This document shows, piece by piece, positions 1-64,000 of a stretch of 64,000 nucleotides of DNA. The first letter of the stretch is position 1; the number at the start of each line of letters is the position of its first letter. The position numbers and the translations under genes were made by a program. A model generated the notes under the pieces. The model did no database searches, had not been told where the DNA came from, and saw only the letters and a program-made list of their open reading frames with translations. The DNA is from Oceanidesulfovibrio indonesiensis (GTDB taxonomy: Bacteria > Desulfobacterota > Desulfovibrionia > Desulfovibrionales > Desulfovibrionaceae): NCBI RefSeq assembly GCF_007625075.1, contig NZ_QMIE01000008.1, positions 114,877-178,876 of the forward strand, in the 5' to 3' direction.

Positions 1-670
1 CGCGTTCGTCGAGGAAGTCGCGGATCTCGCGCACAATGGTGCGCCTTGCACGGAAGATTTCCTTGGCCCGCGGGTTGACTATGAGGTCGACGTAACGCTG
101 GCGGTAGCGTAGTTCCACATCCTTGAGGCCGTGGTATTTTTCGGGCAGCGGCCGCATGGACTTGGTGAGCAGGGTGACGCTGGAAACGTTCAAGGTGAGC
201 TCGCCTGTTTTGGTGCGAAAGAGCGAGCCGACCACGCCGACGATGTCGCCGATGTCGAGCTTCTTGAACTTCTGGTAGGCGTCGGTGCCCAACACGTCGC
301 GCTGCGCCGAGACCTGCATCCGTCCGGTGGCGTCCTGCAAATGGAAGAAAGCGAGCTTGCCGAAGGAGCGCAAAGAGACGATGCGACCGGCAATGGCGAT
401 ATCCTCGCCCGCCTCCTGGAGTTTCTCGTCCGGGGATTCCGCATGCTCACCAAGGATGTCTTCCACCTCGGCGTTCTTGCGGAAATCGTTGGGAAACAGC
501 GCAACGCCGCTGTCAAGCAGCGTACAGGCTTTTTCCACCCGGTTCTTGATGACCTGGTTGAGTTCGTCGCGCGCAGCCAGACTTTGCAGCATGGGCTGGA
601 ACGTCGCGACGTGTGGTGACTTGACCGCGAGTTTGATTTCCTTGGCGGCCTTGGCCTTTTTCTGGCTCAA
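1..670 (-). CDS. lysS: Lysyl-tRNA synthetase, class II (N-terminal part; gene runs off left edge)
   Basis: The reverse strand is open from the window edge up to about 670. It encodes the anticodon-binding OB-fold of a class II lysyl-tRNA synthetase: recognisable stretches are ALFPNDFRKNAEVED, IAIAGRIVSLRSFGKLAFFHLQD, LFRTKTGELTL and the linker RPLPEKYHGLKDVELRYRQRYVDL that leads into the catalytic domain. The enzyme charges tRNA-Lys in the cytoplasm. The catalytic motifs 2 and 3 lie outside the window. Two starts are possible. TTG at 670 has a GGAG eight bases upstream and gives a Lys/Ala-rich extension with coding-like codon use. ATG at 592 (MLQSLAARDELNQ) has no visible ribosome site but fits the usual N-terminus length better. 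I favour 670, weakly. The gene diverges from the tRNA-Asn gene. Confidence 0.93.
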   Translation of the reverse strand, partial: MSQKKAKAAKEIKLAVKSPHVATFQPMLQSLAARDELNQVIKNRVEKACTLLDSGVALFPNDFRKNAEVEDILGEHAESPDEKLQEAGEDIAIAGRIVSLRSFGKLAFFHLQDATGRMQVSAQRDVLGTDAYQKFKKLDIGDIVGVVGSLFRTKTGELTLNVSSVTLLTKSMRPLPEKYHGLKDVELRYRQRYVDLIVNPRAKEIFRARRTIVREIRDFLDER

Positions 671-824
671 AGCGTGGACTCCGTTTGCGAGAATAGATGC
701 ATGCGGCGCCCGAAAAAGCGCGCCTGACGTAAACGCAGACAACTACGGCAAAGAAAATGCCGCGTCAAGAATAGGCCGGCGGAGTGGGTTGTGGAGAGAC
801 GAGAAATTTTTTCTGCCGGAGCGC

Positions 825-853
825 TTGACGACCTCGGGAGACGTCTGTATATA
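825..853 (+). promoter_or_regulatory. Sigma-70-type promoter of the tRNA-Asn gene
   Basis: TTGACG (825-830) is separated by exactly 17 bases from TATATA (848-853). The expected transcription start near 860 lies about 12 bases before the mature tRNA. This is one of the best promoter matches in the window. Confidence 0.8.
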
Positions 854-871
854 CGCACCTCTCAAGCGCGT

Positions 872-947
872 TCCTCGGTAGCTCAATCGGCAGAGCGGGT
901 GGCTGTTAACCACTAGGTTGGGTGTTCGAGTCACCCCCGAGGAGCCA
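872..947 (+). tRNA. tRNA-Asn (anticodon GTT)
   Basis: This is a 76-nt tRNA. The acceptor stem pairs TCCTCGG (872-878) with CCGAGGA (937-943), followed by discriminator G and an encoded CCA (945-947). The anticodon arm is GGTGG-CTGTTAA-CCACT with anticodon GTT at 905-907. The T arm carries the standard GTTCGAG loop. It reads asparagine codons AAC and AAT. It stands alone, with its own promoter upstream and a terminator directly downstream. Confidence 0.97.
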
Positions 948-957
948 GATAATACAG

Positions 958-988
958 GGGCTTAGCCAAATCGGCTAGGCCCTTTTTT
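958..988 (+). terminator. Intrinsic terminator of tRNA-Asn
   Basis: A 10-bp stem, GGGCTTAGCC (958-967) with GGCTAGGCCC (973-982), closes a 5-nt loop with one G-T wobble and is followed by TTTTTT (983-988). It lies 10 bases after the CCA end. Confidence 0.9.
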
Positions 989-1038
989 CGTTGCAGCCTC
1001 TCCTGCGCATTCCCGTCCTGTACTGAAGCGATTTGCTT

Positions 1039-1083
1039 TTGACACTTTTCCAGCATGGCCCTGATGTGTGAGATGACATCTCA
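1039..1083 (+). promoter_or_regulatory. Putative promoter and perfect 15-bp palindromic operator before pcm
   Basis: A consensus TTGACA (1039-1044) is followed after 17 bases by a poor -10 (TGATGT, 1062-1067). Immediately downstream, over the expected start point, lies TGAGATGACATCTCA (1069-1083), a perfect 7-1-7 palindrome. This placement is what a repressor site would look like. The cognate regulator is unknown. The half-site resembles, but does not match, the Fur-type boxes seen at 21.8 and 33.1 kb. Confidence 0.45.
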
Positions 1084-1210
1084 TCTGAGTAATAAATCAC
1101 GCTGACCCGTTCCATCCATCCCCATAGCCGTGCTATTCTTGCTCAGGGCCTTCCTTGAGAAGTTGTCGGAATCAGCTGTTTCGCATTGCTTCAACCACAG
1201 GGCGTGCACC

Positions 1211-1945
1211 ATGAAGCACTTTTCGTATCGGGTCATCATTGTTGTTTTCTCGTGCCTGTGCGCTGCGGCGGACGCACACGGACAGGAGTATGCCGAGCAA
1301 CGCGCCGCGTTAGTGGACGCCATCCGCCAGGATGTCTCCAACACTGTTGAGCATATTCTGGGCACCCCCATGGAAACGCAAGTGACGGAGGCGCTGAAGT
1401 CCGTGCCTCGCCACGAGTTCGTTCCCGATGCCCAACGCAACCTCGCTTACCTGAACCAGCCCTTGCCAATCGGCTACGGCCAGACCATCTCCCAGCCGTA
1501 TGTTGTAGCGCTGATGACTGCGCTGCTCGATCCACAGCCCGGCGACGTGGTCTTCGAGTTGGGCACAGGCTCCGGCTACCAGGCCGCGGTGCTTGCTGAG
1601 CTCGTGGCTGATGTCCATACGGTGGAGATCGTGCCGCCGCTGGCGGAATCGGCCACGGAGCGACTGGCGCGGCTCGGATACGACAACGTGCAGGTGGCGC
1701 AGGGCGACGGGTACTACGGGAAGCCCCAAGCTGCCCCCTTCGACGGCATCGTAGTCACCGCGGCCGCCTCACACATTCCGCCGCCGCTCGTGGAGCAGCT
1801 CAAACCCGGCGGCCGGATGATCATTCCCGTGGGGCCTGCGTATCAGCTCCAGCATCTCATGCTCGTGGAAAAGGACGAATCCGGCGAGGTGCGGACCCGC
1901 AGCGTATTGCCCGTGGCCTTTGTTCCGCTCACAGGAGGGCATTGA
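1211..1945 (+). CDS. pcm: Protein-L-isoaspartate O-methyltransferase, exported form
   Basis: A 244-residue PCMT-family methyltransferase that transfers a methyl group from S-adenosylmethionine to isoaspartyl residues in damaged proteins. Family marks are the N-terminal QPLPIGYGQTISQPYVVALM segment, the SAM-binding motif VFELGTGSGYQAAVLAEL and the motif DGIVVTAAASHIPPPLVEQL followed by LKPGGRMIIPVG. I start at ATG 1211, preceded by an AGGG. The first 23 or so residues then form a signal peptide (MKHFSYRVIIVVFSCLCAAADAHG with an Ala-x-Ala-like end), so the enzyme is probably periplasmic, an uncommon but known variant. The open frame extends upstream to 1130 without good coding signs. The stop overlaps the next start by one base (TGATG), implying translational coupling. 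Confidence 0.9.
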   Translation: MKHFSYRVIIVVFSCLCAAADAHGQEYAEQRAALVDAIRQDVSNTVEHILGTPMETQVTEALKSVPRHEFVPDAQRNLAYLNQPLPIGYGQTISQPYVVALMTALLDPQPGDVVFELGTGSGYQAAVLAELVADVHTVEIVPPLAESATERLARLGYDNVQVAQGDGYYGKPQAAPFDGIVVTAAASHIPPPLVEQLKPGGRMIIPVGPAYQLQHLMLVEKDESGEVRTRSVLPVAFVPLTGGH

Positions 1946-4470
1946 TGCCCCCCTCGCGAAAGCCGGGGCCGCGCGCTCCGTATCTGGACGGGCGCCGACC
2001 GGCGCTCTGGGCCATCGCCCTCATTTCGGCCGCGGCAATCAGCCTGGAGATTTCGTACATCCGCCTGTTCTCGGCGGCGCTGGGGCATGACCTGGCCAGC
2101 ATGGTCATAAGCCTTGCCCTGCTCGGAGTGGGCGCGGCCGGATCGGCCCTGGCCATAGCGGGCGATCGCGCCACGAAACGCGCCAACGCGCTGCTGCCGT
2201 TCGCTGCCGTAGCCTTCGGGCTGACGGGGACACTCTGCGCGGCGTGGGGTCTTGGTTGGGAGATCGTGCCTCAATCCTTTTCCTGGGAGCCGCTCCGGCT
2301 CGTCAAACTCGCGGGGTTGTACATCCTGCTTGCCGTCCCGTTCGTCTTCTCGGGCGGGGCCATTGGCCTCTCCCTGGCGGCATTCCGGCAGTCCGTGGGC
2401 AGGGTCTATCGGGCCGATCTGCTGGGCGCGGGCCTGGGCGGATGCGCCGCGCTGGCCGGTTCCTACTGGCTCGATCCCGGCCACGGCACCATCCTCGCCG
2501 GAGCGTTGGGCTTCGCTGCGGCGTTTGTGTTCAGCATGCGCGGAGGCTGGCGGTGGATGCCTCTGACCTCGCTGGTTCTCACGGGCGCGAGCATCGCTGT
2601 CATCCTCCTGCTGCCCGGCATGCGGCCGCAACCGCAGTTCTCCACGTACCGCGATCTCGGGCAAACCCTGCTCGCGCCGGAATCCGGCGTCGAATGGCAG
2701 TCGTGGGACCCGCTCGGCCTGGTCACGGCCGTTCGCTCACCGCAAATTCCGATCCGCTTTGCGCCTGGCCTCAGCCTCATGTGTCCGCATTCCATACCGG
2801 ATCAGCTCGGCCTGTTCCTGGACGGCGGCGGCTACGGCGCCGTCACCCGTGCGGACGGCGCATCATCGGAGTTCGTGCGTTGCCTGCCCACAGCGGCGCC
2901 GTTTCGTCTGCGGCTGCAGGCAGAGACCCTGGTGTTGAACAACGCCGGCGGGTTGCCCGTGCTGGAAGCCCTGGCCGGCGGGGCCTCGCGGGTGGATGCC
3001 GTGGAACCGCTCATCCGCCTGCGTGAGGCGCTGCACGAGGATTTCGCCGGGTTCGCCGGCAATATCTACGAAAGGCCGGGCGTGCGCCTGTTGCCGGGCA
3101 CGGCTCGCGAGTACGTGGAGCGGTCCGGCGAGACGTATGACGTGATCCGCGTGAACGTCCACGTCCCGGGCGGCACCGGTCTCTCCGTGACAGAGGACTA
3201 TCTGCGAACCAGGGAAGGCCTGGCCGCCGTGCTGCAACGGCTGAACCCGGGCGGGATCCTTGCGTTTTCGCGGCCCATGGAAGCGCTGCCCTCGGCGAGT
3301 ATCCGCCTTATCCCGCTCGTGGCCGATGCTCTGGAGTCGCACGGCCTGCCGGAGAACGCCTCGGCCGGGGATTGCATGGCCATGTTCCGCGGACCGTTCA
3401 CCATGACGCTGCTGGCGAGCACAGCGCCGTTCAGCGCGGACGATCTGACCATCCTGCGCGGGTTCATCGATCAGCTCGGGCTGGATATCGTGTGGCTGCC
3501 GGACATGCGGCCCGAAGAGGCGAACCGGCGCAACGTGCTGGACCAGGGGCAGTACGCCGAGGCCGCCCGGGCGCTGCTGGGGCCGGATCGGGATGGGTTC
3601 ATTGCCGGCTACCCCTACGACATCAGCGTGCCGCGGGACGAGCGGCCGTATTTCCCGGCCCTGTTCCGCTGGGAGAGCGCCAGGAACCTCTACGGCGAGC
3701 GCCTGCGCGGCGGCATGGGGCTCATCCAGTGGAGCTATCTGCTCATCCCGGCCACCCTGGTGCAGGCAGCCTTCGCCGGCATCCTGTTCATCCTTGCGCC
3801 TCTTGTGGCGGCGCGAGCATCCGGCCGCATGGAGGAAACACGGCTGGGTGCGGGCCGCGCCGCGCGGTTCACTTTCTATTTCGTGGCGCTCGGGCTCGGG
3901 TTCATGATGCTCGAGATCATCGCCATCAAACGGCTTACGTTGTTCATGGGCGGGCCGATCCAGGCCACGGCCGCCGTGCTCGGGCCGTTCCTCGTGTTTT
4001 CGGGCATCGGTGCGGGGTGGGCGCAGCGCTGGGTGGAGGCCTCGCCGCAACGTGTCCGGCGGGTGCTGGGGCTGGCGATTCTTGCCGCGGCCGTGTCGGC
4101 TTTGTTTCTGTTCGGCATGGCGGACCGCATGCCCGCATGGATGAACATGCCGGTTGCGGGCAAGGCCGCACTGGTGGCGGTATCTGTCGCGCCGCTCGCG
4201 CTGTTTCTGGGATTCCCGTTTCCGCTCGGGCTGGCGCTCGTGTCGCGCAAAGCGCCGCGCTGGGCGGCCTGGGCCTTCGGGGTCAACGGCTGCGCGTCCG
4301 TGGCCGGTCCCATCGCAGCCCAGCTCATCGCCATAGAGGCCGGCTTCGGCACGGCCGCGCTCCTGGGCATGGGGCTCTACCCCCTGGCCTGGTGCTGCCT
4401 GCTGGGCGAACGCGAAGACAGGAGCCGGCGCCGCCGGAAACGCCGGCCACCCGAACGCCGTGCGGAGTGA
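1945..4470 (+). CDS. Large membrane protein with spermidine-synthase-like SAM-binding core
   Basis: An 841-residue protein with an N-terminal bundle of hydrophobic helices (about residues 15-220), a soluble Rossmann-like domain (about 280-570) related to the spermine/spermidine synthase family, and a second helical bundle (about 590-825) followed by an Arg-rich tail. The SAM-fold part shows LVLNNAGGLPVLEALAGGASRVDAVE and YDVIRVNVHVPGGTGLSVTEDYL. In true aminopropyltransferases the latter carries catalytic aspartates (DSSDP-like); here the stretch reads NVHVP, so polyamine synthesis is unlikely (inference). The start is the ATG at 1945, overlapping the pcm stop by one base, with an AGGAGGGC ribosome site inside pcm. 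Such fused membrane proteins are common but poorly characterised. Coupling to pcm suggests a shared envelope role. Confidence 0.8.
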   Translation: MPPSRKPGPRAPYLDGRRPALWAIALISAAAISLEISYIRLFSAALGHDLASMVISLALLGVGAAGSALAIAGDRATKRANALLPFAAVAFGLTGTLCAAWGLGWEIVPQSFSWEPLRLVKLAGLYILLAVPFVFSGGAIGLSLAAFRQSVGRVYRADLLGAGLGGCAALAGSYWLDPGHGTILAGALGFAAAFVFSMRGGWRWMPLTSLVLTGASIAVILLLPGMRPQPQFSTYRDLGQTLLAPESGVEWQSWDPLGLVTAVRSPQIPIRFAPGLSLMCPHSIPDQLGLFLDGGGYGAVTRADGASSEFVRCLPTAAPFRLRLQAETLVLNNAGGLPVLEALAGGASRVDAVEPLIRLREALHEDFAGFAGNIYERPGVRLLPGTAREYVERSGETYDVIRVNVHVPGGTGLSVTEDYLRTREGLAAVLQRLNPGGILAFSRPMEALPSASIRLIPLVADALESHGLPENASAGDCMAMFRGPFTMTLLASTAPFSADDLTILRGFIDQLGLDIVWLPDMRPEEANRRNVLDQGQYAEAARALLGPDRDGFIAGYPYDISVPRDERPYFPALFRWESARNLYGERLRGGMGLIQWSYLLIPATLVQAAFAGILFILAPLVAARASGRMEETRLGAGRAARFTFYFVALGLGFMMLEIIAIKRLTLFMGGPIQATAAVLGPFLVFSGIGAGWAQRWVEASPQRVRRVLGLAILAAAVSALFLFGMADRMPAWMNMPVAGKAALVAVSVAPLALFLGFPFPLGLALVSRKAPRWAAWAFGVNGCASVAGPIAAQLIAIEAGFGTAALLGMGLYPLAWCCLLGEREDRSRRRRKRRPPERRAE

Positions 4471-4482
4471 TCCTGATTGAAG

Positions 4483-4513
4483 CGCCCCCCAGAGCGCTGA
4501 GCCATGGGGGGCG
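4483..4513. other. GC-rich hairpin after the membrane protein gene
   Basis: CGCCCCCC (4483-4490) and GGGGGGCG (4506-4513) can pair in an 8-bp stem around a 15-nt loop. There is no T tract on either side, so it is a weak terminator candidate for the pcm pair. Nothing else is seen between 4514 and the rhodanese gene. Confidence 0.35.
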
Positions 4514-4696
4514 GAGAAAGAGCCTTGCACACAATCTCGCCATGGTTCGCGTGGCGAGCCCGGCGCCTGGGTAGGTCGGTCTGCCTCGGCGCTGGCCCTG
4601 GCGTACCTGCTTAGAAATACACGGTTCAGGAGTTGGCGCCGACGCGCAAGCAGGGCGATGATGCCTCAGGGCTCTGGATCGAATCCGGGCGGGGGG

Positions 4697-5131
4697 CTAG
4701 TCGGACTCGATGTACTCCTCAAAGGGCCAGCCCTCCTGGCCTTTCTCCAGGATGAAGAGGCGGCTTTCGTCCACGCCCCTGGATGTGAGGTGGGTGTAGC
4801 AGCGCTCAGCGCCGCCACCGCCGCGGGGGCAGACGATGACCACAGGCGCGTCGTCGGCCTGGATTGTATCGATCACGGCGTCGACCCTGGCCTTCTCCTC
4901 CGCGGACTTGAGCGGGTAGGCGTATGTGGGCACGGCGCCCGGCAAATGGTGTTTCTCGAACTCGCCCTCCACCTGGATATCCACCAGGTGCATGGGTTCC
5001 TCGGCGTCGATCATCCGCTTCACTTCTTCAGGGCTCTTGTATTGGTATTCGTCGGCCATTGCCGCGCCGGGGATGGCCGTGGCCAGGATCAGCGCGCAGG
5101 CCAGAATGGCAAAAAAGGAACGGGGTTGCAT
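4697..5131 (-). CDS. Exported single-domain rhodanese-like protein
   Basis: A 144-residue protein with a signal peptide (MQPRSFFAILACALILATAIPGAAMA) and one rhodanese domain (about 33-140). The predicted active-site loop starts at Cys101 in CPRGGGGAERCY; the HLPGAV stretch near residue 62 is also typical of the fold. The loop is longer and more glycine-rich than the usual CxxGxR, so the substrate is uncertain: sulfur transfer or a redox role in the periplasm is plausible. It is monocistronic and reads away from the AT-rich island at 5.2-7.2 kb. Confidence 0.82.
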   Translation of the reverse strand: MQPRSFFAILACALILATAIPGAAMADEYQYKSPEEVKRMIDAEEPMHLVDIQVEGEFEKHHLPGAVPTYAYPLKSAEEKARVDAVIDTIQADDAPVVIVCPRGGGGAERCYTHLTSRGVDESRLFILEKGQEGWPFEEYIESD

Positions 5132-5331
5132 GCAGACTCCTTTGGTCAGGGGGATGGTTCAACGTAGCGAACCTAACCATGGGAGTGGAGAATGAGAAAT
5201 TGAAAGATTCGATGGTTTTCTATGGGGTGGATAGTGAAATTAAATAACAACAGAAAAAAGGTTGAATTAAAATAAGTATACATGTAGTTCATAAGTTCTA
5301 AAATAAATAGATGGAACGCGAAGGAGATGAG

Positions 5332-7153
5332 ATGATCCCCCCGAGTCTATCAAAATGGGATAATGATAAAAACTTAAATGGTTTGTTGTTCTTTGCGCAA
5401 CGCATGTGCGAGTTGCTTTATGACCAAACTTTGGATTCTTATAAGGTCCCTGCTTTAAATACACATACTAGCATTCTTGAGGTGAGAGCTTTAATTGAAA
5501 GGTTTGCATCTGGACATATTCCGCAAAGAACGTATTTTTTCGCTTTGGCTGAGGCCAAAAAGAAGATTAGCGATGAAGCTATTTTTTCGCTAAAGGAAAA
5601 AGAAAGGCTTCTTAGGTATGTTAAAAGTATAGAAATTAAAGAAGATAAGTCAAAGATAAGGAAGGATGCTGCTGTTTTGGCGGCCGAGGTTTATGCTAAT
5701 TATTGGACCAAGCTCAAACAAAAGGTAGTTGAAGTTGTTAGCGTGCCTAATAAAAAAAAGGAAATAGAAGCACTTTGCACCAACTTAGCAGTAGAAATAC
5801 AGAACAGGGGCTACCATAAAGGATATATGTTTCATAAGACAGCCAAGTTTTTTTTTCAGTAGTAATGTTGAACCTAAGAAAATTTCCGCCCCTAATGTTG
5901 TAGAAGAGTACCTTGCGATATTTGATGGAAAGCCTAGGGCTTATGAGGTCGTTTTTCGAGGCAGATCCATACCTGTTAGACTGAGGAGTCTGGCGAAAAC
6001 ATTTGGAATAAATATTAAAACAAAAATGCCAAATTCTTATTTGAGGGCACGTAAGTTTACAGATTTTCTTGACGAAACAGAGGGCGAGAAGCAAAAACTT
6101 TTTTTTATTCACAAAGTAGATAAAGTTTTAGACCCTCATCAAGCAAGGGAGGATGCTTATAAACAAATACAGTTTTTTTTCGATGTATGCCGGTTTCATA
6201 ATCATGACATTGAATTTGAGGTCTTTGCCCACGCGTATTGCTATCATGATGAAAAAAAAGAAGGTTACTTGATAAAGCCACCCCGTGCACCAATGCAGTG
6301 TGGCTTAATTAGTCTCAAAACCGAAGAAGAAGATAGAATTGAAACCAATCTCAAAATTTTAGCGGGGTTATATTTTTCTTTAAATGATCGCATCCGGTTT
6401 ATTAAAATGATGGATTATCACCATGCAGCAATGCAAACATCTAGCTATGAAAATCAATTGGTTTCACTTTGGGTGGCCATGGAAAGTTTCTTGCCGGATC
6501 CTCCAAGGCGCGCAAAGCGTATAGATCATTTTTGCCAACAGCTTTTGCCAGTATTAACATTGAGCTATAATGAGAAAATTATTTACAATCTTGCCAACGA
6601 TTTGTTCGCAGCTGGAGAATGTGTGCAGGCACATATAGAGCATGCACCCGTTGATGGTGACAAGTATAGTAAGGTGCTAAAAATAATAACAACAAAAGAA
6701 ATGAAAGAGTGGAGGAAGGAGTTGTATTCGTTGATAGGTCGTCATCCGCTGCTCATAAATAGATGTTTTACAATTATGGAGGCATATTCAAGTGCTACAA
6801 AGATTCATGAAACGGTTGTTTCTCATAGGAACAAAGTTGAACTGCGAATATATTCAGCACGCAATATGATAGTGCATAATGCGCGGCATTTGCCTTACAT
6901 TAAGACGCTAGTCGAAAACATGCATGGGTATATAGACACGCTGGTTCTTGCTATGGGTATGGTTGGCAATTACTGCAATAATAATATTACAATCCAAAGC
7001 GCTTTAGAAATATTAAGAGTGCGCGAAGAAGAATATCTTGGTATGCTTAAGGATGCTGGGAAGAGCAGGACAAGTTTAGAGAATTGCAATGAATATATAC
7101 TATACTCTGAAAATCCGTTGTTGTCTATGGCGTCAAGGGTTGAAGTGATTTAG
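5332..7153 (+). pseudogene. HEPN-domain protein, split by a frameshift in a T9 run; possible defence gene
   Basis: Two open frames form one protein. The first runs from ATG 5332 (AAGGAG five bases upstream; an earlier ATG at 5311 is less likely) and stops at 5862. The second is open from at least 5849 to 7153. Removing one T from the nine-T run at 5848-5856 joins them into about 606 residues with no other stop. The C-terminal part has LVSLWVAMESFLP, as in ApeA-like HEPN families, and RNMIVH (6860-6877), matching the RNxxxH catalytic motif of HEPN ribonucleases. These are established marks of RNA-cleaving toxin and antiphage proteins; the defence role here is inferred. The region is strikingly AT-rich compared with its neighbours, which suggests recent transfer. 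The frame may be restored by slippage, be phase-variable, be truly broken, or be a sequencing error. Confidence 0.7.
5848..5856 (+). repeat. Homopolymer T9 at the HEPN frameshift
   Basis: Nine consecutive T lie between AAG and CAG. Read in the upstream frame they lead to a stop (CAG TAG); a product with one T fewer continues as KFFFSSNVEPKK into the downstream frame. Runs of this length are known sites of polymerase slippage and of length variation. Confidence 0.9.
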
Positions 7154-7239
7154 CTGTGCTGTTTCGTATAGATTGAAATTGATTTTCCAGATTGTACAGA
7201 AACATTGATACCATTGCAGGAGAGAACGCCCCGCCCCCC

Positions 7240-8124
7240 TCACACCCTGAGTGAAAACCCCGTGCTCGGTCGCCCTTCGACCGGTCCGGTGAACAGTTCC
7301 GACAGGAGCTGGCCCGAGCCGGGCGGCAGCGGCGTGACCGAGAGCACGTCCACGCGGTCGAGCTCCTTGACGCCGGCGAGGCGGCCGGCCGCAGCCCGCT
7401 CCACGAGTCGGGGCAGGATGCGCTTGAGCGGTTCCGCATGCTCGGACCGTTCCAGGAAGACCCGCGCCCCGGCCACAGGTTTGTGGAACAGGAGGCGCAC
7501 CTGGCAGTGGCCCCAGCGGGGCAGGGTGAAGGCCCAGGCGAGTTCGCTGCCGTGGACGTTTGCGAGCAGTTCATGGTCCCACGCGGCGGGCATGAGCTCG
7601 GGACGGTAGCTGAGCATGAGGTCGCGGCCCGGGACGAGCTCGGCGTTGATGGTCTCGGCCATGGCCTGCGTTCGCAGCCACGCGGCGAGCAGGGCGGGGT
7701 GGGCGAACAGATGATTGCGGAAACATTTCCGCGGCTTGGACATGTCGGCGATGCCCTCGGGCAGGGGGAACTCGCGCAGGATGTGCTCGAATTCGGCGCG
7801 GGCGGTCCAGAATCCGGAGATGGACTCGGCGAGCATGCCTTGGCCGCCGCCGGACGTGGGCAGCTCCTGGAGCACGATGTCCGGGTCGAGGGATTTGACG
7901 AGAAAGGCGAGTCTGGCGCCGAGCTCCGGGCCGGAATCGAGCGCCGCCAGGAGTTTGACCCCGGAGACCTCCACCCAGGCCAGGCCGGGGGATTCCCAAC
8001 CGACCATCACCCCGCGGACTCGGTCGCCCACGCGGTGCTTACGCCGGAATGCCCGGCGACGTTCGTCGCTGCCGCCTGGGCCGCCGTGGCCGGATGCGCC
8101 GCTGCCGGAACCGCGGATGCGCAT
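7240..8124 (-). CDS. Conserved unknown at the end of the flagellar cluster, possibly FliK-like
   Basis: A 294-residue soluble protein with no signal peptide. The N-terminus is basic and Gly-rich, followed by a beta-rich block (RVGDRVRGVMVGWESPGLAW to about residue 95). The C-terminal half contains ELAWAFTLPRWGHCQVRLLFHKP and a helical segment, an arrangement that recalls the C-terminal domain of hook-length-control proteins (LP.lG.v.v.l pattern). That similarity is only an impression. It follows the 138-residue coiled-coil protein by four bases, so it is very likely cotranscribed with the flagellar genes. Confidence 0.6.
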   Translation of the reverse strand: MRIRGSGSGASGHGGPGGSDERRRAFRRKHRVGDRVRGVMVGWESPGLAWVEVSGVKLLAALDSGPELGARLAFLVKSLDPDIVLQELPTSGGGQGMLAESISGFWTARAEFEHILREFPLPEGIADMSKPRKCFRNHLFAHPALLAAWLRTQAMAETINAELVPGRDLMLSYRPELMPAAWDHELLANVHGSELAWAFTLPRWGHCQVRLLFHKPVAGARVFLERSEHAEPLKRILPRLVERAAAGRLAGVKELDRVDVLSVTPLPPGSGQLLSELFTGPVEGRPSTGFSLRV

Positions 8125-8128
8125 GGCG

Positions 8129-8545
8129 CTACCTCGATCCCGTCTCCATGAGCATGAGTTCGACCTCGTCCACGGAAAGGTTCATGGACCTGGCTATGTC
8201 GCGCGGCTTCATGCCCCGGCGGTAGGCGTTGAGCACGGCCTGGCGTTTGGTGCGCGGAGAGTGTGAGATGGACTCGGCCTGCTTGATGAGTTCGCGAAGC
8301 TCATCGGATTTGCGTTCGATGTCCTCGGCCAGGTTGATGAGTTCGTCCTGTCGCTGGCGGAACGTGTCCACGAGCTGTTCTTCGAGCCTGGCGTTGAAGT
8401 CGAGCTTGTTCAAGAGGTTCTGCTGCTTGTCCTGGAGGGCGTTGAGCACGGACTCGGACCGCTTGAGCCGCTGGAAAAAGACGATGACGAGGGCGAGCAG
8501 GACGACCTCGAGACAGGAGAGGAGAATGAAGGCCCACTGGAGCAT
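8129..8545 (-). CDS. Membrane-anchored coiled-coil protein with C-terminal HTH-like segment (DUF2802/SwrB-like)
   Basis: A 138-residue protein: one transmembrane helix (about 4-25, WAFILLSCLEVVLLALVIVFF), a long charged coiled coil (about 27-95) and a compact C-terminal segment, RQAVLNAYRRGMKPRDIARSMNLSVDEVELML, that looks like a helix-turn-helix. This order is seen in small proteins encoded beside flagellar genes (DUF2802; SwrB of Bacillus has a similar plan). The role is probably assembly or regulation of the export apparatus (inference). Confidence 0.65.
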   Translation of the reverse strand: MLQWAFILLSCLEVVLLALVIVFFQRLKRSESVLNALQDKQQNLLNKLDFNARLEEQLVDTFRQRQDELINLAEDIERKSDELRELIKQAESISHSPRTKRQAVLNAYRRGMKPRDIARSMNLSVDEVELMLMETGSR

Positions 8546-8567
8546 AACGTGATCGAAGACGTCCCTG

Positions 8568-8882
8568 TCAGATGTTGCGGTTGATGATGTTGCCGGACCA
8601 CGGGGTCTTGCCCTGGTCCTCGGCCGGTTCTTCGGGCTCGGGCTTCTTCCTGCGCCGGCGCGTGCCGTGCCGTGCGCCGCCGCCGTGGGCGCCGGCCTCG
8701 AAGTCGGCCTTCACGTTCTCGGGCTTGTCGGCGCCGGGCACCTGCTCGCGCTGTTTGCGCAGGGCTTCGAATGCCATGTGCGAGGCGGCCGCGGCCTGCG
8801 CTTCCGGAGCCGACATTTCCGCGCCGGCCACCTGGCCCACAAGCGGCATCTGCTGGAAAAGAAGGCTGATCTGGAAGGACAT
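8568..8882 (-). CDS. Small unknown protein in the flagellar operon
   Basis: A 104-residue protein of unknown function. The N-terminus MSFQISLLFQQMPLVGQVAGAE is moderately hydrophobic. The middle is Ala-rich and helical, and the tail is basic then acidic (GTRRRRKKPEPEEPAED). No catalytic motif is visible. It sits between the FliL-like protein and the coiled-coil protein on the same strand, which is the main reason to accept it as real. Confidence 0.55.
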   Translation of the reverse strand: MSFQISLLFQQMPLVGQVAGAEMSAPEAQAAAASHMAFEALRKQREQVPGADKPENVKADFEAGAHGGGARHGTRRRRKKPEPEEPAEDQGKTPWSGNIINRNI

Positions 8883-9029
8883 GGGCCTGCTCCTGTTGCG
8901 TTCAACACAAAGCTATCGAATCTGTGCTTCCGCGGCGTTCGCCGCATGGCCCGCCTTGGCGTGGCAGTCCGTATTGGCTGAGAGCAAGAACGAAAAAGGT
9001 ATCTGCTCCCGGCAATATGGCGCGCAGGG

Positions 9030-9749
9030 CTATTTGACCAGGTATTCCTCGATAAGGATCGTCTCCAATTGCGCGTTTCCGAGATACTGGTTGACGACGG
9101 AGAGCAGATCCTGCTTGAGCTGCTCCACATTGTTCTTATCGGCGAGAAATGTCAGGTCTTTATTGCGTAGATAGTAGAATATGGCGTCGCGCAGGACAAC
9201 TTTTTTGTGACGTATCTCCCAGGCGAGCTTTTCGGACGGCGCCGGCGCGGCGAACTTGCAGTAGAGGAAGCGCACCGTGCCGTCCTCTTCCTCGTGCTCC
9301 ACCCAGAACGGCTCGAAACCGACGATGAACTCTTCCTTTTCCTGGATAATTTGCTGCGTCGCGTTTGTAGCGTTCTGCTCCGAGACGGTGAGCGAGTCGG
9401 GCATGTCGATGGCGATGTCGGGCGGCGGCTTCTGCTCCGGCCAGAGGAAAATGAGCGCAAGCAGCAGCACGAGCAAGCCGGCCCCGGCGCCGATCTGAAA
9501 CCGCCGATCGTTCAGCAGCGCTTTGATGTCGAATTTTTTCGGCTGCTTGCCAAGGTCCTCGTATGTCTCTTCGCCGGTTGCGGCTTCTTCCTCTTCCTCC
9601 TCCTCGTCCTCCAGGAACGGGGCATCCTCGAGATCCAGCTCGACCTTGTCCGCGTCCGGAGGGACGGGCGCGTCATCGACCCCGCTCAGTTCTTCGGTGT
9701 CGAGGAGAGCCTTCTCGTTTTCGGAGAGGAATTCGGACTGGTCTGCCAT
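9030..9749 (-). CDS. fliL: FliL-like flagellar basal-body-associated protein
   Basis: A 239-residue protein with an acidic cytoplasmic N-terminus (residues 1-70, including a run of Glu), one transmembrane helix (about 87-107) and a periplasmic domain whose end (KVVLRDAIFYYLRNKDLTFL, then KQDLLSVVNQYLGNAQLETILIEEYLVK) matches the C-terminal pattern of FliL. FliL proteins ring the stator and support torque. The N-terminal region is longer than in classical FliL. It lies 27 bases after fliA. Confidence 0.78.
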   Translation of the reverse strand: MADQSEFLSENEKALLDTEELSGVDDAPVPPDADKVELDLEDAPFLEDEEEEEEEAATGEETYEDLGKQPKKFDIKALLNDRRFQIGAGAGLLVLLLALIFLWPEQKPPPDIAIDMPDSLTVSEQNATNATQQIIQEKEEFIVGFEPFWVEHEEEDGTVRFLYCKFAAPAPSEKLAWEIRHKKVVLRDAIFYYLRNKDLTFLADKNNVEQLKQDLLSVVNQYLGNAQLETILIEEYLVK

Positions 9750-9776
9750 GGCCTGAGCGCCCCGGCGGGGCTGAGC

Positions 9777-10583
9777 TTAGAGGGTGAAATCGGCGCCGTA
9801 GCGTTCGCGGAACAGCTGGCGGAGCCTCGCCATGGCCTGGGAGTGGAGCTGTGAGACGCGGCCTTCCGTGATGTCCATGACCTCGGCGGTTTCGCGCATG
9901 GTGAGCTCGTCGCCGTAGTAGAGTGACATGACCATCTTCTCGCGCGGAGTGAGCTCCTCGATGAGGTTGGCGACCTTGTCCACTACCTCCTGCAGGGCCG
10001 TGGCGTGGTAGGGCTCGTCGCCGGCCTGGCCCTTGCCCTCGGCCGAGAACGTCTCCTGGATGGCGTCGATGTCCAGGCACAGCTGGTTCTGGAGCGCTTC
10101 GAGCCCTGTGCGGACCTCTTTCCGGGTGAGGCCGGTCAGCTCCATGAGTTCTTCCTCGCTGGCTTTGCGGCCGTGGCGGTTCTCATACTGCTTGGAGGCG
10201 TCTTCCAGCGCGCGCACACGCTGGCGCAGCCCGCGGGAGAACCAGTCCATGCGCCTGAGCTCGTCGAGCATGGCGCCGCGAATGCGGTTCTCCGCATAGG
10301 TCTCGAACTTGATGCCCAGGCTGGGATCGTACTTGCCCAGGGCCTCCATCAGGCCCAGGGTGCCGGAGGAGATGATATCGTTGAGCTCGACGTTCTGGGG
10401 CAGCTTCGCCTTGAGACGCAAGGCGAGGAACTTGATCTTGGGCGCATAGTGCTGGACGACGTGGCGGCGATCCACCGCGCCCATGTTCTCCCACGCAACA
10501 GCGCCAGACTCCAACAACTCCCAGGAAGAGATGTCAGGCTTGCTGAAAGAGGAGCTTTTTCCAGAAGAACTTGATGTTGCCAT
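9777..10583 (-). CDS. fliA: Flagellar sigma factor FliA (sigma-28)
   Basis: A 268-residue sigma factor. Region 2 is recognisable in HYAPKIKFLALRLKAKLPQNVELNDIISSGTLGLMEALGKYD and FETYAENRIRGAMLDELRRMDW, the latter being a FliA signature. Region 3 follows (ALEDASKQYENRHGRKASEEELMELTGL), and region 4 ends with LTPREKMVMSLYYGDELTMRETAEVMDITEGRVSQLHSQAMARLR. It directs transcription of late flagellar and chemotaxis genes. Its start lies inside the end of flhG (50-base overlap), and the extended Ser-rich N-terminus of about 15 residues falls in that overlap, so a start slightly downstream is possible. Confidence 0.93.
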   Translation of the reverse strand: MATSSSSGKSSSFSKPDISSWELLESGAVAWENMGAVDRRHVVQHYAPKIKFLALRLKAKLPQNVELNDIISSGTLGLMEALGKYDPSLGIKFETYAENRIRGAMLDELRRMDWFSRGLRQRVRALEDASKQYENRHGRKASEEELMELTGLTRKEVRTGLEALQNQLCLDIDAIQETFSAEGKGQAGDEPYHATALQEVVDKVANLIEELTPREKMVMSLYYGDELTMRETAEVMDITEGRVSQLHSQAMARLRQLFRERYGADFTL

Positions 10584-11352
10584 CGAGATTCGTCGCCACG
10601 TCCCAGGTTTGAATACGTTTTGCCGCTTCGCGGACAGCCTTGGACGCGGGGCTGTCCGGCGCGTGCTTCAGAAAGGGAACCTGCTTGATCACAGCCTTTC
10701 GCACAGCGGAGTCGTGGGGTATCGAGCCTAGCAAATCGAGCGAGACGCCGTCCAGAAAGTGGTCGCAGGCGCGGTACAGCCGGGTGAAGACCTCTTTGGC
10801 CGCATCCGGGGTCCGCGCCATGTTCACGAGGATCTTGAAGTGCTCCATGCCGTGCTCCAGCTTGAGCACCTTGATCAGCGCGTAGGCGTCGGTGAGCGAG
10901 GTTGGCTCCGGCGTAAGCACCACGATGCGCTCCTGCGCAGCGAGATTGAAATAGACGACGTTGTCGTTGATGCCCGCGCCGGTGTCCACCACCAGGTAGT
11001 CCACCTTGTCTTCCAGGTAGTCCATGGCCTCGAGCAGTTCGAGCTTCTGGCCCGTGGAGAGGGACAGCATCTCGGACACGCCGGAGGAGGCGGGCAGGAT
11101 ATCGAACCCGTAGCCGGTGTCCAGAAGAATGGACTCCAGGCTTTCGCCCTCTCGGAAAAGATGGAACAGGTTACGCTCCGGCGCCAGGCCGAGGATCACA
11201 TCCACGTTGGCCAGACCCAGGTCCGCATCCAGCAACACGACGCGCTTGCCGGTTTCGGCCAGCGCCATGGAGAGGTTCGCGGAAAGGTTGGTCTTGCCCA
11301 CGCCGCCCTTGCCCGAGGTGACGGAGAAAACCAGCGGAAGCTGTGAACTCAT
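10534..11352 (-). CDS. flhG: Flagellum-number regulator FlhG/FleN (MinD-like ATPase)
   Basis: A 272-residue ATPase of the ParA/MinD family. The deviant Walker A is SGKGGVGKTN (residues 13-22). DADLGLANVD and the VVDTGAGI segment match Walker A' and B. FlhG proteins set flagellar number together with FlhF and, in some bacteria, restrain flagellar transcription. ATGA overlap with flhF (11349-11352) indicates coupled translation, and the 3' end runs 50 bases into fliA. The C-terminal IKFFWKKLLF is a candidate amphipathic membrane-binding helix. Confidence 0.92.
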   Translation of the reverse strand: MSSQLPLVFSVTSGKGGVGKTNLSANLSMALAETGKRVVLLDADLGLANVDVILGLAPERNLFHLFREGESLESILLDTGYGFDILPASSGVSEMLSLSTGQKLELLEAMDYLEDKVDYLVVDTGAGINDNVVYFNLAAQERIVVLTPEPTSLTDAYALIKVLKLEHGMEHFKILVNMARTPDAAKEVFTRLYRACDHFLDGVSLDLLGSIPHDSAVRKAVIKQVPFLKHAPDSPASKAVREAAKRIQTWDVATNLDGNIKFFWKKLLFQQA

Positions 11353-12569
11353 GACGGACGTGCGCTCCTGTTGGATCGTGCGTTGGTCGCCGCGCCTCGC
11401 CCGGCGGCGTGGGGTTCCGCCGCGCCGGCGCCGGGAAGCCGGTGCTTGAAGACCAGCCTCCAGAAGGGGGCGTGTTTCGCCGGGGCGAGAGTATCCCGCA
11501 GGCCGGAGCCGTATGAAAGGGCCACAGCCGGCAGTCCCGTGGATTCACCGGTGTTGATCATGGAACCGAAACTAAATGCTTCGTCGAGCTTCGTCCAGAC
11601 GATACCTGCGAGTCTTTCCGATGCATAGCTCCGGATGAACGCTGAAATCTGCCCGGATGCGAACAGAGGTGAAAGCACCAGATGGACCACGCCGTAGCCC
11701 GAGGACGGGTCCGCATCCGCCAGGACATGGAATCCGATGCGGTCCAGCAGCTGGTCCAGCTCCTCGCCCCGGGCAAGGGCCGGAAGGTCCACGAGCACAC
11801 GATCGAAACTCCTGGCGCGGCCGGCGGCGTCCAGGAATTCACTGCCAGAAGACGCCTCGCAGTACTCGAGCTCGGCGAGTTCGGCGTACTGGCGGAGCAG
11901 CATTCGGCCGGAGGATTTGGAGGTGTCCGCGTTGACGATGAGTATTTTCAGGGCAGGGTCCTCGCGACGCAGGGCAAAAGCCATGCGGATGAGCGAAGTC
12001 GTCTTGCCCGCACCGTGGGGACCGGTGAGGGCGTGCACCTTCTGGGGCCAGTTTTCCTGCGACCAGGGGGAAACGGGCACAGCCTGCTCCAACGGTCCGA
12101 GCACCGAGGCGTTCTTGTCGGCGAGAAGCGTGCGGTAGATTCTGGCGATGAGTTCGGGGGAAGCGCCTTCGCGCTCCAGGTACTCCAGGGGAAGGCGTTG
12201 GCGGGGCGTGAGCCGGGCCAGGTCTATTTGCGGCTTCATCAGCGCGTTGAGGTGCTCCTTGATGGACTGCCACTCGCGGTGCCACTGGCTCCAACCCGGG
12301 AACTGCTCGGGCTGGCTGCCCAGGAGATCGGAGACGATGGAGTCGCCCGGGCGGGAGCCGGAGCCGTTGGAGCGGCCCGGTGCGGCCGAGCCATTTCCGG
12401 GCTGGGAGCTGCCCGGGGTATCGTCCAGGGCCGCGGTAATTTCGCAGACCTTGCCGTCGCCATCATTGCATGTGCGGGTGGAGAGGATCACGGCGTCTGC
12501 GCCCAGCTCGCTGCGGATGCGGGCGAGCACGCTTTTCGTGTCTGTTCCGCGGAATGTTTTAACGCGCAT
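11349..12569 (-). CDS. flhF: Flagellar biosynthesis GTPase FlhF
   Basis: A 406-residue SRP-type GTPase that places the flagellum at its proper pole. The B domain starts with MRVKTFRGTDTKSVLARIRSELGADAVILSTR. A Gly/Ser/Pro-rich linker (about 50-80), an N domain and the G domain follow, with P-loop GPHGAGKTT near residue 183. The G4-like element is TKLDE. The usual DTAGR motif is replaced by VDLPALARG, a divergence worth noting. The start is ATG 12569 (a TTG two codons upstream is also open), which overlaps the end of flhA by 11 bases. Confidence 0.92.
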   Translation of the reverse strand: MRVKTFRGTDTKSVLARIRSELGADAVILSTRTCNDGDGKVCEITAALDDTPGSSQPGNGSAAPGRSNGSGSRPGDSIVSDLLGSQPEQFPGWSQWHREWQSIKEHLNALMKPQIDLARLTPRQRLPLEYLEREGASPELIARIYRTLLADKNASVLGPLEQAVPVSPWSQENWPQKVHALTGPHGAGKTTSLIRMAFALRREDPALKILIVNADTSKSSGRMLLRQYAELAELEYCEASSGSEFLDAAGRARSFDRVLVDLPALARGEELDQLLDRIGFHVLADADPSSGYGVVHLVLSPLFASGQISAFIRSYASERLAGIVWTKLDEAFSFGSMINTGESTGLPAVALSYGSGLRDTLAPAKHAPFWRLVFKHRLPGAGAAEPHAAGRGAATNARSNRSARPS

Positions 12570-14661
12570 TGTCAAGCACCACAGTGTTCACGGCGTTCAG
12601 TCGGATATCGGCAGGGATCTCTGCCTGTGAGATGACAGGCAGTGTCGGGATGAACCGGAGCAGGAGCTGCGCCAGGTGTGCACGGACCATGGGCGTGGTC
12701 AGCAGCACGGGTTGTCCGTCTGCCACGGCGCTGGTTTCCACGGCCTGATTGATCTTGCTGATGAGCTTGTGCGCCTGGCCGGGTTCCATGGCGAGGTACG
12801 TGCCGTTGTCGGTCTGACGAATGGATTCCTGCAACGCCTTCTCCACGGTATGGTCCAAAGTGATGATGGGCAGTGCGCCTTCGGAGTCCAGATGCGGCTT
12901 GACCACGGTGCGGGAGAGTTTCTCACGCACGAACTCGGTGAGCTGGTCCGGATCTTTGGAGGAGGGACCGTAGTCGGCCAGCGTCTCCACGATGGAGAGC
13001 AGATCGCGGATGGAGACGCCTTCGCGGACCAGATTCTGGAGCACCTTCTGCACCGAACCCAGGGAGAGGACGTTGGGCACGAGATCTTCCACTGCCTTTG
13101 GCGCGGTTTTGGAGAGGTTGTCCAAGAGGTTCTGCACCTCCTGGCGGCCCAGGAATTCGTGCAGCTGGCGTTTGAAAACCTCTGTGAGGTGCGTGGCGAT
13201 GACCGTGGAGGGGTCGACCACGGTATAGCCGGCGAGCATGGCCTCTTCCTTGTGCGATTCGGGAATCCACAACGCAGGCAGGTTGAAGGCGGGTTCCTTG
13301 GTCTCCACGCCCTTGATGCGGTGTTTCACGTCGCCGGGGTCCATGGCAAGCAGGTGGTCCAGCAATATCTCGGCCGAGGCCACCTCGTTGCCCTTGATGA
13401 GCACAGTGTACTGGCCGGGCTTGAGCTGGAGGTTGTCGCGCAGATGGAGCGAAGGAATAATGACGCCCATGTCCAGAGCGAACTGCCGGCGGATAGAGCG
13501 GATCCGGGTGAGCAGGTTGCCGTTCTGCTCCTCGTCTACGAGCGGGATGAGGCCGTAACCCACCTCCAGCTCCAGGGCGTCGAGGGGCAGCAGGCTCTGC
13601 ACCTCTTCCGGAGAATCGAGGGACGGCGCCTGGCCGTCTTTGGCGCTCTTGGTGTCGTCATCCTTGGTGATCTTGCCGCGGCTGACCAGGACGGCGGCGC
13701 CGAACATGAGGCCGGAGAAGATCAGGAAGGGGATGGTGGGCATTCCTGGCACCAGGGCGAAGACGCAGAGCACCGCGGAAACGAGCTTGAGAGAGCGGGC
13801 GTTGTAGGCGAGCTGGCCGATGAACTCCTCGCCCATCTTTGCCTCGGAGGCGGAGCGGGATACGATGATGCCGGCTGCTGTGGAGATGATGAGAGACGGA
13901 ATGGTGGAAACCAGGCCGTCGCCGATGGTGAGCAGCGTGTATGTCTGCGCGGCTTCCTGCCAGGTCATGCCCTTTTGCAGCGTACCCAGGAGGATGCCGC
14001 CCACGATGTTGATGACCGTGATGAACATGCCGGCCTTCACGTCGCCCTGGACGAACTTGCCCGCGCCGTCCATGGCTCCGTAGAAGTCCGCCTCCCTCCG
14101 GATGGCCTGGCGCTGCTGGGTGGCCTCCATCTCGTCGATGAGGCCGGAGTTCAGGTCCGCCTCGATGGCCATCTGCTTGCCGGGCATGGCGTCCAGGGTG
14201 AAGCGCGCGGCGACCTCGCCGATGCGCGTGGTGCCGGCCACGATGACGATCTTGTTGAGGATGAAAAGAATGACGAAGATGACGATGCCGATGATGAAAT
14301 TGCCGCCGACGACAAATTCACCAAAGGACTGGATAACCTTGCCCGCCGCGCTTGTGCCCTGGTCGCCATGCAGCAGGATAAGGCGGGTGGACGCCACGTT
14401 CAGCGCAAGGCGCAACAGGGTCATGACGAGCAGCAGGGACGGGAAGATCGAGAACTCCATGGGGCTCGTCATGAACATTGCGGTGATGAGGGTGACGAGG
14501 CTCAGGGAGATGGACAAAGAAAGCATGAGGTCCAGAATGATGGTCGGCAGGGGGATGAGCATCACGAACAGGATGGTCACCACGCCGCCAGCCAGCAGGA
14601 TATCTCCCTGCTTGGCGAAGCGTTCGTAATTTATGCGTGGTCCTGCGAAACCTGAAGCCAT
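12559..14661 (-). CDS. flhA: Flagellar export apparatus protein FlhA
   Basis: A 700-residue protein of normal family length. The N-terminal half has about eight transmembrane helices (residues 20-320) with the conserved FHIPEP-type loop region TTRIGEVAARFTLDAMPGKQMAIEADLNSG. The C-terminal half is the cytosolic domain that docks chaperone-substrate complexes and forms the export ring. It follows flhB by 21 bases and overlaps flhF. Confidence 0.96.
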   Translation of the reverse strand: MASGFAGPRINYERFAKQGDILLAGGVVTILFVMLIPLPTIILDLMLSLSISLSLVTLITAMFMTSPMEFSIFPSLLLVMTLLRLALNVASTRLILLHGDQGTSAAGKVIQSFGEFVVGGNFIIGIVIFVILFILNKIVIVAGTTRIGEVAARFTLDAMPGKQMAIEADLNSGLIDEMEATQQRQAIRREADFYGAMDGAGKFVQGDVKAGMFITVINIVGGILLGTLQKGMTWQEAAQTYTLLTIGDGLVSTIPSLIISTAAGIIVSRSASEAKMGEEFIGQLAYNARSLKLVSAVLCVFALVPGMPTIPFLIFSGLMFGAAVLVSRGKITKDDDTKSAKDGQAPSLDSPEEVQSLLPLDALELEVGYGLIPLVDEEQNGNLLTRIRSIRRQFALDMGVIIPSLHLRDNLQLKPGQYTVLIKGNEVASAEILLDHLLAMDPGDVKHRIKGVETKEPAFNLPALWIPESHKEEAMLAGYTVVDPSTVIATHLTEVFKRQLHEFLGRQEVQNLLDNLSKTAPKAVEDLVPNVLSLGSVQKVLQNLVREGVSIRDLLSIVETLADYGPSSKDPDQLTEFVREKLSRTVVKPHLDSEGALPIITLDHTVEKALQESIRQTDNGTYLAMEPGQAHKLISKINQAVETSAVADGQPVLLTTPMVRAHLAQLLLRFIPTLPVISQAEIPADIRLNAVNTVVLDNAR

Positions 14662-14682
14662 CTTTTTGACACCTCGCTGGTG

Positions 14683-15762
14683 TTATCCCGCGGGGCCGGC
14701 CTTGCCCTTGTTTTTGAAGACCTGGGCAAGGATAGTGGCGACCGCCTGGTACATCTCTTCCGGGATTACCTCCCCGACTTCCACCGACTTATACAAGGCC
14801 CGTGCCAGGGGCTTGTTCTCGCGGACAGGCACGTTGTTCTCCCGGGCGATCTCCTTGATGCGCTCGGCCACGGCGTTTGCGCCCTTGGCCAGAACCTGGG
14901 GGGCAGGCGCCTCGTTCACGTCGTAGCGCAGGGCCACGGCGATGTGCGTAGGGTTGGTGATGACGACGTCCGCGTTGGGCACCTGAGCCATCATGCGTTG
15001 GCCCGAGACCTGGAGCATTTTCTGCTTCTGCTGCTGCTTGACCTGTTGGTCGCCTTCCATCTGTTTGCGCTCGTCCTTGACCTCGTCCTTGGTCATCTTG
15101 AGCTGTTCGATGTAGTCCCAGCGCGTGTACCAGACGTCCAGCGCAGTGATGATGAACAGGGGCACGAGAATCCAGAGCACCATGTCCGCGCCGGTCTCCA
15201 GCATGTGCGCGGCCACGGCCTTGGCCGGCTGGTAGAACATGGGCAACGACTCGTCGAGCTTCCCCTTGATCATGACGTAGGCGACAATGGCGATGACAAA
15301 CGCCTGGCCCATTGACTTTCCCAGACGCACAAGCGTCTGCGCGCTGAAGAACAGGCGCTGCATTCCGGCAACGATGTTGAACATCTTGCTGAACTTGGGC
15401 TCGAAAACCTTGGTCGTCCACAAAGGGCCGACCTGGAGGAAGTTGCTGAAGAACGCGAACACGGCCAGCGCGAGCATCACCGGAACAACCATGATGGCCA
15501 TCGCCTTGACGATCATCACGAACAGTTCGATGAGACTTTCCTGGTTCAGTTCGAATGTGGCCGCCCCGCGCATGAAGAACCGGAAGAGCTCCTGCAGGTC
15601 CTCCGCGACGTACGACAGATAGAGCTTGAGCATAAGCACGCCGCACAGGAGCACGAATGTCTTCGCCACTTCCTGCGAGCGGGGGACGTTGCCCTCGTCG
15701 CGCGCTTTGTCGAGCCGTTTTTGGGTCGGCTCTTCTGTTCTGCTCGGATCAGTCTGTGGCAC
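14683..15762 (-). CDS. flhB: Flagellar export switch protein FlhB
   Basis: A 359-residue protein. The start is GTG 15762 with AGGAG four to five bases upstream. Four transmembrane helices lie between residues 30 and 210, followed by a charged cytosolic domain containing the autocleavage motif NPTH (in VVITNPTHIAVALRYD). Self-cleavage at this site switches substrate specificity from rod/hook to filament proteins. It is in the same operon as fliR and flhA. Confidence 0.96.
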   Translation of the reverse strand: MPQTDPSRTEEPTQKRLDKARDEGNVPRSQEVAKTFVLLCGVLMLKLYLSYVAEDLQELFRFFMRGAATFELNQESLIELFVMIVKAMAIMVVPVMLALAVFAFFSNFLQVGPLWTTKVFEPKFSKMFNIVAGMQRLFFSAQTLVRLGKSMGQAFVIAIVAYVMIKGKLDESLPMFYQPAKAVAAHMLETGADMVLWILVPLFIITALDVWYTRWDYIEQLKMTKDEVKDERKQMEGDQQVKQQQKQKMLQVSGQRMMAQVPNADVVITNPTHIAVALRYDVNEAPAPQVLAKGANAVAERIKEIARENNVPVRENKPLARALYKSVEVGEVIPEEMYQAVATILAQVFKNKGKAGPAG

Positions 15763-15771
15763 GAACGGCTC

Positions 15772-16554
15772 CTATCCGCCGGCAAGGCGCATGAGGTCGA
15801 AGAAAATGAACGGAAATTCGCGGACGAAATCGCCCATGTAGTCAGAAATCAGGGTGAAGACGAGACCCAGAAAGAAGAAGCCCACGCCGATCTTGAGCGG
15901 GAATCCCACGAACAGGACGTTCATCTGCGGAGCCGCGCGGGAGACCAGGGCCAGTCCGAGATCCACCAGAAAGAGCGAGACCATGACAGGCGCTGCGATG
16001 CGTACGGCGAGGATGAACATCTGGGCGGAGAATTCCATGACCCTGCCGGCTACGGCCGGCGTGACGAACAAGGTGCCGGGAGGAACCAGATCGAAACTCC
16101 TGGTCACCGCGTGCAGCAGGTACAGGTGTCCGCCCAACGTCAAAAATGTGAGCATGGTCACCATCCATAGAAAATGCGCCGTGATCGCCTCGGACGTGCC
16201 GGTGATGGGGTCCACAACGTTGACCATGGCGAAGCCCATCTGGAAGCCGATGATCTGTCCGCCGGTCTGCACCGCAGCGAAAATGAAGTGCACGATGAGC
16301 GCCAGGGTAAGCCCCATGGCGGCTTCGCCCAGAATCATCAGGATGATGGACACCGGATGCGCGGGAAACTGTTCCCCGGGAAGCGACAGGTGCGGCCAGA
16401 ACGCCAGGGTGAGCACAAGCGTCATGGCGGCCTTGATCGTGTTCGGTATTGTGGAGCCCCCGTAGAACGGCAGCATGAAGAGCACCACGCTCACCCGGAA
16501 CAGGGTCAGCAGAAAGCTCAGAACGGTGTCTGGGGTGATGCCGAGGAACTCCAT
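15772..16554 (-). CDS. fliR: Flagellar export apparatus protein FliR
   Basis: A 260-residue, highly hydrophobic protein with six or so transmembrane segments, of normal FliR length. Recognisable stretches are FRVSVVLFMLPFYGGSTIPNTIKAAMTLVL and QTGGQIIGFQMGFAMVNVVDP. FliR forms part of the FliPQR-FlhB export gate. It is the first flagellar gene of the run here; fliP and fliQ are not in the window. Confidence 0.95.
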   Translation of the reverse strand: MEFLGITPDTVLSFLLTLFRVSVVLFMLPFYGGSTIPNTIKAAMTLVLTLAFWPHLSLPGEQFPAHPVSIILMILGEAAMGLTLALIVHFIFAAVQTGGQIIGFQMGFAMVNVVDPITGTSEAITAHFLWMVTMLTFLTLGGHLYLLHAVTRSFDLVPPGTLFVTPAVAGRVMEFSAQMFILAVRIAAPVMVSLFLVDLGLALVSRAAPQMNVLFVGFPLKIGVGFFFLGLVFTLISDYMGDFVREFPFIFFDLMRLAGG

Positions 16555-16566
16555 GCCCGCGCACGA

Positions 16567-16583
16567 TGCAAGGCAGGGGCCAA
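16567..16583 (-). promoter_or_regulatory. Possible sigma-54 promoter before fliR
   Basis: On the minus strand the sequence TTGGCCCCTGCCTTGCA has the GG and GC dinucleotides with the ten-base gap required of a -24/-12 element, and matches most of the consensus. The start point would fall only about three bases before the fliR ATG at 16554, which is a weakness. Sigma-54 control of early flagellar operons is common. Confidence 0.35.
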
Positions 16584-16618
16584 GGAAGAGGGATCAGGAA
16601 AGTCAGAGTGTTGCGAGG

Positions 16619-18553
16619 CTATTTGTTCTTGGCGTGGGATTCGGGTGTCGCTTCCCCGACGCTGGCTGAGGCGTTAGGCCTGTACTCGGGGACGGCCTGG
16701 GCCAGGAGGCTGCAAAGCGCGGCCGCATCGCGCCGGGAGGAGGCCTCGGCCAGCGCACGCAATGTTTCGGCGTATGCGCCGGCGGTCGGGCAGGATTGTT
16801 CTTCGAGCACGAGGATCTGCTCATGCTCGGAGGGTGTGGCGTGTTCCTCGGCGCTGATGAGCTCTTCGGTGAGCTTTTCTCCGGGACGCAGACCGGTGAT
16901 CCGTATCTCCACGTCCGCATCCGGCTCCTTGCCGGACAGCCGGATGAGGTCGCGGGCGAGGTCGATGATTTTCACCGGGTTGCCCATGTTGAGCACGAAG
17001 ATCTCCGCATCCCTGCCCATGGCGCCTGCCTGGAGGATGAGCAGGCAGGCCTCCTCCACGGTCATGAAGAAGCGGGTCATATCCGGGTGCGTCACCGTGA
17101 CCGGTCCGCCGTGAGCGATCTGCCGACGGAACAAGGGAATGACCGAACCGGACGACCCGAGCACGTTGCCGAAGCGCACCGCAGCGAGCTTCATCGCCCC
17201 GCCCCTGCGGCACTGCATGAGCCGCTCGGTCAGCCGCTTGGTGGCGCCCATCACGTTGGCCGGGTTCACAGCCTTGTCCGTGGACACGATGATGGTGCGT
17301 TCGACGCCGTGCTCATCTGCGATGTCCAGCAACATTTCCGTAGCCAGCACATTGTTGGTCACGGCCTGCCACGGGTGGAGCTCCAGCATGGGAACGTGCT
17401 TGTACGCCGCGGCGTGGAAGACCACGTGCGGTGCGTGCTTGGCGAACACCCATTCGGTCCAGTCGCGGTCCGCCAGGGTGCCGAGCAGGGGGACGTGGGC
17501 GGCGAAGCCTCGCTCGTGCTCCAGTTCCATGCTGATGGTGTAAAGGCTTGACTCGTCCATTTCCACGAGAAGGAGCGAGGCCGGTTCGAAATGGGCGATC
17601 TGCCGGCACAGCTCCGAACCGATGGACCCCCCAGCGCCGGTGACGAGCACCCGCTTGCCCGTAAGATATGCGGCGATGCGCTCGCGTTCCGGCCGGGCCG
17701 TCTCCCGCGGCAGCAGGTCGCGGTAGTCCACCTCCCGCAGCGCCGACACGGAGACGTGACCGCTGGCGATCTCCCGCAGGGAAGGGATGGTCCTGTAGCC
17801 CAGACCGGCGCGTTCGCACACGGCAACGGCCCTGCGCATGGCCTCGGGCGCGGCCTCGGGCAGGGCGATGAGCGCCTCCTGCACAGGCAATCGCTGCGCG
17901 GCCAGCCAGGCCTCCACGTCGTCCAGAGTGCCTTCCACAGGCACCCCGTGCAGACGCAGCCCCTGTGTGGCGTGGTCGTCGTCGAAGATGGCGACCACCT
18001 CCACGCCTGTGCCGGACCGTTCTTCAAGGTCGCGCAACAGGGATTCCGCAGCCGTGCCGGCGCCGAAGAGCAGGCAGCGCCGTCGAGCAGCCGGGTGCCG
18101 ACGGCCGCGCAGAAGGCGAACGAATCGGTCGGTCGAGAGGTCGGGCCGGCCCATGCCTGTGGCAATGCGCACGATTACTCGCACCCCGCCGACGAGGAGC
18201 ATCGTGAAGAGCCAGTCGAGCAGGAAGACCGAGCGCGAAAAACCGTGAAACCTTTGGGCGATGAGCAGGGCCGCGAGCATGACGAGCGATGCCAGGGTGG
18301 CGGCCTTGGCCACGGCCGCCAGGTCGTGCACGCTGGTGAACCGCCACATGCCGCGGTGCAGGTTGAACAGGCGGAAAAACAGGAGCTTGAGCGCCGTGAA
18401 CGGCAGGATGAAGGCCAGCAGGTTGGTCCATTGCTCGGCAGGCAGCGGACCGCCTTCGAATCGCACGAGATAGGCCAGGCCGTATGCTACGGCGGCGAGG
18501 AGCGCGTCCACCGCCATGAGCGGGACGCCGATGCGGGTGTGGTTGGGCGGCAT
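16619..18553 (-). CDS. Membrane-bound nucleotide-sugar 4,6-dehydratase (CapD/PglF/WbpM type)
   Basis: A 644-residue protein: four transmembrane helices at the N-terminus (about 10-140), a first Rossmann-like domain (CLLFGAGTAAESLLRDL, about 165-290), and a C-terminal short-chain-dehydrogenase domain starting with VLVTGAGGSIGSELCRQI (about 305). The STDKAVNPANVMGATKR stretch shows the family-typical Met in place of the catalytic Tyr. Relatives convert UDP-GlcNAc to a 4-keto-6-deoxy sugar for capsule, O-antigen or protein glycosylation. Its position next to flagellar genes makes flagellin glycosylation one option (inference). It lies upstream of fliR on the same strand with a 64-base gap. Confidence 0.88.
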   Translation of the reverse strand: MPPNHTRIGVPLMAVDALLAAVAYGLAYLVRFEGGPLPAEQWTNLLAFILPFTALKLLFFRLFNLHRGMWRFTSVHDLAAVAKAATLASLVMLAALLIAQRFHGFSRSVFLLDWLFTMLLVGGVRVIVRIATGMGRPDLSTDRFVRLLRGRRHPAARRRCLLFGAGTAAESLLRDLEERSGTGVEVVAIFDDDHATQGLRLHGVPVEGTLDDVEAWLAAQRLPVQEALIALPEAAPEAMRRAVAVCERAGLGYRTIPSLREIASGHVSVSALREVDYRDLLPRETARPERERIAAYLTGKRVLVTGAGGSIGSELCRQIAHFEPASLLLVEMDESSLYTISMELEHERGFAAHVPLLGTLADRDWTEWVFAKHAPHVVFHAAAYKHVPMLELHPWQAVTNNVLATEMLLDIADEHGVERTIIVSTDKAVNPANVMGATKRLTERLMQCRRGGAMKLAAVRFGNVLGSSGSVIPLFRRQIAHGGPVTVTHPDMTRFFMTVEEACLLILQAGAMGRDAEIFVLNMGNPVKIIDLARDLIRLSGKEPDADVEIRITGLRPGEKLTEELISAEEHATPSEHEQILVLEEQSCPTAGAYAETLRALAEASSRRDAAALCSLLAQAVPEYRPNASASVGEATPESHAKNK

Positions 18554-18603
18554 GGGTGCGGAAATTCCTTTGGTTCGATAACCCCCTGCAAGCTGTAACA
18601 GAA

Positions 18604-18634
18604 GAGCCCGCCGGTGTGAACGTCCGGCGGGCTC
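18604..18634 (-). terminator. Intrinsic terminator after feoB
   Basis: A perfect 11-bp inverted repeat, GAGCCCGCCGG (18604-18614) with CCGGCGGGCTC (18624-18634), has a 9-nt loop. On the minus strand it is followed by TTCTGTT, a moderate T tract, 58 bases after the feoB stop. Confidence 0.7.
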
Positions 18635-18691
18635 GGATCGTGGAGCTGCCCGGCCGTGTCAAGCGGGCTGCTTCATGTATGGCGATACGCG

Positions 18692-20905
18692 CTAAACTGC
18701 GCTGATCGCCTGGTACAGGACCACCGCGAGTATGAAGCCGGTGATGGTGGAGTAGACCGTGGAGAAGACGGCCCAGCCCCAGTTGGTCTCCCGTGCGATG
18801 GTGACCACTGTGACGAAGCACGGTGCATAGATGAGCACGAAGATCATGAGCGCAACGGCCGTGGCCACCGTGAAGTTGGGATCGGCCTCGAGCCGTTCGG
18901 CCAGGGATCCGGTCGCTTCAGGGTCCACCTCGCCCAGAGAGTAGGACGTGCCCAACGTGGATATGACGACCTCCTTGGCCGCGAAGCCGCCCACAAGGGC
19001 GATATTCAACCGCCAGTCGAACCCGGCCCACTGGGTGACGGGCTCGAGGGCAGTGCCGATCCGGCCGGCAAAGGAGTGGCGCAACGACGCTTCCGCATGC
19101 TCGTTGGATACGGCCTCGACGGAGGCGGCCACGAGTTCTTCGGTCTCCTCGGCAGAAAGGCCCTGCGCTTCGGCGCTGGCGAGCGTCTCTGTCTGCGCGG
19201 TCTCCGTCATGGCTTCGTAGCGGGCGGCCTGCTCCTGGGGCAGCGTGGGAAAGGTCATCAGCGCCCACAGCAGGATGGATATGGCCAGAATGACCGTGCC
19301 CGCCTTTTTGATGTACTGCCAGGTGCGCTCCCATGTGTGGATGAGAAGGCCGCGGAACGTGGGAAGACGGTACGGCGGCAGCTCCAGCACGAACGGAGTG
19401 GAAGGACCGCGGACCACGGTGCAGCGCAAGAGCTTGGACGTAAGCAGGGCCATGGTCCAGCCGGCCATGGAGATGCAGAACAGCGCCAAAGCCTGGTGGG
19501 TGGGGAAGAATACGCCCACGAGCAGGATGAACACAGGCAGCTTGGCGCCGCAGGTCATGAACGGCGCAGTGAGCACCGTGGCGATTTTTTCCTTGGGACT
19601 GCGCAGGGTGCGCGCGGCCATCACGCCGGGCACGGCGCAGCCGCCGGCGATGCCGCCGGAAATGATGAAGGGCATGACCGACGAGCCGTGCAGGCCGAAG
19701 AAGTTGAAGACCTTGTCCAGCATGTAGGCGACCCGGGCCATGTAGCCGGAGTCTTCCAGGAAGGCGATGCAGAAGAACATGATCATGATAAGCGGCACGA
19801 ATCCGAGCACGCCGCCTACGCCGTCGATGATGCCCGAGACCACGAGGGATTGCAGGAGCCCGTCGGGCAGCGCCGCAGCGGCCGTGTCGTGCATGAACCC
19901 GAAGAACGACTCCACCCAGCCCATGGGCACTTCGCCGATCACGAAAGTGAGATGATAGATGGCGAAAAGCACGGCGACCATGATGATGGGGCCGATGAGT
20001 CGCTGGGTGAGGACATTGTCCAGCTTGTCCGAGAGCATGATGCGCTCGCTGCGGTCCTCGCGGGTGAGCACGCCCTGCTTGAGGATGGAGGAGATGAAGC
20101 CGTAGCGGTAGTCGGCGATGATCGCTTCCGGGTCCATGTTCAGTGTGGCCCGGCAATGCTCTGCCACGCGCTTGGCCAGTTCTTCGAGCTTGTGCGCCGT
20201 GTCGCCGGCTTTGCGGCCCTGTTCGAGCACTGCGTCGTCTCGCTCCAGGTATTTGATGGCGGTCCAGCGGGCGGGATAGCGTTCCGTGAGGAACTGATCC
20301 CGTTCGATGGTCTGGGCCATCTCGTCGATCACCGGGTCGAGATCCGGGCCGTATGAAATGGTCAGAGGCTTCCACTCGCCAGTGGTGTTTTCGCGTGCGT
20401 ATTCGCCGGCCTTGGCCAGCAGTTCGTCCACGCCTTTGCCGGTGCGGGCGATAGTCTCGGATACGGGCAGATCGAGGAGCCTGGAGAGCTTTTCGGAATC
20501 CACGTGCCAGCCGTGGGCGCGGGCTTCATCCATCATGTTCAGGGCCAGCAGAACCGGCGCGCCGAGTTCCAGCAACTGTACGGTGAGGTACAGGTTGCGC
20601 TCTAAAGCGCTGGCGTTGAGCACGTGGATGACTGCGTTGGGCCGTTCATGGGCCAGAAACTCGCGGGCCACCACCTCTTCCTGCGAATAGGCCGTGAGGG
20701 AGTAGGTGCCGGGCAGGTCCACGAGGTGCAGCTTGTGGCCGCCGCAGGTAACGCAGCCTTCCTTGCGCTCCACGGTGATGCCCGGGTAGTTGCCCACGTG
20801 CTGGCGGGCGCCGGTGATGGCGTTGAACAATGTGGTTTTGCCGGCGTTGGGGTTGCCGGCAAGGGCGATGACAAGCGGCTTTTCGCCCTGCTTTCTGGTG
20901 TCCAT
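18692..20905 (-). CDS. feoB: Ferrous iron transporter FeoB
   Basis: A 737-residue protein. The N-terminal G domain has P-loop GNPNAGKT (residues 17-24), the DLPGTYSL switch region and NMMD as G4. A helical spacer and the polytopic membrane domain (about 290-730) follow, with two Gate-like blocks (GGVLGFVPLIMIMFFCIAFLEDSGYMARVAY and the C-terminal equivalent), and SCG-type motif MTCGAKLPVF. It imports Fe(II) across the inner membrane. It is the last gene of the feo operon, 69 bases after feoA. Confidence 0.97.
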   Translation of the reverse strand: MDTRKQGEKPLVIALAGNPNAGKTTLFNAITGARQHVGNYPGITVERKEGCVTCGGHKLHLVDLPGTYSLTAYSQEEVVAREFLAHERPNAVIHVLNASALERNLYLTVQLLELGAPVLLALNMMDEARAHGWHVDSEKLSRLLDLPVSETIARTGKGVDELLAKAGEYARENTTGEWKPLTISYGPDLDPVIDEMAQTIERDQFLTERYPARWTAIKYLERDDAVLEQGRKAGDTAHKLEELAKRVAEHCRATLNMDPEAIIADYRYGFISSILKQGVLTREDRSERIMLSDKLDNVLTQRLIGPIIMVAVLFAIYHLTFVIGEVPMGWVESFFGFMHDTAAAALPDGLLQSLVVSGIIDGVGGVLGFVPLIMIMFFCIAFLEDSGYMARVAYMLDKVFNFFGLHGSSVMPFIISGGIAGGCAVPGVMAARTLRSPKEKIATVLTAPFMTCGAKLPVFILLVGVFFPTHQALALFCISMAGWTMALLTSKLLRCTVVRGPSTPFVLELPPYRLPTFRGLLIHTWERTWQYIKKAGTVILAISILLWALMTFPTLPQEQAARYEAMTETAQTETLASAEAQGLSAEETEELVAASVEAVSNEHAEASLRHSFAGRIGTALEPVTQWAGFDWRLNIALVGGFAAKEVVISTLGTSYSLGEVDPEATGSLAERLEADPNFTVATAVALMIFVLIYAPCFVTVVTIARETNWGWAVFSTVYSTITGFILAVVLYQAISAV

Positions 20906-20974
20906 GATCTGTCTCCGAAAATATATGGGGCACCCGAATCCGCTCGCGGCGGCTGTCCGGTTGCGTATCGTTTC

Positions 20975-21217
20975 TCAGGATTCGGCTGGTTCGACAAAGA
21001 TGAAGTCGGCTTCGTTGTTGCGAAGGGTCAAAGTGAAGCCCTTGAGCCGCAGCGCCACGGGGTCCTTGAGCGGGGCACGGCCGATGACCTCGACCTCGGT
21101 GCCGGGAACCAGTCCCATGTCGCGTATGCGCCGGCCGAGTTCGCCGTGGGCTTCGATGCGACGCACCTCGGCCTTGCTGCCCAAAGGCAAGTGTCGCAGA
21201 CAGATAGTATCAGGCAT
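20975..21217 (-). CDS. feoA: FeoA domain protein
   Basis: An 80-residue SH3-like FeoA protein: LPLGSKAEVRRIEAHGELGRRIRDMGLVPGTEVEVIGRAP is the family core. FeoA interacts with FeoB and is needed for Fe(II) uptake in many bacteria. I choose ATG 21217 because GGAGGT lies nine bases upstream; the open frame continues to 21271 and an ATG at 21226 sits directly on the ribosome site, so it is less likely. Confidence 0.92.
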   Translation of the reverse strand: MPDTICLRHLPLGSKAEVRRIEAHGELGRRIRDMGLVPGTEVEVIGRAPLKDPVALRLKGFTLTLRNNEADFIFVEPAES

Positions 21218-21286
21218 ATAAACCATACCTCCGGGGTGTGTAAAAGTCGGAAAGGGCCGTCCCATCCGCATGAGCGCAGGAGCAAC

Positions 21287-21793
21287 CTATGTGATGAATC
21301 CCTTCAGACGAAGGAAAGGGTGGGCGAGTGCGGACGTATCCCGGCTGGGGAGCGGCGACTCTTGTTCGTGATCGGTTCCATGCGCGGCTTCGGACGTACT
21401 GGAGCCATGCTGCGAGGCCTTGCCGGCCGGGACGCAGAGGATCTTTTCGGCTTGCGCGCGCCCGAGGGCTATGGAGCTGCCGCGAACAATGAACCGCACG
21501 GCGCCGGGGCCGGGTGATTCGATGGTTAGCGGTGTGCCCGGGGTCAGACCCATGGCATAAAGGCGGCATGCCAGCCGGCCGCGATGTATCCGTTCCACCA
21601 CGAGCTTGTCCCCCCCGCGGAAGTCTGTCAGCGGCTTGGCGTCCTGGCGCGCAGGCGTGTCAGGCTGAGTGCAGCAGGGGCTGCCGCAGTGCCCCTTGCG
21701 GCCGCGTGAATGTCCACGCGGACGTGTTTCCGGGGCGTCGCCGTTCAGCTCTTTGTCGGACGTGCTCGCGAAAAGGTGGTGGAACATGCGCAT
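21287..21793 (-). CDS. Extended FeoA-domain protein, first gene of the feo operon
   Basis: A 168-residue protein. A central FeoA domain (about 55-128: LTDFRGGDKLVVERIHRGRLACRLYAMGLTPGTPLTI) is flanked by an N-terminal arm with a Cys/Gly patch (GHCGSPCCTQ) and a low-complexity His-containing tail. It resembles the two-FeoA organisation of other feo operons, but the extensions are unusual and could bind metal (inference). ATG 21793 lies at the predicted transcription start of a Fur-box promoter, so translation may be leaderless or begin at ATG 21787. Confidence 0.75.
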   Translation of the reverse strand: MRMFHHLFASTSDKELNGDAPETRPRGHSRGRKGHCGSPCCTQPDTPARQDAKPLTDFRGGDKLVVERIHRGRLACRLYAMGLTPGTPLTIESPGPGAVRFIVRGSSIALGRAQAEKILCVPAGKASQHGSSTSEAAHGTDHEQESPLPSRDTSALAHPFLRLKGFIT

Positions 21794-21800
21794 GACTCAA

Positions 21801-21829
21801 TTGCTATGCTCGTTGAGAATGAGTGTCAA
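21801..21829 (-). promoter_or_regulatory. Fur-box promoter of the feo operon
   Basis: On the minus strand TTGACA (21824-21829) is 17 bases from TAGCAA (21801-21806). Overlapping the -35 and spacer is TGACACTCATTCTCA (21814-21828), which fits the 7-1-7 Fur consensus TGANANTCATTNTCA at every specified position. Iron-loaded Fur would block polymerase and repress feo when iron is plentiful. Confidence 0.75.
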
Positions 21830-21981
21830 GTGCTGTGGTCGTGTTTTGTCTCATGCCCTTTGACATTTCTGGAGATTGCCAGGTTACCCGTGATAGTCAT
21901 TCCGTGGCGTGGGCAAACAAAGCTCCTCTTTCGCGCTTTGGTGCGATAGATGTCCTGAAAAAGCGGTGTGCAAGGGGCAGC

Positions 21982-22482
21982 ATGAATCTGAATCGAAACA
22001 TGAAGCCGGAGCTCGTGGGCGGGCTGCTGGCTGTTGATGTGGGCCTGTCCACCGGATTTGCGCGGTTCGACGGGCGCGGCAGGCTCCTCTGGCACGGATC
22101 GCACAATTTCGGCTCCGCTGCGCGGCACAAGCGTGGCATATTTCACCTGACAGAGCGCGCCGGCGCGGTGGACTGGCTGGCTTTGGAAGGCGGCGGTCCG
22201 CTGTTGCGCCATTGGGACAACGAAGCTCGCGGGCTGGGGCTCCAAACGCTGATCTACAGCGCCGAGGAGTGGCGCGAAGTCCTGTTTCCTGCCCGGGAGC
22301 GGGTGGACGCGGAGCGGGCCAAGGGATTTGCGCGCCAGGTGGCGCAGCGGCTCATAGTCAGGGATAATCCGTCAGGACCGCGAGATACGCAGTTCGATGC
22401 GGCCGAAGCCATATGCCTGGGCGTGGTGGCCTGCCTGGAAGTGGGGCTGCTCCAAGACGCGCCGGCAGGGATATTGGGCTGA
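21982..22482 (+). CDS. RuvC-like (RNase H fold) protein of unknown role
   Basis: A 166-residue protein. LLAVDVGLSTGFARFDGRGRL (Asp19), WLALEGGG (Glu69) and the C-terminal QFDAAEAICLG (Asp139) are spaced like the acidic residues of RuvC-type nucleases, whose last helix typically reads DAADAL. So a metal-dependent nuclease or a degenerate relative is likely. It is not the canonical RuvC: no ruvA or ruvB is nearby and the body of the protein is divergent. The start is ATG 21982 with AAGGGG seven bases upstream; the open frame extends further to 21823 without coding character. Confidence 0.6.
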   Translation: MNLNRNMKPELVGGLLAVDVGLSTGFARFDGRGRLLWHGSHNFGSAARHKRGIFHLTERAGAVDWLALEGGGPLLRHWDNEARGLGLQTLIYSAEEWREVLFPARERVDAERAKGFARQVAQRLIVRDNPSGPRDTQFDAAEAICLGVVACLEVGLLQDAPAGILG

Positions 22483-22629
22483 TCCGCTGCGCAGGGTACA
22501 CTCGCAGTCAAAGCGCCGATCCGCCAAGGGCAGACCGGCGCCGGGTCCGGCTCCCGGGGAATCGCACATGAAGACACAGCGTTGTGCAAATGCGCGGGAT
22601 GAGGGGTCGAGGCCGGCCGAAGAGATCTC

Positions 22630-22839
22630 CTACTCCTCCATGTCGAAACCAATGGCCTCGATGGCCGAGCGCAGCGTATCCTTGTCCACCGGCCCCGAGG
22701 TCTCGAAGGTGACTTCTCCGGAGGACAGGTCAACGCTGACGTCGTGGACTTCGGGAACGTTTTCCAGAGCCTGGGTGACGGACTGGGCGCAGTGCTGGCA
22801 GTGCATGCCCTTGACGCGGATGGATTGTGGGGAATTCAT
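22630..22839 (-). CDS. Heavy-metal-associated (CopZ-like) protein
   Basis: A 69-residue single HMA domain. The metal-binding motif GMHCQHC (Cys14, Cys17) follows the first strand, and the typical VKGMHCxxC...VxxALExVxxVxxVxVDLxxGEVTFE pattern is complete. It most likely carries Cu(I) in the cytoplasm. The start is ATG 22839 with GGAG six bases upstream; the frame upstream to 22956 is not convincing. No copper ATPase is adjacent. Confidence 0.88.
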   Translation of the reverse strand: MNSPQSIRVKGMHCQHCAQSVTQALENVPEVHDVSVDLSSGEVTFETSGPVDKDTLRSAIEAIGFDMEE

Positions 22840-22978
22840 GAAAGCTCCAGTGGTTGCAACCGCCGGGAAGAGCTGGCCTCCCATCGTGCGGCGGGCTTGG
22901 TGATGGATGTCCAGCCCAGAACTACCATGGCGGCGAATCGGGGTCCATCCCATCACAGCTTATCGTGCGCCCAAGGTC

Positions 22979-23359
22979 CTAAAAATCGTCGTCGCAGGTC
23001 GGTCTCTCGGTGCGGCCGGCATGCAACATGGCGGAGGCGATGAAGCCGTCCCCGAAGTACTCGGCGGATGAGTTTGAATGCCGGGGGGCGATGCCCCAGG
23101 CGCCGCCGTGCTTTTCCACCTGCATGTTGTCCAGATGGAACTGGAGGCGCAGCCGGTAGGGCAGGGCTTCGAGGTCGTGGATGAGCGAACGGATTTCCCG
23201 AGCCGTGAATGCGCCGGAATGATGGGGTTCGAGCCTGCCGGAAAAGCAGACCAGCGGACCGGCGATGGACAGAGACAGGCTGTCCAGGTTGACGGAATGG
23301 CGGGCGAGGATGCGGGTAAGGCTGCGGTTGAACTCGAAACGCTGGGTGGTATGCGGCAT
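22979..23359 (-). CDS. Conserved unknown protein, 126 residues
   Basis: I do not recognise this family. It begins MPHTTQRFEFNRSLTRILARHSVNLDSLSLSIAGPLVCFSGRLE and is a soluble alpha/beta protein without signal peptide or catalytic motif. The beta-strand pair around LSLSIAGPLVCFSG with a following helix is loosely like a BON-type fold (impression only). The start is ATG 23359 with GAGGAGA upstream. It is convergent with the RuvC-like/CopZ region and divergent from htrA. Confidence 0.6.
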   Translation of the reverse strand: MPHTTQRFEFNRSLTRILARHSVNLDSLSLSIAGPLVCFSGRLEPHHSGAFTAREIRSLIHDLEALPYRLRLQFHLDNMQVEKHGGAWGIAPRHSNSSAEYFGDGFIASAMLHAGRTERPTCDDDF

Positions 23360-23569
23360 TGTCTCTCCTCGGCTTTCAAAGTCGGGGGAATGCGGCTGGA
23401 AGTCAGAGCGTATTTTGAATCGGATAACAGGAAGCAGAAGATGGATCAACGCAATGTCGCGTAGTAAATTCAGGGTGTTATTGGTTGGCAGCCGGTTTTT
23501 TTCGATGTGCGCAATGAAGCTTGAACGTCCGGTTGACGGACCGTGCGGAGCTTTTTCCGAAGAGGGTGA

Positions 23570-23597
23570 TTGACAGTGGCCGCTACCTTTTTATGAT
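23570..23597 (+). promoter_or_regulatory. Promoter of the HtrA gene
   Basis: TTGACA (23570-23575) is separated by 16 bases from TATGAT (23592-23597). It would give a 5' leader of about 65 nt before the ATG at 23670. Confidence 0.65.
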
Positions 23598-23669
23598 GGT
23601 GCACTACACTTCGCCGCATTCAGATGTCGGGCCGCATGGCGCGGTCTTCAACATACACGAGGAACTTAT

Positions 23670-25085
23670 ATGCCGAGCATGCCCCGAGCCCGCCGCAAGC
23701 CATCCGAACAATCCAAATCGAATAGCGTTTTAGCACGAGCGCGGACTCTCGCGTTTTTCTGCACGGCGGTTGTTCTTGCCGGCGCATGGCTCGCCGCCCC
23801 GGTCCGGGCCCAGACAGCGGACATCCGTCGGACGCCGGTGGTCCGCGCAGTGGAGAAGGCGAGTCCGGCCGTCGTGAACATCACCACGGATCGAGAGGTG
23901 ACGCGGGAAATGCCGTTTGGCCCGGGCAGCGATATGCTGGCGCCGTTTTTTCGCGAGTTTTTCGGCGATCTGCCCAAGCGCAGCTACAACCACCAGAGTA
24001 TGGGGTCGGGGGTTATCATCGACGGCCAGCGGGGGCTCGTGCTCTCCAATGCCCACGTCATCAGCGGGGCGACGTCCGTGCGCGCACGGCTGGCGGACGG
24101 CCGGGAGTTCCAGGCCCAGCTCGTGGGCTCGGACCCGGATTTCGATCTGGCCGTGCTGCGCCTGGAGGACGCCTCCAACCTGCCGCAGGTGCCCCTGGGC
24201 GACTCGGACGACATCCTCATCGGCGAGACAGTGATCGCCATCGGCAACCCCTTCGGCTTCACGCACACCGTCACCACAGGCGTCATATCGGCCGTCAAGC
24301 GATCCATCCGCACGGACCACGGCGTCTACACGGATTTCATCCAGACAGACGCGGCCATCAATCCCGGCAACTCGGGCGGACCGTTGCTGAACCTGCATGG
24401 TGAGCTCATCGGCATCAACACGGCGATTCACGCCCAGGCCGAGGGGATCGGCTTCGCCATTCCTGTGAACAAGGCCAAGCGGGTGGTTGGCGAGTTGCTT
24501 GGCCGCGGCCGGGTGAGCCCCGTGTGGCTGGGATTGGCCGGCCAGAACATCGATCCGGGAACGGCGAGCTATTTTGGATTGAAGACTCTGGAAGGCATGA
24601 TCATCACGAACGTATACGCTGGATTGCCCGGAGCCGCCGCCGGCCTCAAGCCGGGAGACGTGCTGCTCACGGTGCAGGGAGTGCAGGTTCAGGACAAAGA
24701 GCACTATCTCGCCATGCTGCAGAACTTCGTGCGTGGGGAGAAGCTGACCCTGGAGGTTCTGCGGGACGGCAACCGCTTCCGGACCACGGCCTCGCCCACT
24801 GCCTACACGACCGAGGAAGCGCTGGCCATGGCCCGTGACCGATGGGGCATGGTGCTTTCGGGCAACGACAATCGCCGCGGCCTTGCTCTGGAGAATGTTC
24901 TGCCGCAGAGCCCGGCAGGCAACCTGGGGTTGCGGCGCGGCGACGTTCTGCTGCAGGTGGGCGGAATGGAGATTCAATCCCGCGACGATTTCGCCAAGGC
25001 GTTCATGCGCCACAGGATGAACAACCAGGTGCTGCTCATAGTGGGCCGCGGCGGCCGCATGTATCACGTGCGGATGCAAATCTGA
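23670..25085 (+). CDS. Periplasmic serine protease, HtrA/DegP family
   Basis: A 471-residue Do-type protease. An N-terminal signal segment (ARTLAFFCTAVVLAGAWLAAPVRA, about 24-47) precedes the trypsin-like domain with catalytic His129 (SNAHV), Asp159 (DPDFDLAVL) and Ser235 (NPGNSGGPL). Two PDZ domains follow (about 285-375 and 395-470; each has the ...NLGLRRGDVLLQVGG type loop). It degrades or refolds damaged envelope proteins. The length fits DegP/DegQ. A ribosome site (GAGGA) lies about seven bases before ATG 23670. Confidence 0.95.
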   Translation: MPSMPRARRKPSEQSKSNSVLARARTLAFFCTAVVLAGAWLAAPVRAQTADIRRTPVVRAVEKASPAVVNITTDREVTREMPFGPGSDMLAPFFREFFGDLPKRSYNHQSMGSGVIIDGQRGLVLSNAHVISGATSVRARLADGREFQAQLVGSDPDFDLAVLRLEDASNLPQVPLGDSDDILIGETVIAIGNPFGFTHTVTTGVISAVKRSIRTDHGVYTDFIQTDAAINPGNSGGPLLNLHGELIGINTAIHAQAEGIGFAIPVNKAKRVVGELLGRGRVSPVWLGLAGQNIDPGTASYFGLKTLEGMIITNVYAGLPGAAAGLKPGDVLLTVQGVQVQDKEHYLAMLQNFVRGEKLTLEVLRDGNRFRTTASPTAYTTEEALAMARDRWGMVLSGNDNRRGLALENVLPQSPAGNLGLRRGDVLLQVGGMEIQSRDDFAKAFMRHRMNNQVLLIVGRGGRMYHVRMQI

Positions 25086-25152
25086 CGAACCATTGACCGT
25101 TGCTGCGCCTTGATTTGGACTTGCGCATGGCCGCAGCCGGCGCCCTGGTTTC

Positions 25153-25182
25153 TTGACAGCCGGCAAGGCCGAAAGCTATGCA
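25153..25182 (+). promoter_or_regulatory. Possible promoter of the ferredoxin gene
   Basis: A perfect TTGACA (25153-25158) is followed after 18 bases by TATGCA (25177-25182), a poor -10. It is the only candidate seen between htrA and the ferredoxin gene. Confidence 0.35.
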
Positions 25183-25265
25183 CGCGCATTGGTGCTTCGT
25201 GAGCGGGGCATATCGTATTTTGCGGCGCCGGGGGGATCGCGCCAGGATATTCTGAGGAGAGCACA

Positions 25266-25454
25266 ATGGGTTACAGGGTTATTGTCGACATCGACAAGTG
25301 CGTGGGGGACGGCGAGTGCGTGGACGTGTGCCCGGTAGAAGTCTACGAACTCAAAGACGGCAAGGCCGTGGCAACGAATATGGATGAATGTCTCGGTTGC
25401 GAGTCGTGCGTCGAGGTGTGCGAACAAGAGGCGATCGTCATCGAGGAAGAGTAG
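25266..25454 (+). CDS. Seven-iron ferredoxin with CxxDxxC motif
   Basis: A 62-residue ferredoxin. The second motif, C42-x2-C45-x2-C48-x3-C52, is a classical [4Fe-4S] site. The first, C12-V-G-D15-G-E-C18-x3-C22-P, has Asp where the second Cys would be. Desulfovibrio africanus ferredoxin III has the same CxxDxxC pattern and binds an interconvertible [3Fe-4S]/[4Fe-4S] cluster (established for that protein; inferred here). It acts as a low-potential electron carrier in the cytoplasm. GAGGAG lies just upstream of the ATG. It is monocistronic. Confidence 0.93.
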   Translation: MGYRVIVDIDKCVGDGECVDVCPVEVYELKDGKAVATNMDECLGCESCVEVCEQEAIVIEEE

Positions 25455-25807
25455 CGTTACCGCGCGGCCCGGAGCGGCGTCGTGCCATCAACCTGCTATG
25501 TGAGCGCCGGACTCCCGGCGCGGCCTCTGTCAAGCGCCTTGCAGCGCAGTTCCAATTTTTCAGCCGACGTTCTTACTGGAGCAGAAAATTTTTGTAGTTT
25601 CGCTCCCCCGATTTAAGGCGGTCCTGGCTCCGGCTGGGAGCACTGCGAAGGTCGCGGGAGCATACAGTGAGCACTTTGTGCTCCAGGAAGTATCGACAGC
25701 GGCGCGAATCATGCTTACGTGTCCTGTTGTGCGGCCAGGAAGGCACGCCATGTGCGGCGCGTGTTTCGGTTGGCTATGCGCGGCATTTTATAATTTGAGG
25801 AGAGTTC
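25455..25807. other. Intergenic region between ferredoxin and YkgJ operon
   Basis: These 353 bases hold no convincing gene. Visible structure includes a hairpin GCGCCGG/CCGGCGC after the ferredoxin (about 25504-25521, no T tract, possible weak terminator), a short GAGCAC-TTT-GTGCTC hairpin about 150 bases further on, and a TATAAT (25789-25794) just before the YkgJ gene that lacks a good -35. Confidence 0.5.
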
Positions 25808-26587
25808 ATGGATTTCAGTGACATATTTGCCAGGTACGAAGGTTTCGTCGCCGAGGTGGACGCAATCTTCAGCAAGGTCAAAGAGGCCCATCCCGAAGCC
25901 GTGAAATGCGCCGAAGGGTGCGACGATTGCTGCTACGCGTTGTTCGATCTGTCGCTCGTGGAGGCAATGTACCTGAATCAGAAATTCAACGAGCAGTTTT
26001 CCGGAGCCGCGCGGTCCAATGTTATGCAACGTGCGGACAAGGCCGACCGCGAAGCCTACAAGATCAAGCGCAAGGTCTTCAAAGCCTCGCAGGAAGGCAG
26101 GCAAGCCGCAGAAATCCTGGATGAAATCGCCGCCATGCGGGTGCGCTGTCCGCTGCTGGACGAGGACAACCGCTGCGACCTCTACGACTACCGGCCCGTC
26201 ACCTGCCGGCTTTACGGCATTCCCACAGCCTACGGCGGCGAGTCCCGAACCTGCGGCCTCTCGGACTTCAAACCCGGCGACTCCTACCCCACGGTGAACA
26301 TGGAGCAGGTGCACGAGCGGCTCTACAATCTGAGCCGGGAACTCGTCGCGTCCATCAACACGAAGCATGTGGGCATGGAAGAGATACTCGTGCCTGTGTC
26401 CATGGCGTTGATGAACAAGTACGACGAGGACTACCTCGGCATTGTTGAAGGCGCTGAATCCCAGGAGTCCGACTGCGGCAGCTGCGGCGGCGGCCACACC
26501 TGGGAGGTCAAGGGGCCGGAAAAGGAGCGTCATGCTGCTCCTGGCGGCATAGGCGACCTCAGACCACCCTCCGGTGACGAGGAGTAG
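25808..26587 (+). CDS. YkgJ-family cysteine-cluster protein
   Basis: A 259-residue protein. The N-terminal cluster CAEGCDDCCYALFDLSLVEA and the later CPLLDEDNRCDLYDYRPVTCRLYGIP form the typical (Fe,Zn)-binding cysteine cluster of the YkgJ/UPF0153 family, whose biochemical role is not settled. A C-terminal extension carries another Cys patch (DCGSCGGG). It is the first gene of a three-gene operon with the 118-residue unknown (3-base gap) and the TPR protein. Confidence 0.85.
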   Translation: MDFSDIFARYEGFVAEVDAIFSKVKEAHPEAVKCAEGCDDCCYALFDLSLVEAMYLNQKFNEQFSGAARSNVMQRADKADREAYKIKRKVFKASQEGRQAAEILDEIAAMRVRCPLLDEDNRCDLYDYRPVTCRLYGIPTAYGGESRTCGLSDFKPGDSYPTVNMEQVHERLYNLSRELVASINTKHVGMEEILVPVSMALMNKYDEDYLGIVEGAESQESDCGSCGGGHTWEVKGPEKERHAAPGGIGDLRPPSGDEE

Positions 26588-26590
26588 GCC

Positions 26591-26947
26591 ATGAGCGTGC
26601 TCACCCCTGAACAGGAAGAGCAGAAGCGGGCCATCTACGAGAAGATGAACCCGCGCCGCAGAAAGTTTGTGGACCGGATCGGCTACGACAAATGGGACCC
26701 TTTCGCCATGCCGAAAGATCCCATCGAAATACGCAAGGACCCGACGAACCGCACCGTACAGCAGCTCGTCACCGACTTCCTTCGCTCGCGCGAGGCGCAC
26801 CAGGGCTACAGCGAGGCCTACGCCTCCGGCGCCATGGAGCTCGCCGTGGGCGTGCTGCGCAGGGAAGACCGCTACGAAGGTATGCTGGAGTTCGGCGCCT
26901 GGTACAAAAACCTCATGGAAAAGGAAGGCGTGAGCGATGCAGACTAA
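26591..26947 (+). CDS. Conserved unknown protein in the YkgJ-TPR operon
   Basis: A 118-residue soluble, mostly helical, charged protein (MSVLTPEQEEQKRAIYEKMNPRRRKFVDRIGYDKWDPF). I do not recognise a domain. It follows the YkgJ gene directly and overlaps the TPR gene by 11 bases, so the three are probably translated together and may act together. Confidence 0.75.
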   Translation: MSVLTPEQEEQKRAIYEKMNPRRRKFVDRIGYDKWDPFAMPKDPIEIRKDPTNRTVQQLVTDFLRSREAHQGYSEAYASGAMELAVGVLRREDRYEGMLEFGAWYKNLMEKEGVSDAD

Positions 26948-27560
26948 TGCAAACAACGTCGATGAATTCATCGCCGAGTGCAAAGATAAGCTGAAAGACA
27001 ACCCCGGCTGCGGCCATACCTACTACAATATGGGCGTCGCCTACCTCTCCAAGGGTGATTTCTTCGAGGCCGAATCGGCCTTCCGCGAAGCCGTGGAGAA
27101 CTCTCCGACTCTGGCGGAAGCCTATGTGCAACTGGGCGGCATCGCCATGCACCAGGGCGATCTGGACGGCTGTCTCAATTACAACCAGCTCGCCATCCAG
27201 GCGCGTCCCATGTTCGCCACGCCGCACGGCAACGTGGGGTTTGTGCTCCTGCAGAAGGGCGAGGTGAACAAGGCCGCGCGTTCTCTGGAAAAAGCGGTCA
27301 AGATCGATCCTAAGTTCGTGCAGGCGCTGACGACCCTGGGCAGCGCGTACCTCATGGAAAACGACGTGGAACGCGCCATCGATGTCTGCCGGCGTGCACT
27401 GGAGGTCGAGCCCATGTTCGGCCCGGCCTGGAACAACCTGGCCCTCGCCGCCCTGGAACAGGGCGAAACCGCCAAGGCCGTGGAGTATGTGGATAAAGCT
27501 CTGGAAACCGGTTTCGATGTGCCCCAGGGCCTGTTGGACGAGGTCGAGCAGTACCGTTAG
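26937..27560 (+). CDS. Tetratricopeptide-repeat protein
   Basis: A 207-residue protein made of about five TPR units (for example AYVQLGGIAMHQGDLDGCLNYNQLAIQARP, ALTTLGSAYLMENDVERAIDVCRRALEVEP and AWNNLALAALEQGETAKAVEYVDKALE). It has no signal peptide, so a cytoplasmic scaffold. It starts inside the preceding gene, which ties it to the YkgJ-type protein. Confidence 0.88.
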   Translation: MQTNANNVDEFIAECKDKLKDNPGCGHTYYNMGVAYLSKGDFFEAESAFREAVENSPTLAEAYVQLGGIAMHQGDLDGCLNYNQLAIQARPMFATPHGNVGFVLLQKGEVNKAARSLEKAVKIDPKFVQALTTLGSAYLMENDVERAIDVCRRALEVEPMFGPAWNNLALAALEQGETAKAVEYVDKALETGFDVPQGLLDEVEQYR

Positions 27561-27565
27561 GTTTT

Positions 27566-27581
27566 TGAAATATATATTTCA
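27566..27581. repeat. Perfect 16-bp AT palindrome after the TPR gene
   Basis: TGAAATATATATTTCA is fully self-complementary and begins six bases after the TPR stop, preceded by TTTTT. It may be an operator for a downstream promoter or simply a weak transcription-end structure; no partner was recognised. Confidence 0.4.
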
Positions 27582-27773
27582 GGCCGCGGGGTTGATAATC
27601 CTCTGGCCCCTGAAAAGTCCGGGGACCGATGGTCACCCGGCGAGAGAAAGAGGGCGACCCCCTGCACCATTTTGAGATTCGAAGGCGGATTGGCGCAAGC
27701 TGGTCTGCCTTTTTTCATGCGCTGATGCGACGATGCCCTTGCCCGCACAGCACCGGGAACATATGATGGGGAT

Positions 27774-28478
27774 ATGGAAAAAGAATTCCGCCGTCTGAAG
27801 TCCGTGGTGTCGGAGCTGCTTTCTGCCGACGACTGGCAGACCAACCTCGTCAAGTTGGAGCAGCACAGGTCGAAGCAGCTTATCGGGCCGCTGTTCTCCA
27901 TGCTCCTGCGCATGGACGAGGTCCGCTGGCGGGCGATCACGGCCCTGGGCCTTACCGTGGACCGCATGTTCGCCGAAAAGGCGGAGGACGCACGAATCGT
28001 GATGCGCCGGCTCATGTGGAATCTGAACGAAGAGTCGGGAAACATCGCCTGGGGCGCGCCGGAGTCCATGGGCGAGATCATGGCGCTCAACCCCAGGCTC
28101 GCCGAGGAATATGCGTCCATACTGGCGAGCTACATGGACGACTCCATCACCTGCGGCAACTTCCTGGACCACCCGCCGCTCAGGCGGGGGGTGTACTGGG
28201 GCCTGGGCCGGCTCGCGCAGACGCGGCCGGAGATCGTGGCCAAATCCGCTCCGGCCGTGCTCGTGGGGCTTGAGGATTGCGAAGACGAGCAGATACCCGG
28301 CCTCGCCGCGTGGATATTCGCTTCCCTGGGGAAAACGCTTCCCGAGGGCGTAAACCCCGTGCCCGCACTGAAGACATTGCAGGGCAGCGAGACAACCGTG
28401 GATCTTTACCGAAACCGGACACTGGAGCACACCACCGTGGGCGCTCTGGCCAAAGAGGCGCTGGCCGCGCTTTCCTGA
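27774..28478 (+). CDS. HEAT-repeat-like protein (DVU0298 type)
   Basis: A 234-residue helical protein whose units (MLLRMDEVRWRAITALGLTVDRM, LDHPPLRRGVYWGLGRLAQTRP, EDEQIPGLAAWIFASLGKTL) repeat like HEAT/PBS-lyase repeats. The WGAPESMGEIMA stretch matches my memory of a family annotated as DVU0298-like in sulfate reducers; its function is unknown. It probably acts as a protein-protein interaction scaffold (inference). It is monocistronic, with a 213-base spacer from the TPR gene. Confidence 0.7.
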   Translation: MEKEFRRLKSVVSELLSADDWQTNLVKLEQHRSKQLIGPLFSMLLRMDEVRWRAITALGLTVDRMFAEKAEDARIVMRRLMWNLNEESGNIAWGAPESMGEIMALNPRLAEEYASILASYMDDSITCGNFLDHPPLRRGVYWGLGRLAQTRPEIVAKSAPAVLVGLEDCEDEQIPGLAAWIFASLGKTLPEGVNPVPALKTLQGSETTVDLYRNRTLEHTTVGALAKEALAALS

Positions 28479-28529
28479 CCGCGTCGATTATTGGCTCTCG
28501 CGATCGTTCCCGCGTATTTCCTGGCAGCA

Positions 28530-28723
28530 TGGTGCAGGAACTTTTCCGATCCCGTCATTTTCGGGTAGGAGTCGTGCCGGCGGCGCAGTTTGTCCCGTGG
28601 ACCGGAGTCCCTGACTGGCCGTCGAATAAAGCTGTTGAGGCTGTACAAGAATATTCGAGGCAGTGCGCAAAAAAAGATCAAGACCGGAGGGAAGAATGGG
28701 CCTTCCCGTATGTGAAGACTTGA
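28530..28723 (+). CDS. Possible small protein, 64 residues (doubtful)
   Basis: In the 306-base gap before lgt, an open frame from ATG 28530 encodes MVQELFRSRHFRVGVVPAAQ and ends in EEWAFPYVKT. The composition is protein-like, but the ribosome site is weak and third-position GC is lower than in neighbouring genes. No homologue is recognised. The rest of 28479-28785 shows nothing else. Confidence 0.25.
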
Positions 28724-28785
28724 TCTAATTGAAGCGACGGAACAATCGGACGTTTCTCAACAGCCTGCCAAACGAAAGAAGCAAC

Positions 28786-29577
28786 ATGATCCCCTATCCG
28801 CAGATCGATCCGGTCATCTTCGAAATAGGCCCTCTCGGCATTCGCTGGTACGGGCTGATGTACGTCCTCGGCTTCCTCGCGGCCTGGCTTCTCGGCCGAT
28901 GGCGCGCCTCCCGTTCGCCGCAGAGCGTGCTGAGCCCCGTGGAGGTGGACGACCTTATCACCTACTGCATCGTGGGGCTGCTCGTTGGCGCGCGGATGGG
29001 CTACGTACTATTCTACGATTTCGCGTCGTTCGCGCAAAACCCGTTGGAAATATTCAAGCTCTGGCATGGCGGCATGTCGTTTCACGGCGGCGCCATCGGT
29101 GTGGCCGCGGCTTTTGCGCTGTTTTCGCGGATCAAGTCCAAGCCGCTACTGGGAGTCACGGATTTCACGGTGGTGCTTGCCCCGCCCGGACTTTTTTTCG
29201 GCCGGCTTGGCAACTTCATCAACGCCGAACTCTGGGGCCGACCCACGGATGTGCCATGGGCCATGGTATTTCCCGGTATGGCCGCCGGCAACGTGCCGCG
29301 CCATCCATCGCAACTGTACGAGGCCGCGCTCGAAGGAGTTGTCCTGTTCGCGCTGCTCTGGTGGTATTCGTCCAGGCCGCGGCCGCGGGGTTCGGTCACC
29401 GGTTTTTTCCTGATGGGCTACGGCGCGTTCCGCTTTCTTGTGGAGTTCACGCGCCAGCCGGACGCGCATCTTGGGTTCGTCGCCTGGGATTGGCTGACCA
29501 TGGGACAGCTGCTTTCCGCGCCCATGATTTTGCTGGGGCTCGCCCTCGTTGCCATATCGTATGTTCGGCGTCCATAA
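28786..29577 (+). CDS. lgt: Prolipoprotein diacylglyceryl transferase
   Basis: A 263-residue membrane enzyme that transfers diacylglycerol from phosphatidylglycerol to the lipobox Cys of prelipoproteins. Family marks are IRWYGLMYVLGF in the first helix, WHGGMSFHGGAIG, and the Lgt signature GRLGNFINAELWGRPTDVPW. Seven hydrophobic helices are predictable. The start is ATG 28786 (MIPYPQIDPVIFEIG, the usual Lgt beginning); the upstream in-frame ATG at 28729 gives an atypical extension. Confidence 0.96.
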   Translation: MIPYPQIDPVIFEIGPLGIRWYGLMYVLGFLAAWLLGRWRASRSPQSVLSPVEVDDLITYCIVGLLVGARMGYVLFYDFASFAQNPLEIFKLWHGGMSFHGGAIGVAAAFALFSRIKSKPLLGVTDFTVVLAPPGLFFGRLGNFINAELWGRPTDVPWAMVFPGMAAGNVPRHPSQLYEAALEGVVLFALLWWYSSRPRPRGSVTGFFLMGYGAFRFLVEFTRQPDAHLGFVAWDWLTMGQLLSAPMILLGLALVAISYVRRP

Positions 29578-29664
29578 CAGTCTGAAGCAGTTGACAATCA
29601 ACAGGTCATGTGAAAAAAAGAACCCGCATCGATATTTAAGCACCCCTTGTTAAGGAGTTCTTGA

Positions 29665-29883
29665 ATGGCCAAGGAAGAGTCGATCGAGATTGACGGCGTG
29701 GTCCAAGAGGCGCTGCCGAACGCCATGTTCCGCGTCGAACTGGAGAACGGCCACGAGGTGCTTGCGCACATCTCCGGCAAAATGCGCAAGTTCTATATTC
29801 GCATTCTCCCCGGCGACCGCGTGCGCGTAGAACTCTCGCCCTACGACCTCTCGCGCGGACGCATCACATACCGCATGAAGTAA
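29665..29883 (+). CDS. infA: Translation initiation factor IF-1
   Basis: A 72-residue S1/OB-fold protein, exactly the normal size: [56 protein letters not shown] with the closing RITYR. It binds the ribosomal A site during initiation. AAGGAG lies before the ATG. Confidence 0.97.
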
Positions 29884-29987
29884 TTCCGGCGTACCGCTGC
29901 TTTTCGGGTGATGTTCCAAGCCCATGCCGAGCGTTCCGGCGTTGCTGTACCGGTGCGTTCCCGGGCAGGGGCGCCCCGTGACGGAAA

Positions 29988-30016
29988 AAGGCCCGCACCG
30001 TGAGGAAGCGGGCCTT
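29988..30016. terminator. Bidirectional terminator between infA and the CoA-disulfide reductase gene
   Basis: AAGGCCCGC (29988-29996) pairs with GCGGGCCTT (30008-30016) around an 11-nt loop. On the minus strand it is followed by TTT plus CC, and on the plus strand by GTCTTGT. It therefore serves the minus-strand reductase best and infA less well. Confidence 0.75.
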
Positions 30017-30105
30017 GTCTTGTCGAGATGGCGTTTTTTCAGGACTGTCAGGCCGCAGGCAAAGCCATTATCCTGCCTCGCAACCGGACGTCTTTCAATA
30101 GCCTC

Positions 30106-31818
30106 TTATGGTTCTATGCCCAGCATGCGCGCCGTGGCCACGCCGCCCTGGAGGTTCTCCGTATCCGTGAGACCGGCGGCGTCCAGCATGACCTGCGCCT
30201 CGTAGGAACGCGCGCCCGTATTGCACACGAGCACGAGCTTTCTGCCGCGCGGGACCTCGTCCATGCGTTTAGGCAACTCGTCCTGCGGGATGGCCTTCCA
30301 GTATGTCGGGTCCATGCGCTCGGCCACGGGGCCGGAGTCGGCGGAGGCGCGCAAGTCCAGGAAGCATATCTCCCCGGAGTCCTTGTCCTCCCACCGCTTG
30401 ATGAACTCCTCGGGCGCCAGACCGCGGTTCATGCCGTCCAGAATGTTGGACGCCACGTTGCCCAGGGCGTTGATGACGTCCATGGCTGAGGAGAAGGGCG
30501 GCGAGTAGGCGAACTCCATGATCTGCAGGTCGTCCACGGTAATCCCGTGGGGCATGGCCGCGGCCACGGCGTTGATCCGGCCCACCACCGCGTCGCGCAT
30601 CTTGGACATGCCTTGCAGGCCCAGCACCTTGCCGGTATTCCGGTCCACCACGAGATCCAGGTACATGAGGCCCTTTTCCGGGTAGAAGTGCGCGCGATCC
30701 AGTTGCGAGATATGCACGTTGATGGCGTCGAATCCTTCGCGAGCAGCGGCGGCCGCGGTGAGGCCCACGCCGGTGACGGCGTGTTCGAAGAGCTTCACGC
30801 ACCAGCTGCCCAGCACGCCAGGGAATTTCTTGTGCCGGCCGGCGAGGTTGTCGCCGATGATGCGGCCCTGGCGGTTGGCCATGGAGCCCATGGGCAGGAA
30901 TGTGGGTTTTCCGCTGATGAGGTGCTTGACCACCACGCAGTCGCCGCCGGAGAAGATGTCCGGGTCCGAGGTGCGCAGTTCGTCGTCCACGATGATGCCG
31001 CCGCGCTCGTGTACGTCCAGCCCGGCCTCGCGGGCCAGGCCGTCGTTGGGAGCAACGCCGGCGGCCATGATTACGAGGTCGGCGTCCAGGGTGCGCTTGT
31101 CCGTGACCACGCGCGTTACCCGGCCGTCCGCGCCTTCCAGGGCCGTGACCTTCTCGCCGAAATAGAAGGAAATATCGTTCTCTTCCATGTGCCGTCGGGC
31201 CATGTCCGCCAGATGCGGGCTCGCCAGCCCGGGCAGGAGCTGGTCGGTGATCTCCACCACGCTGGTGTCGATACCCCACATGTCTGCCAGTGCCTCGGCC
31301 ATTTCCAGCCCGATGAACCCGGCGCCCACGATGACGGCCTTTTCCACGGCGCCGGTCTGCACCAGCTCGCGGATCTCTATCGCCTCATCCAGGCCGGAGA
31401 TTGCGTGCACGCCTTCGAGCTCCACACCGGGGATGGGCAAAGCGCGCGGGCTGGAGCCCGTGGCGATGACGAGCTTGTCGTAGGGCAGGGTCTCCTGCGC
31501 GCCTGTCGCCAAGCTTTCGATGAGCACCTCCTTCTTCTGCCGGTCTATGGACACGGCGCGGGTGGAGGGCCTGACGTGCACGCCTTTGGCCGCCTCGAAG
31601 AAGGCGGGGTCGCGAACCACGTGGAAGCTCGTCGTCTTCAGCTCATCCGGGCTGGATACGTCGCCGGATACGTAGAAGGGGATACCGCAGCCGCCGTATG
31701 AGATGGACGGGGACATGTCCACCATGGTCACCTCGGCCGAGGGAACGAGCCGCTTGTAGCGGCAGGCGGCCTTGGGGCCAAGGGCGACGGCGCCGATGAT
31801 CACGACGCGATCGGCCAT
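30106..31818 (-). CDS. FAD-dependent CoA-disulfide reductase with C-terminal rhodanese domain
   Basis: A 570-residue flavoprotein. The FAD motif VVIIGAVALGPKAA starts at residue 5. The active-site region SYGGCGIPFYVSGD carries the single redox Cys typical of CoA-disulfide reductases. The NAD(P)H motif VIVGAGFIGLEMAEAL is central. A dimerisation domain follows, then a rhodanese domain (about 470-570) with CNTGARSYEA as active loop. Related fusions (CoADR-RHD) reduce CoA disulfides, persulfides or polysulfide, which fits a sulfur-rich metabolism (inference). It is monocistronic. Confidence 0.9.
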   Translation of the reverse strand: MADRVVIIGAVALGPKAACRYKRLVPSAEVTMVDMSPSISYGGCGIPFYVSGDVSSPDELKTTSFHVVRDPAFFEAAKGVHVRPSTRAVSIDRQKKEVLIESLATGAQETLPYDKLVIATGSSPRALPIPGVELEGVHAISGLDEAIEIRELVQTGAVEKAVIVGAGFIGLEMAEALADMWGIDTSVVEITDQLLPGLASPHLADMARRHMEENDISFYFGEKVTALEGADGRVTRVVTDKRTLDADLVIMAAGVAPNDGLAREAGLDVHERGGIIVDDELRTSDPDIFSGGDCVVVKHLISGKPTFLPMGSMANRQGRIIGDNLAGRHKKFPGVLGSWCVKLFEHAVTGVGLTAAAAAREGFDAINVHISQLDRAHFYPEKGLMYLDLVVDRNTGKVLGLQGMSKMRDAVVGRINAVAAAMPHGITVDDLQIMEFAYSPPFSSAMDVINALGNVASNILDGMNRGLAPEEFIKRWEDKDSGEICFLDLRASADSGPVAERMDPTYWKAIPQDELPKRMDEVPRGRKLVLVCNTGARSYEAQVMLDAAGLTDTENLQGGVATARMLGIEP

Positions 31819-31955
31819 GAGTCAACTCCTTGCATCAGATTTGGTTGGTATATCTTGTCATTGCTTACATAGTCGGGCACACCATAGCCAAATTTCCTGT
31901 TGAGGGACAGGGTAAATACGAAAACACTGCATTCTCGACCACTTCGAGGGGAAAC

Positions 31956-32687
31956 ATGACAGAAACGAACCAGGCTTACCTAGTCCGCGAAATACTGGAG
32001 ATAATCCGCCGCACCGCCATCCACTACGGCCTCTGGTTCGCCGAGGCCGAACGCCAGCTGGGAGCGGTTAGTGCGCACGCCGCCGAGTCCGAAGCCGGCG
32101 ACCGCCTCATGGCGATCCTGATGAAACGATTGTCCAAAACTCTGGACGTCAGCGTCACTGAAGACGGCTTGCCGGAAGGACTGATGAAGCTCGATGCGGC
32201 AACGCTGGAAAAGCTGCGCGACTCCATGGCCACCAACTGGCTCGCCGCCGACGGAGTGTGGTTCCAGGCCATCGAAAGCCAGCTCTCCATGCACGACGCC
32301 AAGCGCGTGAACGACACGTGCTGGACCCGGTTCTCGCCATATGAGGCCCTGCGCATCAAGCAGCTGCTGGAACTGCCGGACTACGGCGGCCTGCCCGGGT
32401 TGCAGACGGCGCTTGCCCATCGCATCTACGCGCGGGTCAACCCCTGGGAAATCGTGGAGGATACGGCCGGCTCGTTCGTCTTCCGCATGAAATCCTGCCG
32501 GGTGCAGACCGCCCGCACACGCAAGGGGCTTGCCGAGTACCCGTGCCAGTCCGGCGGCCTGGTGGAGTACCGGACATTCGCCCAGGCCATCGATCCGCGA
32601 ATCACGACCGAGTGCATCGCCTGCCCGCCTGACCCCCACCCCGAGGATTGGGTCTGTGCGTGGCGGTTCACAATGCCGTCCGGGTAA
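31956..32687 (+). CDS. Conserved cytosolic protein, DUF6125-like
   Basis: A 243-residue soluble protein starting at ATG 31956 with GAGGGGAAAC upstream. It begins MTETNQAYLVREILEIIRRTAIHYGLWFAEAERQLG and ends in a Cys-rich segment (ITTECIACPPDPHPEDWVCAWRF) with three Cys. The HYGLWFAE stretch recalls the DUF6125 family of anaerobes, from memory. The function is unknown; the Cys residues could bind metal. It diverges from the CoA-disulfide reductase gene. Confidence 0.65.
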   Translation: MTETNQAYLVREILEIIRRTAIHYGLWFAEAERQLGAVSAHAAESEAGDRLMAILMKRLSKTLDVSVTEDGLPEGLMKLDAATLEKLRDSMATNWLAADGVWFQAIESQLSMHDAKRVNDTCWTRFSPYEALRIKQLLELPDYGGLPGLQTALAHRIYARVNPWEIVEDTAGSFVFRMKSCRVQTARTRKGLAEYPCQSGGLVEYRTFAQAIDPRITTECIACPPDPHPEDWVCAWRFTMPSG

Positions 32688-32823
32688 GAATTTTTCTAGG
32701 GAAAGAACACCTCCGGTGGCCAAGGTAACGATGTACCCCTGACCCCCCACTTCACAAAGTCTCGGGAGCACAGCTCCCTGGCGGGGGGCGAGGGGCGTCG
32801 CTTCTCGGTAATCCGAAGAACAG

Positions 32824-32855
32824 AAAAAGCAACGCCGGGCGGAGGGGCCCGGCGT
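32824..32855 (-). terminator. Terminator of the structured RNA
   Basis: A 9-bp stem, ACGCCGGGC with GCCCGGCGT (32832-32840/32847-32855), has a 6-nt loop and is followed on the minus strand by TGC and TTTTT (32828-32824). On the plus strand no T tract follows, which fixes the direction. Confidence 0.7.
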
Positions 32856-33067
32856 CGGTAGGGAGGTGAAAGTCTTTGCGAGGGCGGGTACGCGGACTGG
32901 AATAACCAGCTGTTTCTGGCGGCATTGCGCCGCGGAACGGCTGCGTACCTATTCGAATTCTCCCTGGCGCTTCGATGCGCCGCTATGATCGTTCGAATCC
33001 ATTACTTCGGTCTACCCTCCGTTTCAAAAGTGCCCGCAGGTTGAGTAAAGAGAGTACCTTTGCCTTT
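32824..33067 (-). ncRNA. Candidate iron-regulated structured RNA upstream of metX
   Basis: Between 32688 and 33205 there is no normal gene, but the minus strand has all parts of a short transcript. A promoter with Fur box (33074-33101) would start it near 33067. Stem 32951-32957/32992-32998 (ATTCGAA with TTCGAAT) encloses hairpin GGCGC/GCGCC (32966-32981). Stem 32887-32893/32943-32949 (7 bp) encloses two hairpins (32897-32909 and 32919-32933), making a three-way junction. An intrinsic terminator ends it (32832-32855 plus T5). A 17-codon open frame (33002-32949, MDSNDHSGASKRQGEFE) lies inside the first domain. It could be a RyhB-like regulatory RNA, a small mRNA, or a cis element. I recognise no known RNA family. 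Confidence 0.5.
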
Positions 33068-33073
33068 AATCTG

Positions 33074-33101
33074 ATGATAACCATTCTCATTGGCGTGTCC
33101 A
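33074..33101 (-). promoter_or_regulatory. Fur-box promoter directed away from metX
   Basis: On the minus strand TGGACA (33096-33101) is 16 bases from TATCAT (33074-33079); each differs from consensus by one base. The plus-strand sequence TGATAACCATTCTCA (33075-33089) covers the spacer and -10 and fits the 7-1-7 Fur consensus with one mismatch. A weaker plus-strand promoter toward metX (TTGAGT 33041-33046, 18 bases, TTTAAT 33065-33070) lies beside it, so Fur could influence both directions. Confidence 0.55.
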
Positions 33102-33205
33102 GAGGGGCAGGCTGCTTTTTTCAAAAAAAACCGGCGGGAGATTGAGAGTCCGGCGGTGCAGGGAGGTATTGCGTCCCGTGCCGGGGAAGGCTACATGATG
33201 AGTCC

Positions 33206-34423
33206 ATGAGCGAGTACATCGACGGCCAATCCAGCCGCTCCGAATCCGTGGGCATTGTGGAGCGCAAATTCTTCACCCTGCCGGAGGGGGCTGGTCCTTT
33301 CGTCCTGGAGGGCGGGGCGAACCTCTCCCCGGTGACCCTCGCCTACGAGACGTATGGCGAACTCTCCCCGGCGCGGGACAACGCCGTGCTCATCTGCCAC
33401 GCCCTCACCGGCGATGCGCACGTAGCCGGCTACTATTCCGATAAAGACCCCAAGCCCGGCTGGTGGGACCTCATGGTCGGCCCGGGCAAACCCATCGACA
33501 CATCCCGCTATTTCGTCATCTGCTCCAACGTGCTGGGCGGCTGTACCGGCTCCACCGGGCCGAGCTCAATCAACCCGGCCACGGGAAGACCCTACGGTCT
33601 GGAGTTCCCGGTGGTCACCATTGGCGATATGGTGCGCGCGCAGAGGCTTCTCGTTGAGCACCTGGGCGTCGAGCGCCTGCTCGCCGCCGTGGGCGGCTCC
33701 ATGGGCGGCATGCAGGTGCTGGAGTGGACGGTGCGTTACCCGGACAGGATCGCGGCGGCAGTCCCGCTGGCCACCACGCCACGGCACACCGCGCTGAACA
33801 TCGCTTTCCACGAGGTGGCGCGCCAGTGCATCATGGCGGACGTGAACTGGAACCGCGGCGCCTACTACGACGGCGAGAAACCCTCCACCGGCCTGGCCGT
33901 GGCGCGAATGATAGGCCACGTGACCTACCTTTCGGACGAGGCCATGCGCCGCAAGTTCGGCCGCCGGTTGTACGAGAAGGAAGCCTTCTCTTTCGGCTTC
34001 GATCTGGAATTTCCGGACTTCCAGGTGGAGAGCTACCTGCGCTATCAGGGCAGCAAGTTCGTGGAGCGGTTCGACGCCAACTCCTTCATCTACATCACCA
34101 AGGCCGCGGACTACTTCGACCTCGCCCAGCAGCACGGCGGCGGGTCGCTCACCGAGGCCATGTCCAGGTCCACCTGCCGGTTCCTCGTGGTCTCCTTCTC
34201 GTCGGACTGGCTCTACCCCACCTCGCGCTCCCGGCTGCTGGTGCAGGCCATGAAGAAGGCCGGGCTGGAGGTGAGCTTCGCCGAGGTGGAGGCGGAATTC
34301 GGGCACGACGCGTTCCTGCTGCGCAACGAGCGACTGTTCGAGCTCGTGGAAAGTTTTCTGGAGCACGCCCTCGCCGCGGAGCGCAAACGCACGGAGACCG
34401 CACCCAGGGAGGTATGGGGCTAA
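33206..34423 (+). CDS. metX: Homoserine O-acetyltransferase MetX
   Basis: A 405-residue alpha/beta hydrolase that acylates L-homoserine in methionine synthesis. Family marks are CHALTGDAH, NVLGGCTGSTGPSSINP, nucleophile Ser165 in GGSMGGMQ, Asp in SSDWLYP and His in FGHDAFLL. The acyl donor (acetyl- or succinyl-CoA) cannot be fixed from the sequence alone. The gene stops immediately before metW with no spacer (TAA then ATG). Confidence 0.95.
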   Translation: MSEYIDGQSSRSESVGIVERKFFTLPEGAGPFVLEGGANLSPVTLAYETYGELSPARDNAVLICHALTGDAHVAGYYSDKDPKPGWWDLMVGPGKPIDTSRYFVICSNVLGGCTGSTGPSSINPATGRPYGLEFPVVTIGDMVRAQRLLVEHLGVERLLAAVGGSMGGMQVLEWTVRYPDRIAAAVPLATTPRHTALNIAFHEVARQCIMADVNWNRGAYYDGEKPSTGLAVARMIGHVTYLSDEAMRRKFGRRLYEKEAFSFGFDLEFPDFQVESYLRYQGSKFVERFDANSFIYITKAADYFDLAQQHGGGSLTEAMSRSTCRFLVVSFSSDWLYPTSRSRLLVQAMKKAGLEVSFAEVEAEFGHDAFLLRNERLFELVESFLEHALAAERKRTETAPREVWG

Positions 34424-35026
34424 ATGCGTTTCGATCTGCAGGTCATCGCCTCCTGGGTGCCGGCAGGCAGCAAGGTGCTGGACCTGGGCTGCGGCACGGG
34501 CTCGCTTCTGGAGCACCTGGTTCGTGAGAAGCACGTCACCGGACGGGGCATCGAGATGGACGAGGCCAAGGTTGCCAAGGCCATCGGCCGCGGCCTCAGC
34601 GTGGTCCAGGGCGACCTCGTGGCCGAAGTCATGGACTATCCGAGCGGTTTCTTCGACGTGGTCATTCTCAGCCAGACCCTGCAGCAGGTCTATTACCCGG
34701 AGCAGGTCATCCGCGAGATGCTGCGGGTGGGCACGCGCTGCATAGTCAGCTTTCCGAACTTCAGCCACTGGCGCATCCGTTCGCAGATACTGTTCACGGG
34801 CCGTGCGCCGGTCACGCGGGAGCTGCCGCACGAGTGGCACGACACGCCAAACATTCGTGTGCTCACGCTCAAGGATTTCCGGCGGTTCTGCCAGGAGATG
34901 GGCTTCGTCATCGAAAAGCAGGTGGCCCTGGATACGGACTACCGCCAGGAGCACGGCCACGCGCTGCGTCTGTTTGCCAACTGGCGCGCGCTCTACGGGA
35001 TATTTTTGCTGGGGAAAGGGCAATAG
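34424..35026 (+). CDS. metW: Methionine biosynthesis protein MetW
   Basis: A 200-residue SAM-binding-fold protein: VLDLGCGTGSLLEHL is motif I, and LSQTLQQVYYPEQVIREMLRVG and SFPNFSHWRIRSQI are MetW signatures. MetW partners MetX and is needed for its activity in several proteobacteria. It is cotranscribed with metX at zero distance. Confidence 0.94.
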   Translation: MRFDLQVIASWVPAGSKVLDLGCGTGSLLEHLVREKHVTGRGIEMDEAKVAKAIGRGLSVVQGDLVAEVMDYPSGFFDVVILSQTLQQVYYPEQVIREMLRVGTRCIVSFPNFSHWRIRSQILFTGRAPVTRELPHEWHDTPNIRVLTLKDFRRFCQEMGFVIEKQVALDTDYRQEHGHALRLFANWRALYGIFLLGKGQ

Positions 35027-35304
35027 TGTAATCGCTTTCCTGCCACTCGTAACATTTCTCCATCATCGACACGGCTTCGTAACATCCCGTGATCGCCGAG
35101 AAATAATGCCAGGTCGTAACCACCTTGCCTCATTTGCAAATCTCAGCTAAAGCTTGACGGTTGGGCAAAGTCCGGCCTTCCCCGGCATGTTTTTATTGCA
35201 TTCTTCCGGGACGGAGGACGGGCGCGCCGATCTGAACTGCTCAGCTTCCGCGGGGGATAGTGAAGCGCTCCGCGGTCAAACCAATACCTCACGGAGGATT
35301 GTCG

Positions 35305-36855
35305 ATGAAACGACTGATCGTCGCCGTGCTCGCCGCAGCGCTCGTCATGGCTGCCGGCATTGCGCACGCAAAAACCCTGAAGCTGGCGATGGACGCCGAC
35401 CCGGTTTCCATGGATCCCCATGTCCAGCTGTCCGGCGGCATGCTCCAGTACTCTCACATGGTGTTCGACCCGCTGATCCGCTGGACCAAGGAGATGGATT
35501 TCGAGCCGCGCCTGGCCGAGAAATGGGAGCGCCTCGATGACCTGACCGTGCGCTTCCACCTGCGCAAAGGCGTCAAGTTTCATTCCGGCAACGAGTTCAC
35601 GGCAAAAGACGTGGCCTGGACCCTGGATCGCCTGAAGAAAAGCCAGGACTTCAAGGGTCTGTTCGAGCCTTTTGCCGAACCCAAGATCGTGGACGAATAC
35701 ACCATCGACATCGTGACCAAGGAGCCCTATCCGCTGCTCCTGAACATGGCCACTTACATCTTCCCCATGGACAGCGAATTCTACACCGGCACGGATGACA
35801 GCGGCCAGCCCAAGGACGCCATCGTGAAGACCGGTCCCTCGTTCGCCAACGTCAACGAGTCCGGCACCGGCAAGTTCATCGTCGCCTCGCGCGAACAGGG
35901 CGTGCGGACCGTGTTCAAGGTGTTCGCAGACTACTGGGACACTGAGTCTCCGGGCAACGTGTCCGAGATCGTGCTGACTCCCATCAAGGAAAACGCCACC
36001 CGCGTGGCCGCGCTGCTCTCCGGCGACGTGGACTTCATCATGCCCGTGCCTCCCCAGGACCTGGACCGTCTGCGCGGCAGCGACAAGGTGAAACTCGTGA
36101 CCATGACCGGCTCGCGCATCATTACTTTCCAGCTCAACCAGAACCGCCGCGAAGAGTTCAAGGATCCCAAAGTCCGCGAGGCCATCGTGTACGCCACGAA
36201 CAACCCCGGCATCGTGGAAAAGATCATGAAGGGCTTCGCCACTGTGGCCGGCCAGCAGAGCCCCGAGGGCTACCTGGGCTACAACGAAGCGTTGACCCCC
36301 CGCTTCGATCTGGACAAGGCCAAGCAGCTGATGGCCGAGTCCAACTACCCGGACGGCTTCACCGTGAGCATGATCGCGCCGAACAACCGCTACGTGAACG
36401 ACGAAAAAATCGCCGAGGCGTTCGTCTCCATGATGGCCAAGATCGGCATCAAGGTTGACCTGAAGACCATGCCCAAGGCGCAGTACTGGGATCAGTTCGA
36501 CGATCAGGTCGCCGACATCCAGATGATCGGCTGGCACGCCGACACCGAGGACACAGCGAACTTCTTCGAGTTCCTGCTGATGTGCCCCAACAAGGAAACC
36601 GGCTACGGCCAGTATAACTCCGGCAACTACTGCAACCCCGAGGTCGACGAGATCATCCTCGCGTCCCAGTCTGAGACGGACACTGCAAAGCGCGCGGAGA
36701 TGCTTCAGAAGGCCGAGAAGATCGTCTACGACGATGCTGCCTACGTGCCTCTGCACTGGCAGGACCTCTCCTGGGCCGGCAAGCCGAACCTGCAGATCGA
36801 GCCCATCGTGAACGTCATGGACTTCCCCTACTTCGGAGACCTCGTCGTCGAGTAG
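35305..36855 (+). CDS. dppA: Dipeptide/oligopeptide ABC transporter, substrate-binding protein
   Basis: A 516-residue family 5 solute-binding protein. The signal peptide (MKRLIVAVLAAALVMAAGIAHA) precedes KTLKLAMDADPVSMDPHVQLSGGM, a typical N-lobe start, and the family pattern PRLAEKWERLDDLTVRFHLRKGVKFHSG. It captures peptides or related solutes in the periplasm for the permease encoded downstream. The start is ATG 35305 with GGAGG seven bases upstream. Substrate specificity cannot be told from sequence. Confidence 0.93.
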   Translation: MKRLIVAVLAAALVMAAGIAHAKTLKLAMDADPVSMDPHVQLSGGMLQYSHMVFDPLIRWTKEMDFEPRLAEKWERLDDLTVRFHLRKGVKFHSGNEFTAKDVAWTLDRLKKSQDFKGLFEPFAEPKIVDEYTIDIVTKEPYPLLLNMATYIFPMDSEFYTGTDDSGQPKDAIVKTGPSFANVNESGTGKFIVASREQGVRTVFKVFADYWDTESPGNVSEIVLTPIKENATRVAALLSGDVDFIMPVPPQDLDRLRGSDKVKLVTMTGSRIITFQLNQNRREEFKDPKVREAIVYATNNPGIVEKIMKGFATVAGQQSPEGYLGYNEALTPRFDLDKAKQLMAESNYPDGFTVSMIAPNNRYVNDEKIAEAFVSMMAKIGIKVDLKTMPKAQYWDQFDDQVADIQMIGWHADTEDTANFFEFLLMCPNKETGYGQYNSGNYCNPEVDEIILASQSETDTAKRAEMLQKAEKIVYDDAAYVPLHWQDLSWAGKPNLQIEPIVNVMDFPYFGDLVVE

Positions 36856-36882
36856 CGTTCAGACGTCATTTACTGTAATGCC

Positions 36883-36920
36883 CCGGGGGACTCGTCAGGC
36901 GCGAGTCCCCCGGCTTGTTT
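36883..36920 (+). terminator. Hairpin/attenuator between dppA and dppB
   Basis: CCGGGGGACTCG (36883-36894) pairs perfectly with CGAGTCCCCCGG (36902-36913) around a 7-nt loop, followed by CTTGTTT. It lies 27 bases after dppA and 43 before dppB. Such structures usually keep the binding protein in excess over the permease by partial termination and mRNA protection. Confidence 0.8.
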
Positions 36921-36963
36921 AACCCGGATCAGCAAAACCCGCGCAAGGAACCGTCAGCCAGCC

Positions 36964-37941
36964 ATGTTCGCCTTCGCAGTCCGACGCATCCTCCAGGCCC
37001 TCATGGTCATGGTGGTCATCAGCCTCATCGGCTTCTCCATCAAATTCGCCATCGGCGACCCGGTGCGAGACCTGGTCGGCGTCTCCGTCTCGGTCGAGGA
37101 GCGCGAGGCCCTGCGTGACGAGCTCGGGCTCAACGACCCGTTCCTTGTCCAATGGGTCCGCTTCATCGGCAACGCCGCCCAGGGCGACGTGGGCCAGTCC
37201 TTCTTCTTCAAGAGGCCGGCCATGGATGTCATCATCTCCAAGGCTCCGGCCACCCTGGAGCTCGTGCTCGTCAGCTCCATCATCGTTGTCGTGTTTTCGG
37301 TGCCCATTGGAATTTTCTGCGCCGTGCGGCCCAACCACTGGCTGGCGCGCATCTTCATGACATTATCCATCGTCGGCGTGTCCATTCCGGTGTTTCTCAC
37401 CGCCATCCTGCTCATCTATGTATTTGCGGTGGAACTCCAGTGGCTGCCGTCGTATGGCCGGGGAGAGACAAGGCTGCTGTTCGGATTCTGGGAGTCCGGA
37501 CTCGTCACAAAGGACGGCCTGCTGCACATCATCCTGCCGTCCATCGCGCTGTCCTCCATCATGCTGCCGCTGTTTATCCGGCTCATCCGGGCGGAGATGA
37601 AGGAGGTGCTGGAGACCGAGTACATCAAGTTCGCGCGGGCCAAGGGCCTTTCGCCGCGGCGGGTGCTCTATCTGCATGCCTTCAAAAACACGCTGCTGCC
37701 GGTAATCACTGTTGGCGGCGTGCAGTTGGGCATCATGATCGCCTTCACCATCCTCACGGAAACGGTTTTCCAGTGGCAGGGCATGGGCTTCATGTTCCTG
37801 GAGGCGGTGGAGCGTTCGGACACCTCGCTGCTGGTGGCATATCTCGTTTTTGTCGGAGTCATCTTCGTGATCGTGAACACAGTGGTGGACCTGATTTACG
37901 GCCTCGTGAACCCCATGGTCCGCATATCGGGCAGGAAATAG
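36964..37941 (+). CDS. dppB: Peptide ABC transporter, permease DppB
   Basis: A 325-residue inner-membrane permease with about six helices. MFAFAVRRILQALMVMVVISLIGFSIKF is the typical DppB N-terminus. The cytoplasmic EAA-type loop YIKFARAKGLSPRRVLYLHAFKNTLLPVI contacts the ATPases. The next gene starts ten bases later. Confidence 0.94.
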   Translation: MFAFAVRRILQALMVMVVISLIGFSIKFAIGDPVRDLVGVSVSVEEREALRDELGLNDPFLVQWVRFIGNAAQGDVGQSFFFKRPAMDVIISKAPATLELVLVSSIIVVVFSVPIGIFCAVRPNHWLARIFMTLSIVGVSIPVFLTAILLIYVFAVELQWLPSYGRGETRLLFGFWESGLVTKDGLLHIILPSIALSSIMLPLFIRLIRAEMKEVLETEYIKFARAKGLSPRRVLYLHAFKNTLLPVITVGGVQLGIMIAFTILTETVFQWQGMGFMFLEAVERSDTSLLVAYLVFVGVIFVIVNTVVDLIYGLVNPMVRISGRK

Positions 37942-37950
37942 GAGCGCATT

Positions 37951-38868
37951 GTGGAATTTCTGCGCCGATTCAAGGACTCGTATTTCCTGTACTCTTTCCT
38001 GCGGGACCCTGTGGCCATAGGGTCGTTCGCAATATTCCTCTTCCTGGCCGTAGCCGGGTTCTCCGCGCCATTCACCGCGCCTCATGATCCCTACGACACG
38101 GCGACCATCGATGTCATGGACTCGGAGTTGCCGCCATCGTGGATGGACGAAGGAGAATCCCGGTTCCTCCTGGGCACTGACGACCAGGGCCGGGACATGC
38201 TCTCCACCATCCTGTACGGCACGCGCGTTTCGTTGATCATCGGCCTGGGAGCGGTGGCGGTGCAGGCGTTTCTGGGAATACTCGTGGGGCTCGTGGCCGG
38301 CTACTCCGGCGGGCGGGTGGACTCGTTCCTCATGCGCATAGCCGACGTCCAGCTCTCGTTCTCCACATACATGGTGGCCATATTCTTCGGTGCCATCTTT
38401 CAGGCCGTGTTCGGCGTGGGCCGGTATGCGGACATCGCCGTGCCGTTCCTCATCTTCGTCATCGGCCTGGCCGAGTGGCCGCAGTATGCGCGCACGGTGC
38501 GGGCCTCCGTGCTGGGCGAGAAGAAAAAGGAATACGTGGAGGCGGCCCGGGTCATCGGCCTGCCGGCCAGGCGCATCGTGGGCCGGCACATCCTGCCCAA
38601 CACGCTCACGCCCGTGCTCGTCATCTCGACCGTGCAGGTGGCCAACGCCATCATGTCCGAGGCGGCTCTGTCCTTCATAGGCCTGGGCATGCCTGCCACC
38701 AAGCCGTCCCTCGGATCATTGATAAAGGCCGGATTCGAATACATCTTCTCCGGCTCCTGGTGGATTACACTGTTCCCCGGCATCGTCCTCGTCGCCCTTA
38801 TCCTGGCCATCAACCTGCTTGGCGACTGGCTGCGCGATTTCCTCAACCCCAAGCTGTACAAGGGATGA
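37951..38868 (+). CDS. dppC: Peptide ABC transporter, permease DppC
   Basis: A 305-residue permease starting at GTG 37951 with AGGAG upstream. DDQGRDMLSTILYGTRVSLIIGL is the DppC signature, and EYVEAARVIGLPARRIVGRHILPNTLTPVLV is the EAA loop. It pairs with DppB to form the channel. Confidence 0.94.
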   Translation: MEFLRRFKDSYFLYSFLRDPVAIGSFAIFLFLAVAGFSAPFTAPHDPYDTATIDVMDSELPPSWMDEGESRFLLGTDDQGRDMLSTILYGTRVSLIIGLGAVAVQAFLGILVGLVAGYSGGRVDSFLMRIADVQLSFSTYMVAIFFGAIFQAVFGVGRYADIAVPFLIFVIGLAEWPQYARTVRASVLGEKKKEYVEAARVIGLPARRIVGRHILPNTLTPVLVISTVQVANAIMSEAALSFIGLGMPATKPSLGSLIKAGFEYIFSGSWWITLFPGIVLVALILAINLLGDWLRDFLNPKLYKG

Positions 38869-38875
38869 TCGTACC

Positions 38876-39919
38876 GTGACCGCAGCGACGAAGAACGTTC
38901 CCCTGCTCGAGGTCAAGGACCTCACCGTGAGTTTCGCCTTCCGCGGCCTCGGATTCGACGCCGTGCGCGATGTCTCCTTCTCCATGGAACCGGGCGATCG
39001 CCTGGGTCTCGTAGGCGAGTCAGGCGCTGGCAAATCCGTCACCGGCTTTTCCATCATCAACCTGATCTCCAAGCCGGGCTTCATCAAGAAGGGCCAGGTG
39101 CTCTTCGAGGGCCGCGACCTGACGAAGCTGTCCGACTCCGCCATGCGCGACATCCGGGGCAACCGCATTTCCATGATTTTCCAGGACCCGATGATGACGC
39201 TCAACCCGGTGCTGACCATCGGCACCCAGATGGTGGAGACCCTCCAGGCGCACCGCAACATTTCCAGAAAGGACGCCGAGGCCATCGCCCTGGAAAAGCT
39301 CCGGCAGGTCTACATACCTTCTCCGGAAAAGCGGCTGGACCAGTACCCCCATGAATTTTCAGGCGGGATGCGGCAGCGCATCGTCATCGCCATCGCGCTG
39401 TTGTCCGATCCGGCGCTGATCATCGCGGACGAGCCCACCACGGCCCTGGACGTGACCATCCAGGCCGAGATAATGGAACTGCTGCTCGACCTCTGCGAAA
39501 GGTTCCACATGGGCCTCATTCTCATCACGCATGACCTCGCCGTGGTCAGCCAGGTCACCAAGCGCATCGCCGTGATGTACGCCGGCAGCATCGTGGAGAC
39601 GGGCGACACAGAACGCATCGTGAACGCTCCGGCGCATCCGTACACCAAGGGCCTGCTCGCCGCGCTGCCCGGCGTGGGCGGAACCAGGCGCTCCCGTCTC
39701 GTGCAGATTCCAGGGCTCATGCCGAGCATCAAGAACATGCCATCCGGCTGCACTTTCCACCCCCGATGCGGTGAGTGCACCGAAGTGTGCGGCAGCGCAG
39801 TGCCGTTGCTTGCGCCCGCGCCGCACGGCGGATTCTTCGCCTGCCACCTGGAGCACTCCTGCAGGGATCCCAGGCCTGGTGAGCGCGAGCTCATGCGCGA
39901 GCGAGGAGAACCCGCATGA
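38876..39919 (+). CDS. dppD: Peptide ABC transporter, ATPase DppD
   Basis: A 347-residue ATPase: Walker A GESGAGKS, signature FSGGMRQR, Walker B LIIADEPTTALD, H-loop ITHD. The C-terminal oligopeptide/dipeptide extension has the Cys pattern CTFHPRCGECTEVC, which binds an iron-sulfur cluster in related DppD proteins. I choose GTG 38876, seven bases after the dppC stop, since the earlier in-frame ATG lies deep within dppC. Confidence 0.93.
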   Translation: MTAATKNVPLLEVKDLTVSFAFRGLGFDAVRDVSFSMEPGDRLGLVGESGAGKSVTGFSIINLISKPGFIKKGQVLFEGRDLTKLSDSAMRDIRGNRISMIFQDPMMTLNPVLTIGTQMVETLQAHRNISRKDAEAIALEKLRQVYIPSPEKRLDQYPHEFSGGMRQRIVIAIALLSDPALIIADEPTTALDVTIQAEIMELLLDLCERFHMGLILITHDLAVVSQVTKRIAVMYAGSIVETGDTERIVNAPAHPYTKGLLAALPGVGGTRRSRLVQIPGLMPSIKNMPSGCTFHPRCGECTEVCGSAVPLLAPAPHGGFFACHLEHSCRDPRPGERELMRERGEPA

Positions 39920-40950
39920 GCACGCCCATCGTCAGCCTGAAAAACGTCTGCAAACGCTTCGATATCTCGGGCGGCCTGCTCGACCAGATCACCTTCGAAC
40001 AGGGCAAACTTACCCGCACGCGCACCGAGGTCAAAGCGGTCAACAACGTCTCCTTCGACATCCAGGAGGGCGAGACCCTTTCCGTTGTAGGCGAGTCCGG
40101 GTGCGGCAAGTCCACCCTGGCGCGCACGGTCATCGGCTTGTATCCGCCATCCGAAGGAGAAATCCGCTATCGTGGCGAGCGAATCGACAATCTTTCGCCG
40201 TCCAGGATGCTGCCGTACCGTACACGCATGCAGATGGTCTTCCAGGATCCGTACGCCTCGCTGAACCCGCGCATGAAGGTGAAGGAAATCCTCGAAGAAC
40301 CTGTCATCTTCCATGGTTCCAAGCTGGGGACAATCTCCCGCGGCGAGGTGGAGGAACGCGTGGCCGCCGTCATGGAGCAGGTCGGCATCGACCCGGCATG
40401 GGCCACGAACTACCCACACGAGTTCTCCGGCGGGCAGCGTCAGCGCATTTCGCTGGCTCGGGCTCTCGTGGTGGACCCGGAGTTCATCATTGCGGACGAA
40501 CCCATCTCCGCCCTTGACGTGTCCATCCAGGCGCAGATCCTCAATCTCATGCTCGATCTGCAGGAGGAGCGGGGCCTGACGTACCTGTTCATCAGCCACG
40601 ACCTTTCCGTTGTGGAGCACATTTCCACCCGCGTTGCCGTCATGTACCTGGGCACATTGTGCGAGTTGGCGCAGGCCGAAGCTATCTTCGAGCGTCCGCG
40701 GCATCCGTACACACGCGCGCTGCTTTCGGCCATTCCCACGCTGGGCGGCTCGCCGCGCGGCCATGTGAAGCTGGAAGGGGACGTGCCCACGCCCATTCAA
40801 CTTCCTTCCGGTTGCGTGTTCCACGGCCGCTGCCCGTATGCGAATTCTCGCTGCGTGGAGGAGGCCCCCCGCGCCATGGATCGCGACGGCGCGCTTGTCG
40901 CCTGCCACGGGGTGGAAGAGGGCCGCATCCCCGAGGGCTCGCCGCTGTAG
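39916..40950 (+). CDS. dppF: Peptide ABC transporter, ATPase DppF
   Basis: A 344-residue ATPase: Walker A GESGCGKS, signature FSGGQRQR, Walker B FIIADEPISALD, H-loop ISHD, and a C-terminal CVFHGRCPYANSRC element. It overlaps dppD by four bases (ATGA), ensuring a balanced ATPase pair. Confidence 0.94.
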   Translation: MSTPIVSLKNVCKRFDISGGLLDQITFEQGKLTRTRTEVKAVNNVSFDIQEGETLSVVGESGCGKSTLARTVIGLYPPSEGEIRYRGERIDNLSPSRMLPYRTRMQMVFQDPYASLNPRMKVKEILEEPVIFHGSKLGTISRGEVEERVAAVMEQVGIDPAWATNYPHEFSGGQRQRISLARALVVDPEFIIADEPISALDVSIQAQILNLMLDLQEERGLTYLFISHDLSVVEHISTRVAVMYLGTLCELAQAEAIFERPRHPYTRALLSAIPTLGGSPRGHVKLEGDVPTPIQLPSGCVFHGRCPYANSRCVEEAPRAMDRDGALVACHGVEEGRIPEGSPL

Positions 40951-40984
40951 CATCCGGCGCAGACGGCGAGAAGAGGACGTTGTC

Positions 40985-41995
40985 GTGTCGTCTTCCACAG
41001 AACAGCACCTTCCCATTGGCGTGGATTCTCCGTGGCTTGCTCCGCTGGCCGGCTACTCCGACCTGGCGTTCCGCCTGCTCTGCCGCGAACAGGGCGCGGC
41101 CGTGGCCTGCACCGAAATGGTCAGCGCCAAAGGGTTGGCCTACAGGAGCCCGGGCACGGCGCCGTTGCTGGAAACCTGTCCGCAGGACTCCCCGCTTGTG
41201 GTCCAGCTTTTCGGCGCTGAGGAGGAATTCCTGGTTCGCGGCGTGGCCGAGCTTTCCGGCAGAGGGTTTGCATGGTTCGATCTCAACGCCGGTTGCCCTG
41301 TGCCCAAGGTGGTCAAGACCGGTGCCGGAGCGGGTATGATCCGCACCGTGGAGGATCGCGCAAACCTCGCCGCCATCACCCGCGCCATGGTGCGCGAGGC
41401 AGGAGAAGGACGCGTGGGGGTGAAGTTTCGCATGGGCTTCCACGCCGCGGACGACACGGCAGTAGAGACGGCGCTGTTGCTGCAAGACGCCGGAGCTGCC
41501 TGGCTCACCATCCATCCGCGGTACGCCAGGCAGGGCTATGCCGGCGTGTCCCGCTGGGAGGTGACGCGCAAGGTGGTGGAATCCGTCTCAATACCGGTCA
41601 TAGCCAGCGGTGATCTGTTCAGCGCGGAAGATGCGCACCGCTGCGTCGCGGAAACCGGCGTATCCGGCGTGATGTTCGCCCGGGGGGCGCTGCGCGATCC
41701 GCTGGTCTTTGCAAAGTATCTGGGCAGAATGAATGAGGAACCTGACCGCAATGCGCTGGCCGCTCTGGTCCGCCGCCATGCAGAGTTGTGCCGTACCTAC
41801 GGGGATCAGCACCGCTCCCTGCTCAAGATGCGCACTTTTGTGCCGCGGTACGTAAAGAATCTGGAGGACGCCTCGAACTTGCGCAAACGGCTCATTGCAT
41901 GCAAGACTTGGTCGTGTATCGAGGAGGTAGCCGCCGCCATCGACGGCTCCGCCCCGGTCAAGACCGCCGGCGAACCGTCCGATCAGAAGGAATAA
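40985..41995 (+). CDS. dus: tRNA-dihydrouridine synthase
   Basis: A 336-residue flavoenzyme that reduces uridine to dihydrouridine in tRNA D-loops. The TIM barrel opens with LAPLAGYSDLAFRLLCREQGA; WFDLNAGCPVPKVVKTGAGAGM holds the catalytic Cys; IHPRYARQGYAG and FARGALRDPLVF bind FMN/tRNA. The start is GTG 40985 with AGAGG upstream. The subtype (DusA, B or C) is not assigned. It follows dppF by 34 bases. Confidence 0.93.
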   Translation: MSSSTEQHLPIGVDSPWLAPLAGYSDLAFRLLCREQGAAVACTEMVSAKGLAYRSPGTAPLLETCPQDSPLVVQLFGAEEEFLVRGVAELSGRGFAWFDLNAGCPVPKVVKTGAGAGMIRTVEDRANLAAITRAMVREAGEGRVGVKFRMGFHAADDTAVETALLLQDAGAAWLTIHPRYARQGYAGVSRWEVTRKVVESVSIPVIASGDLFSAEDAHRCVAETGVSGVMFARGALRDPLVFAKYLGRMNEEPDRNALAALVRRHAELCRTYGDQHRSLLKMRTFVPRYVKNLEDASNLRKRLIACKTWSCIEEVAAAIDGSAPVKTAGEPSDQKE

Positions 41996-42023
41996 TGCGA
42001 CGGGCCGTCGAACGACCGGGAAC

Positions 42024-42914
42024 ATGACAGCGAGCGTTACTGTGACTGAAGAAAACCAATCACGCATAGTGCGGGCCAGAACCGCCGGGTTCTGCATGGG
42101 GGTGGGCCTTGCGTTGCGAAAGCTGGACGCCGTGACCAGGGAAGGCCATGCGCCGCTGTTCACGCTTGGTCCCATCATCCACAACCCCCAGGTGCTGGAG
42201 AAGTACGAGTCCATGGGGGTAACGCAGCAGGACAACCCGGACGCCATACCGGCCAGCGCCACCGTGGTTATCCGGGCGCACGGCGTGCCGCGGCTGATTG
42301 AGGCCGGCCTGGCCGAACGGCAGATCGCCATCATCGATGCGACCTGCCCCAAGGTCAAAAAGGCGCAATTGCTCATTGCGGACCAGGCAGCGGCAGGTCG
42401 CCGGCTGCTGCTTTTCGGCGAGGAGGACCACCCCGAGGTCAAAGGGCTCGTGAGCTATGCGAGCGCAGGCGCGCACGTGTTCGATTCCATCGAGGCATTG
42501 GAATCGCTGCTCGACAACGAACTGGACGCCGGGGCTGATTATTTTCTTGCCGCGCAGACCACGCAGGACCGAGTCGAGTTCGAGGCCATCGTGGCGCTGC
42601 TCCGCAGTCGGTTGGACCCGGATCTGCCCGTGTTCGAGACCATATGCGACGCGACGCGCCAGCGGCAGGACGAGGCCCTCTCCATAGCGCGCGAAGTGGA
42701 TGCGATGGTCGTGGTGGGCGGCTACACCAGCGGGAACACGCGCCGCCTCGTGGACGTGGCCAAGGGACGCGGCATCCCCTGCCAGCATGTGGAAACCGCG
42801 GACGAACTGGATATGGACGCTCTGGCGGACAAGCGCCGAATCGGCTTGACAGCCGGAGCCTCCACGCCGAAAGAAATAATTGACGCTGTGGAAGAAAGGC
42901 TCCGAACCTTGTAG
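42024..42914 (+). CDS. ispH: 4-Hydroxy-3-methylbut-2-enyl diphosphate reductase
   Basis: A 296-residue [4Fe-4S] enzyme, last step of the MEP isoprenoid pathway. The three cluster cysteines are in TAGFCMGV, DATCPKV and ETICDATRQRQ. HNPQVLEKYESMGV, RAHGVP and the closing TAGASTP are conserved substrate-binding parts. It may start at ATG 42024 or slightly downstream. Confidence 0.95.
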   Translation: MTASVTVTEENQSRIVRARTAGFCMGVGLALRKLDAVTREGHAPLFTLGPIIHNPQVLEKYESMGVTQQDNPDAIPASATVVIRAHGVPRLIEAGLAERQIAIIDATCPKVKKAQLLIADQAAAGRRLLLFGEEDHPEVKGLVSYASAGAHVFDSIEALESLLDNELDAGADYFLAAQTTQDRVEFEAIVALLRSRLDPDLPVFETICDATRQRQDEALSIAREVDAMVVVGGYTSGNTRRLVDVAKGRGIPCQHVETADELDMDALADKRRIGLTAGASTPKEIIDAVEERLRTL

Positions 42915-42930
42915 CGCACCGGGAGGCCCC

Positions 42931-43896
42931 GTGGCTCAGACCAACATTTTACTCGAATCGGGAACCAACGAGCTCGAGATTGTCGAATTCTACCTGGAGG
43001 AAGAAGCGCCTCCCGGCGAGGAGAAAGCGTACCGCGGCTATTACGGCGTAAACGTCGCCAAGGTCCTCGAGATCATCCGCCAGCCCAAGATTACGGAGAT
43101 GCCGGAGGTCAACCACCCTTCGGTGCTCGGTGCGTTCAACCAGCGCTCCAATATCATTCCGCTCGTGGACCTGGCCATGTGGCTGGGCAAGGACCGACGG
43201 CGCAACGAAGAGCCCAAGGTAATCGTCACGGAATTCAACAACGTGACCACGGCGTTTCTCGTCTCCGGCGTCACGCGCATCCACCGCATCAGCTGGGAAG
43301 AGGTGGAGCCGCCAAACGCGTACGTGGCGTCCATGTCCAACAACTCCATCACCGGCGTGGTCAAGCTGGAGAACCGCATCGTCTTCATCCTGGACCTGGA
43401 GAAAATCGTGGCCGATCTGAACCCGGGCCTGGCCATGCGCCTGGACGATGCCGTGGACTGGACTTCGACCGAGACTTACCGCGCCGTCGTGGCCGACGAC
43501 TCCACCCTGATCCGCGAGATGCTCAAGGATCTGCTGGAAAAGGCCGGCTTCGTGGTCACCACCTTCAATAATGGCCGCGACGCCTGGGAAGCGCTCGAAG
43601 AACTGAAGAGCAAAGCGGAAGTCGAGGAACGCCCCATCAGTGATTTCGTCCATGTGGTCGTCTCGGATATCGAGATGCCGGCCATGGACGGCCACAACCT
43701 CACCAAGCGCATCAAGGAAGACCTCACCCTGCGCGAGCTGCCCGTGATCCTCTTTTCCTCCCTCATCACGGACAAGCTCCGCCACAAAGGAGACTCCGTT
43801 GGTGCGGACGACCAGATATCCAAGCCCGAGGTCACGCAGCTGGCTCAGCGCGCCAAGGTGCTCATCGAGCAGAAATCCGGAGCGACAGCGGACTGA
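42931..43896 (+). CDS. cheV: Chemotaxis coupling protein CheV (CheW-receiver fusion)
   Basis: A 321-residue protein. A CheW domain (about 10-165; YYGVNVAKVLEIIRQPKITEMPEVNHPSVLGAFNQRSNIIPLVDL) is fused to a receiver domain (about 180-315) with the acidic pocket ADDS, phospho-acceptor Asp in VVVSDIEMPAMDG and a conserved Lys near the end (ISKPE). CheV links receptors to CheA and tunes adaptation. The start is GTG 42931 with GGGAGG five bases upstream. Confidence 0.94.
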   Translation: MAQTNILLESGTNELEIVEFYLEEEAPPGEEKAYRGYYGVNVAKVLEIIRQPKITEMPEVNHPSVLGAFNQRSNIIPLVDLAMWLGKDRRRNEEPKVIVTEFNNVTTAFLVSGVTRIHRISWEEVEPPNAYVASMSNNSITGVVKLENRIVFILDLEKIVADLNPGLAMRLDDAVDWTSTETYRAVVADDSTLIREMLKDLLEKAGFVVTTFNNGRDAWEALEELKSKAEVEERPISDFVHVVVSDIEMPAMDGHNLTKRIKEDLTLRELPVILFSSLITDKLRHKGDSVGADDQISKPEVTQLAQRAKVLIEQKSGATAD

Positions 43897-43976
43897 GGTC
43901 ATATTACCGAGACCACAACATGGTATAACAATCTGCTCCAAGTATAAGCGCTGGATACGGAATCCCGGAGGACTGT

Positions 43977-44018
43977 ATGGAGCAGCCTGTCCAGGTCGGC
44001 GTTGTAGGAGACGGATAG
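43977..44018 (+). other. Possible 13-codon leader peptide or gene remnant
   Basis: GGAGG lies five bases before ATG 43977, which opens a frame reading MEQPVQVGVVGDG then TAG. The good ribosome site with an immediate stop suggests a leader peptide for the secreted protein gene downstream or a decayed gene start. The rest of the 280-base gap after cheV shows nothing else. Confidence 0.2.
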
Positions 44019-44176
44019 TTCACGGTTCGAGACTGAGCTTTCGGACAGGTGGATTCCTGATTATGCGCAGGTTGCGTTCACAATTCATCGATGCCTTCCC
44101 AAGCATGGCGGACAGGGCGACTCTGCAAGGAAGCGGAAAACGAGGTGGGGATGAAACGGGTTCACCGAGGAGTCGC

Positions 44177-45796
44177 ATGAAGTCACGTCTGGCAATACTT
44201 CTCTCCATCATGACTCTGACCGCGGCAGTGCTCTGGACCTCTACCGTCCTGGCCGCAACTTGCGCGGATATTCTGAAGAACGGCCGTCGCTTCGACGCCG
44301 TGGTCACGGCATCCAGTGGAAGATTGCTTTCCCGCGGACCGTTCGCTGTCACCGAGATCCGTACGGGCAACGAGGGGGAGCTCGTGTTTTCTGCTGCTTA
44401 TACGCCGGAAAGCGCAGCCCCCATGCAACTGAGCGGCCTGGTGCGTGACGGCAAGGTTTCCATGATCGTGGACGACAGCGTGTTGCCGGAAGACACGGGC
44501 CATCCGGCCTGGTTGGGCGGCTGCTCGGAAACCGGCATCACCGGGCGCATCGGTGGCGATGAGCGGTTCGAGCTCCTGCCCATAACGACAACCGATAGCG
44601 AGCCGGCGGAGGACAACGCCAAGGCCACGCAACCCGCCAGGGACAAAGACTACTGGCCGGCCGCCGCGGAAGCACCCATCATCATACCGGAACCCGAAGA
44701 CATCTTGCCGCCGGAGTCCAATGCGAGCGAGCAGCACGGAGTCGATACGCTGCCGGAATTGCCGCGCCCCGATGCCGACAACGAAACAGGCCTCGCGACG
44801 GGTGAGGACGAAGACCCCGTGGCCCGGGCCCTGCGCGAGCTTGCCGCAGAGAGCAACGCAACCACGTCCGCCGAACCGTCTCCCCATGCGGACGGCTACG
44901 CCATTCGCAACGAAACGACACCGGATGCCGAGGGCAAGGATCTTGCGGACTCCGGGGCAAACGCGACTTTCGACATGGCCGAAGCAGACTGCCGGTACCT
45001 GCCGCGCTTCGTGTTTCAGGACGAGTTCCCGAGCATGAGGCTCTCGCCCATCCACTCCACCTCGGCGGACATTCCGGGCGAGGGGCGCGTGTGCTTCCTG
45101 ACCCTGCAGGCTGGTGAAGGGAGCGAGGCTGATGTGGATTTTGCTTTTTACACGGGCGCGGGACCATTGGCCATCATGCGCGGGCCGGGCATCCCGGTCA
45201 CGGTCCGCGGCCTGAGCCTGCGGGATCTGAGCGGCGACAATGCGCCCGAGGTCATCGCCGTGATGCAACGCACGGACGGCGGCTACGAGAACCGCGTCTA
45301 CTGGTCGGAAAAGAAGGCCAAGGGCTTCGTGTGGGTGGATGATCCGGCGGTGAACCGCCACGTGTCCGGAGAATCCTCGGTGGACGGGGTCATCGCAATC
45401 ATCACCGGCGAAAAGATCTCCACAGTCTCGGCCGGAAACAATGACGCCGTGTCGTCAGAATCCCAGTACTCCGCGCCGCGGGAGCAATCCTTGACGCCCG
45501 AGCCCATTCAGCGCGAGCGCGCCACGCCGCCGAGCTGGGTACAGGCAGGGGACTTCCGCGTGGGCGATGTTATGGACCTGACCGGCCGGTTCGCGCGCGC
45601 CCCCGGAGGCCTGCTGTTCAACACGCACGGCAGCGTGCTCGACACAGTCTACGTGGTGGATGCCATGCCGCCGGACGACGAGGCGCGGCTCGGCGAACTC
45701 ACCCGCCGTGACAGCCGCATCGCCGCCGAGGTCATGCAGCTGGAAACGCGCGAGGGCAAGCGCGTGGTGCGCATCCAGGTGCTGCAGGTGCAGTAA
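44177..45796 (+). CDS. Secreted protein of unknown function
   Basis: A 539-residue protein starting at ATG 44177 (GAGGAG five bases upstream). The signal peptide is MKSRLAILLSIMTLTAAVLW with cleavage near TVLAA. A first beta-rich domain (about 25-125), a long acidic low-complexity linker rich in Glu, Pro, Ala and Asn (about 130-260), and a second beta-rich domain with the integrin-like phrase LRDLSGDNAPEVIAVMQRTDGGYENRVYW precede a C-terminal domain (about 445-539). The DLSGDNAPEV pattern suggests an FG-GAP/VCBS-like calcium-binding unit (weak). No homologue is recognised. Confidence 0.75.
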   Translation: MKSRLAILLSIMTLTAAVLWTSTVLAATCADILKNGRRFDAVVTASSGRLLSRGPFAVTEIRTGNEGELVFSAAYTPESAAPMQLSGLVRDGKVSMIVDDSVLPEDTGHPAWLGGCSETGITGRIGGDERFELLPITTTDSEPAEDNAKATQPARDKDYWPAAAEAPIIIPEPEDILPPESNASEQHGVDTLPELPRPDADNETGLATGEDEDPVARALRELAAESNATTSAEPSPHADGYAIRNETTPDAEGKDLADSGANATFDMAEADCRYLPRFVFQDEFPSMRLSPIHSTSADIPGEGRVCFLTLQAGEGSEADVDFAFYTGAGPLAIMRGPGIPVTVRGLSLRDLSGDNAPEVIAVMQRTDGGYENRVYWSEKKAKGFVWVDDPAVNRHVSGESSVDGVIAIITGEKISTVSAGNNDAVSSESQYSAPREQSLTPEPIQRERATPPSWVQAGDFRVGDVMDLTGRFARAPGGLLFNTHGSVLDTVYVVDAMPPDDEARLGELTRRDSRIAAEVMQLETREGKRVVRIQVLQVQ

Positions 45797-45903
45797 CCGA
45801 GGGCTTTGCCCCTTGAAATTCCCACCAGCACCGCTCCCTGAACCCAGTAATGGGGCCCGGGACCAATGGTCCCCGACCGCAGGAGGCATCCTTCCCAACC
45901 ATG

Positions 45904-45937
45904 AAAAAAGCCCCCGCCGTGAGGCAGGGGCTTTTCT
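45904..45937. terminator. Bidirectional terminator between the secreted protein and fumarase genes
   Basis: AAAAAGCCCCCGCC and GGCAGGGGCTTTTC form a stem with one bulge and a GTGA tetraloop, flanked by A on the left and T on the right. It can end transcription from both converging genes. Confidence 0.8.
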
Positions 45938-45961
45938 TATCTGCATGAATTACAACGAAGC

Positions 45962-46501
45962 TCAGCGCTTGGCCGTCACGTAGAGCTCGCCGCCGTGACT
46001 GTCGTTGATCACGGTGACAGGGAACTCGTCCACGGTGAGTGCGCGGATGGCCTCGGGCCCGAGGTCCTCGTACGCAACGATTTCGGCCGCCTTGATCTTC
46101 TGCGAGAGCAGCGCGCCAGCGCCGCCGGTGGCGCCGAAGTACACGGCGGTATTGTCTTTCAGCGCCTGCTTGACTTCGTCGTTGCGGCGTCCCTTGCCGA
46201 TGGATGCCTTGAGCCCCAGGGAGTGGAGCCGCGGCGCGTAGGCGTCCATGCGGTAGCTCGTGGTGGGGCCTGCCGAGCCGATGGGCCGTCCGGGCGGCGG
46301 GGGGGTGGGCCCAACGTAATAAACAATGGCCCCCTTGAGGTCGAAGGGCAGCTCCTCGCCGCGGTCCAGAGCGTCCACAAGGCGTTTGTGCGCAGCATCG
46401 CGGGCGGTGTAGATGGTGCCGGAGATGAAAACGACATCGCCGCTTTTGAGCTGCGTCACGTCCTCGTCCGTAAGCGGGGTGGTGAGGTGGTACTCGGCCA
46501 T
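45962..46501 (-). CDS. fumB: Class I fumarase, beta (C-terminal) subunit
   Basis: A 179-residue subunit equivalent to the C-terminal domain of iron-sulfur fumarases (TtdB-like). LKSGDVVFISGTIYTARDAAHKRLVDALDRGEELPFDLKGAIVYYVGPTP and PIGSAGPTTSYRMD are family marks. With the alpha subunit it interconverts fumarate and malate. The start is ATG 46501, overlapping the alpha-subunit stop by one base; the longer frame to 46537 is less likely. Confidence 0.94.
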   Translation of the reverse strand: MAEYHLTTPLTDEDVTQLKSGDVVFISGTIYTARDAAHKRLVDALDRGEELPFDLKGAIVYYVGPTPPPPGRPIGSAGPTTSYRMDAYAPRLHSLGLKASIGKGRRNDEVKQALKDNTAVYFGATGGAGALLSQKIKAAEIVAYEDLGPEAIRALTVDEFPVTVINDSHGGELYVTAKR

Positions 46502-47337
46502 CAGAGGGTCACCTCCTTGTGCCGCGCGGAATGGCACTGGATGTTCACGGCCAGTGGAAGGCTGGCCAGGTGGACAGGAGCCATGGCGATCTTCACGGCC
46601 AGGCAGGTGGTCTTGCCGCCCAGGCCCATGGGGCCGATGCCCAGATCGTTAATCAGCCCGAGCAGCTCATTTTCCTTGGCTGCGATTTCAGGATCGGGGT
46701 GGGTATCGTCCAGCTCGCGGAGCAGCGCCTTCTTGGAGAGGATGGCGGCGTTCTCGAAGGTGCCGCCGATGCCGATGCCAACGAGGATTGGCGGGCAGGG
46801 GTTGGGGCCTGCCTCGGCTACGCGGTCCAGGATGAAGTTCTTGATGCCCTCAAAGCCCTGAGAGGGGGCGAGCATGGTCACGCGAGACATGTTTTCGCTG
46901 CCGCCGCCCTTGGCCATGAAGGAGATCTTCAGGGATTCGCCCGGCACGAGGTCGAAGTGGATGATGGCCGGGGTATTGTCGCCGGTGTTGGCGCGGGTGA
47001 AGGGGTCGCAGGCGGACTTGCGCAGGAAGCCCTCGGCATAGCCCTTGCGCACGCCCTCATTGATGGCGTCGCGAATGCCGCCTTCCACCACGAGGTTTTC
47101 GCCCACCTCCACGAAGAGCACGGCCAGGCCGGTGTCCTGGCACAGGGGCAGGCCGGATTCCTCGGCCAGGTCCGCGTTCTCCAGAAGCTGGCGGAACACT
47201 TCCCTGGCCACGGGGTTGTCCTCGTTGGCCTGGGCCGCCTCGAAGGCGCGGCGAACGTCGGCCGGGAGGTATCGGTTGGCGTCGATGCACAGCTTGGCCA
47301 CGGCGTCGACGACCGTATCACGCTGGATAGTACGCAT
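46501..47337 (-). CDS. fumA: Class I fumarase, alpha (N-terminal) subunit
   Basis: A 278-residue subunit carrying the three Cys ligands of the [4Fe-4S] cluster, in LPLCQDTG, PNPCPPI and NIQCHSARH. FMAKGGGSENMSR is a further signature. It follows frdB by nine bases, so fumarase and fumarate reductase are made together: malate is dehydrated to fumarate, which the reductase converts to succinate (or the reverse). Confidence 0.95.
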   Translation of the reverse strand: MRTIQRDTVVDAVAKLCIDANRYLPADVRRAFEAAQANEDNPVAREVFRQLLENADLAEESGLPLCQDTGLAVLFVEVGENLVVEGGIRDAINEGVRKGYAEGFLRKSACDPFTRANTGDNTPAIIHFDLVPGESLKISFMAKGGGSENMSRVTMLAPSQGFEGIKNFILDRVAEAGPNPCPPILVGIGIGGTFENAAILSKKALLRELDDTHPDPEIAAKENELLGLINDLGIGPMGLGGKTTCLAVKIAMAPVHLASLPLAVNIQCHSARHKEVTL

Positions 47338-47346
47338 CCATACCTC

Positions 47347-48099
47347 CTAAGGAAGTTGCGGGTTCTTGGGACCCTTGCGGCCAATGGCTGTGAGGGCCGC
47401 CTTGCGGCGCAGGTAGCCGAGCTGATCCTGCAGGGGCAGCTCCTTGGGGCAGACGTCCTCGCAGGCGAGCAGGCCCATGCAGCCGAAGATGCCCTGGTCA
47501 TTGCCGATGACCTCGAAATACTCGGCGTCGGTCCGTTTGTCGCGCGGGTCGATGATGAAACGGGCAAGACGATTCAGCGAGACGGCGCCGAGGAAGTCCT
47601 GGCGCATGCGGGCCGTGCCGCAGGCCGCCACGCAGCAGCCGCATTCGATGCAGCGGTCCAGCTCGTAGATGGCGTTGGCCACGTCGTTTTCCATGCGCTC
47701 TTCCTGCTCATTCGGGTCGAAGTCCAGGTCCGTGTGAATCCAGGACTCCACGCGCTGGTACATCTCGCGGAACCAGGTGCCGGTGTCTACGGAAAGGTCG
47801 CCCACCAACTTGAAGAACGGCAGCGGCAGCAGGGTGATCTCCGAAGGGTAGTCGGCGGTCTTGGTGTGGCAGGCCAGGGTGGGCCGGCCGTTGACGACCA
47901 TGGCGCAGGAGCCGCACACGCCGGCGCGGCAGCAGAAGTCGAACTGCAGGGATGCGTCCTGTTCCTCACGAATGCGGTTGAGCGCGATGAACAGGGTCAT
48001 GGACTCGGTTTCGTCCAAAACGAAGGTGTCCATGTGCGGCGCATCGGCAGGGTCCTGCGGGTTGTAGCGGAAGACTTTGAATGTGAGCGTTCTGGCCAT
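47347..48099 (-). CDS. frdB: Fumarate reductase iron-sulfur subunit
   Basis: A 250-residue subunit with three clusters: [2Fe-2S] in CCRAGVCGSCAMVVNGRPTLAC, [4Fe-4S] in CIECGCCVAACG, and [3Fe-4S] in CMGLLACEDVCPKELP. It passes electrons between the heme subunit and the flavin. There are two bases between the frdA stop and its start. Confidence 0.96.
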   Translation of the reverse strand: MARTLTFKVFRYNPQDPADAPHMDTFVLDETESMTLFIALNRIREEQDASLQFDFCCRAGVCGSCAMVVNGRPTLACHTKTADYPSEITLLPLPFFKLVGDLSVDTGTWFREMYQRVESWIHTDLDFDPNEQEERMENDVANAIYELDRCIECGCCVAACGTARMRQDFLGAVSLNRLARFIIDPRDKRTDAEYFEVIGNDQGIFGCMGLLACEDVCPKELPLQDQLGYLRRKAALTAIGRKGPKNPQLP

Positions 48100-48101
48100 G
48101 G

Positions 48102-49940
48102 CTACTTTTCCTCTTTCGCTGCATCACGGGGGATGATCTTGCCGCCTCCGTAGCCGCGTTCGCCAGGAGGTATCGTATAGACAGGGGAGGCTTCCTCATA
48201 GGTCAGGTTGGGCAGGGATGCGCCATCCTTCCACGTGGCGAGGGTGCGGGAGAGCCAGTCGCGGTCGTTGCGCTCCGGGAAATCCTCGCGAGTGTGTGAG
48301 CCGCGGCTTTCGGTGCGCAAGAGCGCGCCGTAGGTCACACACAGGGCGAGACGGACCATGCCGGGCATTTTCAGCGCCAGGGCCAGCTCCGGATTTGCGC
48401 CCACGCCGCTGGTCTTCAGGCCGATCCTGTTGGCGCGCTCGTGGATCTCCTGCAACTCGCCCACGCCGCGCTCCAGGTCGTCGCCGTTGCGGTATATGCC
48501 GGCCGCGTATTCGAGCACGTCGAACATGGCCTCGCGCACGTCAAAAACGTTCTCGCTGCCGTTCTCGCCGTTGATGAGCGCTTCGATGCGTTCCTGGTCC
48601 CTGGCCACCTGGTCACGCACCACGCCTGTAGGGAAGCTGACTTCGCTGCCTTTGAGGTACTCGACGATCTTCTGACCAACGATGCCGCCGGCAACGACGG
48701 TCTCTGCCAGGGAGTTGCCGCCCAGGCGGTTGAAGCCGTGCATGTCCCAGCAGGCAGCCTCTCCGGCGGAGAAAAGGCCGGTCAGGCCGTAAGCGTGGCC
48801 GTCCCTGTTGGTGCGCACGCCGCCCATGGAATAGTGCTGTGTGGGGCGTACGGGAATGAGGGCGTTTACGGGGTCGATTCCCAGGAAGTATTGGCATATC
48901 TCGTCCACCTCGCGCAGCTTGGTGCGGATGTGCTTCTCGCCCAGGTGGCGGATGTCCAGCCAGAGGTGGTCGCCGTAGGGTGTGGAAACGCCCTTGCCCT
49001 TGCGCATGTGTTCGGTCATCCGGCGGGAAACCACGTCGCGGGAGGCTAGCTCGGCCTTCTCCGGCTCGTAGTCGGGCATGAAGCGGTGGAGGTCCTTGTC
49101 CAGCAGAGTTCCGCCGTCGCCGCGGCAGCCTTCGGTCACCAGGATGTCGGTGGGTACGATGCCGGTGGGGTGGAACTGGACGGCCTCCATGTTGCCCAGG
49201 GGCACCATGCCGGTGTCCAGGGCCGCGATGTGCGCGCCGCCGTCGTTGATGACGGCGTTGGTGGAGTTTCTGTAGATGCGGCCGAATCCGCCCGAGGCGA
49301 TGAGGGTGGCGCGGGCCAGGTAGACGACCAGCTCGCCGGTGCGCAGGGAGCGGGCCACGGCTCCCAGGCAGTTTTCGCCGTCGTGGATCAGGCTGATGAC
49401 CTCGGTGCGGTCGTGGACCTGCACGCCCAGCTGGGCGGCGCGGTTGTCCATGGTGTAGAGCACTGAGTGGCCGGTGCCGTCCGAAGCGTAGCAGGTGCGC
49501 CACTTGGCCGTGCCGCCGAAGGCGCGGGCGTGGATGAGGCCGCGGTTCTCCTCAAGCTCTTCCTTCTCAAAGGGCTTGCCGCCCTTGTAGTAGGTGTGCA
49601 CGCCGGGCTCGACGCGGTTCCACGGCACGCCCCAGTGGGCAAGACGGCGCATCTCCACCGGCGCGGTCTCGGCGAAGAGCCAGGCGACATCCTGGTCGCA
49701 GCCCCAGTCCGAGCCTTTGACGGTGTCCTGGAAATGGACGTCCGGGCAGTCGCCTTCGCCCATGGCGCAGTTGCCGAGGGCAGCCTGCATGCCGCCCTGG
49801 GCGCAGCAGGAGTGGGAGCGACGGGCGGGAACCAGGGAGAGGCAGATGACCTCGAACCCGGCGCCGGCGGCCTCCACGGCGCAGCGTTCGCCGGCCAGAC
49901 CCGCGCCGATGCACAGCAGATCGGTGTAGAGTGTCAGCAT
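48102..49940 (-). CDS. frdA: Fumarate reductase flavoprotein subunit
   Basis: A 612-residue flavoprotein. The FAD domain starts with LLCIGAGLAGERCAVEAAGAG, and the covalent flavin His is expected in RRSHSCCAQGGMQAALGN. The catalytic region includes QFHPTG, and the C-terminal part has ALCVTYGALLRTESRGSHTREDFPERND. It resembles Wolinella-type quinol:fumarate reductase, with the frdC-frdA-frdB gene order supporting that class. Direction (fumarate reduction or succinate oxidation) cannot be read from sequence. Confidence 0.95.
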   Translation of the reverse strand: MLTLYTDLLCIGAGLAGERCAVEAAGAGFEVICLSLVPARRSHSCCAQGGMQAALGNCAMGEGDCPDVHFQDTVKGSDWGCDQDVAWLFAETAPVEMRRLAHWGVPWNRVEPGVHTYYKGGKPFEKEELEENRGLIHARAFGGTAKWRTCYASDGTGHSVLYTMDNRAAQLGVQVHDRTEVISLIHDGENCLGAVARSLRTGELVVYLARATLIASGGFGRIYRNSTNAVINDGGAHIAALDTGMVPLGNMEAVQFHPTGIVPTDILVTEGCRGDGGTLLDKDLHRFMPDYEPEKAELASRDVVSRRMTEHMRKGKGVSTPYGDHLWLDIRHLGEKHIRTKLREVDEICQYFLGIDPVNALIPVRPTQHYSMGGVRTNRDGHAYGLTGLFSAGEAACWDMHGFNRLGGNSLAETVVAGGIVGQKIVEYLKGSEVSFPTGVVRDQVARDQERIEALINGENGSENVFDVREAMFDVLEYAAGIYRNGDDLERGVGELQEIHERANRIGLKTSGVGANPELALALKMPGMVRLALCVTYGALLRTESRGSHTREDFPERNDRDWLSRTLATWKDGASLPNLTYEEASPVYTIPPGERGYGGGKIIPRDAAKEEK

Positions 49941-49950
49941 GGGGATCTCC

Positions 49951-50619
49951 TTAGCCAGCGGCCGGCGAGAGGGTGAGGAAGCGGATCAGCGTGACGAAGC
50001 CGATGACCAGGAAAGCGATGAGCAGCCCGCGCTCGATCTTCTTGCCGTTGGACCGATTGCCGCGTTTGATGAACCCCCACTTCACGCCGATGCGGTAGAA
50101 TCCGATGGAGACGTGCAGTTCCACGAGAGGCAGCAGAACAAGGTAAAACAGGAGCCAGGGCCAGTGCTGGATGCGCGCGGCGCTCTTGGCGGCGGTGATG
50201 GGCAGGTCCGTAAGCACGACCCACATGTGCGCGGCGCCCATGATGAGGATGATCATTGCGGAGACGGCCTGGATGACCCACAGCCAAGTATCCCCATGGT
50301 GCAGCATGCGCGAGTGCTTGACGAAGACTTTCTGCTGGTCGAGCCGGAATGGCACCTTGCGAGCAGCGAGGACGAAGTGGACGAGGAAAAGGAACCCGAT
50401 GATAGGGCCGCCGACCTGAGCGAGACCGTTCCGTTCGAAGAAATCGGCGATGGCGTTCATTGCGCCAGGGCCGATGATCACGCTCGAGACGAGGATCATG
50501 TGGGACCACATGAAGAGGATGAGAAAGGCGCCGGTGAGCATCTGGGCCCAATCCATATAGGCCGCAGTCTTGCTCGATACCTTCGCAGGCATGGCGCTGT
50601 CCATCGCTGTGTGAGCCAT
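49951..50619 (-). CDS. frdC: Fumarate reductase diheme cytochrome b subunit
   Basis: A 222-residue membrane anchor with five hydrophobic helices. Histidines in MWSHMI, FLVHFV, GAAHMWV and LVELHVSI are placed as the four axial ligands of two b hemes in Wolinella FrdC. It exchanges electrons with menaquinone. It is the first gene of frdCAB-fumAB. Confidence 0.92.
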   Translation of the reverse strand: MAHTAMDSAMPAKVSSKTAAYMDWAQMLTGAFLILFMWSHMILVSSVIIGPGAMNAIADFFERNGLAQVGGPIIGFLFLVHFVLAARKVPFRLDQQKVFVKHSRMLHHGDTWLWVIQAVSAMIILIMGAAHMWVVLTDLPITAAKSAARIQHWPWLLFYLVLLPLVELHVSIGFYRIGVKWGFIKRGNRSNGKKIERGLLIAFLVIGFVTLIRFLTLSPAAG

Positions 50620-50884
50620 GAGGCTACCTCCAGTGCAACAGTTTCGACATCATATGGGCATCGTTAACGTGATAGCATTGGAACGAAACATCGCGCAGGA
50701 GCACGCCCGGACGTTTGTCCAGAAAAGTAGACAAATCGGCGCACTGAATACTTGATGATACAAAAGAACGAATGACACGAAGTCCGGGAAGGATGTAAAC
50801 TAAACGCGTCTCCATGTCCATTGATCATACCTGGCCGGTGCTGTTAGGCGCCAGATCCGGCGCCTTGTGAAAAGGAGAACCGTA

Positions 50885-51157
50885 ATGAAAACAAAAGATT
50901 CCACACACCTCCACAAAGCGAGCGCCATGCGGGAGATGGCCGAGAAGGCCGAACAGTGGGAAGCTGGGGATTCCGGGCTGGACGAGGCCGAGCTCAAAGC
51001 CCGCATCGAATCCGTGGATGCGGAGGGGGCAATGCCGGAACCGCTCGCTTCGGCCCTTGGCGCGCTCTCCGGGGGCCTGCGCGCCGGCTACGACGCCATT
51101 CACGGCAACGCCCCGGAACCGGAAGTCGGAGAATCCGGCGAGGCCGAAGACGCGTGA
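50885..51157 (+). CDS. Small unknown acidic protein, 90 residues
   Basis: A soluble, helical, acidic protein (MKTKDSTHLHKASAMREMAEKAEQW... ending GESGEAEDA). No motif is recognised. A good ribosome site (AAGGAG, eight bases before ATG 50885) supports it. It diverges from frdC; the 265-base gap between them has a GGCGCC/GGCGCC hairpin near its right end but no promoter I trust. Confidence 0.6.
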   Translation: MKTKDSTHLHKASAMREMAEKAEQWEAGDSGLDEAELKARIESVDAEGAMPEPLASALGALSGGLRAGYDAIHGNAPEPEVGESGEAEDA

Positions 51158-51232
51158 GCCGCCGGGTGCGGGCCGGGAATGCGAGGGCGCCTCGAAATTC
51201 CGATCCAGGGTGTTCCTGGCGAGGATCGCGGC

Positions 51233-52012
51233 TCAGTCGTCGACTTCGATGGACAGGCCCACCGGGCAGTGGTCCGAGCCCAGCACGTCTGTGGCGTGCC
51301 AACAATCCTTCACGCGGTTGGCCAGGTCCTCGGTCACGAAGAAGTAGTCGATGCGCCACCCCACGTTGCGCTCGCGCGCGTTGCGCCACGGCGCCCACCA
51401 CGTGTAATGGCCCGGGCCGTCGTTGAACATCCGGAAGCAGTCCACCCAGCCCCGGGCGATGAACTTGTCCAGCCACTCGCGCTCCACCGGCAGAAAGCCG
51501 GAGGTCTTTTCGTTGCGGTCCGGATGGGCCAGATCGATCGGCGTATGCGCCGTGTTCACGTCTCCGCATAAAACGATCGGCTTGGATTTCCGCAGAGTTT
51601 CGGCATATTCCAGAAAGGCGTCATAGTACTCCAGCTTGAACCTGAGTCGCTCCTCGTCCTTCTGGCCGTTGGGAAAGTAGACGCCTACGGCGTAGAAAGC
51701 CGGATACTCCAGGAGCACGAGCCGGCCCTCGCCCTGGAACCGCTCGTCCGGCAGCCCGGTGGAGACCGAAAGCGGCGGCTTGCGATGCAGCGCGGCCACG
51801 CCAGAATAGCCTTTCTTGACCCGCGCCGGATTCCAGATGCCGGTGTAGCCAACCGGGTGGCGCGACTCCTCGTCCAGCTGTTCGGGCAATGTCTTGATTT
51901 CCTGCAGAAAGACCGCGTCAGCATCCGAATCGGCGAGCCAGTCGGCAAAGCCCTTTTTCCAGATGGCGCGGTAGCCGTTCACGTTCCAGGAGTAGAATTT
52001 CCAGATGGCCAT
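51233..52012 (-). CDS. xth: Exodeoxyribonuclease III
   Basis: A 259-residue endonuclease/exonuclease/phosphatase-family enzyme for base-excision repair. Conserved parts are FYSWNVNGYRA, FLQEIKT, VLCGDVNTAHTPID, the loop TSGFLPVEREW, VGWRIDYFFV and the catalytic SDHCPVGL. It cleaves at abasic sites and removes 3'-blocking groups. Confidence 0.96.
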   Translation of the reverse strand: MAIWKFYSWNVNGYRAIWKKGFADWLADSDADAVFLQEIKTLPEQLDEESRHPVGYTGIWNPARVKKGYSGVAALHRKPPLSVSTGLPDERFQGEGRLVLLEYPAFYAVGVYFPNGQKDEERLRFKLEYYDAFLEYAETLRKSKPIVLCGDVNTAHTPIDLAHPDRNEKTSGFLPVEREWLDKFIARGWVDCFRMFNDGPGHYTWWAPWRNARERNVGWRIDYFFVTEDLANRVKDCWHATDVLGSDHCPVGLSIEVDD

Positions 52013-52096
52013 GCCCCTTTGTACAGACTGACGCGTGCGGACGCCAGCCCTGAGGGCGAAAGGCTTGGTGCGGAGTCGACCCTCGAAAAGGAAGAC

Positions 52097-52123
52097 GGGC
52101 CGCCGAAACCGTTCCGGCGGCCC
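52097..52123 (-). terminator. Terminator after the iron-sulfur protein gene
   Basis: GGGCCGCCG (52097-52105) pairs perfectly with CGGCGGCCC (52115-52123). On the minus strand it is followed by GTCTTCCTTTT. It lies about 47 bases beyond the stop of the gene at 52170. Confidence 0.6.
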
Positions 52124-52169
52124 ATCTTCAGGCGGAAGGAGGTGAGGCTCACTCTCTACATGGAGATGG

Positions 52170-53009
52170 TTACATGGGCCGGGGGCCGATGCCGCCGGGG
52201 CGCATCGTCATGGGCTGATGCTCCTCGGCCGGGACGAGTCGGCCGTCGCGGGTGAGAACCATGTCCTTGATGGCGACATTCTTGCCCGAGAGTTCGGCCG
52301 CCTTGTGCGCGATGGTGGACAGGCCAGTGCAGCAGGGCACTTCCATGCGCACCACAGTGACCTCGCTGGGCTCAGCCGCGTGGAACAGGGCGGCGAGTTT
52401 GTCCAGGGTGGCCTGCGGGTCCTCGAACTTGGGGCAGGCGATTGCCACGGCCTTGCCCGGCAGAAGATCGCCGTGCAGGGCCGGGTGGGCCACCGGAGCG
52501 CAATCCGCCGCGAGCAGCAGCCTGGAACCCTGTGGGAAAGGCGGATTCTGCGGGTTCATCAGCCGCAGCTTCACGGGCCAGTGCTCCAGGGCGGACTCGA
52601 ACGTGCCGGGAGCCTGTCCGGCGCCGGTCTTCTGCACCGCGCCGGCTGCGGCGCCGGGGCACCCGCCGGTGGGAGCGGGGCGCTCGATGCGTCCTGCCTG
52701 GCTGCCGGGGCAACCGCAGCCCATCGGCTGTTGCGCGGGCTGCTGCGGTGCATTTTTCAGCTCTTCGAGCCGCTTTTCCACCGCGTCCTCGTCAAAGGGC
52801 GGGGCCTCGCGCTCCACCAGTTTGAGCGCACCTTGAGGGCACTCGCCCAGGCACGCGCCCAGGCCGTCGCAGAGCACTTCGCCCACGAGACGGGCCTTGC
52901 CGTCCACAATGGCCAGAGCGCCTTCGGCGCAACCGAGAATGCACTGGCCGCAGCCGTCGCAGAGCTCTTCGTCTATCTCGATGATGGGTCGGTTGATCGT
53001 CGTGGTCAT
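52170..53009 (-). CDS. Two-cluster ferredoxin-domain protein with large C-terminal domain
   Basis: A 279-residue protein starting at ATG 53009 (GGGGGA eight bases upstream). The N-terminus is a ferredoxin domain (CDGCGQCILGCAEGAL and CDGLGACLGECPQGAL; the second lacks the middle Cys of CxxCxxC, having CxxLxxC). A flexible Pro/Gln linker with more Cys (GCGCPGS, GGCPG) leads to a C-terminal alpha/beta domain with ADCAPVAHP, IACPKFED and EVPCCTGLS. Such proteins occur widely in anaerobes; the function is unknown, possibly electron transfer to a redox partner. It is monocistronic. Confidence 0.8.
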   Translation of the reverse strand: MTTTINRPIIEIDEELCDGCGQCILGCAEGALAIVDGKARLVGEVLCDGLGACLGECPQGALKLVEREAPPFDEDAVEKRLEELKNAPQQPAQQPMGCGCPGSQAGRIERPAPTGGCPGAAAGAVQKTGAGQAPGTFESALEHWPVKLRLMNPQNPPFPQGSRLLLAADCAPVAHPALHGDLLPGKAVAIACPKFEDPQATLDKLAALFHAAEPSEVTVVRMEVPCCTGLSTIAHKAAELSGKNVAIKDMVLTRDGRLVPAEEHQPMTMRPGGIGPRPM

Positions 53010-53287
53010 GGATATATCCCCCTGTTGGAATGCTTGGTCGTTGCTTGAAAAAATAGTCGCTGTATGGGTCCTGTCTAGCGGAAGGAACGGCTTCGGTCCT
53101 TGATGCAAGTCAAGCGCCACACATTTTATGGAAAAGGTTGGAAAGAGTGCCATAGGTGGTGGCCCCGTCAGCACATGGCCCCGGGACGCAACGCCTTGGT
53201 GCGGACGCAACCCTGTTTCCCTTCAAATCCCCCCCTGTGCTACAGGAGTTTCATGAACTTCCATCGCGACCATCCGAGGGAATTGCC

Positions 53288-54499
53288 ATGCGCATGAAAA
53301 AAATCGCCGGTCCTGCCGTCGGCGTCATCGGTCTCGTGCTTCTGATTCTCTGGTCCGGAGGATTTCTGGACACCGACAGAATCGGACCGGACACTGCACT
53401 CACGGCCAGGGTGCCGCGCACGTATGAAGGCGAGACCCCGCCTACCGCCCAGGCGGAGCGGACCGAGATCGTGGACTGGTACGAGGCCGTGGGCACGGTG
53501 CGGCCGCGCACCGAGACGCGAGTGGAAGCGCAGGTTACGGCGATCATTCAGGAAATCAACGTGGATCCGGGCGACAGCGTGGGCAAGGAAGACGTGCTTA
53601 TCGTGCTGGACGACAGGCAACTGCGGTCCAGGATGGAGCAGGCCAGGCGGCAGATGGAGTCGGCGCGGGCAGGCGTTGAGCAGGCCGAGCAGGGCGTGCA
53701 GGCTGCGCAGGCTTCCTTTGATCGCGCCAACTCACAGTACCGCCGTATTCGGTCACTTTTTGAGGAACGGGCCGTGGCCGAGAGCGAACTGGACCAGGCC
53801 GAAGCCGAGTATCTGCGCGCCAGGGCCGGGCTGGAGGAGGCGCGCAAGGGCCTGGCCGCGGCGCAAGCCACCCTGGAACAAGCCAGCGAGGCGGTGCAGG
53901 AAGCGGAAATCGCTTTGTCTTACGCCACAATCCAGGCCCACGAGGCCGGCGTCATCACTGAACGCATGGCCGACCCCGGCGACCTGGCCGTACCGGGGAA
54001 GCCGCTGCTGGTCATGCGCACGGGCGCGAACATTCGCCTGGAGGCGCTGGTGCGCGAGAGCCTCATCGGCAAGATCCGACCGGGTCTGGAATTTCCCCTG
54101 CGCATCCCGGCGCTGGGTCTCACCATAACCGGCGTGGTGGACGAAGTGGTGCCCTCGGCCGATCCGCAGACCCGCACGTTCCTCGTCAAAGTCTCCATGC
54201 CGGAGCAGCCGGGCGTCTATCCCGGCATGTTCGGCCGTCTGCTCATCCCCATGGGCACGCGCGACGCCGTGCTGGTGCCGCCGCAGGCTCTGCGCCGGAT
54301 CGGGCAGCTGGAAACGGTCATCATCCGTAAGCCGGAAGGCGATGGCTGGCGCACCGTGTTCGTGACCACAGGACGGACCAACGCCACGGCCGTGGAGGTG
54401 CTCTCCGGCCTGCAAGGCGGCGAAGTGGTGGCCTTGCCGCAACCGCCGTCCGCCGAACCGGATGTGGAGATGCCTGCCGAGGAGGGCGCCAATGGCTGA
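53288..54499 (+). CDS. RND efflux periplasmic adaptor (membrane fusion protein)
   Basis: A 403-residue HlyD/AcrA-type adaptor. An N-terminal signal anchor (about 10-25) is followed by a lipoyl half (RVEAQVTAIIQEINVDPGDSVGKEDVLIVLDD), a long coiled coil rich in Glu/Ala/Gln (about 110-215) and the second lipoyl half, IQAHEAGVITERMADPGDLAVPG. Beta-barrel and membrane-proximal domains close it. The start is ATG 53288 (ATG 53294 also possible) with GAGGG upstream. It overlaps the pump gene by eight bases. Confidence 0.93.
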   Translation: MRMKKIAGPAVGVIGLVLLILWSGGFLDTDRIGPDTALTARVPRTYEGETPPTAQAERTEIVDWYEAVGTVRPRTETRVEAQVTAIIQEINVDPGDSVGKEDVLIVLDDRQLRSRMEQARRQMESARAGVEQAEQGVQAAQASFDRANSQYRRIRSLFEERAVAESELDQAEAEYLRARAGLEEARKGLAAAQATLEQASEAVQEAEIALSYATIQAHEAGVITERMADPGDLAVPGKPLLVMRTGANIRLEALVRESLIGKIRPGLEFPLRIPALGLTITGVVDEVVPSADPQTRTFLVKVSMPEQPGVYPGMFGRLLIPMGTRDAVLVPPQALRRIGQLETVIIRKPEGDGWRTVFVTTGRTNATAVEVLSGLQGGEVVALPQPPSAEPDVEMPAEEGANG

Positions 54500-57400
54500 T
54501 CCCAGGCCGCGCGGCGTCATCGAGTCCATCGTCGCCACGTTTCTGGATGGCAAGCAGGCCATTCTGCTGCTGATCTTCGCCCTGTGCCTCGGCGCGACGG
54601 CGGTGCTGGTGACTCCGCGCGAGGAGGAACCGCAGATCGTGGTGCCCATGGCGGACATCATGGTCCAGGTGCCGGGCGCTTCGGCCGAAGAGGTGGAAAA
54701 GCTCGTCACCGCGCCGCTGGAGCGTATCCTCTGGCAGATCGACGGGGTCGAGTACGTGTACGCCAACGCCAGACGCGACATGGCGATGGCCACGGTGCGG
54801 TTCTTCGTGGGCGAGGACAGAGAACGTTCGCTCATCAAACTGCACAACGCCATAACCACGAACCAGGACCTGGTGCCGGACATAGTGACGGGCTGGGCGG
54901 TGAAGCCGCGAGAGGTGGACGACGTCCCCATCCTGCTGCTCACGTTCTACTCGGATACGTACGACGACTACGCGCTGCGCCGCATTGCCGAGGAGTTCTA
55001 CCACCGGCTCGCCGAGGAAGAGGACATCAGCCGGCTGGAGCTGGTGGGCGGCCGGTCGCGAGAGGTTCGAGTAGACCTTTCACCCGAGCGCCTGGCCGGC
55101 TTCAACATCTCGGCGCAGGACGTGGTGCGCGCTCTGGGCGGGGCGGACGCCTCCGTAACAGCCGGCACGGCCACGCTGGACAACGAGACGTTTTCGGTCA
55201 CCTCGGACTCGTTCCTCATGGAGCCGGGGGAGCTGGGCAGCCTTGTGGTGGGCGTGTTCGAGGACAAGCCCGTGTCCCTCTCGGATGTGGCCGAAATACG
55301 CGATGGTCCGGAAGAGCCGTCGGCCTACTCGCGGCTCGGGTTCTCTTACCATCATGCCCGGCAGCGGGCCGAGCTGGGCATTCTGCCTGGACAGGCAGCC
55401 AGCGCCACCGGCGACGCACAGAGGCTGTCCGACGAGCTCGCGTTTCCTGCCGTGACCCTGGCCATTGCCAAAAAGAAGGGCACCAATGCCGTGAATGTGG
55501 CCCGCCGCGTTGTCGATCGGTCCGAATCGCTCATCCACCTGCTGCCGGACGGGGTGCGCGTCGAGATAACCCGCGACTACGGCAAGACCGCCCAGAGCAA
55601 GGTGAATGAGCTGCTCACCTCGCTCTTTTTCGCCATCGTCACCGTGGTTGTGCTGCTTGCCATCGCCCTGGGCAGGCGGGAGGCCCTGGTGGTGGCGGTG
55701 AGCGTGCCGGTGAGCTTCGCCCTGGCGCTGTTCGTCTCCATGCTGCTCGGCTACACCATCAACCGCGTCACGCTGTTCGCACTCATCCTCTCCCTGGGCC
55801 TTGTGGTGGACGATCCCATCATGAACGTGGACAATATCCAGCGCCACATCCTCATGCGCAGGCAGAATCCGTTCAGGGCGACGCTCACTGCGGTGCGAGA
55901 GGTGCTGCCCCCGGTGCTGCTGTCCACGCTGGCGATCATCGTGAGCTTTGCGCCCATGTTCTTCATCACCGGCATGATGGGGCCGTACATGGCGCCCATG
56001 GCGGCCAACGTGCCCCTGGCCGTGATATTCTCCACGCTGGCTGCGCTCACCGTTGTTCCCTGGCTTTCCTACCATCTCATCAAGCGCCGGGTGGAGAAGG
56101 GAACGGCGCCGGCCGCGTCCACTACTCCCACGATGGAGGACGCGACACAATTCGAGGACACGACGCCGGCCTGGGTTCGCAGCACCTATCGCCGCCTGCT
56201 CGGACCATTCCTGGCCTCGCGCGGCATGCGCGTGGGACTGCTGGTGGCGGTGCTCGCGCTGCTGGCCGGCTCGCTCGCTCTCGCCGGTCTGCGGTACGTG
56301 CCGCTTAAAATGCTGCCATACGACAACAAGGATGAGTTGCAACTTGTCATCGATCTGCCCGAGGGCTCCAGCCTGGAGGATACGGACCGCGTGGTGCGCG
56401 TATTCGAGGAGTATCTGCGCACGGTGCCCGAGGTGACGACGTACGTGACATACACGGGCGATTCCTCACCGATCGATTTCAACGGCCTGGTCAGGCAGTA
56501 CTATCTGCGCGAGGAACCGCATCAGGCGGACGTCCGCATCAACCTCGCGGCCAAGGACGATCGGGTCATGCAGTCCCACGACATCGTGCTGCGGCTGCGC
56601 GGCGACCTGGAGGCGATTGCGGAGCGCGAAGGCGCGACCCTGAAGATCGTGGAGTCCCCTCCGGGTCCTCCGGTTGTCGCCACGCTCACGGCCGAAATCT
56701 CCGGCCGGCCGGACACACCGTACGAGGATATAATCGCCGCCGCGAAAGAACTCATGGCCATGATGGAGGAGGAGCCCGGGGTCACGGACATCGACGCGAG
56801 CTTCGAGGATCCTTCGAGGCGTTTGAACTTCGTGGTGGACAAGCAGAAGGCCGCGCTGCACGGCGTGACCACCGAGGCCATCACCGAAACACTGCGCATC
56901 GCCGTGGGCGGCGCGGCCCCCGCCACCATCCATCTGCCGGATGAGCGTCAGCCTTTGTACATTCGGGTCATCCTGCCGCGGGAGCTGAGGGTTTCCGAGG
57001 CCAATCTCACGCGGATTCCGGTGCGTACGGAATCCGGAGCAATGATCGAGTTGGGCGAGTTGGGCGCGTTCGAGGTTCTGGCCGAGGACCAGCCCATTTT
57101 TCACAAAAACCTGAACCGAGTAGTCTGGGTCTTTGCGGAGATGGCGGGCCGGCCTCCCGGGGAAGCGGTGCTCGATCTCGATTCGCGTCTCAAGCAGGAG
57201 CCGCTGCCGCCGGGAATCCGGGTGGACTGGGCCAGCGAAGGGGAGTGGAAGATAACCCTGCGCGTGTTTCGCGATCTGGGCCTGGCCTTCGGCGCGGCGC
57301 TGGTCTCTATTTACATACTGCTGGTCCTGCAGACCAACTCCTTTTCCATGCCGCTGCTCCTGATGACGGCCATACCGCTCACGCTGCTCGGCATCATGCC

Positions 57401-57794
57401 CGGGTTCTGGCTGATGAACGTCTTCTTCACTTCGAGCATTGGCGGGTACACGAATAATGTGTTTTTCACAGCCACGTCCATGATCGGGATGATCGCCCTG
57501 GGGGGCATAGTCATACGAAATTCGCTGGTTCTCCTGGAGTTCATCGAGGAGAGCCGAGCCCAGGGCATGGATGTGAAGGAAGCGATTCTGGAGAGCGGTG
57601 CGGTGCGTTTCAGGCCCATCGTGCTCACGGCGTTGACCACGGCCCTGGGCGCATGGCCCATCACACTGGACCCCATATTCTCCGGACTTGCCTGGGCGCT
57701 CATCTTCGGCCTCGTGGCGTCCACGGCGTTCACCCTGCTGGTGGTGCCGGTTGGCTACTACGTCACCCGCGGGCGGAAGCCGATGCAGGTGTGA
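54492..57794 (+). CDS. RND-family efflux pump permease
   Basis: An 1100-residue inner-membrane transporter with the RND plan: helix 1, a porter domain (about 45-330), helices 2-6 with GLVVDDPIMNVDNIQRH (the acidic pair in helix 4), a second porter domain (about 600-890) and helices 8-12. With the adaptor it exports compounds using proton motive force. No outer-membrane TolC-like gene lies next to it. Substrate is not predictable. Confidence 0.94.
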   Translation: MADPRPRGVIESIVATFLDGKQAILLLIFALCLGATAVLVTPREEEPQIVVPMADIMVQVPGASAEEVEKLVTAPLERILWQIDGVEYVYANARRDMAMATVRFFVGEDRERSLIKLHNAITTNQDLVPDIVTGWAVKPREVDDVPILLLTFYSDTYDDYALRRIAEEFYHRLAEEEDISRLELVGGRSREVRVDLSPERLAGFNISAQDVVRALGGADASVTAGTATLDNETFSVTSDSFLMEPGELGSLVVGVFEDKPVSLSDVAEIRDGPEEPSAYSRLGFSYHHARQRAELGILPGQAASATGDAQRLSDELAFPAVTLAIAKKKGTNAVNVARRVVDRSESLIHLLPDGVRVEITRDYGKTAQSKVNELLTSLFFAIVTVVVLLAIALGRREALVVAVSVPVSFALALFVSMLLGYTINRVTLFALILSLGLVVDDPIMNVDNIQRHILMRRQNPFRATLTAVREVLPPVLLSTLAIIVSFAPMFFITGMMGPYMAPMAANVPLAVIFSTLAALTVVPWLSYHLIKRRVEKGTAPAASTTPTMEDATQFEDTTPAWVRSTYRRLLGPFLASRGMRVGLLVAVLALLAGSLALAGLRYVPLKMLPYDNKDELQLVIDLPEGSSLEDTDRVVRVFEEYLRTVPEVTTYVTYTGDSSPIDFNGLVRQYYLREEPHQADVRINLAAKDDRVMQSHDIVLRLRGDLEAIAEREGATLKIVESPPGPPVVATLTAEISGRPDTPYEDIIAAAKELMAMMEEEPGVTDIDASFEDPSRRLNFVVDKQKAALHGVTTEAITETLRIAVGGAAPATIHLPDERQPLYIRVILPRELRVSEANLTRIPVRTESGAMIELGELGAFEVLAEDQPIFHKNLNRVVWVFAEMAGRPPGEAVLDLDSRLKQEPLPPGIRVDWASEGEWKITLRVFRDLGLAFGAALVSIYILLVLQTNSFSMPLLLMTAIPLTLLGIMPGFWLMNVFFTSSIGGYTNNVFFTATSMIGMIALGGIVIRNSLVLLEFIEESRAQGMDVKEAILESGAVRFRPIVLTALTTALGAWPITLDPIFSGLAWALIFGLVASTAFTLLVVPVGYYVTRGRKPMQV

Positions 57795-58056
57795 GGTCGC
57801 TGGTGCGTGTTTCTGTACCCTGGGTAAGGCGGTGCGAGGTGAGAACCCCTTTTGAAATGACACCCTCTCGCAACGCCTTGCCCAAGCGTTTCATATAGGT
57901 GTTTTGTATGATTCAGGGTCAGGGGATCAGCGCTCCTGGCGGGGGGGCCGGGGGCAGAGTCCTCGGGCTATACCCTCAGGAAGGAAGCCGCCGACGTTTG
58001 CCGGGCGTTGGTTTTTCATCTAGGGTCGCGCCCGAATCCACCCAAGGAGTTGCACC

Positions 58057-58821
58057 ATGGCCGAACACGACGAGACTCAGGAATTTCTCAACAGCCTCCC
58101 CGAGCTGAAGCACGGCGAGAAGTTCTGCTTCGCCTGCCACCCGAGCATCGAATGCTTCAACGCGTGCTGCGCCGATCTCAACCTTTCCCTCACTCCGTAC
58201 GATGCGTTGCGACTGCGCCGCGCTCTGGGCGAGGACAGCGAGACTTTCCTGACCACACGCACCGATATCACCACGTACCCGGATACGGGCTTTCCTCGGG
58301 TGCATCTGCGCATGCGCGAGGACGAGCCGCACAGGCCCTGCCCCTTCGTGACGAGTGAAGGCTGCCGCGTGTACCAGGACCGCCCGGCCGCGTGCCGGAC
58401 CTATCCCGTGGGCCGCGCCACGCGCATCATCAGGGGTGGCATCGGCGAGCGGTTCTTCGTCATTCGGGAGGATCATTGCCAGGGCTTCGACGAACCCAAC
58501 GAGTGGGTGCCGGAGACCTGGATGGCCGATCAGGGCCTGGAGCCGTATAACGTCATGAACGATCGCACCATGCAGCTCATGGCCAAGCAGAAGGCTCGCG
58601 GACCGGTGCACGCCAAGCAATCCACCATGCTGCTTCTGGCTCTGTACCAGCCGGACAAGTTCCAACAGTTCCTCAGGGACATGAACGTGTTCCAGCACGT
58701 GGAAGGGAACTACGTTCCCGAGACCGTCCTGGCCGACGAGGAAACAGCCCTCGCTTTCGGCCACGACTGGGCCGAGTTGATTCTGTACGGCGAGAACGAC
58801 AGGTTGCGGCGCAAGGGGTGA
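58057..58821 (+). CDS. YkgJ-family cysteine-cluster protein (second copy type)
   Basis: A 254-residue protein with the cluster FCFACHPSIECFNACC at the N-terminus, CPFVTSEGCRVYQDRPAACRTYP in the middle and a further DHCQGF. The Cys spacing differs from the YkgJ protein at 25.8 kb, so this is a separate subfamily, not a recent duplicate. It probably binds metal; the role is unknown. It is monocistronic with a canonical AAGGAG upstream. Confidence 0.85.
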   Translation: MAEHDETQEFLNSLPELKHGEKFCFACHPSIECFNACCADLNLSLTPYDALRLRRALGEDSETFLTTRTDITTYPDTGFPRVHLRMREDEPHRPCPFVTSEGCRVYQDRPAACRTYPVGRATRIIRGGIGERFFVIREDHCQGFDEPNEWVPETWMADQGLEPYNVMNDRTMQLMAKQKARGPVHAKQSTMLLLALYQPDKFQQFLRDMNVFQHVEGNYVPETVLADEETALAFGHDWAELILYGENDRLRRKG

Positions 58822-59061
58822 GGCTTGCGGACGGCGCCCGCACCCGGAATTCCGCAAGGGGCCGATGGCCTTTGACCCGGCTATGGGACTCGCCTTCGGC
58901 CGACTCGCGATGCTGCGCCGGCCCGATTCAAGTTTTCTGGTAACGTGCGCCCCGGTCTGATTCTGCGGGGAGAAAGCGTTCCCCCGGCAGCCAGTGGCTC
59001 ATTGAGAAGCCGTTTCCGCAGGGGGACTTTTCATCTGCCTGCGGATAGGGCATGAAGGGCC

Positions 59062-59595
59062 ATGGCCGACCATCGCCCAGCCCATCAATCCGGCCAACAG
59101 AAGGTCCCCTATCATCCGGCGGTCCTGGACCGCGCGGCGCTGGTGGAGCGCATCGCTGCGCACAAGAAGACGGCGGCTCGCGTTGTCTTCACCAACGGCT
59201 GCTTCGATCTGCTGCACCCCGGACACGTGGATCTGCTTTCCCGCGCGCGCTTTCTGGGCGACGTGCTCGTGGTGGGGCTCAATACCGATGCATCCGTCCG
59301 GCGACTGACCAAGGGGCCGGGGCGCCCCGTGGTGCCCTATGCCGCGCGGGCGTATGTGCTCGCGCACCTCACCAGTGTGGATTACGTGACCGGCTTCGAC
59401 GAAGACACGCCTTACGAGCTCATCAAGGCGGTGCGGCCGCAGGTGCTCGTCAAGGGCGGTGACTGGCCCATCGACAGGATCGTGGGCGCGGACATCGTGG
59501 AAGCGGACGGCGGCCTGGTGGTGAGCCTGCCGTTACTGGAGGGTTTCTCCACGTCGGGCATCGTGTCCAACATTCTGGACAGGTGCAAAGCGTGA
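59062..59595 (+). CDS. rfaE2: D-glycero-beta-D-manno-heptose 1-phosphate adenylyltransferase
   Basis: A 177-residue nucleotidyltransferase equivalent to the C-terminal domain of HldE. The HxGH motif is in [38 protein letters not shown] and the closing [12 protein letters not shown] complete the active site. It makes ADP-heptose precursor for lipopolysaccharide core. The split from a kinase domain is common in this group; no heptokinase gene is nearby. Confidence 0.92.
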
Positions 59596-59693
59596 CACCC
59601 GGGTTGAGCCCTGAAGCACCAATAATTCCGACAGCAGCACGTGCGCATGCCAGGTGGGTTTACCAGGGATGACCGCCGCGCACGGATTGACTT

Positions 59694-60059
59694 TCAACCC
59701 AACACCTCGTCCACTTTCCGTATCAGCGAGAGCGGGCTGAACGGTTTGGTGATGTAGCCATCGGCGCCGGCATCGCGGCCCATCTCGAACTCGTTCTGCC
59801 GGCCGTGGGCCGTGAGCAGGAAAATGGTGGTGTCCGTGAGTACCGGGTCCTTCCGGAGCTGGCGCGTGGCTTCGAAGCCGTCGATCTCCCCCGGCAACAT
59901 CGAGGCCATGAGGATGAGGTCCGGCTTGGCTTTTTGGGCGAGTTCCACACCGGCGCAGCCGTTGTCCGCCACCAGAATTTCAAATCCGCCGAGGCTCAAC
60001 GTGACCTGCACGAGTTCACGGATATCGGGTTGGTCTTCGACTATGAGAATGCGCTTCAT
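59694..60059 (-). CDS. Stand-alone receiver domain lacking the phospho-acceptor Asp
   Basis: A 121-residue CheY-like receiver (ILIVEDQPDIRELVQVTL, FLLTAHGR, GADGYITKPFSP). The acidic pocket, the switch Thr and the conserved Lys are all present. But the acceptor site, normally D in PDLILxDxxMPG, reads PDLILMASMLPG with Ala52 (codon GCC at 59906-59904). It therefore cannot be phosphorylated in the usual way and is a pseudo-receiver, perhaps controlled by binding (inference). The start is ATG 60059 with GGAG upstream. Confidence 0.85.
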   Translation of the reverse strand: MKRILIVEDQPDIRELVQVTLSLGGFEILVADNGCAGVELAQKAKPDLILMASMLPGEIDGFEATRQLRKDPVLTDTTIFLLTAHGRQNEFEMGRDAGADGYITKPFSPLSLIRKVDEVLG

Positions 60060-60293
60060 TGCTTATGCTCCATCACGCTGGCGATAGATCACCGCAGCCA
60101 CTCCTGCGCGTGTGCGGGCGGGAATACGGACACCCCAGGGCCACTCCGGAAATAAGGTCTCGCACCGGGTGTCGGCGATTAGTTCGATTTCAGCAAGGAT
60201 CTTAAAGTCTTGATCTCCATGCAAGCTCCTGTCGGCGGACATTTCGATTCGGGCCGGATCGCGCGGGCCTCATACAATGCGACGCGCCGCCGC

Positions 60294-60674
60294 TCACGCA
60301 GCGGCGGGGGATCCCAGGGATTTTACTGTCTGCAGGACCTTTTCGACAGCCAGGGGTTTCTTGAGCCCTGCGTCTGCGCCCAGGAATGATGCCAGATTCA
60401 GCGAAACCTCGGCGCGGCAGGAGGCCCGGCTCTCGGATGTGGCGATGATCCGGACCCCCGGCCAGGTCGTCTTGAGGGCCTGAATCGTGTCGTAATCCGC
60501 CCGGCGGGGAAGAAAAACGTCCAGGATGACGAAGCAGCAATCCCGGCAGGCGTCCGATTCGAAGCAGGCGCTGCCGTTTATGGCGCAGGCCACGTCGTAA
60601 CCGTTCGCAGCGAGGGTTTCGGCAAGAATCTCACGGAACGAGGCATCGGGTTCGATAACGAGTATGGACGGCAT
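60294..60674 (-). CDS. Stand-alone response-regulator receiver domain
   Basis: A 126-residue receiver starting at ATG 60674 (AAGGAG six bases upstream; the longer frame to 60722 is not favoured). Acceptor Asp52 lies in FVILDVFLP, the pocket is EPD instead of the usual DD, the switch residue is Ser (ATSES), and Lys is in LKKP. A Cys-rich patch (ACFESDACRDCC) precedes the acceptor and is unusual. It has no output domain and no adjacent kinase. It is in tandem with the pseudo-receiver 235 bases away. Confidence 0.75.
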   Translation of the reverse strand: MPSILVIEPDASFREILAETLAANGYDVACAINGSACFESDACRDCCFVILDVFLPRRADYDTIQALKTTWPGVRIIATSESRASCRAEVSLNLASFLGADAGLKKPLAVEKVLQTVKSLGSPAAA

Positions 60675-60803
60675 GGCGTCTCCTTGCGGCCATCCGCGGA
60701 GTCCCACGGATTTGGACGACATATGGCTTGACCGATGCAGGTATTAGAAGACAATTCATGCGGCATGTAAAGAAACAGTTTGTAAATATTATGTGATTTG
60801 AGT

Positions 60804-60832
60804 TTGTACCCAGTTGGTGATTGCTGTATATA
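60804..60832 (+). promoter_or_regulatory. Plus-strand promoter in a gene-poor region
   Basis: TTGTAC (60804-60809) is 17 bases from TATATA (60827-60832), followed by AAAT. The start point near 60839 would lie 20 bases before the small open frame at 60859. Confidence 0.55.
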
Positions 60833-60858
60833 AAATTGCTTGCAAAAATAAGGCGTTA

Positions 60859-60981
60859 ATGGTTCACAGGCATCCGGAGAAGCGGCTGTCGGTTCGAGGA
60901 ATAGGGTCCGATGGCGAACGGGCGGGATTAATGTTTTGTCATGCGCGACAGCGCATTGAGATCATTCATGTGAGGGCTTGA
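60859..60981 (+). CDS. Possible 40-residue small protein
   Basis: ATG 60859 is preceded by AAGG at suitable distance and lies just after the promoter at 60804-60832. The product begins MVHRHPEKRLSVRGIG and ends HARQRIEIIHVRA. It is basic, without motifs. The promoter, ribosome site and frame line up, but no homologue is recognised and the product may be an untranslated RNA instead. Confidence 0.3.
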   Translation: MVHRHPEKRLSVRGIGSDGERAGLMFCHARQRIEIIHVRA

Positions 60982-61363
60982 CCTTGTGAGGCTACGCCGG
61001 CCATCGAACATTTATTACAGATTGTCAGGCGCTCCTACACGTAAGGCGATGGCCGGAGTCCGGCACCCGGCCTGCCGCCCCGGCGCTTCCCGGCGCAATG
61101 GCAACTGGTTGCAGTGACCACGACAATCAGACAATGCGCTGACACGACTCGTAAGGGCGCAGTGTTGGGGATGCCAAAAATGCGCAGCCGGGAATGGAGG
61201 GCCTCGGCCCAAAGGCCATTGACCCATGGAGGAAGCCTGCTCGCGCCACCCGGAGATCGGGTATTATGCGCAGCATTATCGCTGGATGGGCAAGCCTTTT
61301 TTGCCTGATGAAGGACGACGACAGGTGAGACGCGGGTTTCCGAGTGGACCGTCGGCGGTCTGC

Positions 61364-62026
61364 TCAGGTCACGTCGACCATGTCCTTGCGGGGCGGGCAC
61401 CGCGGTGCAAGCGGTTCGAAACTCCTGGTCTGCGGCAGGTAGCTGAAGAGCTGTCCGCAGGCCATGTCGAAGTACCAGCCGTGGATGGTGAGCTTGCCCT
61501 GTGTCACGCGCTCGGCCAGCCAGGGGAAGGTCAGCAGGTTTTCCATGGAGGTGAGCACCCCGGCCATCTCCAGCGCGGTGGCTGCCTTTTCGTCCGAGGG
61601 ATCGAAGTTTTTCAGCACCTGGTTCCTGGCCGAGTCCAGTATGGAGATCCACGGCCCCACGAACTCGCCGTCGCGGGCGGATCCGTCCAGCAACGCCCGT
61701 ATGCCGCCGCACGAGCTGTGTCCCAGGATAATGATGTCCTGAACCTCCAGGGAGAGCACTGCGTACTCCAGGGCAGCGGAGACGCCGTGGCGGCCGGGAT
61801 CGGGCTCGTATGGCGGAACGATGTTGGCGATGTTGCGCACCACGAATATGTCCCCCGGCTCGCACTGCATGATGAGCGAGGGATCGGTGCGGGAGTCGCA
61901 GCAGGCGACGACGAGAGTGGAAGGCGCCTGGCCACTTCGCAGTTCCTGAAATGGCGAACCTTCACGACAGAAGTAGATATCCTGAAAGCTCTTGAAGCCC
62001 AGGATGAAGTCCCGGATTTTCTGCAT
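61364..62026 (-). CDS. Beta-class carbonic anhydrase
   Basis: A 220-residue enzyme interconverting carbon dioxide and bicarbonate. Zinc ligands are Cys42, His103 and Cys106, with the Asp44-Arg46 dyad (ACCDSRTDP and ILGHSSCGGI). The GDIFVVRNIANIV stretch is typical. The start is ATG 62026 (MQKIRDFILGF); the frame extends to 62317 without coding character. It is followed by no partner gene. Confidence 0.93.
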   Translation of the reverse strand: MQKIRDFILGFKSFQDIYFCREGSPFQELRSGQAPSTLVVACCDSRTDPSLIMQCEPGDIFVVRNIANIVPPYEPDPGRHGVSAALEYAVLSLEVQDIIILGHSSCGGIRALLDGSARDGEFVGPWISILDSARNQVLKNFDPSDEKAATALEMAGVLTSMENLLTFPWLAERVTQGKLTIHGWYFDMACGQLFSYLPQTRSFEPLAPRCPPRKDMVDVT

Positions 62027-62166
62027 GCGGACTCGATATACCAGGTTCTGCAGGGACGCAAACAAAACCGGACTGGCTTGCCCGGCTATCCGGCAATCGG
62101 CGAAGCAAAGACATGAAGCGAAGCCGGACGGGAGCCGACGCCACGGAACCCGCCCGGCGCGAGCGG

Positions 62167-62325
62167 CTACTTCTTTTTCATCTCCTGTTCGCAGCAGGAA
62201 AGCGGGACTGTGCAGGCACCTGTCTCCCCTGGTTTGCAGGTGCAGGCCTTCTCCACCTTCAAAGTCAGGCCGCATTTGTCGCAGTAGAAGACGTCGCCGA
62301 TGTGCATTTCGTGACAATTCGCCAT
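62167..62325 (-). CDS. Desulforedoxin-like protein with a Cys-containing insert
   Basis: A 52-residue protein. GDVFYCDKCGLTLKV...LSCCEQEM matches the desulforedoxin fold (GDVYKCELCGQVVKV...LVCCGEDM in Desulfovibrio gigas, from memory), with metal ligands Cys15, Cys18, Cys44 and Cys45. Between the pairs sits an insert, CTCKPGETGACTV, adding Cys28, Cys30 and Cys38. The ribosome site AAGGAG and ATG 62325 set the start. It is likely a small iron or zinc rubredoxin-type protein; the insert may bind a second metal (inference). Confidence 0.75.
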   Translation of the reverse strand: MANCHEMHIGDVFYCDKCGLTLKVEKACTCKPGETGACTVPLSCCEQEMKKK

Positions 62326-62393
62326 GGTGTGTGCTCCTTGTGTGCTTTCGGAAGTGGGGTGACCGGTATGCAGAAGCATTCAGTGTGCGGGGG

Positions 62394-63032
62394 TCAGAAC
62401 CCTTGCGCTTCGAGCTTCTGCAGCTGTTCCTCGTTCAGGAGACCTTTGAGCCGTTTCATGTAGTCCATGCTTGCGAGCAGCATGTCCGCCTTGATTTCCG
62501 CCTGTTTCACGAACAGATCGCGGACCTGCTGGGGGTCGACGTCGTCTTCCCAGCGCATGCCCAGCATATCGATGCGCAGCTTCATCCGCTGCGCCCACAT
62601 GTCGGCCATTGAGTCAAGCTTTTCGCGGGCCAGCGCGCGCACCTGCTCCCATTGCCCGGGTGTGAGATTCAGGTCCTCCAGCATACGCCCCATGTGCTGA
62701 AAGCCGTGCGGACCCATGCGGGGGCAGGGCATGTCGGCGCCCATCCGGCCCATCATTTTGCCCATGCCGCCGCGACCGCCCATCATGTGGGACATCATCA
62801 TATCCTGCATGCCGGACATACCGTCCATGCCGCGGGCCCCTCTGCGCTTATCCTCCAGCATGTCCATCGTGCCGGACGGCGGGCCGTCATGGGCGCCGTG
62901 CATCATGCCGGGTTTTCCGCGGTCCTGCGCCATTTGCTGTTGCGCCTCGCAGGGCGTCATCCAGGCCAGACTGAAAATGGCGACAAGAGCGACAGCCCAT
63001 ACACATTGTGCACCACGAGACCGTATTTTCAT
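62394..63032 (-). CDS. Periplasmic Met/His-rich Spy/ZraP-like protein
   Basis: A 212-residue protein with a signal peptide (about 1-30, ending PCEAQQ). A Met/Gly/His-rich middle (MSGMQDMMMSHMMGGRGGMGKMMGRMG) is followed by a helical domain with LNLTPGQWEQVRALAREKLDSM, the LTxxQ signature of the CpxP/Spy/ZraP group. The Met/His stretch could bind copper, zinc or other metals. Related proteins are envelope-stress chaperones or metal buffers. It lies just upstream of the desulforedoxin-like gene on the same strand, 68 bases apart. Confidence 0.75.
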   Translation of the reverse strand: MKIRSRGAQCVWAVALVAIFSLAWMTPCEAQQQMAQDRGKPGMMHGAHDGPPSGTMDMLEDKRRGARGMDGMSGMQDMMMSHMMGGRGGMGKMMGRMGADMPCPRMGPHGFQHMGRMLEDLNLTPGQWEQVRALAREKLDSMADMWAQRMKLRIDMLGMRWEDDVDPQQVRDLFVKQAEIKADMLLASMDYMKRLKGLLNEEQLQKLEAQGF

Positions 63033-63142
63033 GGAAAACCTCCTCCACCGCGTACCTGGTGTGTCAGTGGTTTGGGAAAAATATGGGAATTACGGTCATG
63101 CATATCATAGACGAGCACAGCGTCGAAGGGGCAATTCTGAAA

Positions 63143-63877
63143 GGCTCTGGACTAGCTGAGACCCCTGTGGTTCTCTCGGAAGCTAGGCCAGCCAATGAAA
63201 AACAAGTATGTTCTCCGTTCAAGAATTTCTGAGGCCAAATTCAGACAGTTGGCGCGCTGCTTCGCCCTGGATTTGGACGCTCGCCAAGCTGCAGCCATCA
63301 CTGGCCTCAACCGCAACACGACTAACCGATACTATCGCCTCATCCGCCAAAGAATCGCCGAGTTTTGCGAAAACGAATCGCCCTTCTCCGGAGAAATCGA
63401 AGTCGATGAATCCTATTTCGGCGGCAAGCGTATCAAGGGCAAACGGGGCCGCGGAGCCGGAGGCAAGACACCTGTTTTTGGAATCTTCCAGAGAAATGGA
63501 ATGGTCTACACCGAGGTCGTCCCCGACTGCGCTAAAGCCACGCTGCAAGCCATTATCCGGGGAAGAGTCAGCCTCGACAGCGTCATTCACTCCGACGGAT
63601 GGCGCGGGTATAACGGCCTGGTCGATCTCGGCTACAAGAAGCACTTCCGGGTGCAGCACGGACAGAACGAATTCGCTCGTGGCCGGTCCCACATCAACGG
63701 CATCGAGTCCTTCTGGTCGTTCGCGAAAAGGCGTCTGATGAAGTTCCATGGTGTCCCTGAACGAACCTTCTACCTGCACCTCAAAGAGTGCGAGTTCAGG
63801 TTCAATTACCGCGGGGATGAGCTGTATGCTATCATCCTCAAAATGAACTGAGATAGATATAACCTGACACCTGGGCC
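63143..63877 (+). mobile_element. IS1595-type insertion sequence (ends approximate)
   Basis: The transposase is flanked by short imperfect inverted ends, GGCTCTGG (63143-63150) and CCTGGGCC (63870-63877). That would make an element of about 735 bp, suitable for the family. No 8-bp target duplication is obvious, so the ends are tentative or one flank has changed. Confidence 0.45.
63195..63851 (+). CDS. IS1595-family transposase
   Basis: A 218-residue protein. An N-terminal helix-turn-helix (QAAAITGLNRNTTNRYYRLIRQRI) precedes the catalytic domain, with Asp71 in EIEVDESYFGGKRIKGKRGRG, Asp134 in HSDGWRGY and the HINGIESFWSFAKRRL block (His166, Asn168, Glu171) typical of the DDE/DDN core in this family. 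It appears full length, hence possibly active. Confidence 0.92.
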   Translation: MKNKYVLRSRISEAKFRQLARCFALDLDARQAAAITGLNRNTTNRYYRLIRQRIAEFCENESPFSGEIEVDESYFGGKRIKGKRGRGAGGKTPVFGIFQRNGMVYTEVVPDCAKATLQAIIRGRVSLDSVIHSDGWRGYNGLVDLGYKKHFRVQHGQNEFARGRSHINGIESFWSFAKRRLMKFHGVPERTFYLHLKECEFRFNYRGDELYAIILKMN

Positions 63878-63961
63878 ACCAAAAGGTTGTGGTCATGCCG
63901 TCCCTGGCTGGGTATCGATGGAGTTGCGAAGCTTCATCCAACCCGCAGCGAGGAGAACGCC

Positions 63962-64000
63962 ATGACCACGAAACGCAAAGTAGCACGAAGGAAGATGAGT
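63962..64000 (+). CDS. Start of a gene cut by the right edge
   Basis: GAGGAG lies six bases before ATG 63962, which opens a frame reading MTTKRKVARRKMS to the window end. The basic start resembles some transposase or DNA-binding proteins (IS481-like helix-turn-helix starts, from memory), but 13 residues are too few to name it. Confidence 0.4.
   Translation, partial: MTTKRKVARRKMS

What the first reader, a model, noticed from the sequence alone, without database searches (positions are those of the whole stretch)
32824..33101. Candidate Fur-controlled structured RNA beside metX
On the minus strand a near-consensus promoter (TGGACA, 16 bases, TATCAT) overlaps a Fur-like box. It is followed by a stem enclosing a hairpin, then a three-way junction closed by a perfect 7-bp stem, then an intrinsic terminator with T5 in that direction only. 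Iron-repressed small RNAs (RyhB type) are well known in gammaproteobacteria; I know of no such RNA described for this locus.
Basis: partly seen in the sequence, partly recalled or inferred. Interest (0 to 1): 0.72.

Follow-up and report, generated by a model that had tools for sequence, protein, structure and literature searches.

The report
Iron-switched member of new RNA family
A stretch beside the gene metX carries a conserved, base-paired small-RNA sequence from a family that recurs in many Desulfovibrionaceae genomes and has no match in the Rfam catalogue, and this copy is predicted to be switched on by the iron regulator Fur when iron runs short.

Summary
In detail: promoter, Fur-like box, structured region and terminator lie on the minus strand where stated. 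The other genome held for the genus keeps the unit beside metX, its 17-bp Fur-like box identical in diverged flanks. The lineage is Desulfovibrionaceae, not Gammaproteobacteria. Covariance models built here match 90 of 288 family genomes (135 hits at E<=0.1; two in 45 genomes; 15 close tandem pairs); in 348 genomes of the order, the 80 that match at E<=0.01 are all in this family. No Rfam 15 family reaches its cut-off. Of 85 distinct copies, only this one and its orthologue score as Fur boxes clearly above the rest. No Hfq gene was found in 29 genomes. Best reading: a Fur-repressed, Hfq-independent trans-acting sRNA, the iron-controlled paralogue of a family spread over many Desulfovibrionaceae. 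Transcription, Fur control and targets are untested.

The parts
33096..33101 (-). -35 hexamer TGGACA
   Evidence: TGGACA also in the sister species
33074..33079 (-). -10 hexamer TATCAT, 16 nt from the -35
33074..33090 (-). Fur-like box ATGAGAATGGTTATCAT overlapping the -10
   Evidence: 14 of 17 to WTGAAAATNATTTTCAW; identical in G001 with diverged flanks; consensus from PMC545781
32824..33067 (-). predicted transcript, about 244 nt (start site inferred about 7 nt after the -10)
   Evidence: inference from promoter and terminator
32999..33022 (-). family 5' motif, ACGGAGGGU followed by an A-rich AAUAA-like stretch
   Evidence: ACGGAGG positions kept in 49-53 of 53 rows;
   Evidence: arms identical in G001; 58-65% of cells paired family-wide
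32966..32981 (-). hairpin P1 (GGCGC AUCGAA GCGCC)
   Evidence: innermost pair A-U 26, C-G 17, G-C 10 in 53 rows of a structure-free alignment; the next three pairs kept in 52 of 53, one row gapped
32887..32949 (-). stem P2, arms 32943-32949 and 32887-32893, closing the three-way junction
   Evidence: 7 of 7 pairs with two-sided changes, 96.8% of cells paired
32911..32942 (-). hairpin P3 inside the junction
   Evidence: 93.1% of cells paired, two-sided changes in 4 of 4 pairs, with 10-17 rows gapped
32896..32910 (-). hairpin P4 (GCUGG UUAUU CCAGU)
   Evidence: 97.1% of cells paired, two-sided changes in 4 of 5 pairs
32857..32868 (-). C-rich linker CACCUCCCUACC, possible antisense seed or intramolecular partner of GGAGGG
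   Evidence: C-rich CCUCCC also in G001, with a 2-nt gap in the alignment; pairing computed; role inferred
32824..32857 (-). intrinsic terminator hairpin (32857-32830) and T run
   Evidence: hairpin kept in G001
32949..33002 (-). 17-codon ORF inside the RNA, judged incidental
   Evidence: 5 nonsynonymous and 0 synonymous codon changes against G001

Best explanation
This is a member of a structured small-RNA family of Desulfovibrionaceae whose promoter carries a conserved Fur-like box, so that the RNA is likely repressed by iron-loaded Fur and made when iron is scarce, and would act in trans on mRNAs without Hfq. Shown by sequence comparison: a conserved unit of promoter, Fur-like box, RNA and terminator in both genomes held for the genus; a covarying fold (P1 hairpin, and P2 with P3 and P4 in a three-way junction); a convergent gene, not a same-strand one, next downstream in the window; no Hfq gene detected. 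Inferred: Fur sits on the -10 and blocks RNA polymerase when iron is plentiful; iron shortage releases an RNA of about 244 nt ending at the terminator; it base-pairs with target mRNAs, through either the conserved ACGGAGGGU segment or the C-rich CCUCCC linker of this copy and its orthologue, and lowers or redirects translation of iron-using proteins. The second copy in the same two genomes lacks a Fur box, so iron control appears to have been gained by one paralogue of an older family.
For: Sister-species conservation of the whole unit. Family: R2 hits in 90 of 288 genomes and 14 of 44 genera at E<=0.1. Covariation: 85.3% of cells paired vs 66.1% in shuffles, score 0.430 vs 0.148, 0 of 500 shuffles as high, slid versions at most 0.127; P1 on a structure-free alignment. 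Fur: box at 12 of 14 specified positions of TGATAATNATTATCA; 9 (G000) and 12 (G001) such sites vs 2 and 1 for the reversed pattern; 3 of 7 G001 site loci examined lie near genes of kinds on the published list: HD-domain (about 90 nt downstream), P-type ATPase and MoxR-like AAA (either side of the site), flavodoxin (about 580 nt away); four Fur-family matches per genome. By the 7-1-7 score, 2 of 85 distinct copies stand out, this one and its orthologue (13; next best 11). The next gene downstream in the window is convergent and real: DUF6125, E 7.5e-64, while the overlapping same-strand ORF has no family. Downstream ORFs in 40 fetched loci are same-strand in 23 and opposite in 17, of varied identity. 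Hfq in 0 of 29 genomes, 5 of 14 controls ringing.
Against: No expression data. The Fur box is seen in only two genomes, all that are held for the genus; 14-of-17 matches occur at 4 places in this window, and by that 17-bp score two copies of other genera reach 13. Four of the 7 G001 Fur-site loci examined showed no listed kind of gene (one ORF scanned in each), and most G000 site loci were not scanned. In G001 a same-strand MFS transporter gene starts about 315 nt after the terminator. No targets identified. GGAGGG is predicted mostly paired (unpaired 0.07 in the window, 0.0 in G001, mean 0.24 over 63 RNAs), and CCUCCC only 0.28 and 0.19 unpaired, which weakens either as a free seed. Only 35 of 85 copies pass a strict sigma-70 pattern within 100 nt upstream. 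Single-sequence folding is only mildly unusual (z -1.57).
Confidence: 0.62

Rival explanations
1. A structured RNA of this family that binds a protein, for example a CsrA-titrating RNA of the CsrB/RsmY kind, rather than pairing with mRNAs.
For: CsrA is encoded in 30 of 34 genomes, G000 and G001 among them; the near-invariant ACGGAGGG contains an ANGGA core (motif recalled); mean ANGGA count 2.18 vs 1.42 in shuffles over 60 RNAs; a few copies (G077, G013, G100) have AUGGAG as the P1 loop.
Against: The excess is under one motif per RNA, as expected from the single 5' motif; on average only 0.83 GGA per RNA is unpaired in the predicted fold; the P1 loop of the window and of most copies lacks GGA (by eye).
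Confidence: 0.15
2. A short mRNA or dual-function RNA translating the 17-codon ORF at 33002-32949 from the GGAGGG ribosome-binding-like site.
For: ATG and an in-frame stop are present in both copies of both genomes of the genus, 17 or 21 codons long; GGAGGG lies upstream.
Against: 5 nonsynonymous and 0 synonymous codon changes between orthologues; 6 and 2 between the second copies. Copies shown from other genera lack the ATG at this place while keeping GGAGG and the fold (by eye).
Confidence: 0.06
3. The Fur box serves the divergent metX promoter, or is fortuitous, and the RNA is constitutive like its paralogues may be.
For: 14-of-17 matches occur at 4 places in the window; no other copy scores as clearly; metX starts about 115 bp away on the other strand.
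Against: The box overlaps the -10 of the minus-strand promoter and is the longest invariant block in an otherwise diverged promoter; no consensus promoter was found on the + strand in the scanned region.
Confidence: 0.13
4. A cis-acting leader or riboswitch-like element.
For: Compact covarying junction ending, in most relatives shown, in a terminator-like stem and U run (by eye); downstream ORF on the same strand in 23 of 40 loci, including an MFS gene in G001.
Against: The next downstream gene in the window is convergent; 17 of 40 downstream ORFs are on the other strand and identities vary, the largest groups of homologous neighbours having 6 and 4 members.
Confidence: 0.04

Closest known systems
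RyhB (Rfam RF00057, accession recalled), enterobacterial Fur-repressed sRNA
   Same: Intergenic sRNA-like unit with a Fur-like box over the promoter and an intrinsic terminator.
   Different: No Rfam match; about 244 nt with a three-way junction (RyhB is about 90 nt, recalled); a lineage without a detected Hfq gene; not a gammaproteobacterium.
PrrF1/PrrF2 of Pseudomonas (recalled), tandem Fur-regulated sRNAs
   Same: Related copies, in tandem in some relatives (15 pairs, 94-222 nt apart).
   Different: Only one copy carries a Fur-like box in this genus and it is not in tandem; no Rfam match.
Fur-regulated sRNAs of other lineages working without Hfq or with other helpers (FsrA, IsaR1; recalled)
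   Same: Would share low-iron induction and, for FsrA, a C-rich pairing segment.
   Different: No sequence relation shown; targets unknown here.
6S RNA (RF00013)
   Same: Similar length range, stand-alone structured RNA.
   Different: 6S is found elsewhere in these genomes (33 of 34), and no 6S match lies at this locus.

Membership tests
RyhB | match to its Rfam family | tested here: not met
   No gathering-level match at the locus; at E<=5 only terC, SorX and Atu_C7, all below cut-off
RyhB | Fur box over the promoter | tested here: met
   by sequence only
RyhB | Hfq-dependent pairing | tested here: not met
   Hfq PF17209 in 0 of 29 genomes, own included; 5 of 14 control genomes ring
RyhB | induced by iron depletion | not testable with these tools
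   needs RNA measurement
CsrB/RsmY-type CsrA sponges | several GGA motifs in hairpin loops | tested here: not met
   mean 0.83 unpaired GGA per RNA over 60 RNAs
6S RNA | RF00013 match | tested here: not met
   no match at the locus; the genome's own 6S lies at G000:C6:31814
New Desulfovibrionaceae RNA family defined here | 5' motif ACGGAGG plus P1, P2 and P4 with covariation | tested here: met
   the window sequence helped build the models, so its own match is by construction, the covariation of the relatives is not
Fur-regulated trans-acting sRNA (functional class) | acts in trans on mRNAs | not testable with these tools
   only indirect: no consistent downstream gene

The most novel reading that the evidence does not exclude
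The Desulfovibrionaceae run a family-wide, Hfq-free RNA hub: a duplicated structured RNA with a near-invariant Shine-Dalgarno-like GGAGG that engages ribosomes or mRNAs directly, in which individual copies are rewired to new signals; the window shows one such copy captured by Fur as an iron-starvation output.
Probability: 0.2. Interest if true: 0.85.

Novelty: new variant of a known kind. Interest (0 to 1): 0.64.

Why it matters
Iron-sparing sRNAs are best known from Hfq-bearing bacteria (recalled). Here is a covarying RNA family without an Rfam match, in sulfate reducers where no Hfq gene was found, with one paralogue carrying a Fur-like site. It gives a concrete, testable candidate for how such iron-demanding bacteria could save iron after transcription, and a family in which the same RNA scaffold sits under different promoters.

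Tried and rejected
Rfam at gathering and relaxed thresholds: no family reached its cut-off at the locus or in 8 relatives' loci (one sub-threshold match away from the RNA). CsrA sponge: not supported. 6S: separate locus. Peptide-coding reading: codon changes argue against it. Cis element: no consistent downstream gene. Fur box in other genera: best other 7-1-7 score 11 against 13 (N counted as a match); best other 17-bp score 13 against 14. Viral contigs: 0 pattern matches. GGAGGG as a free single-stranded seed: predicted mostly paired, left open.

Rows dropped: (15 matches) the loci L069, L070, L072, L073 and L074 were judged by eye to be chance and left out, though L069 and L072 score E 0.0006 and 0.003 in the small search; L066, L068 and L075 were kept as relatives but left out of R2 because they are longer. 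L105 (E 0.11) stayed in the A7 counts; 71 rows reduced to 60 distinct. Model helices not supported: columns 54-55/93-94 (38.5% paired), and the outermost one, which falls on U runs in many relatives. The order and class searches covered the same number of genomes with the same tally, so the second added nothing. In one search at most 11 first-look candidates per genome were scored, nine, so genomes without a match may still hold a copy.

Papers: passages seen in PMC545781, PMC5701242, PMC11109978 and PMC13370916 (a Bacteroides RNA); term searches without a hit in PMC8632094 and PMC4162548; abstract and outline of PMC11124144; the rest seen only as listings. Ten paper searches: none of the titles and abstract beginnings listed describes this RNA; the lists were capped and most subscription papers are not held.

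Full report
What is there. On the minus strand between metX (33206-34423, NCBIfam MetX above cut-off) and a convergent DUF6125 gene (31830-32687, E 7.5e-64) lies a promoter with TGGACA-16-TATCAT, a Fur-like 17-bp box at 33074-33090 over the -10, about 200 nt of structured sequence, and an intrinsic terminator at 32857-32830. In isolation none of this is striking.

Sister species. One further genome of the genus is held (G001). It has the unit beside metX with 78% identity, E 4.3e-52. The 17-bp box is identical while the bases around it, TGGACA apart, have largely diverged. The core motif, P2 arms, P4 and terminator hairpin are kept. One of 200 shuffles of the G001 RNA folds as well as the RNA itself (z -2.39); for the window 13 of 200 do.

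A family. A model from these two sequences (R1) gave 15 matches in 14 of 247 family genomes at E<=0.5. Five loci were judged chance by eye; the other ten shared the 5' motif ACGGAGGG or GCGGAGGG and a GCG..CGC hairpin. A second model from seven sequences (R2) found 135 matches in 90 of 288 genomes, 14 of 44 genera, at E<=0.1; 45 genomes have two matches and 15 have a pair 94-222 nt apart, on one strand in each pair. A search of the order (348 genomes) gave 80 matching genomes at E<=0.01, all in this family. Only 9-11 first-look candidates per genome were scored, so absence is weak evidence. A pattern scan of named genomes gave 23 records: 18 titled as Pseudodesulfovibrio, Humidesulfovibrio, Desulfovibrio, Desulfocurvus or Desulfovibrionaceae, and 5 titled only Proteobacteria or Deltaproteobacteria. 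Contig G005:C9 (80,583 bases) equals in length the Pseudodesulfovibrio pelocollis record found there, and both give the same match scores, which places family f1 in Desulfovibrionaceae (inference).

Structure. On 71 aligned matches (60 distinct) 85.3% of cells form standard pairs against 66.1% in shuffles; the covariation score is 0.430 vs 0.148, 0 of 500 shuffles reach it, and slid versions score at most 0.127. P2 has two-sided changes in all 7 pairs and 96.8% of cells paired; P3 93.1%; P4 97.1%; P1 100%. That alignment was fitted to the structure and related sequences inflate such counts, so I also aligned 53 copies without structure: the P1 closing pair at the loop is A-U in 26, C-G in 17 and G-C in 10, with no mismatch in 53. 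In most relatives shown P2 runs straight into a U tract and seems to be the terminator; in the window P2 is internal and a separate terminator follows (by eye).

Fur. The published delta-proteobacterial box is WTGAAAATNATTTTCAW, and predicted Desulfovibrio targets include flavodoxin, an HD-domain protein, a P-type ATPase and a MoxR-like ATPase operon (PMC545781, passages). The window box matches 14 of 17. In this genus sites within two mismatches of TGATAATNATTATCA number 9 (G000) and 12 (G001) against 2 and 1 for the reversed control. Of 7 G001 site loci looked at, 3 lie near such genes: an HD-domain gene about 90 nt downstream, a P-type ATPase and a MoxR-like AAA gene on either side, and a flavodoxin gene about 580 nt away. 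In the other four the one ORF scanned gave a histidine kinase, an HMA-domain protein, a Cache-domain protein or no family. Most G000 site loci were not scanned. Four Fur-family matches are present in each genome. Of 85 distinct RNA copies, the metX-side copies of these two genomes score 13 on the 7-1-7 pattern and the next best 11; on the 17-bp consensus they score 14 and two others 13. The second copies in the same genomes (L138, L139) show no such box. Iron control therefore looks specific to this paralogue.

Mode of action. No Hfq gene was found in 29 genomes of the order, own included, with 5 of 14 controls ringing. CsrA is present (30 of 34 genomes) but the RNA does not look like a CsrA sponge. 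6S RNA is encoded elsewhere. In the window the next gene downstream is convergent; in G001 a same-strand MFS gene starts about 315 nt after the terminator; over 40 fetched loci the next downstream ORF is same-strand in 23 and opposite in 17, of varied identity (ORFs called mechanically). A cis role is therefore unlikely. I favour a trans-acting, Hfq-independent antisense RNA, and mark that step as inference. Two pairing segments are plausible: the near-invariant ACGGAGGGU and the C-rich CCUCCC linker of this copy and its orthologue. They are mutually complementary; in the window they are predicted to pair in part with each other, and in G001 GGAGGG pairs instead with the C-rich stretch just after P2, so which is exposed is unknown.

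Verdict. A real, conserved RNA gene by comparative evidence; a probable Fur-controlled promoter; a function that remains inferred. As a class, Fur-controlled sRNAs are known; the family, its Hfq-less setting and the capture of one copy by Fur appear new within the searches made (Rfam; paper searches listed under Tried and rejected).

Noticed in passing
L155, L176, L141, L142, L149, L160, L161, L162, L171 (relatives): Two copies of the RNA family lie in tandem on one strand (15 pairs 94-222 nt apart; L161 and L162 pairs seen); in several pairs the two promoters look different (CTTGC...GCGTATA against TGGACA...GCTTAT, by eye).
   Followed up: partly
L143, about 6057-6217: This copy appears to hold a second P1-like hairpin (GGCGATTGAGTCGCC) after the first.
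   Followed up: no
L145, L146, L164, L172-L174, L156: Several copies sit beside genes that look like GGDEF/EAL or HD-GYP signalling proteins (by eye from sequence, not scanned).
   Followed up: no
window 7173-7189: A 15-of-17 match to the delta-proteobacterial Fur consensus lies just after the ORF 6026-7153; it may be a further Fur site or chance.
   Followed up: no
window 31830-32687: The gene convergent with the RNA is a DUF6125 protein (Pfam) with no NCBIfam match.
   Followed up: partly
window 30106-31818: CoA-disulfide-reductase-like flavoprotein of 570 aa, below those NCBIfam equivalog cut-offs and longer than the matched profiles at its C-terminus.
   Followed up: no
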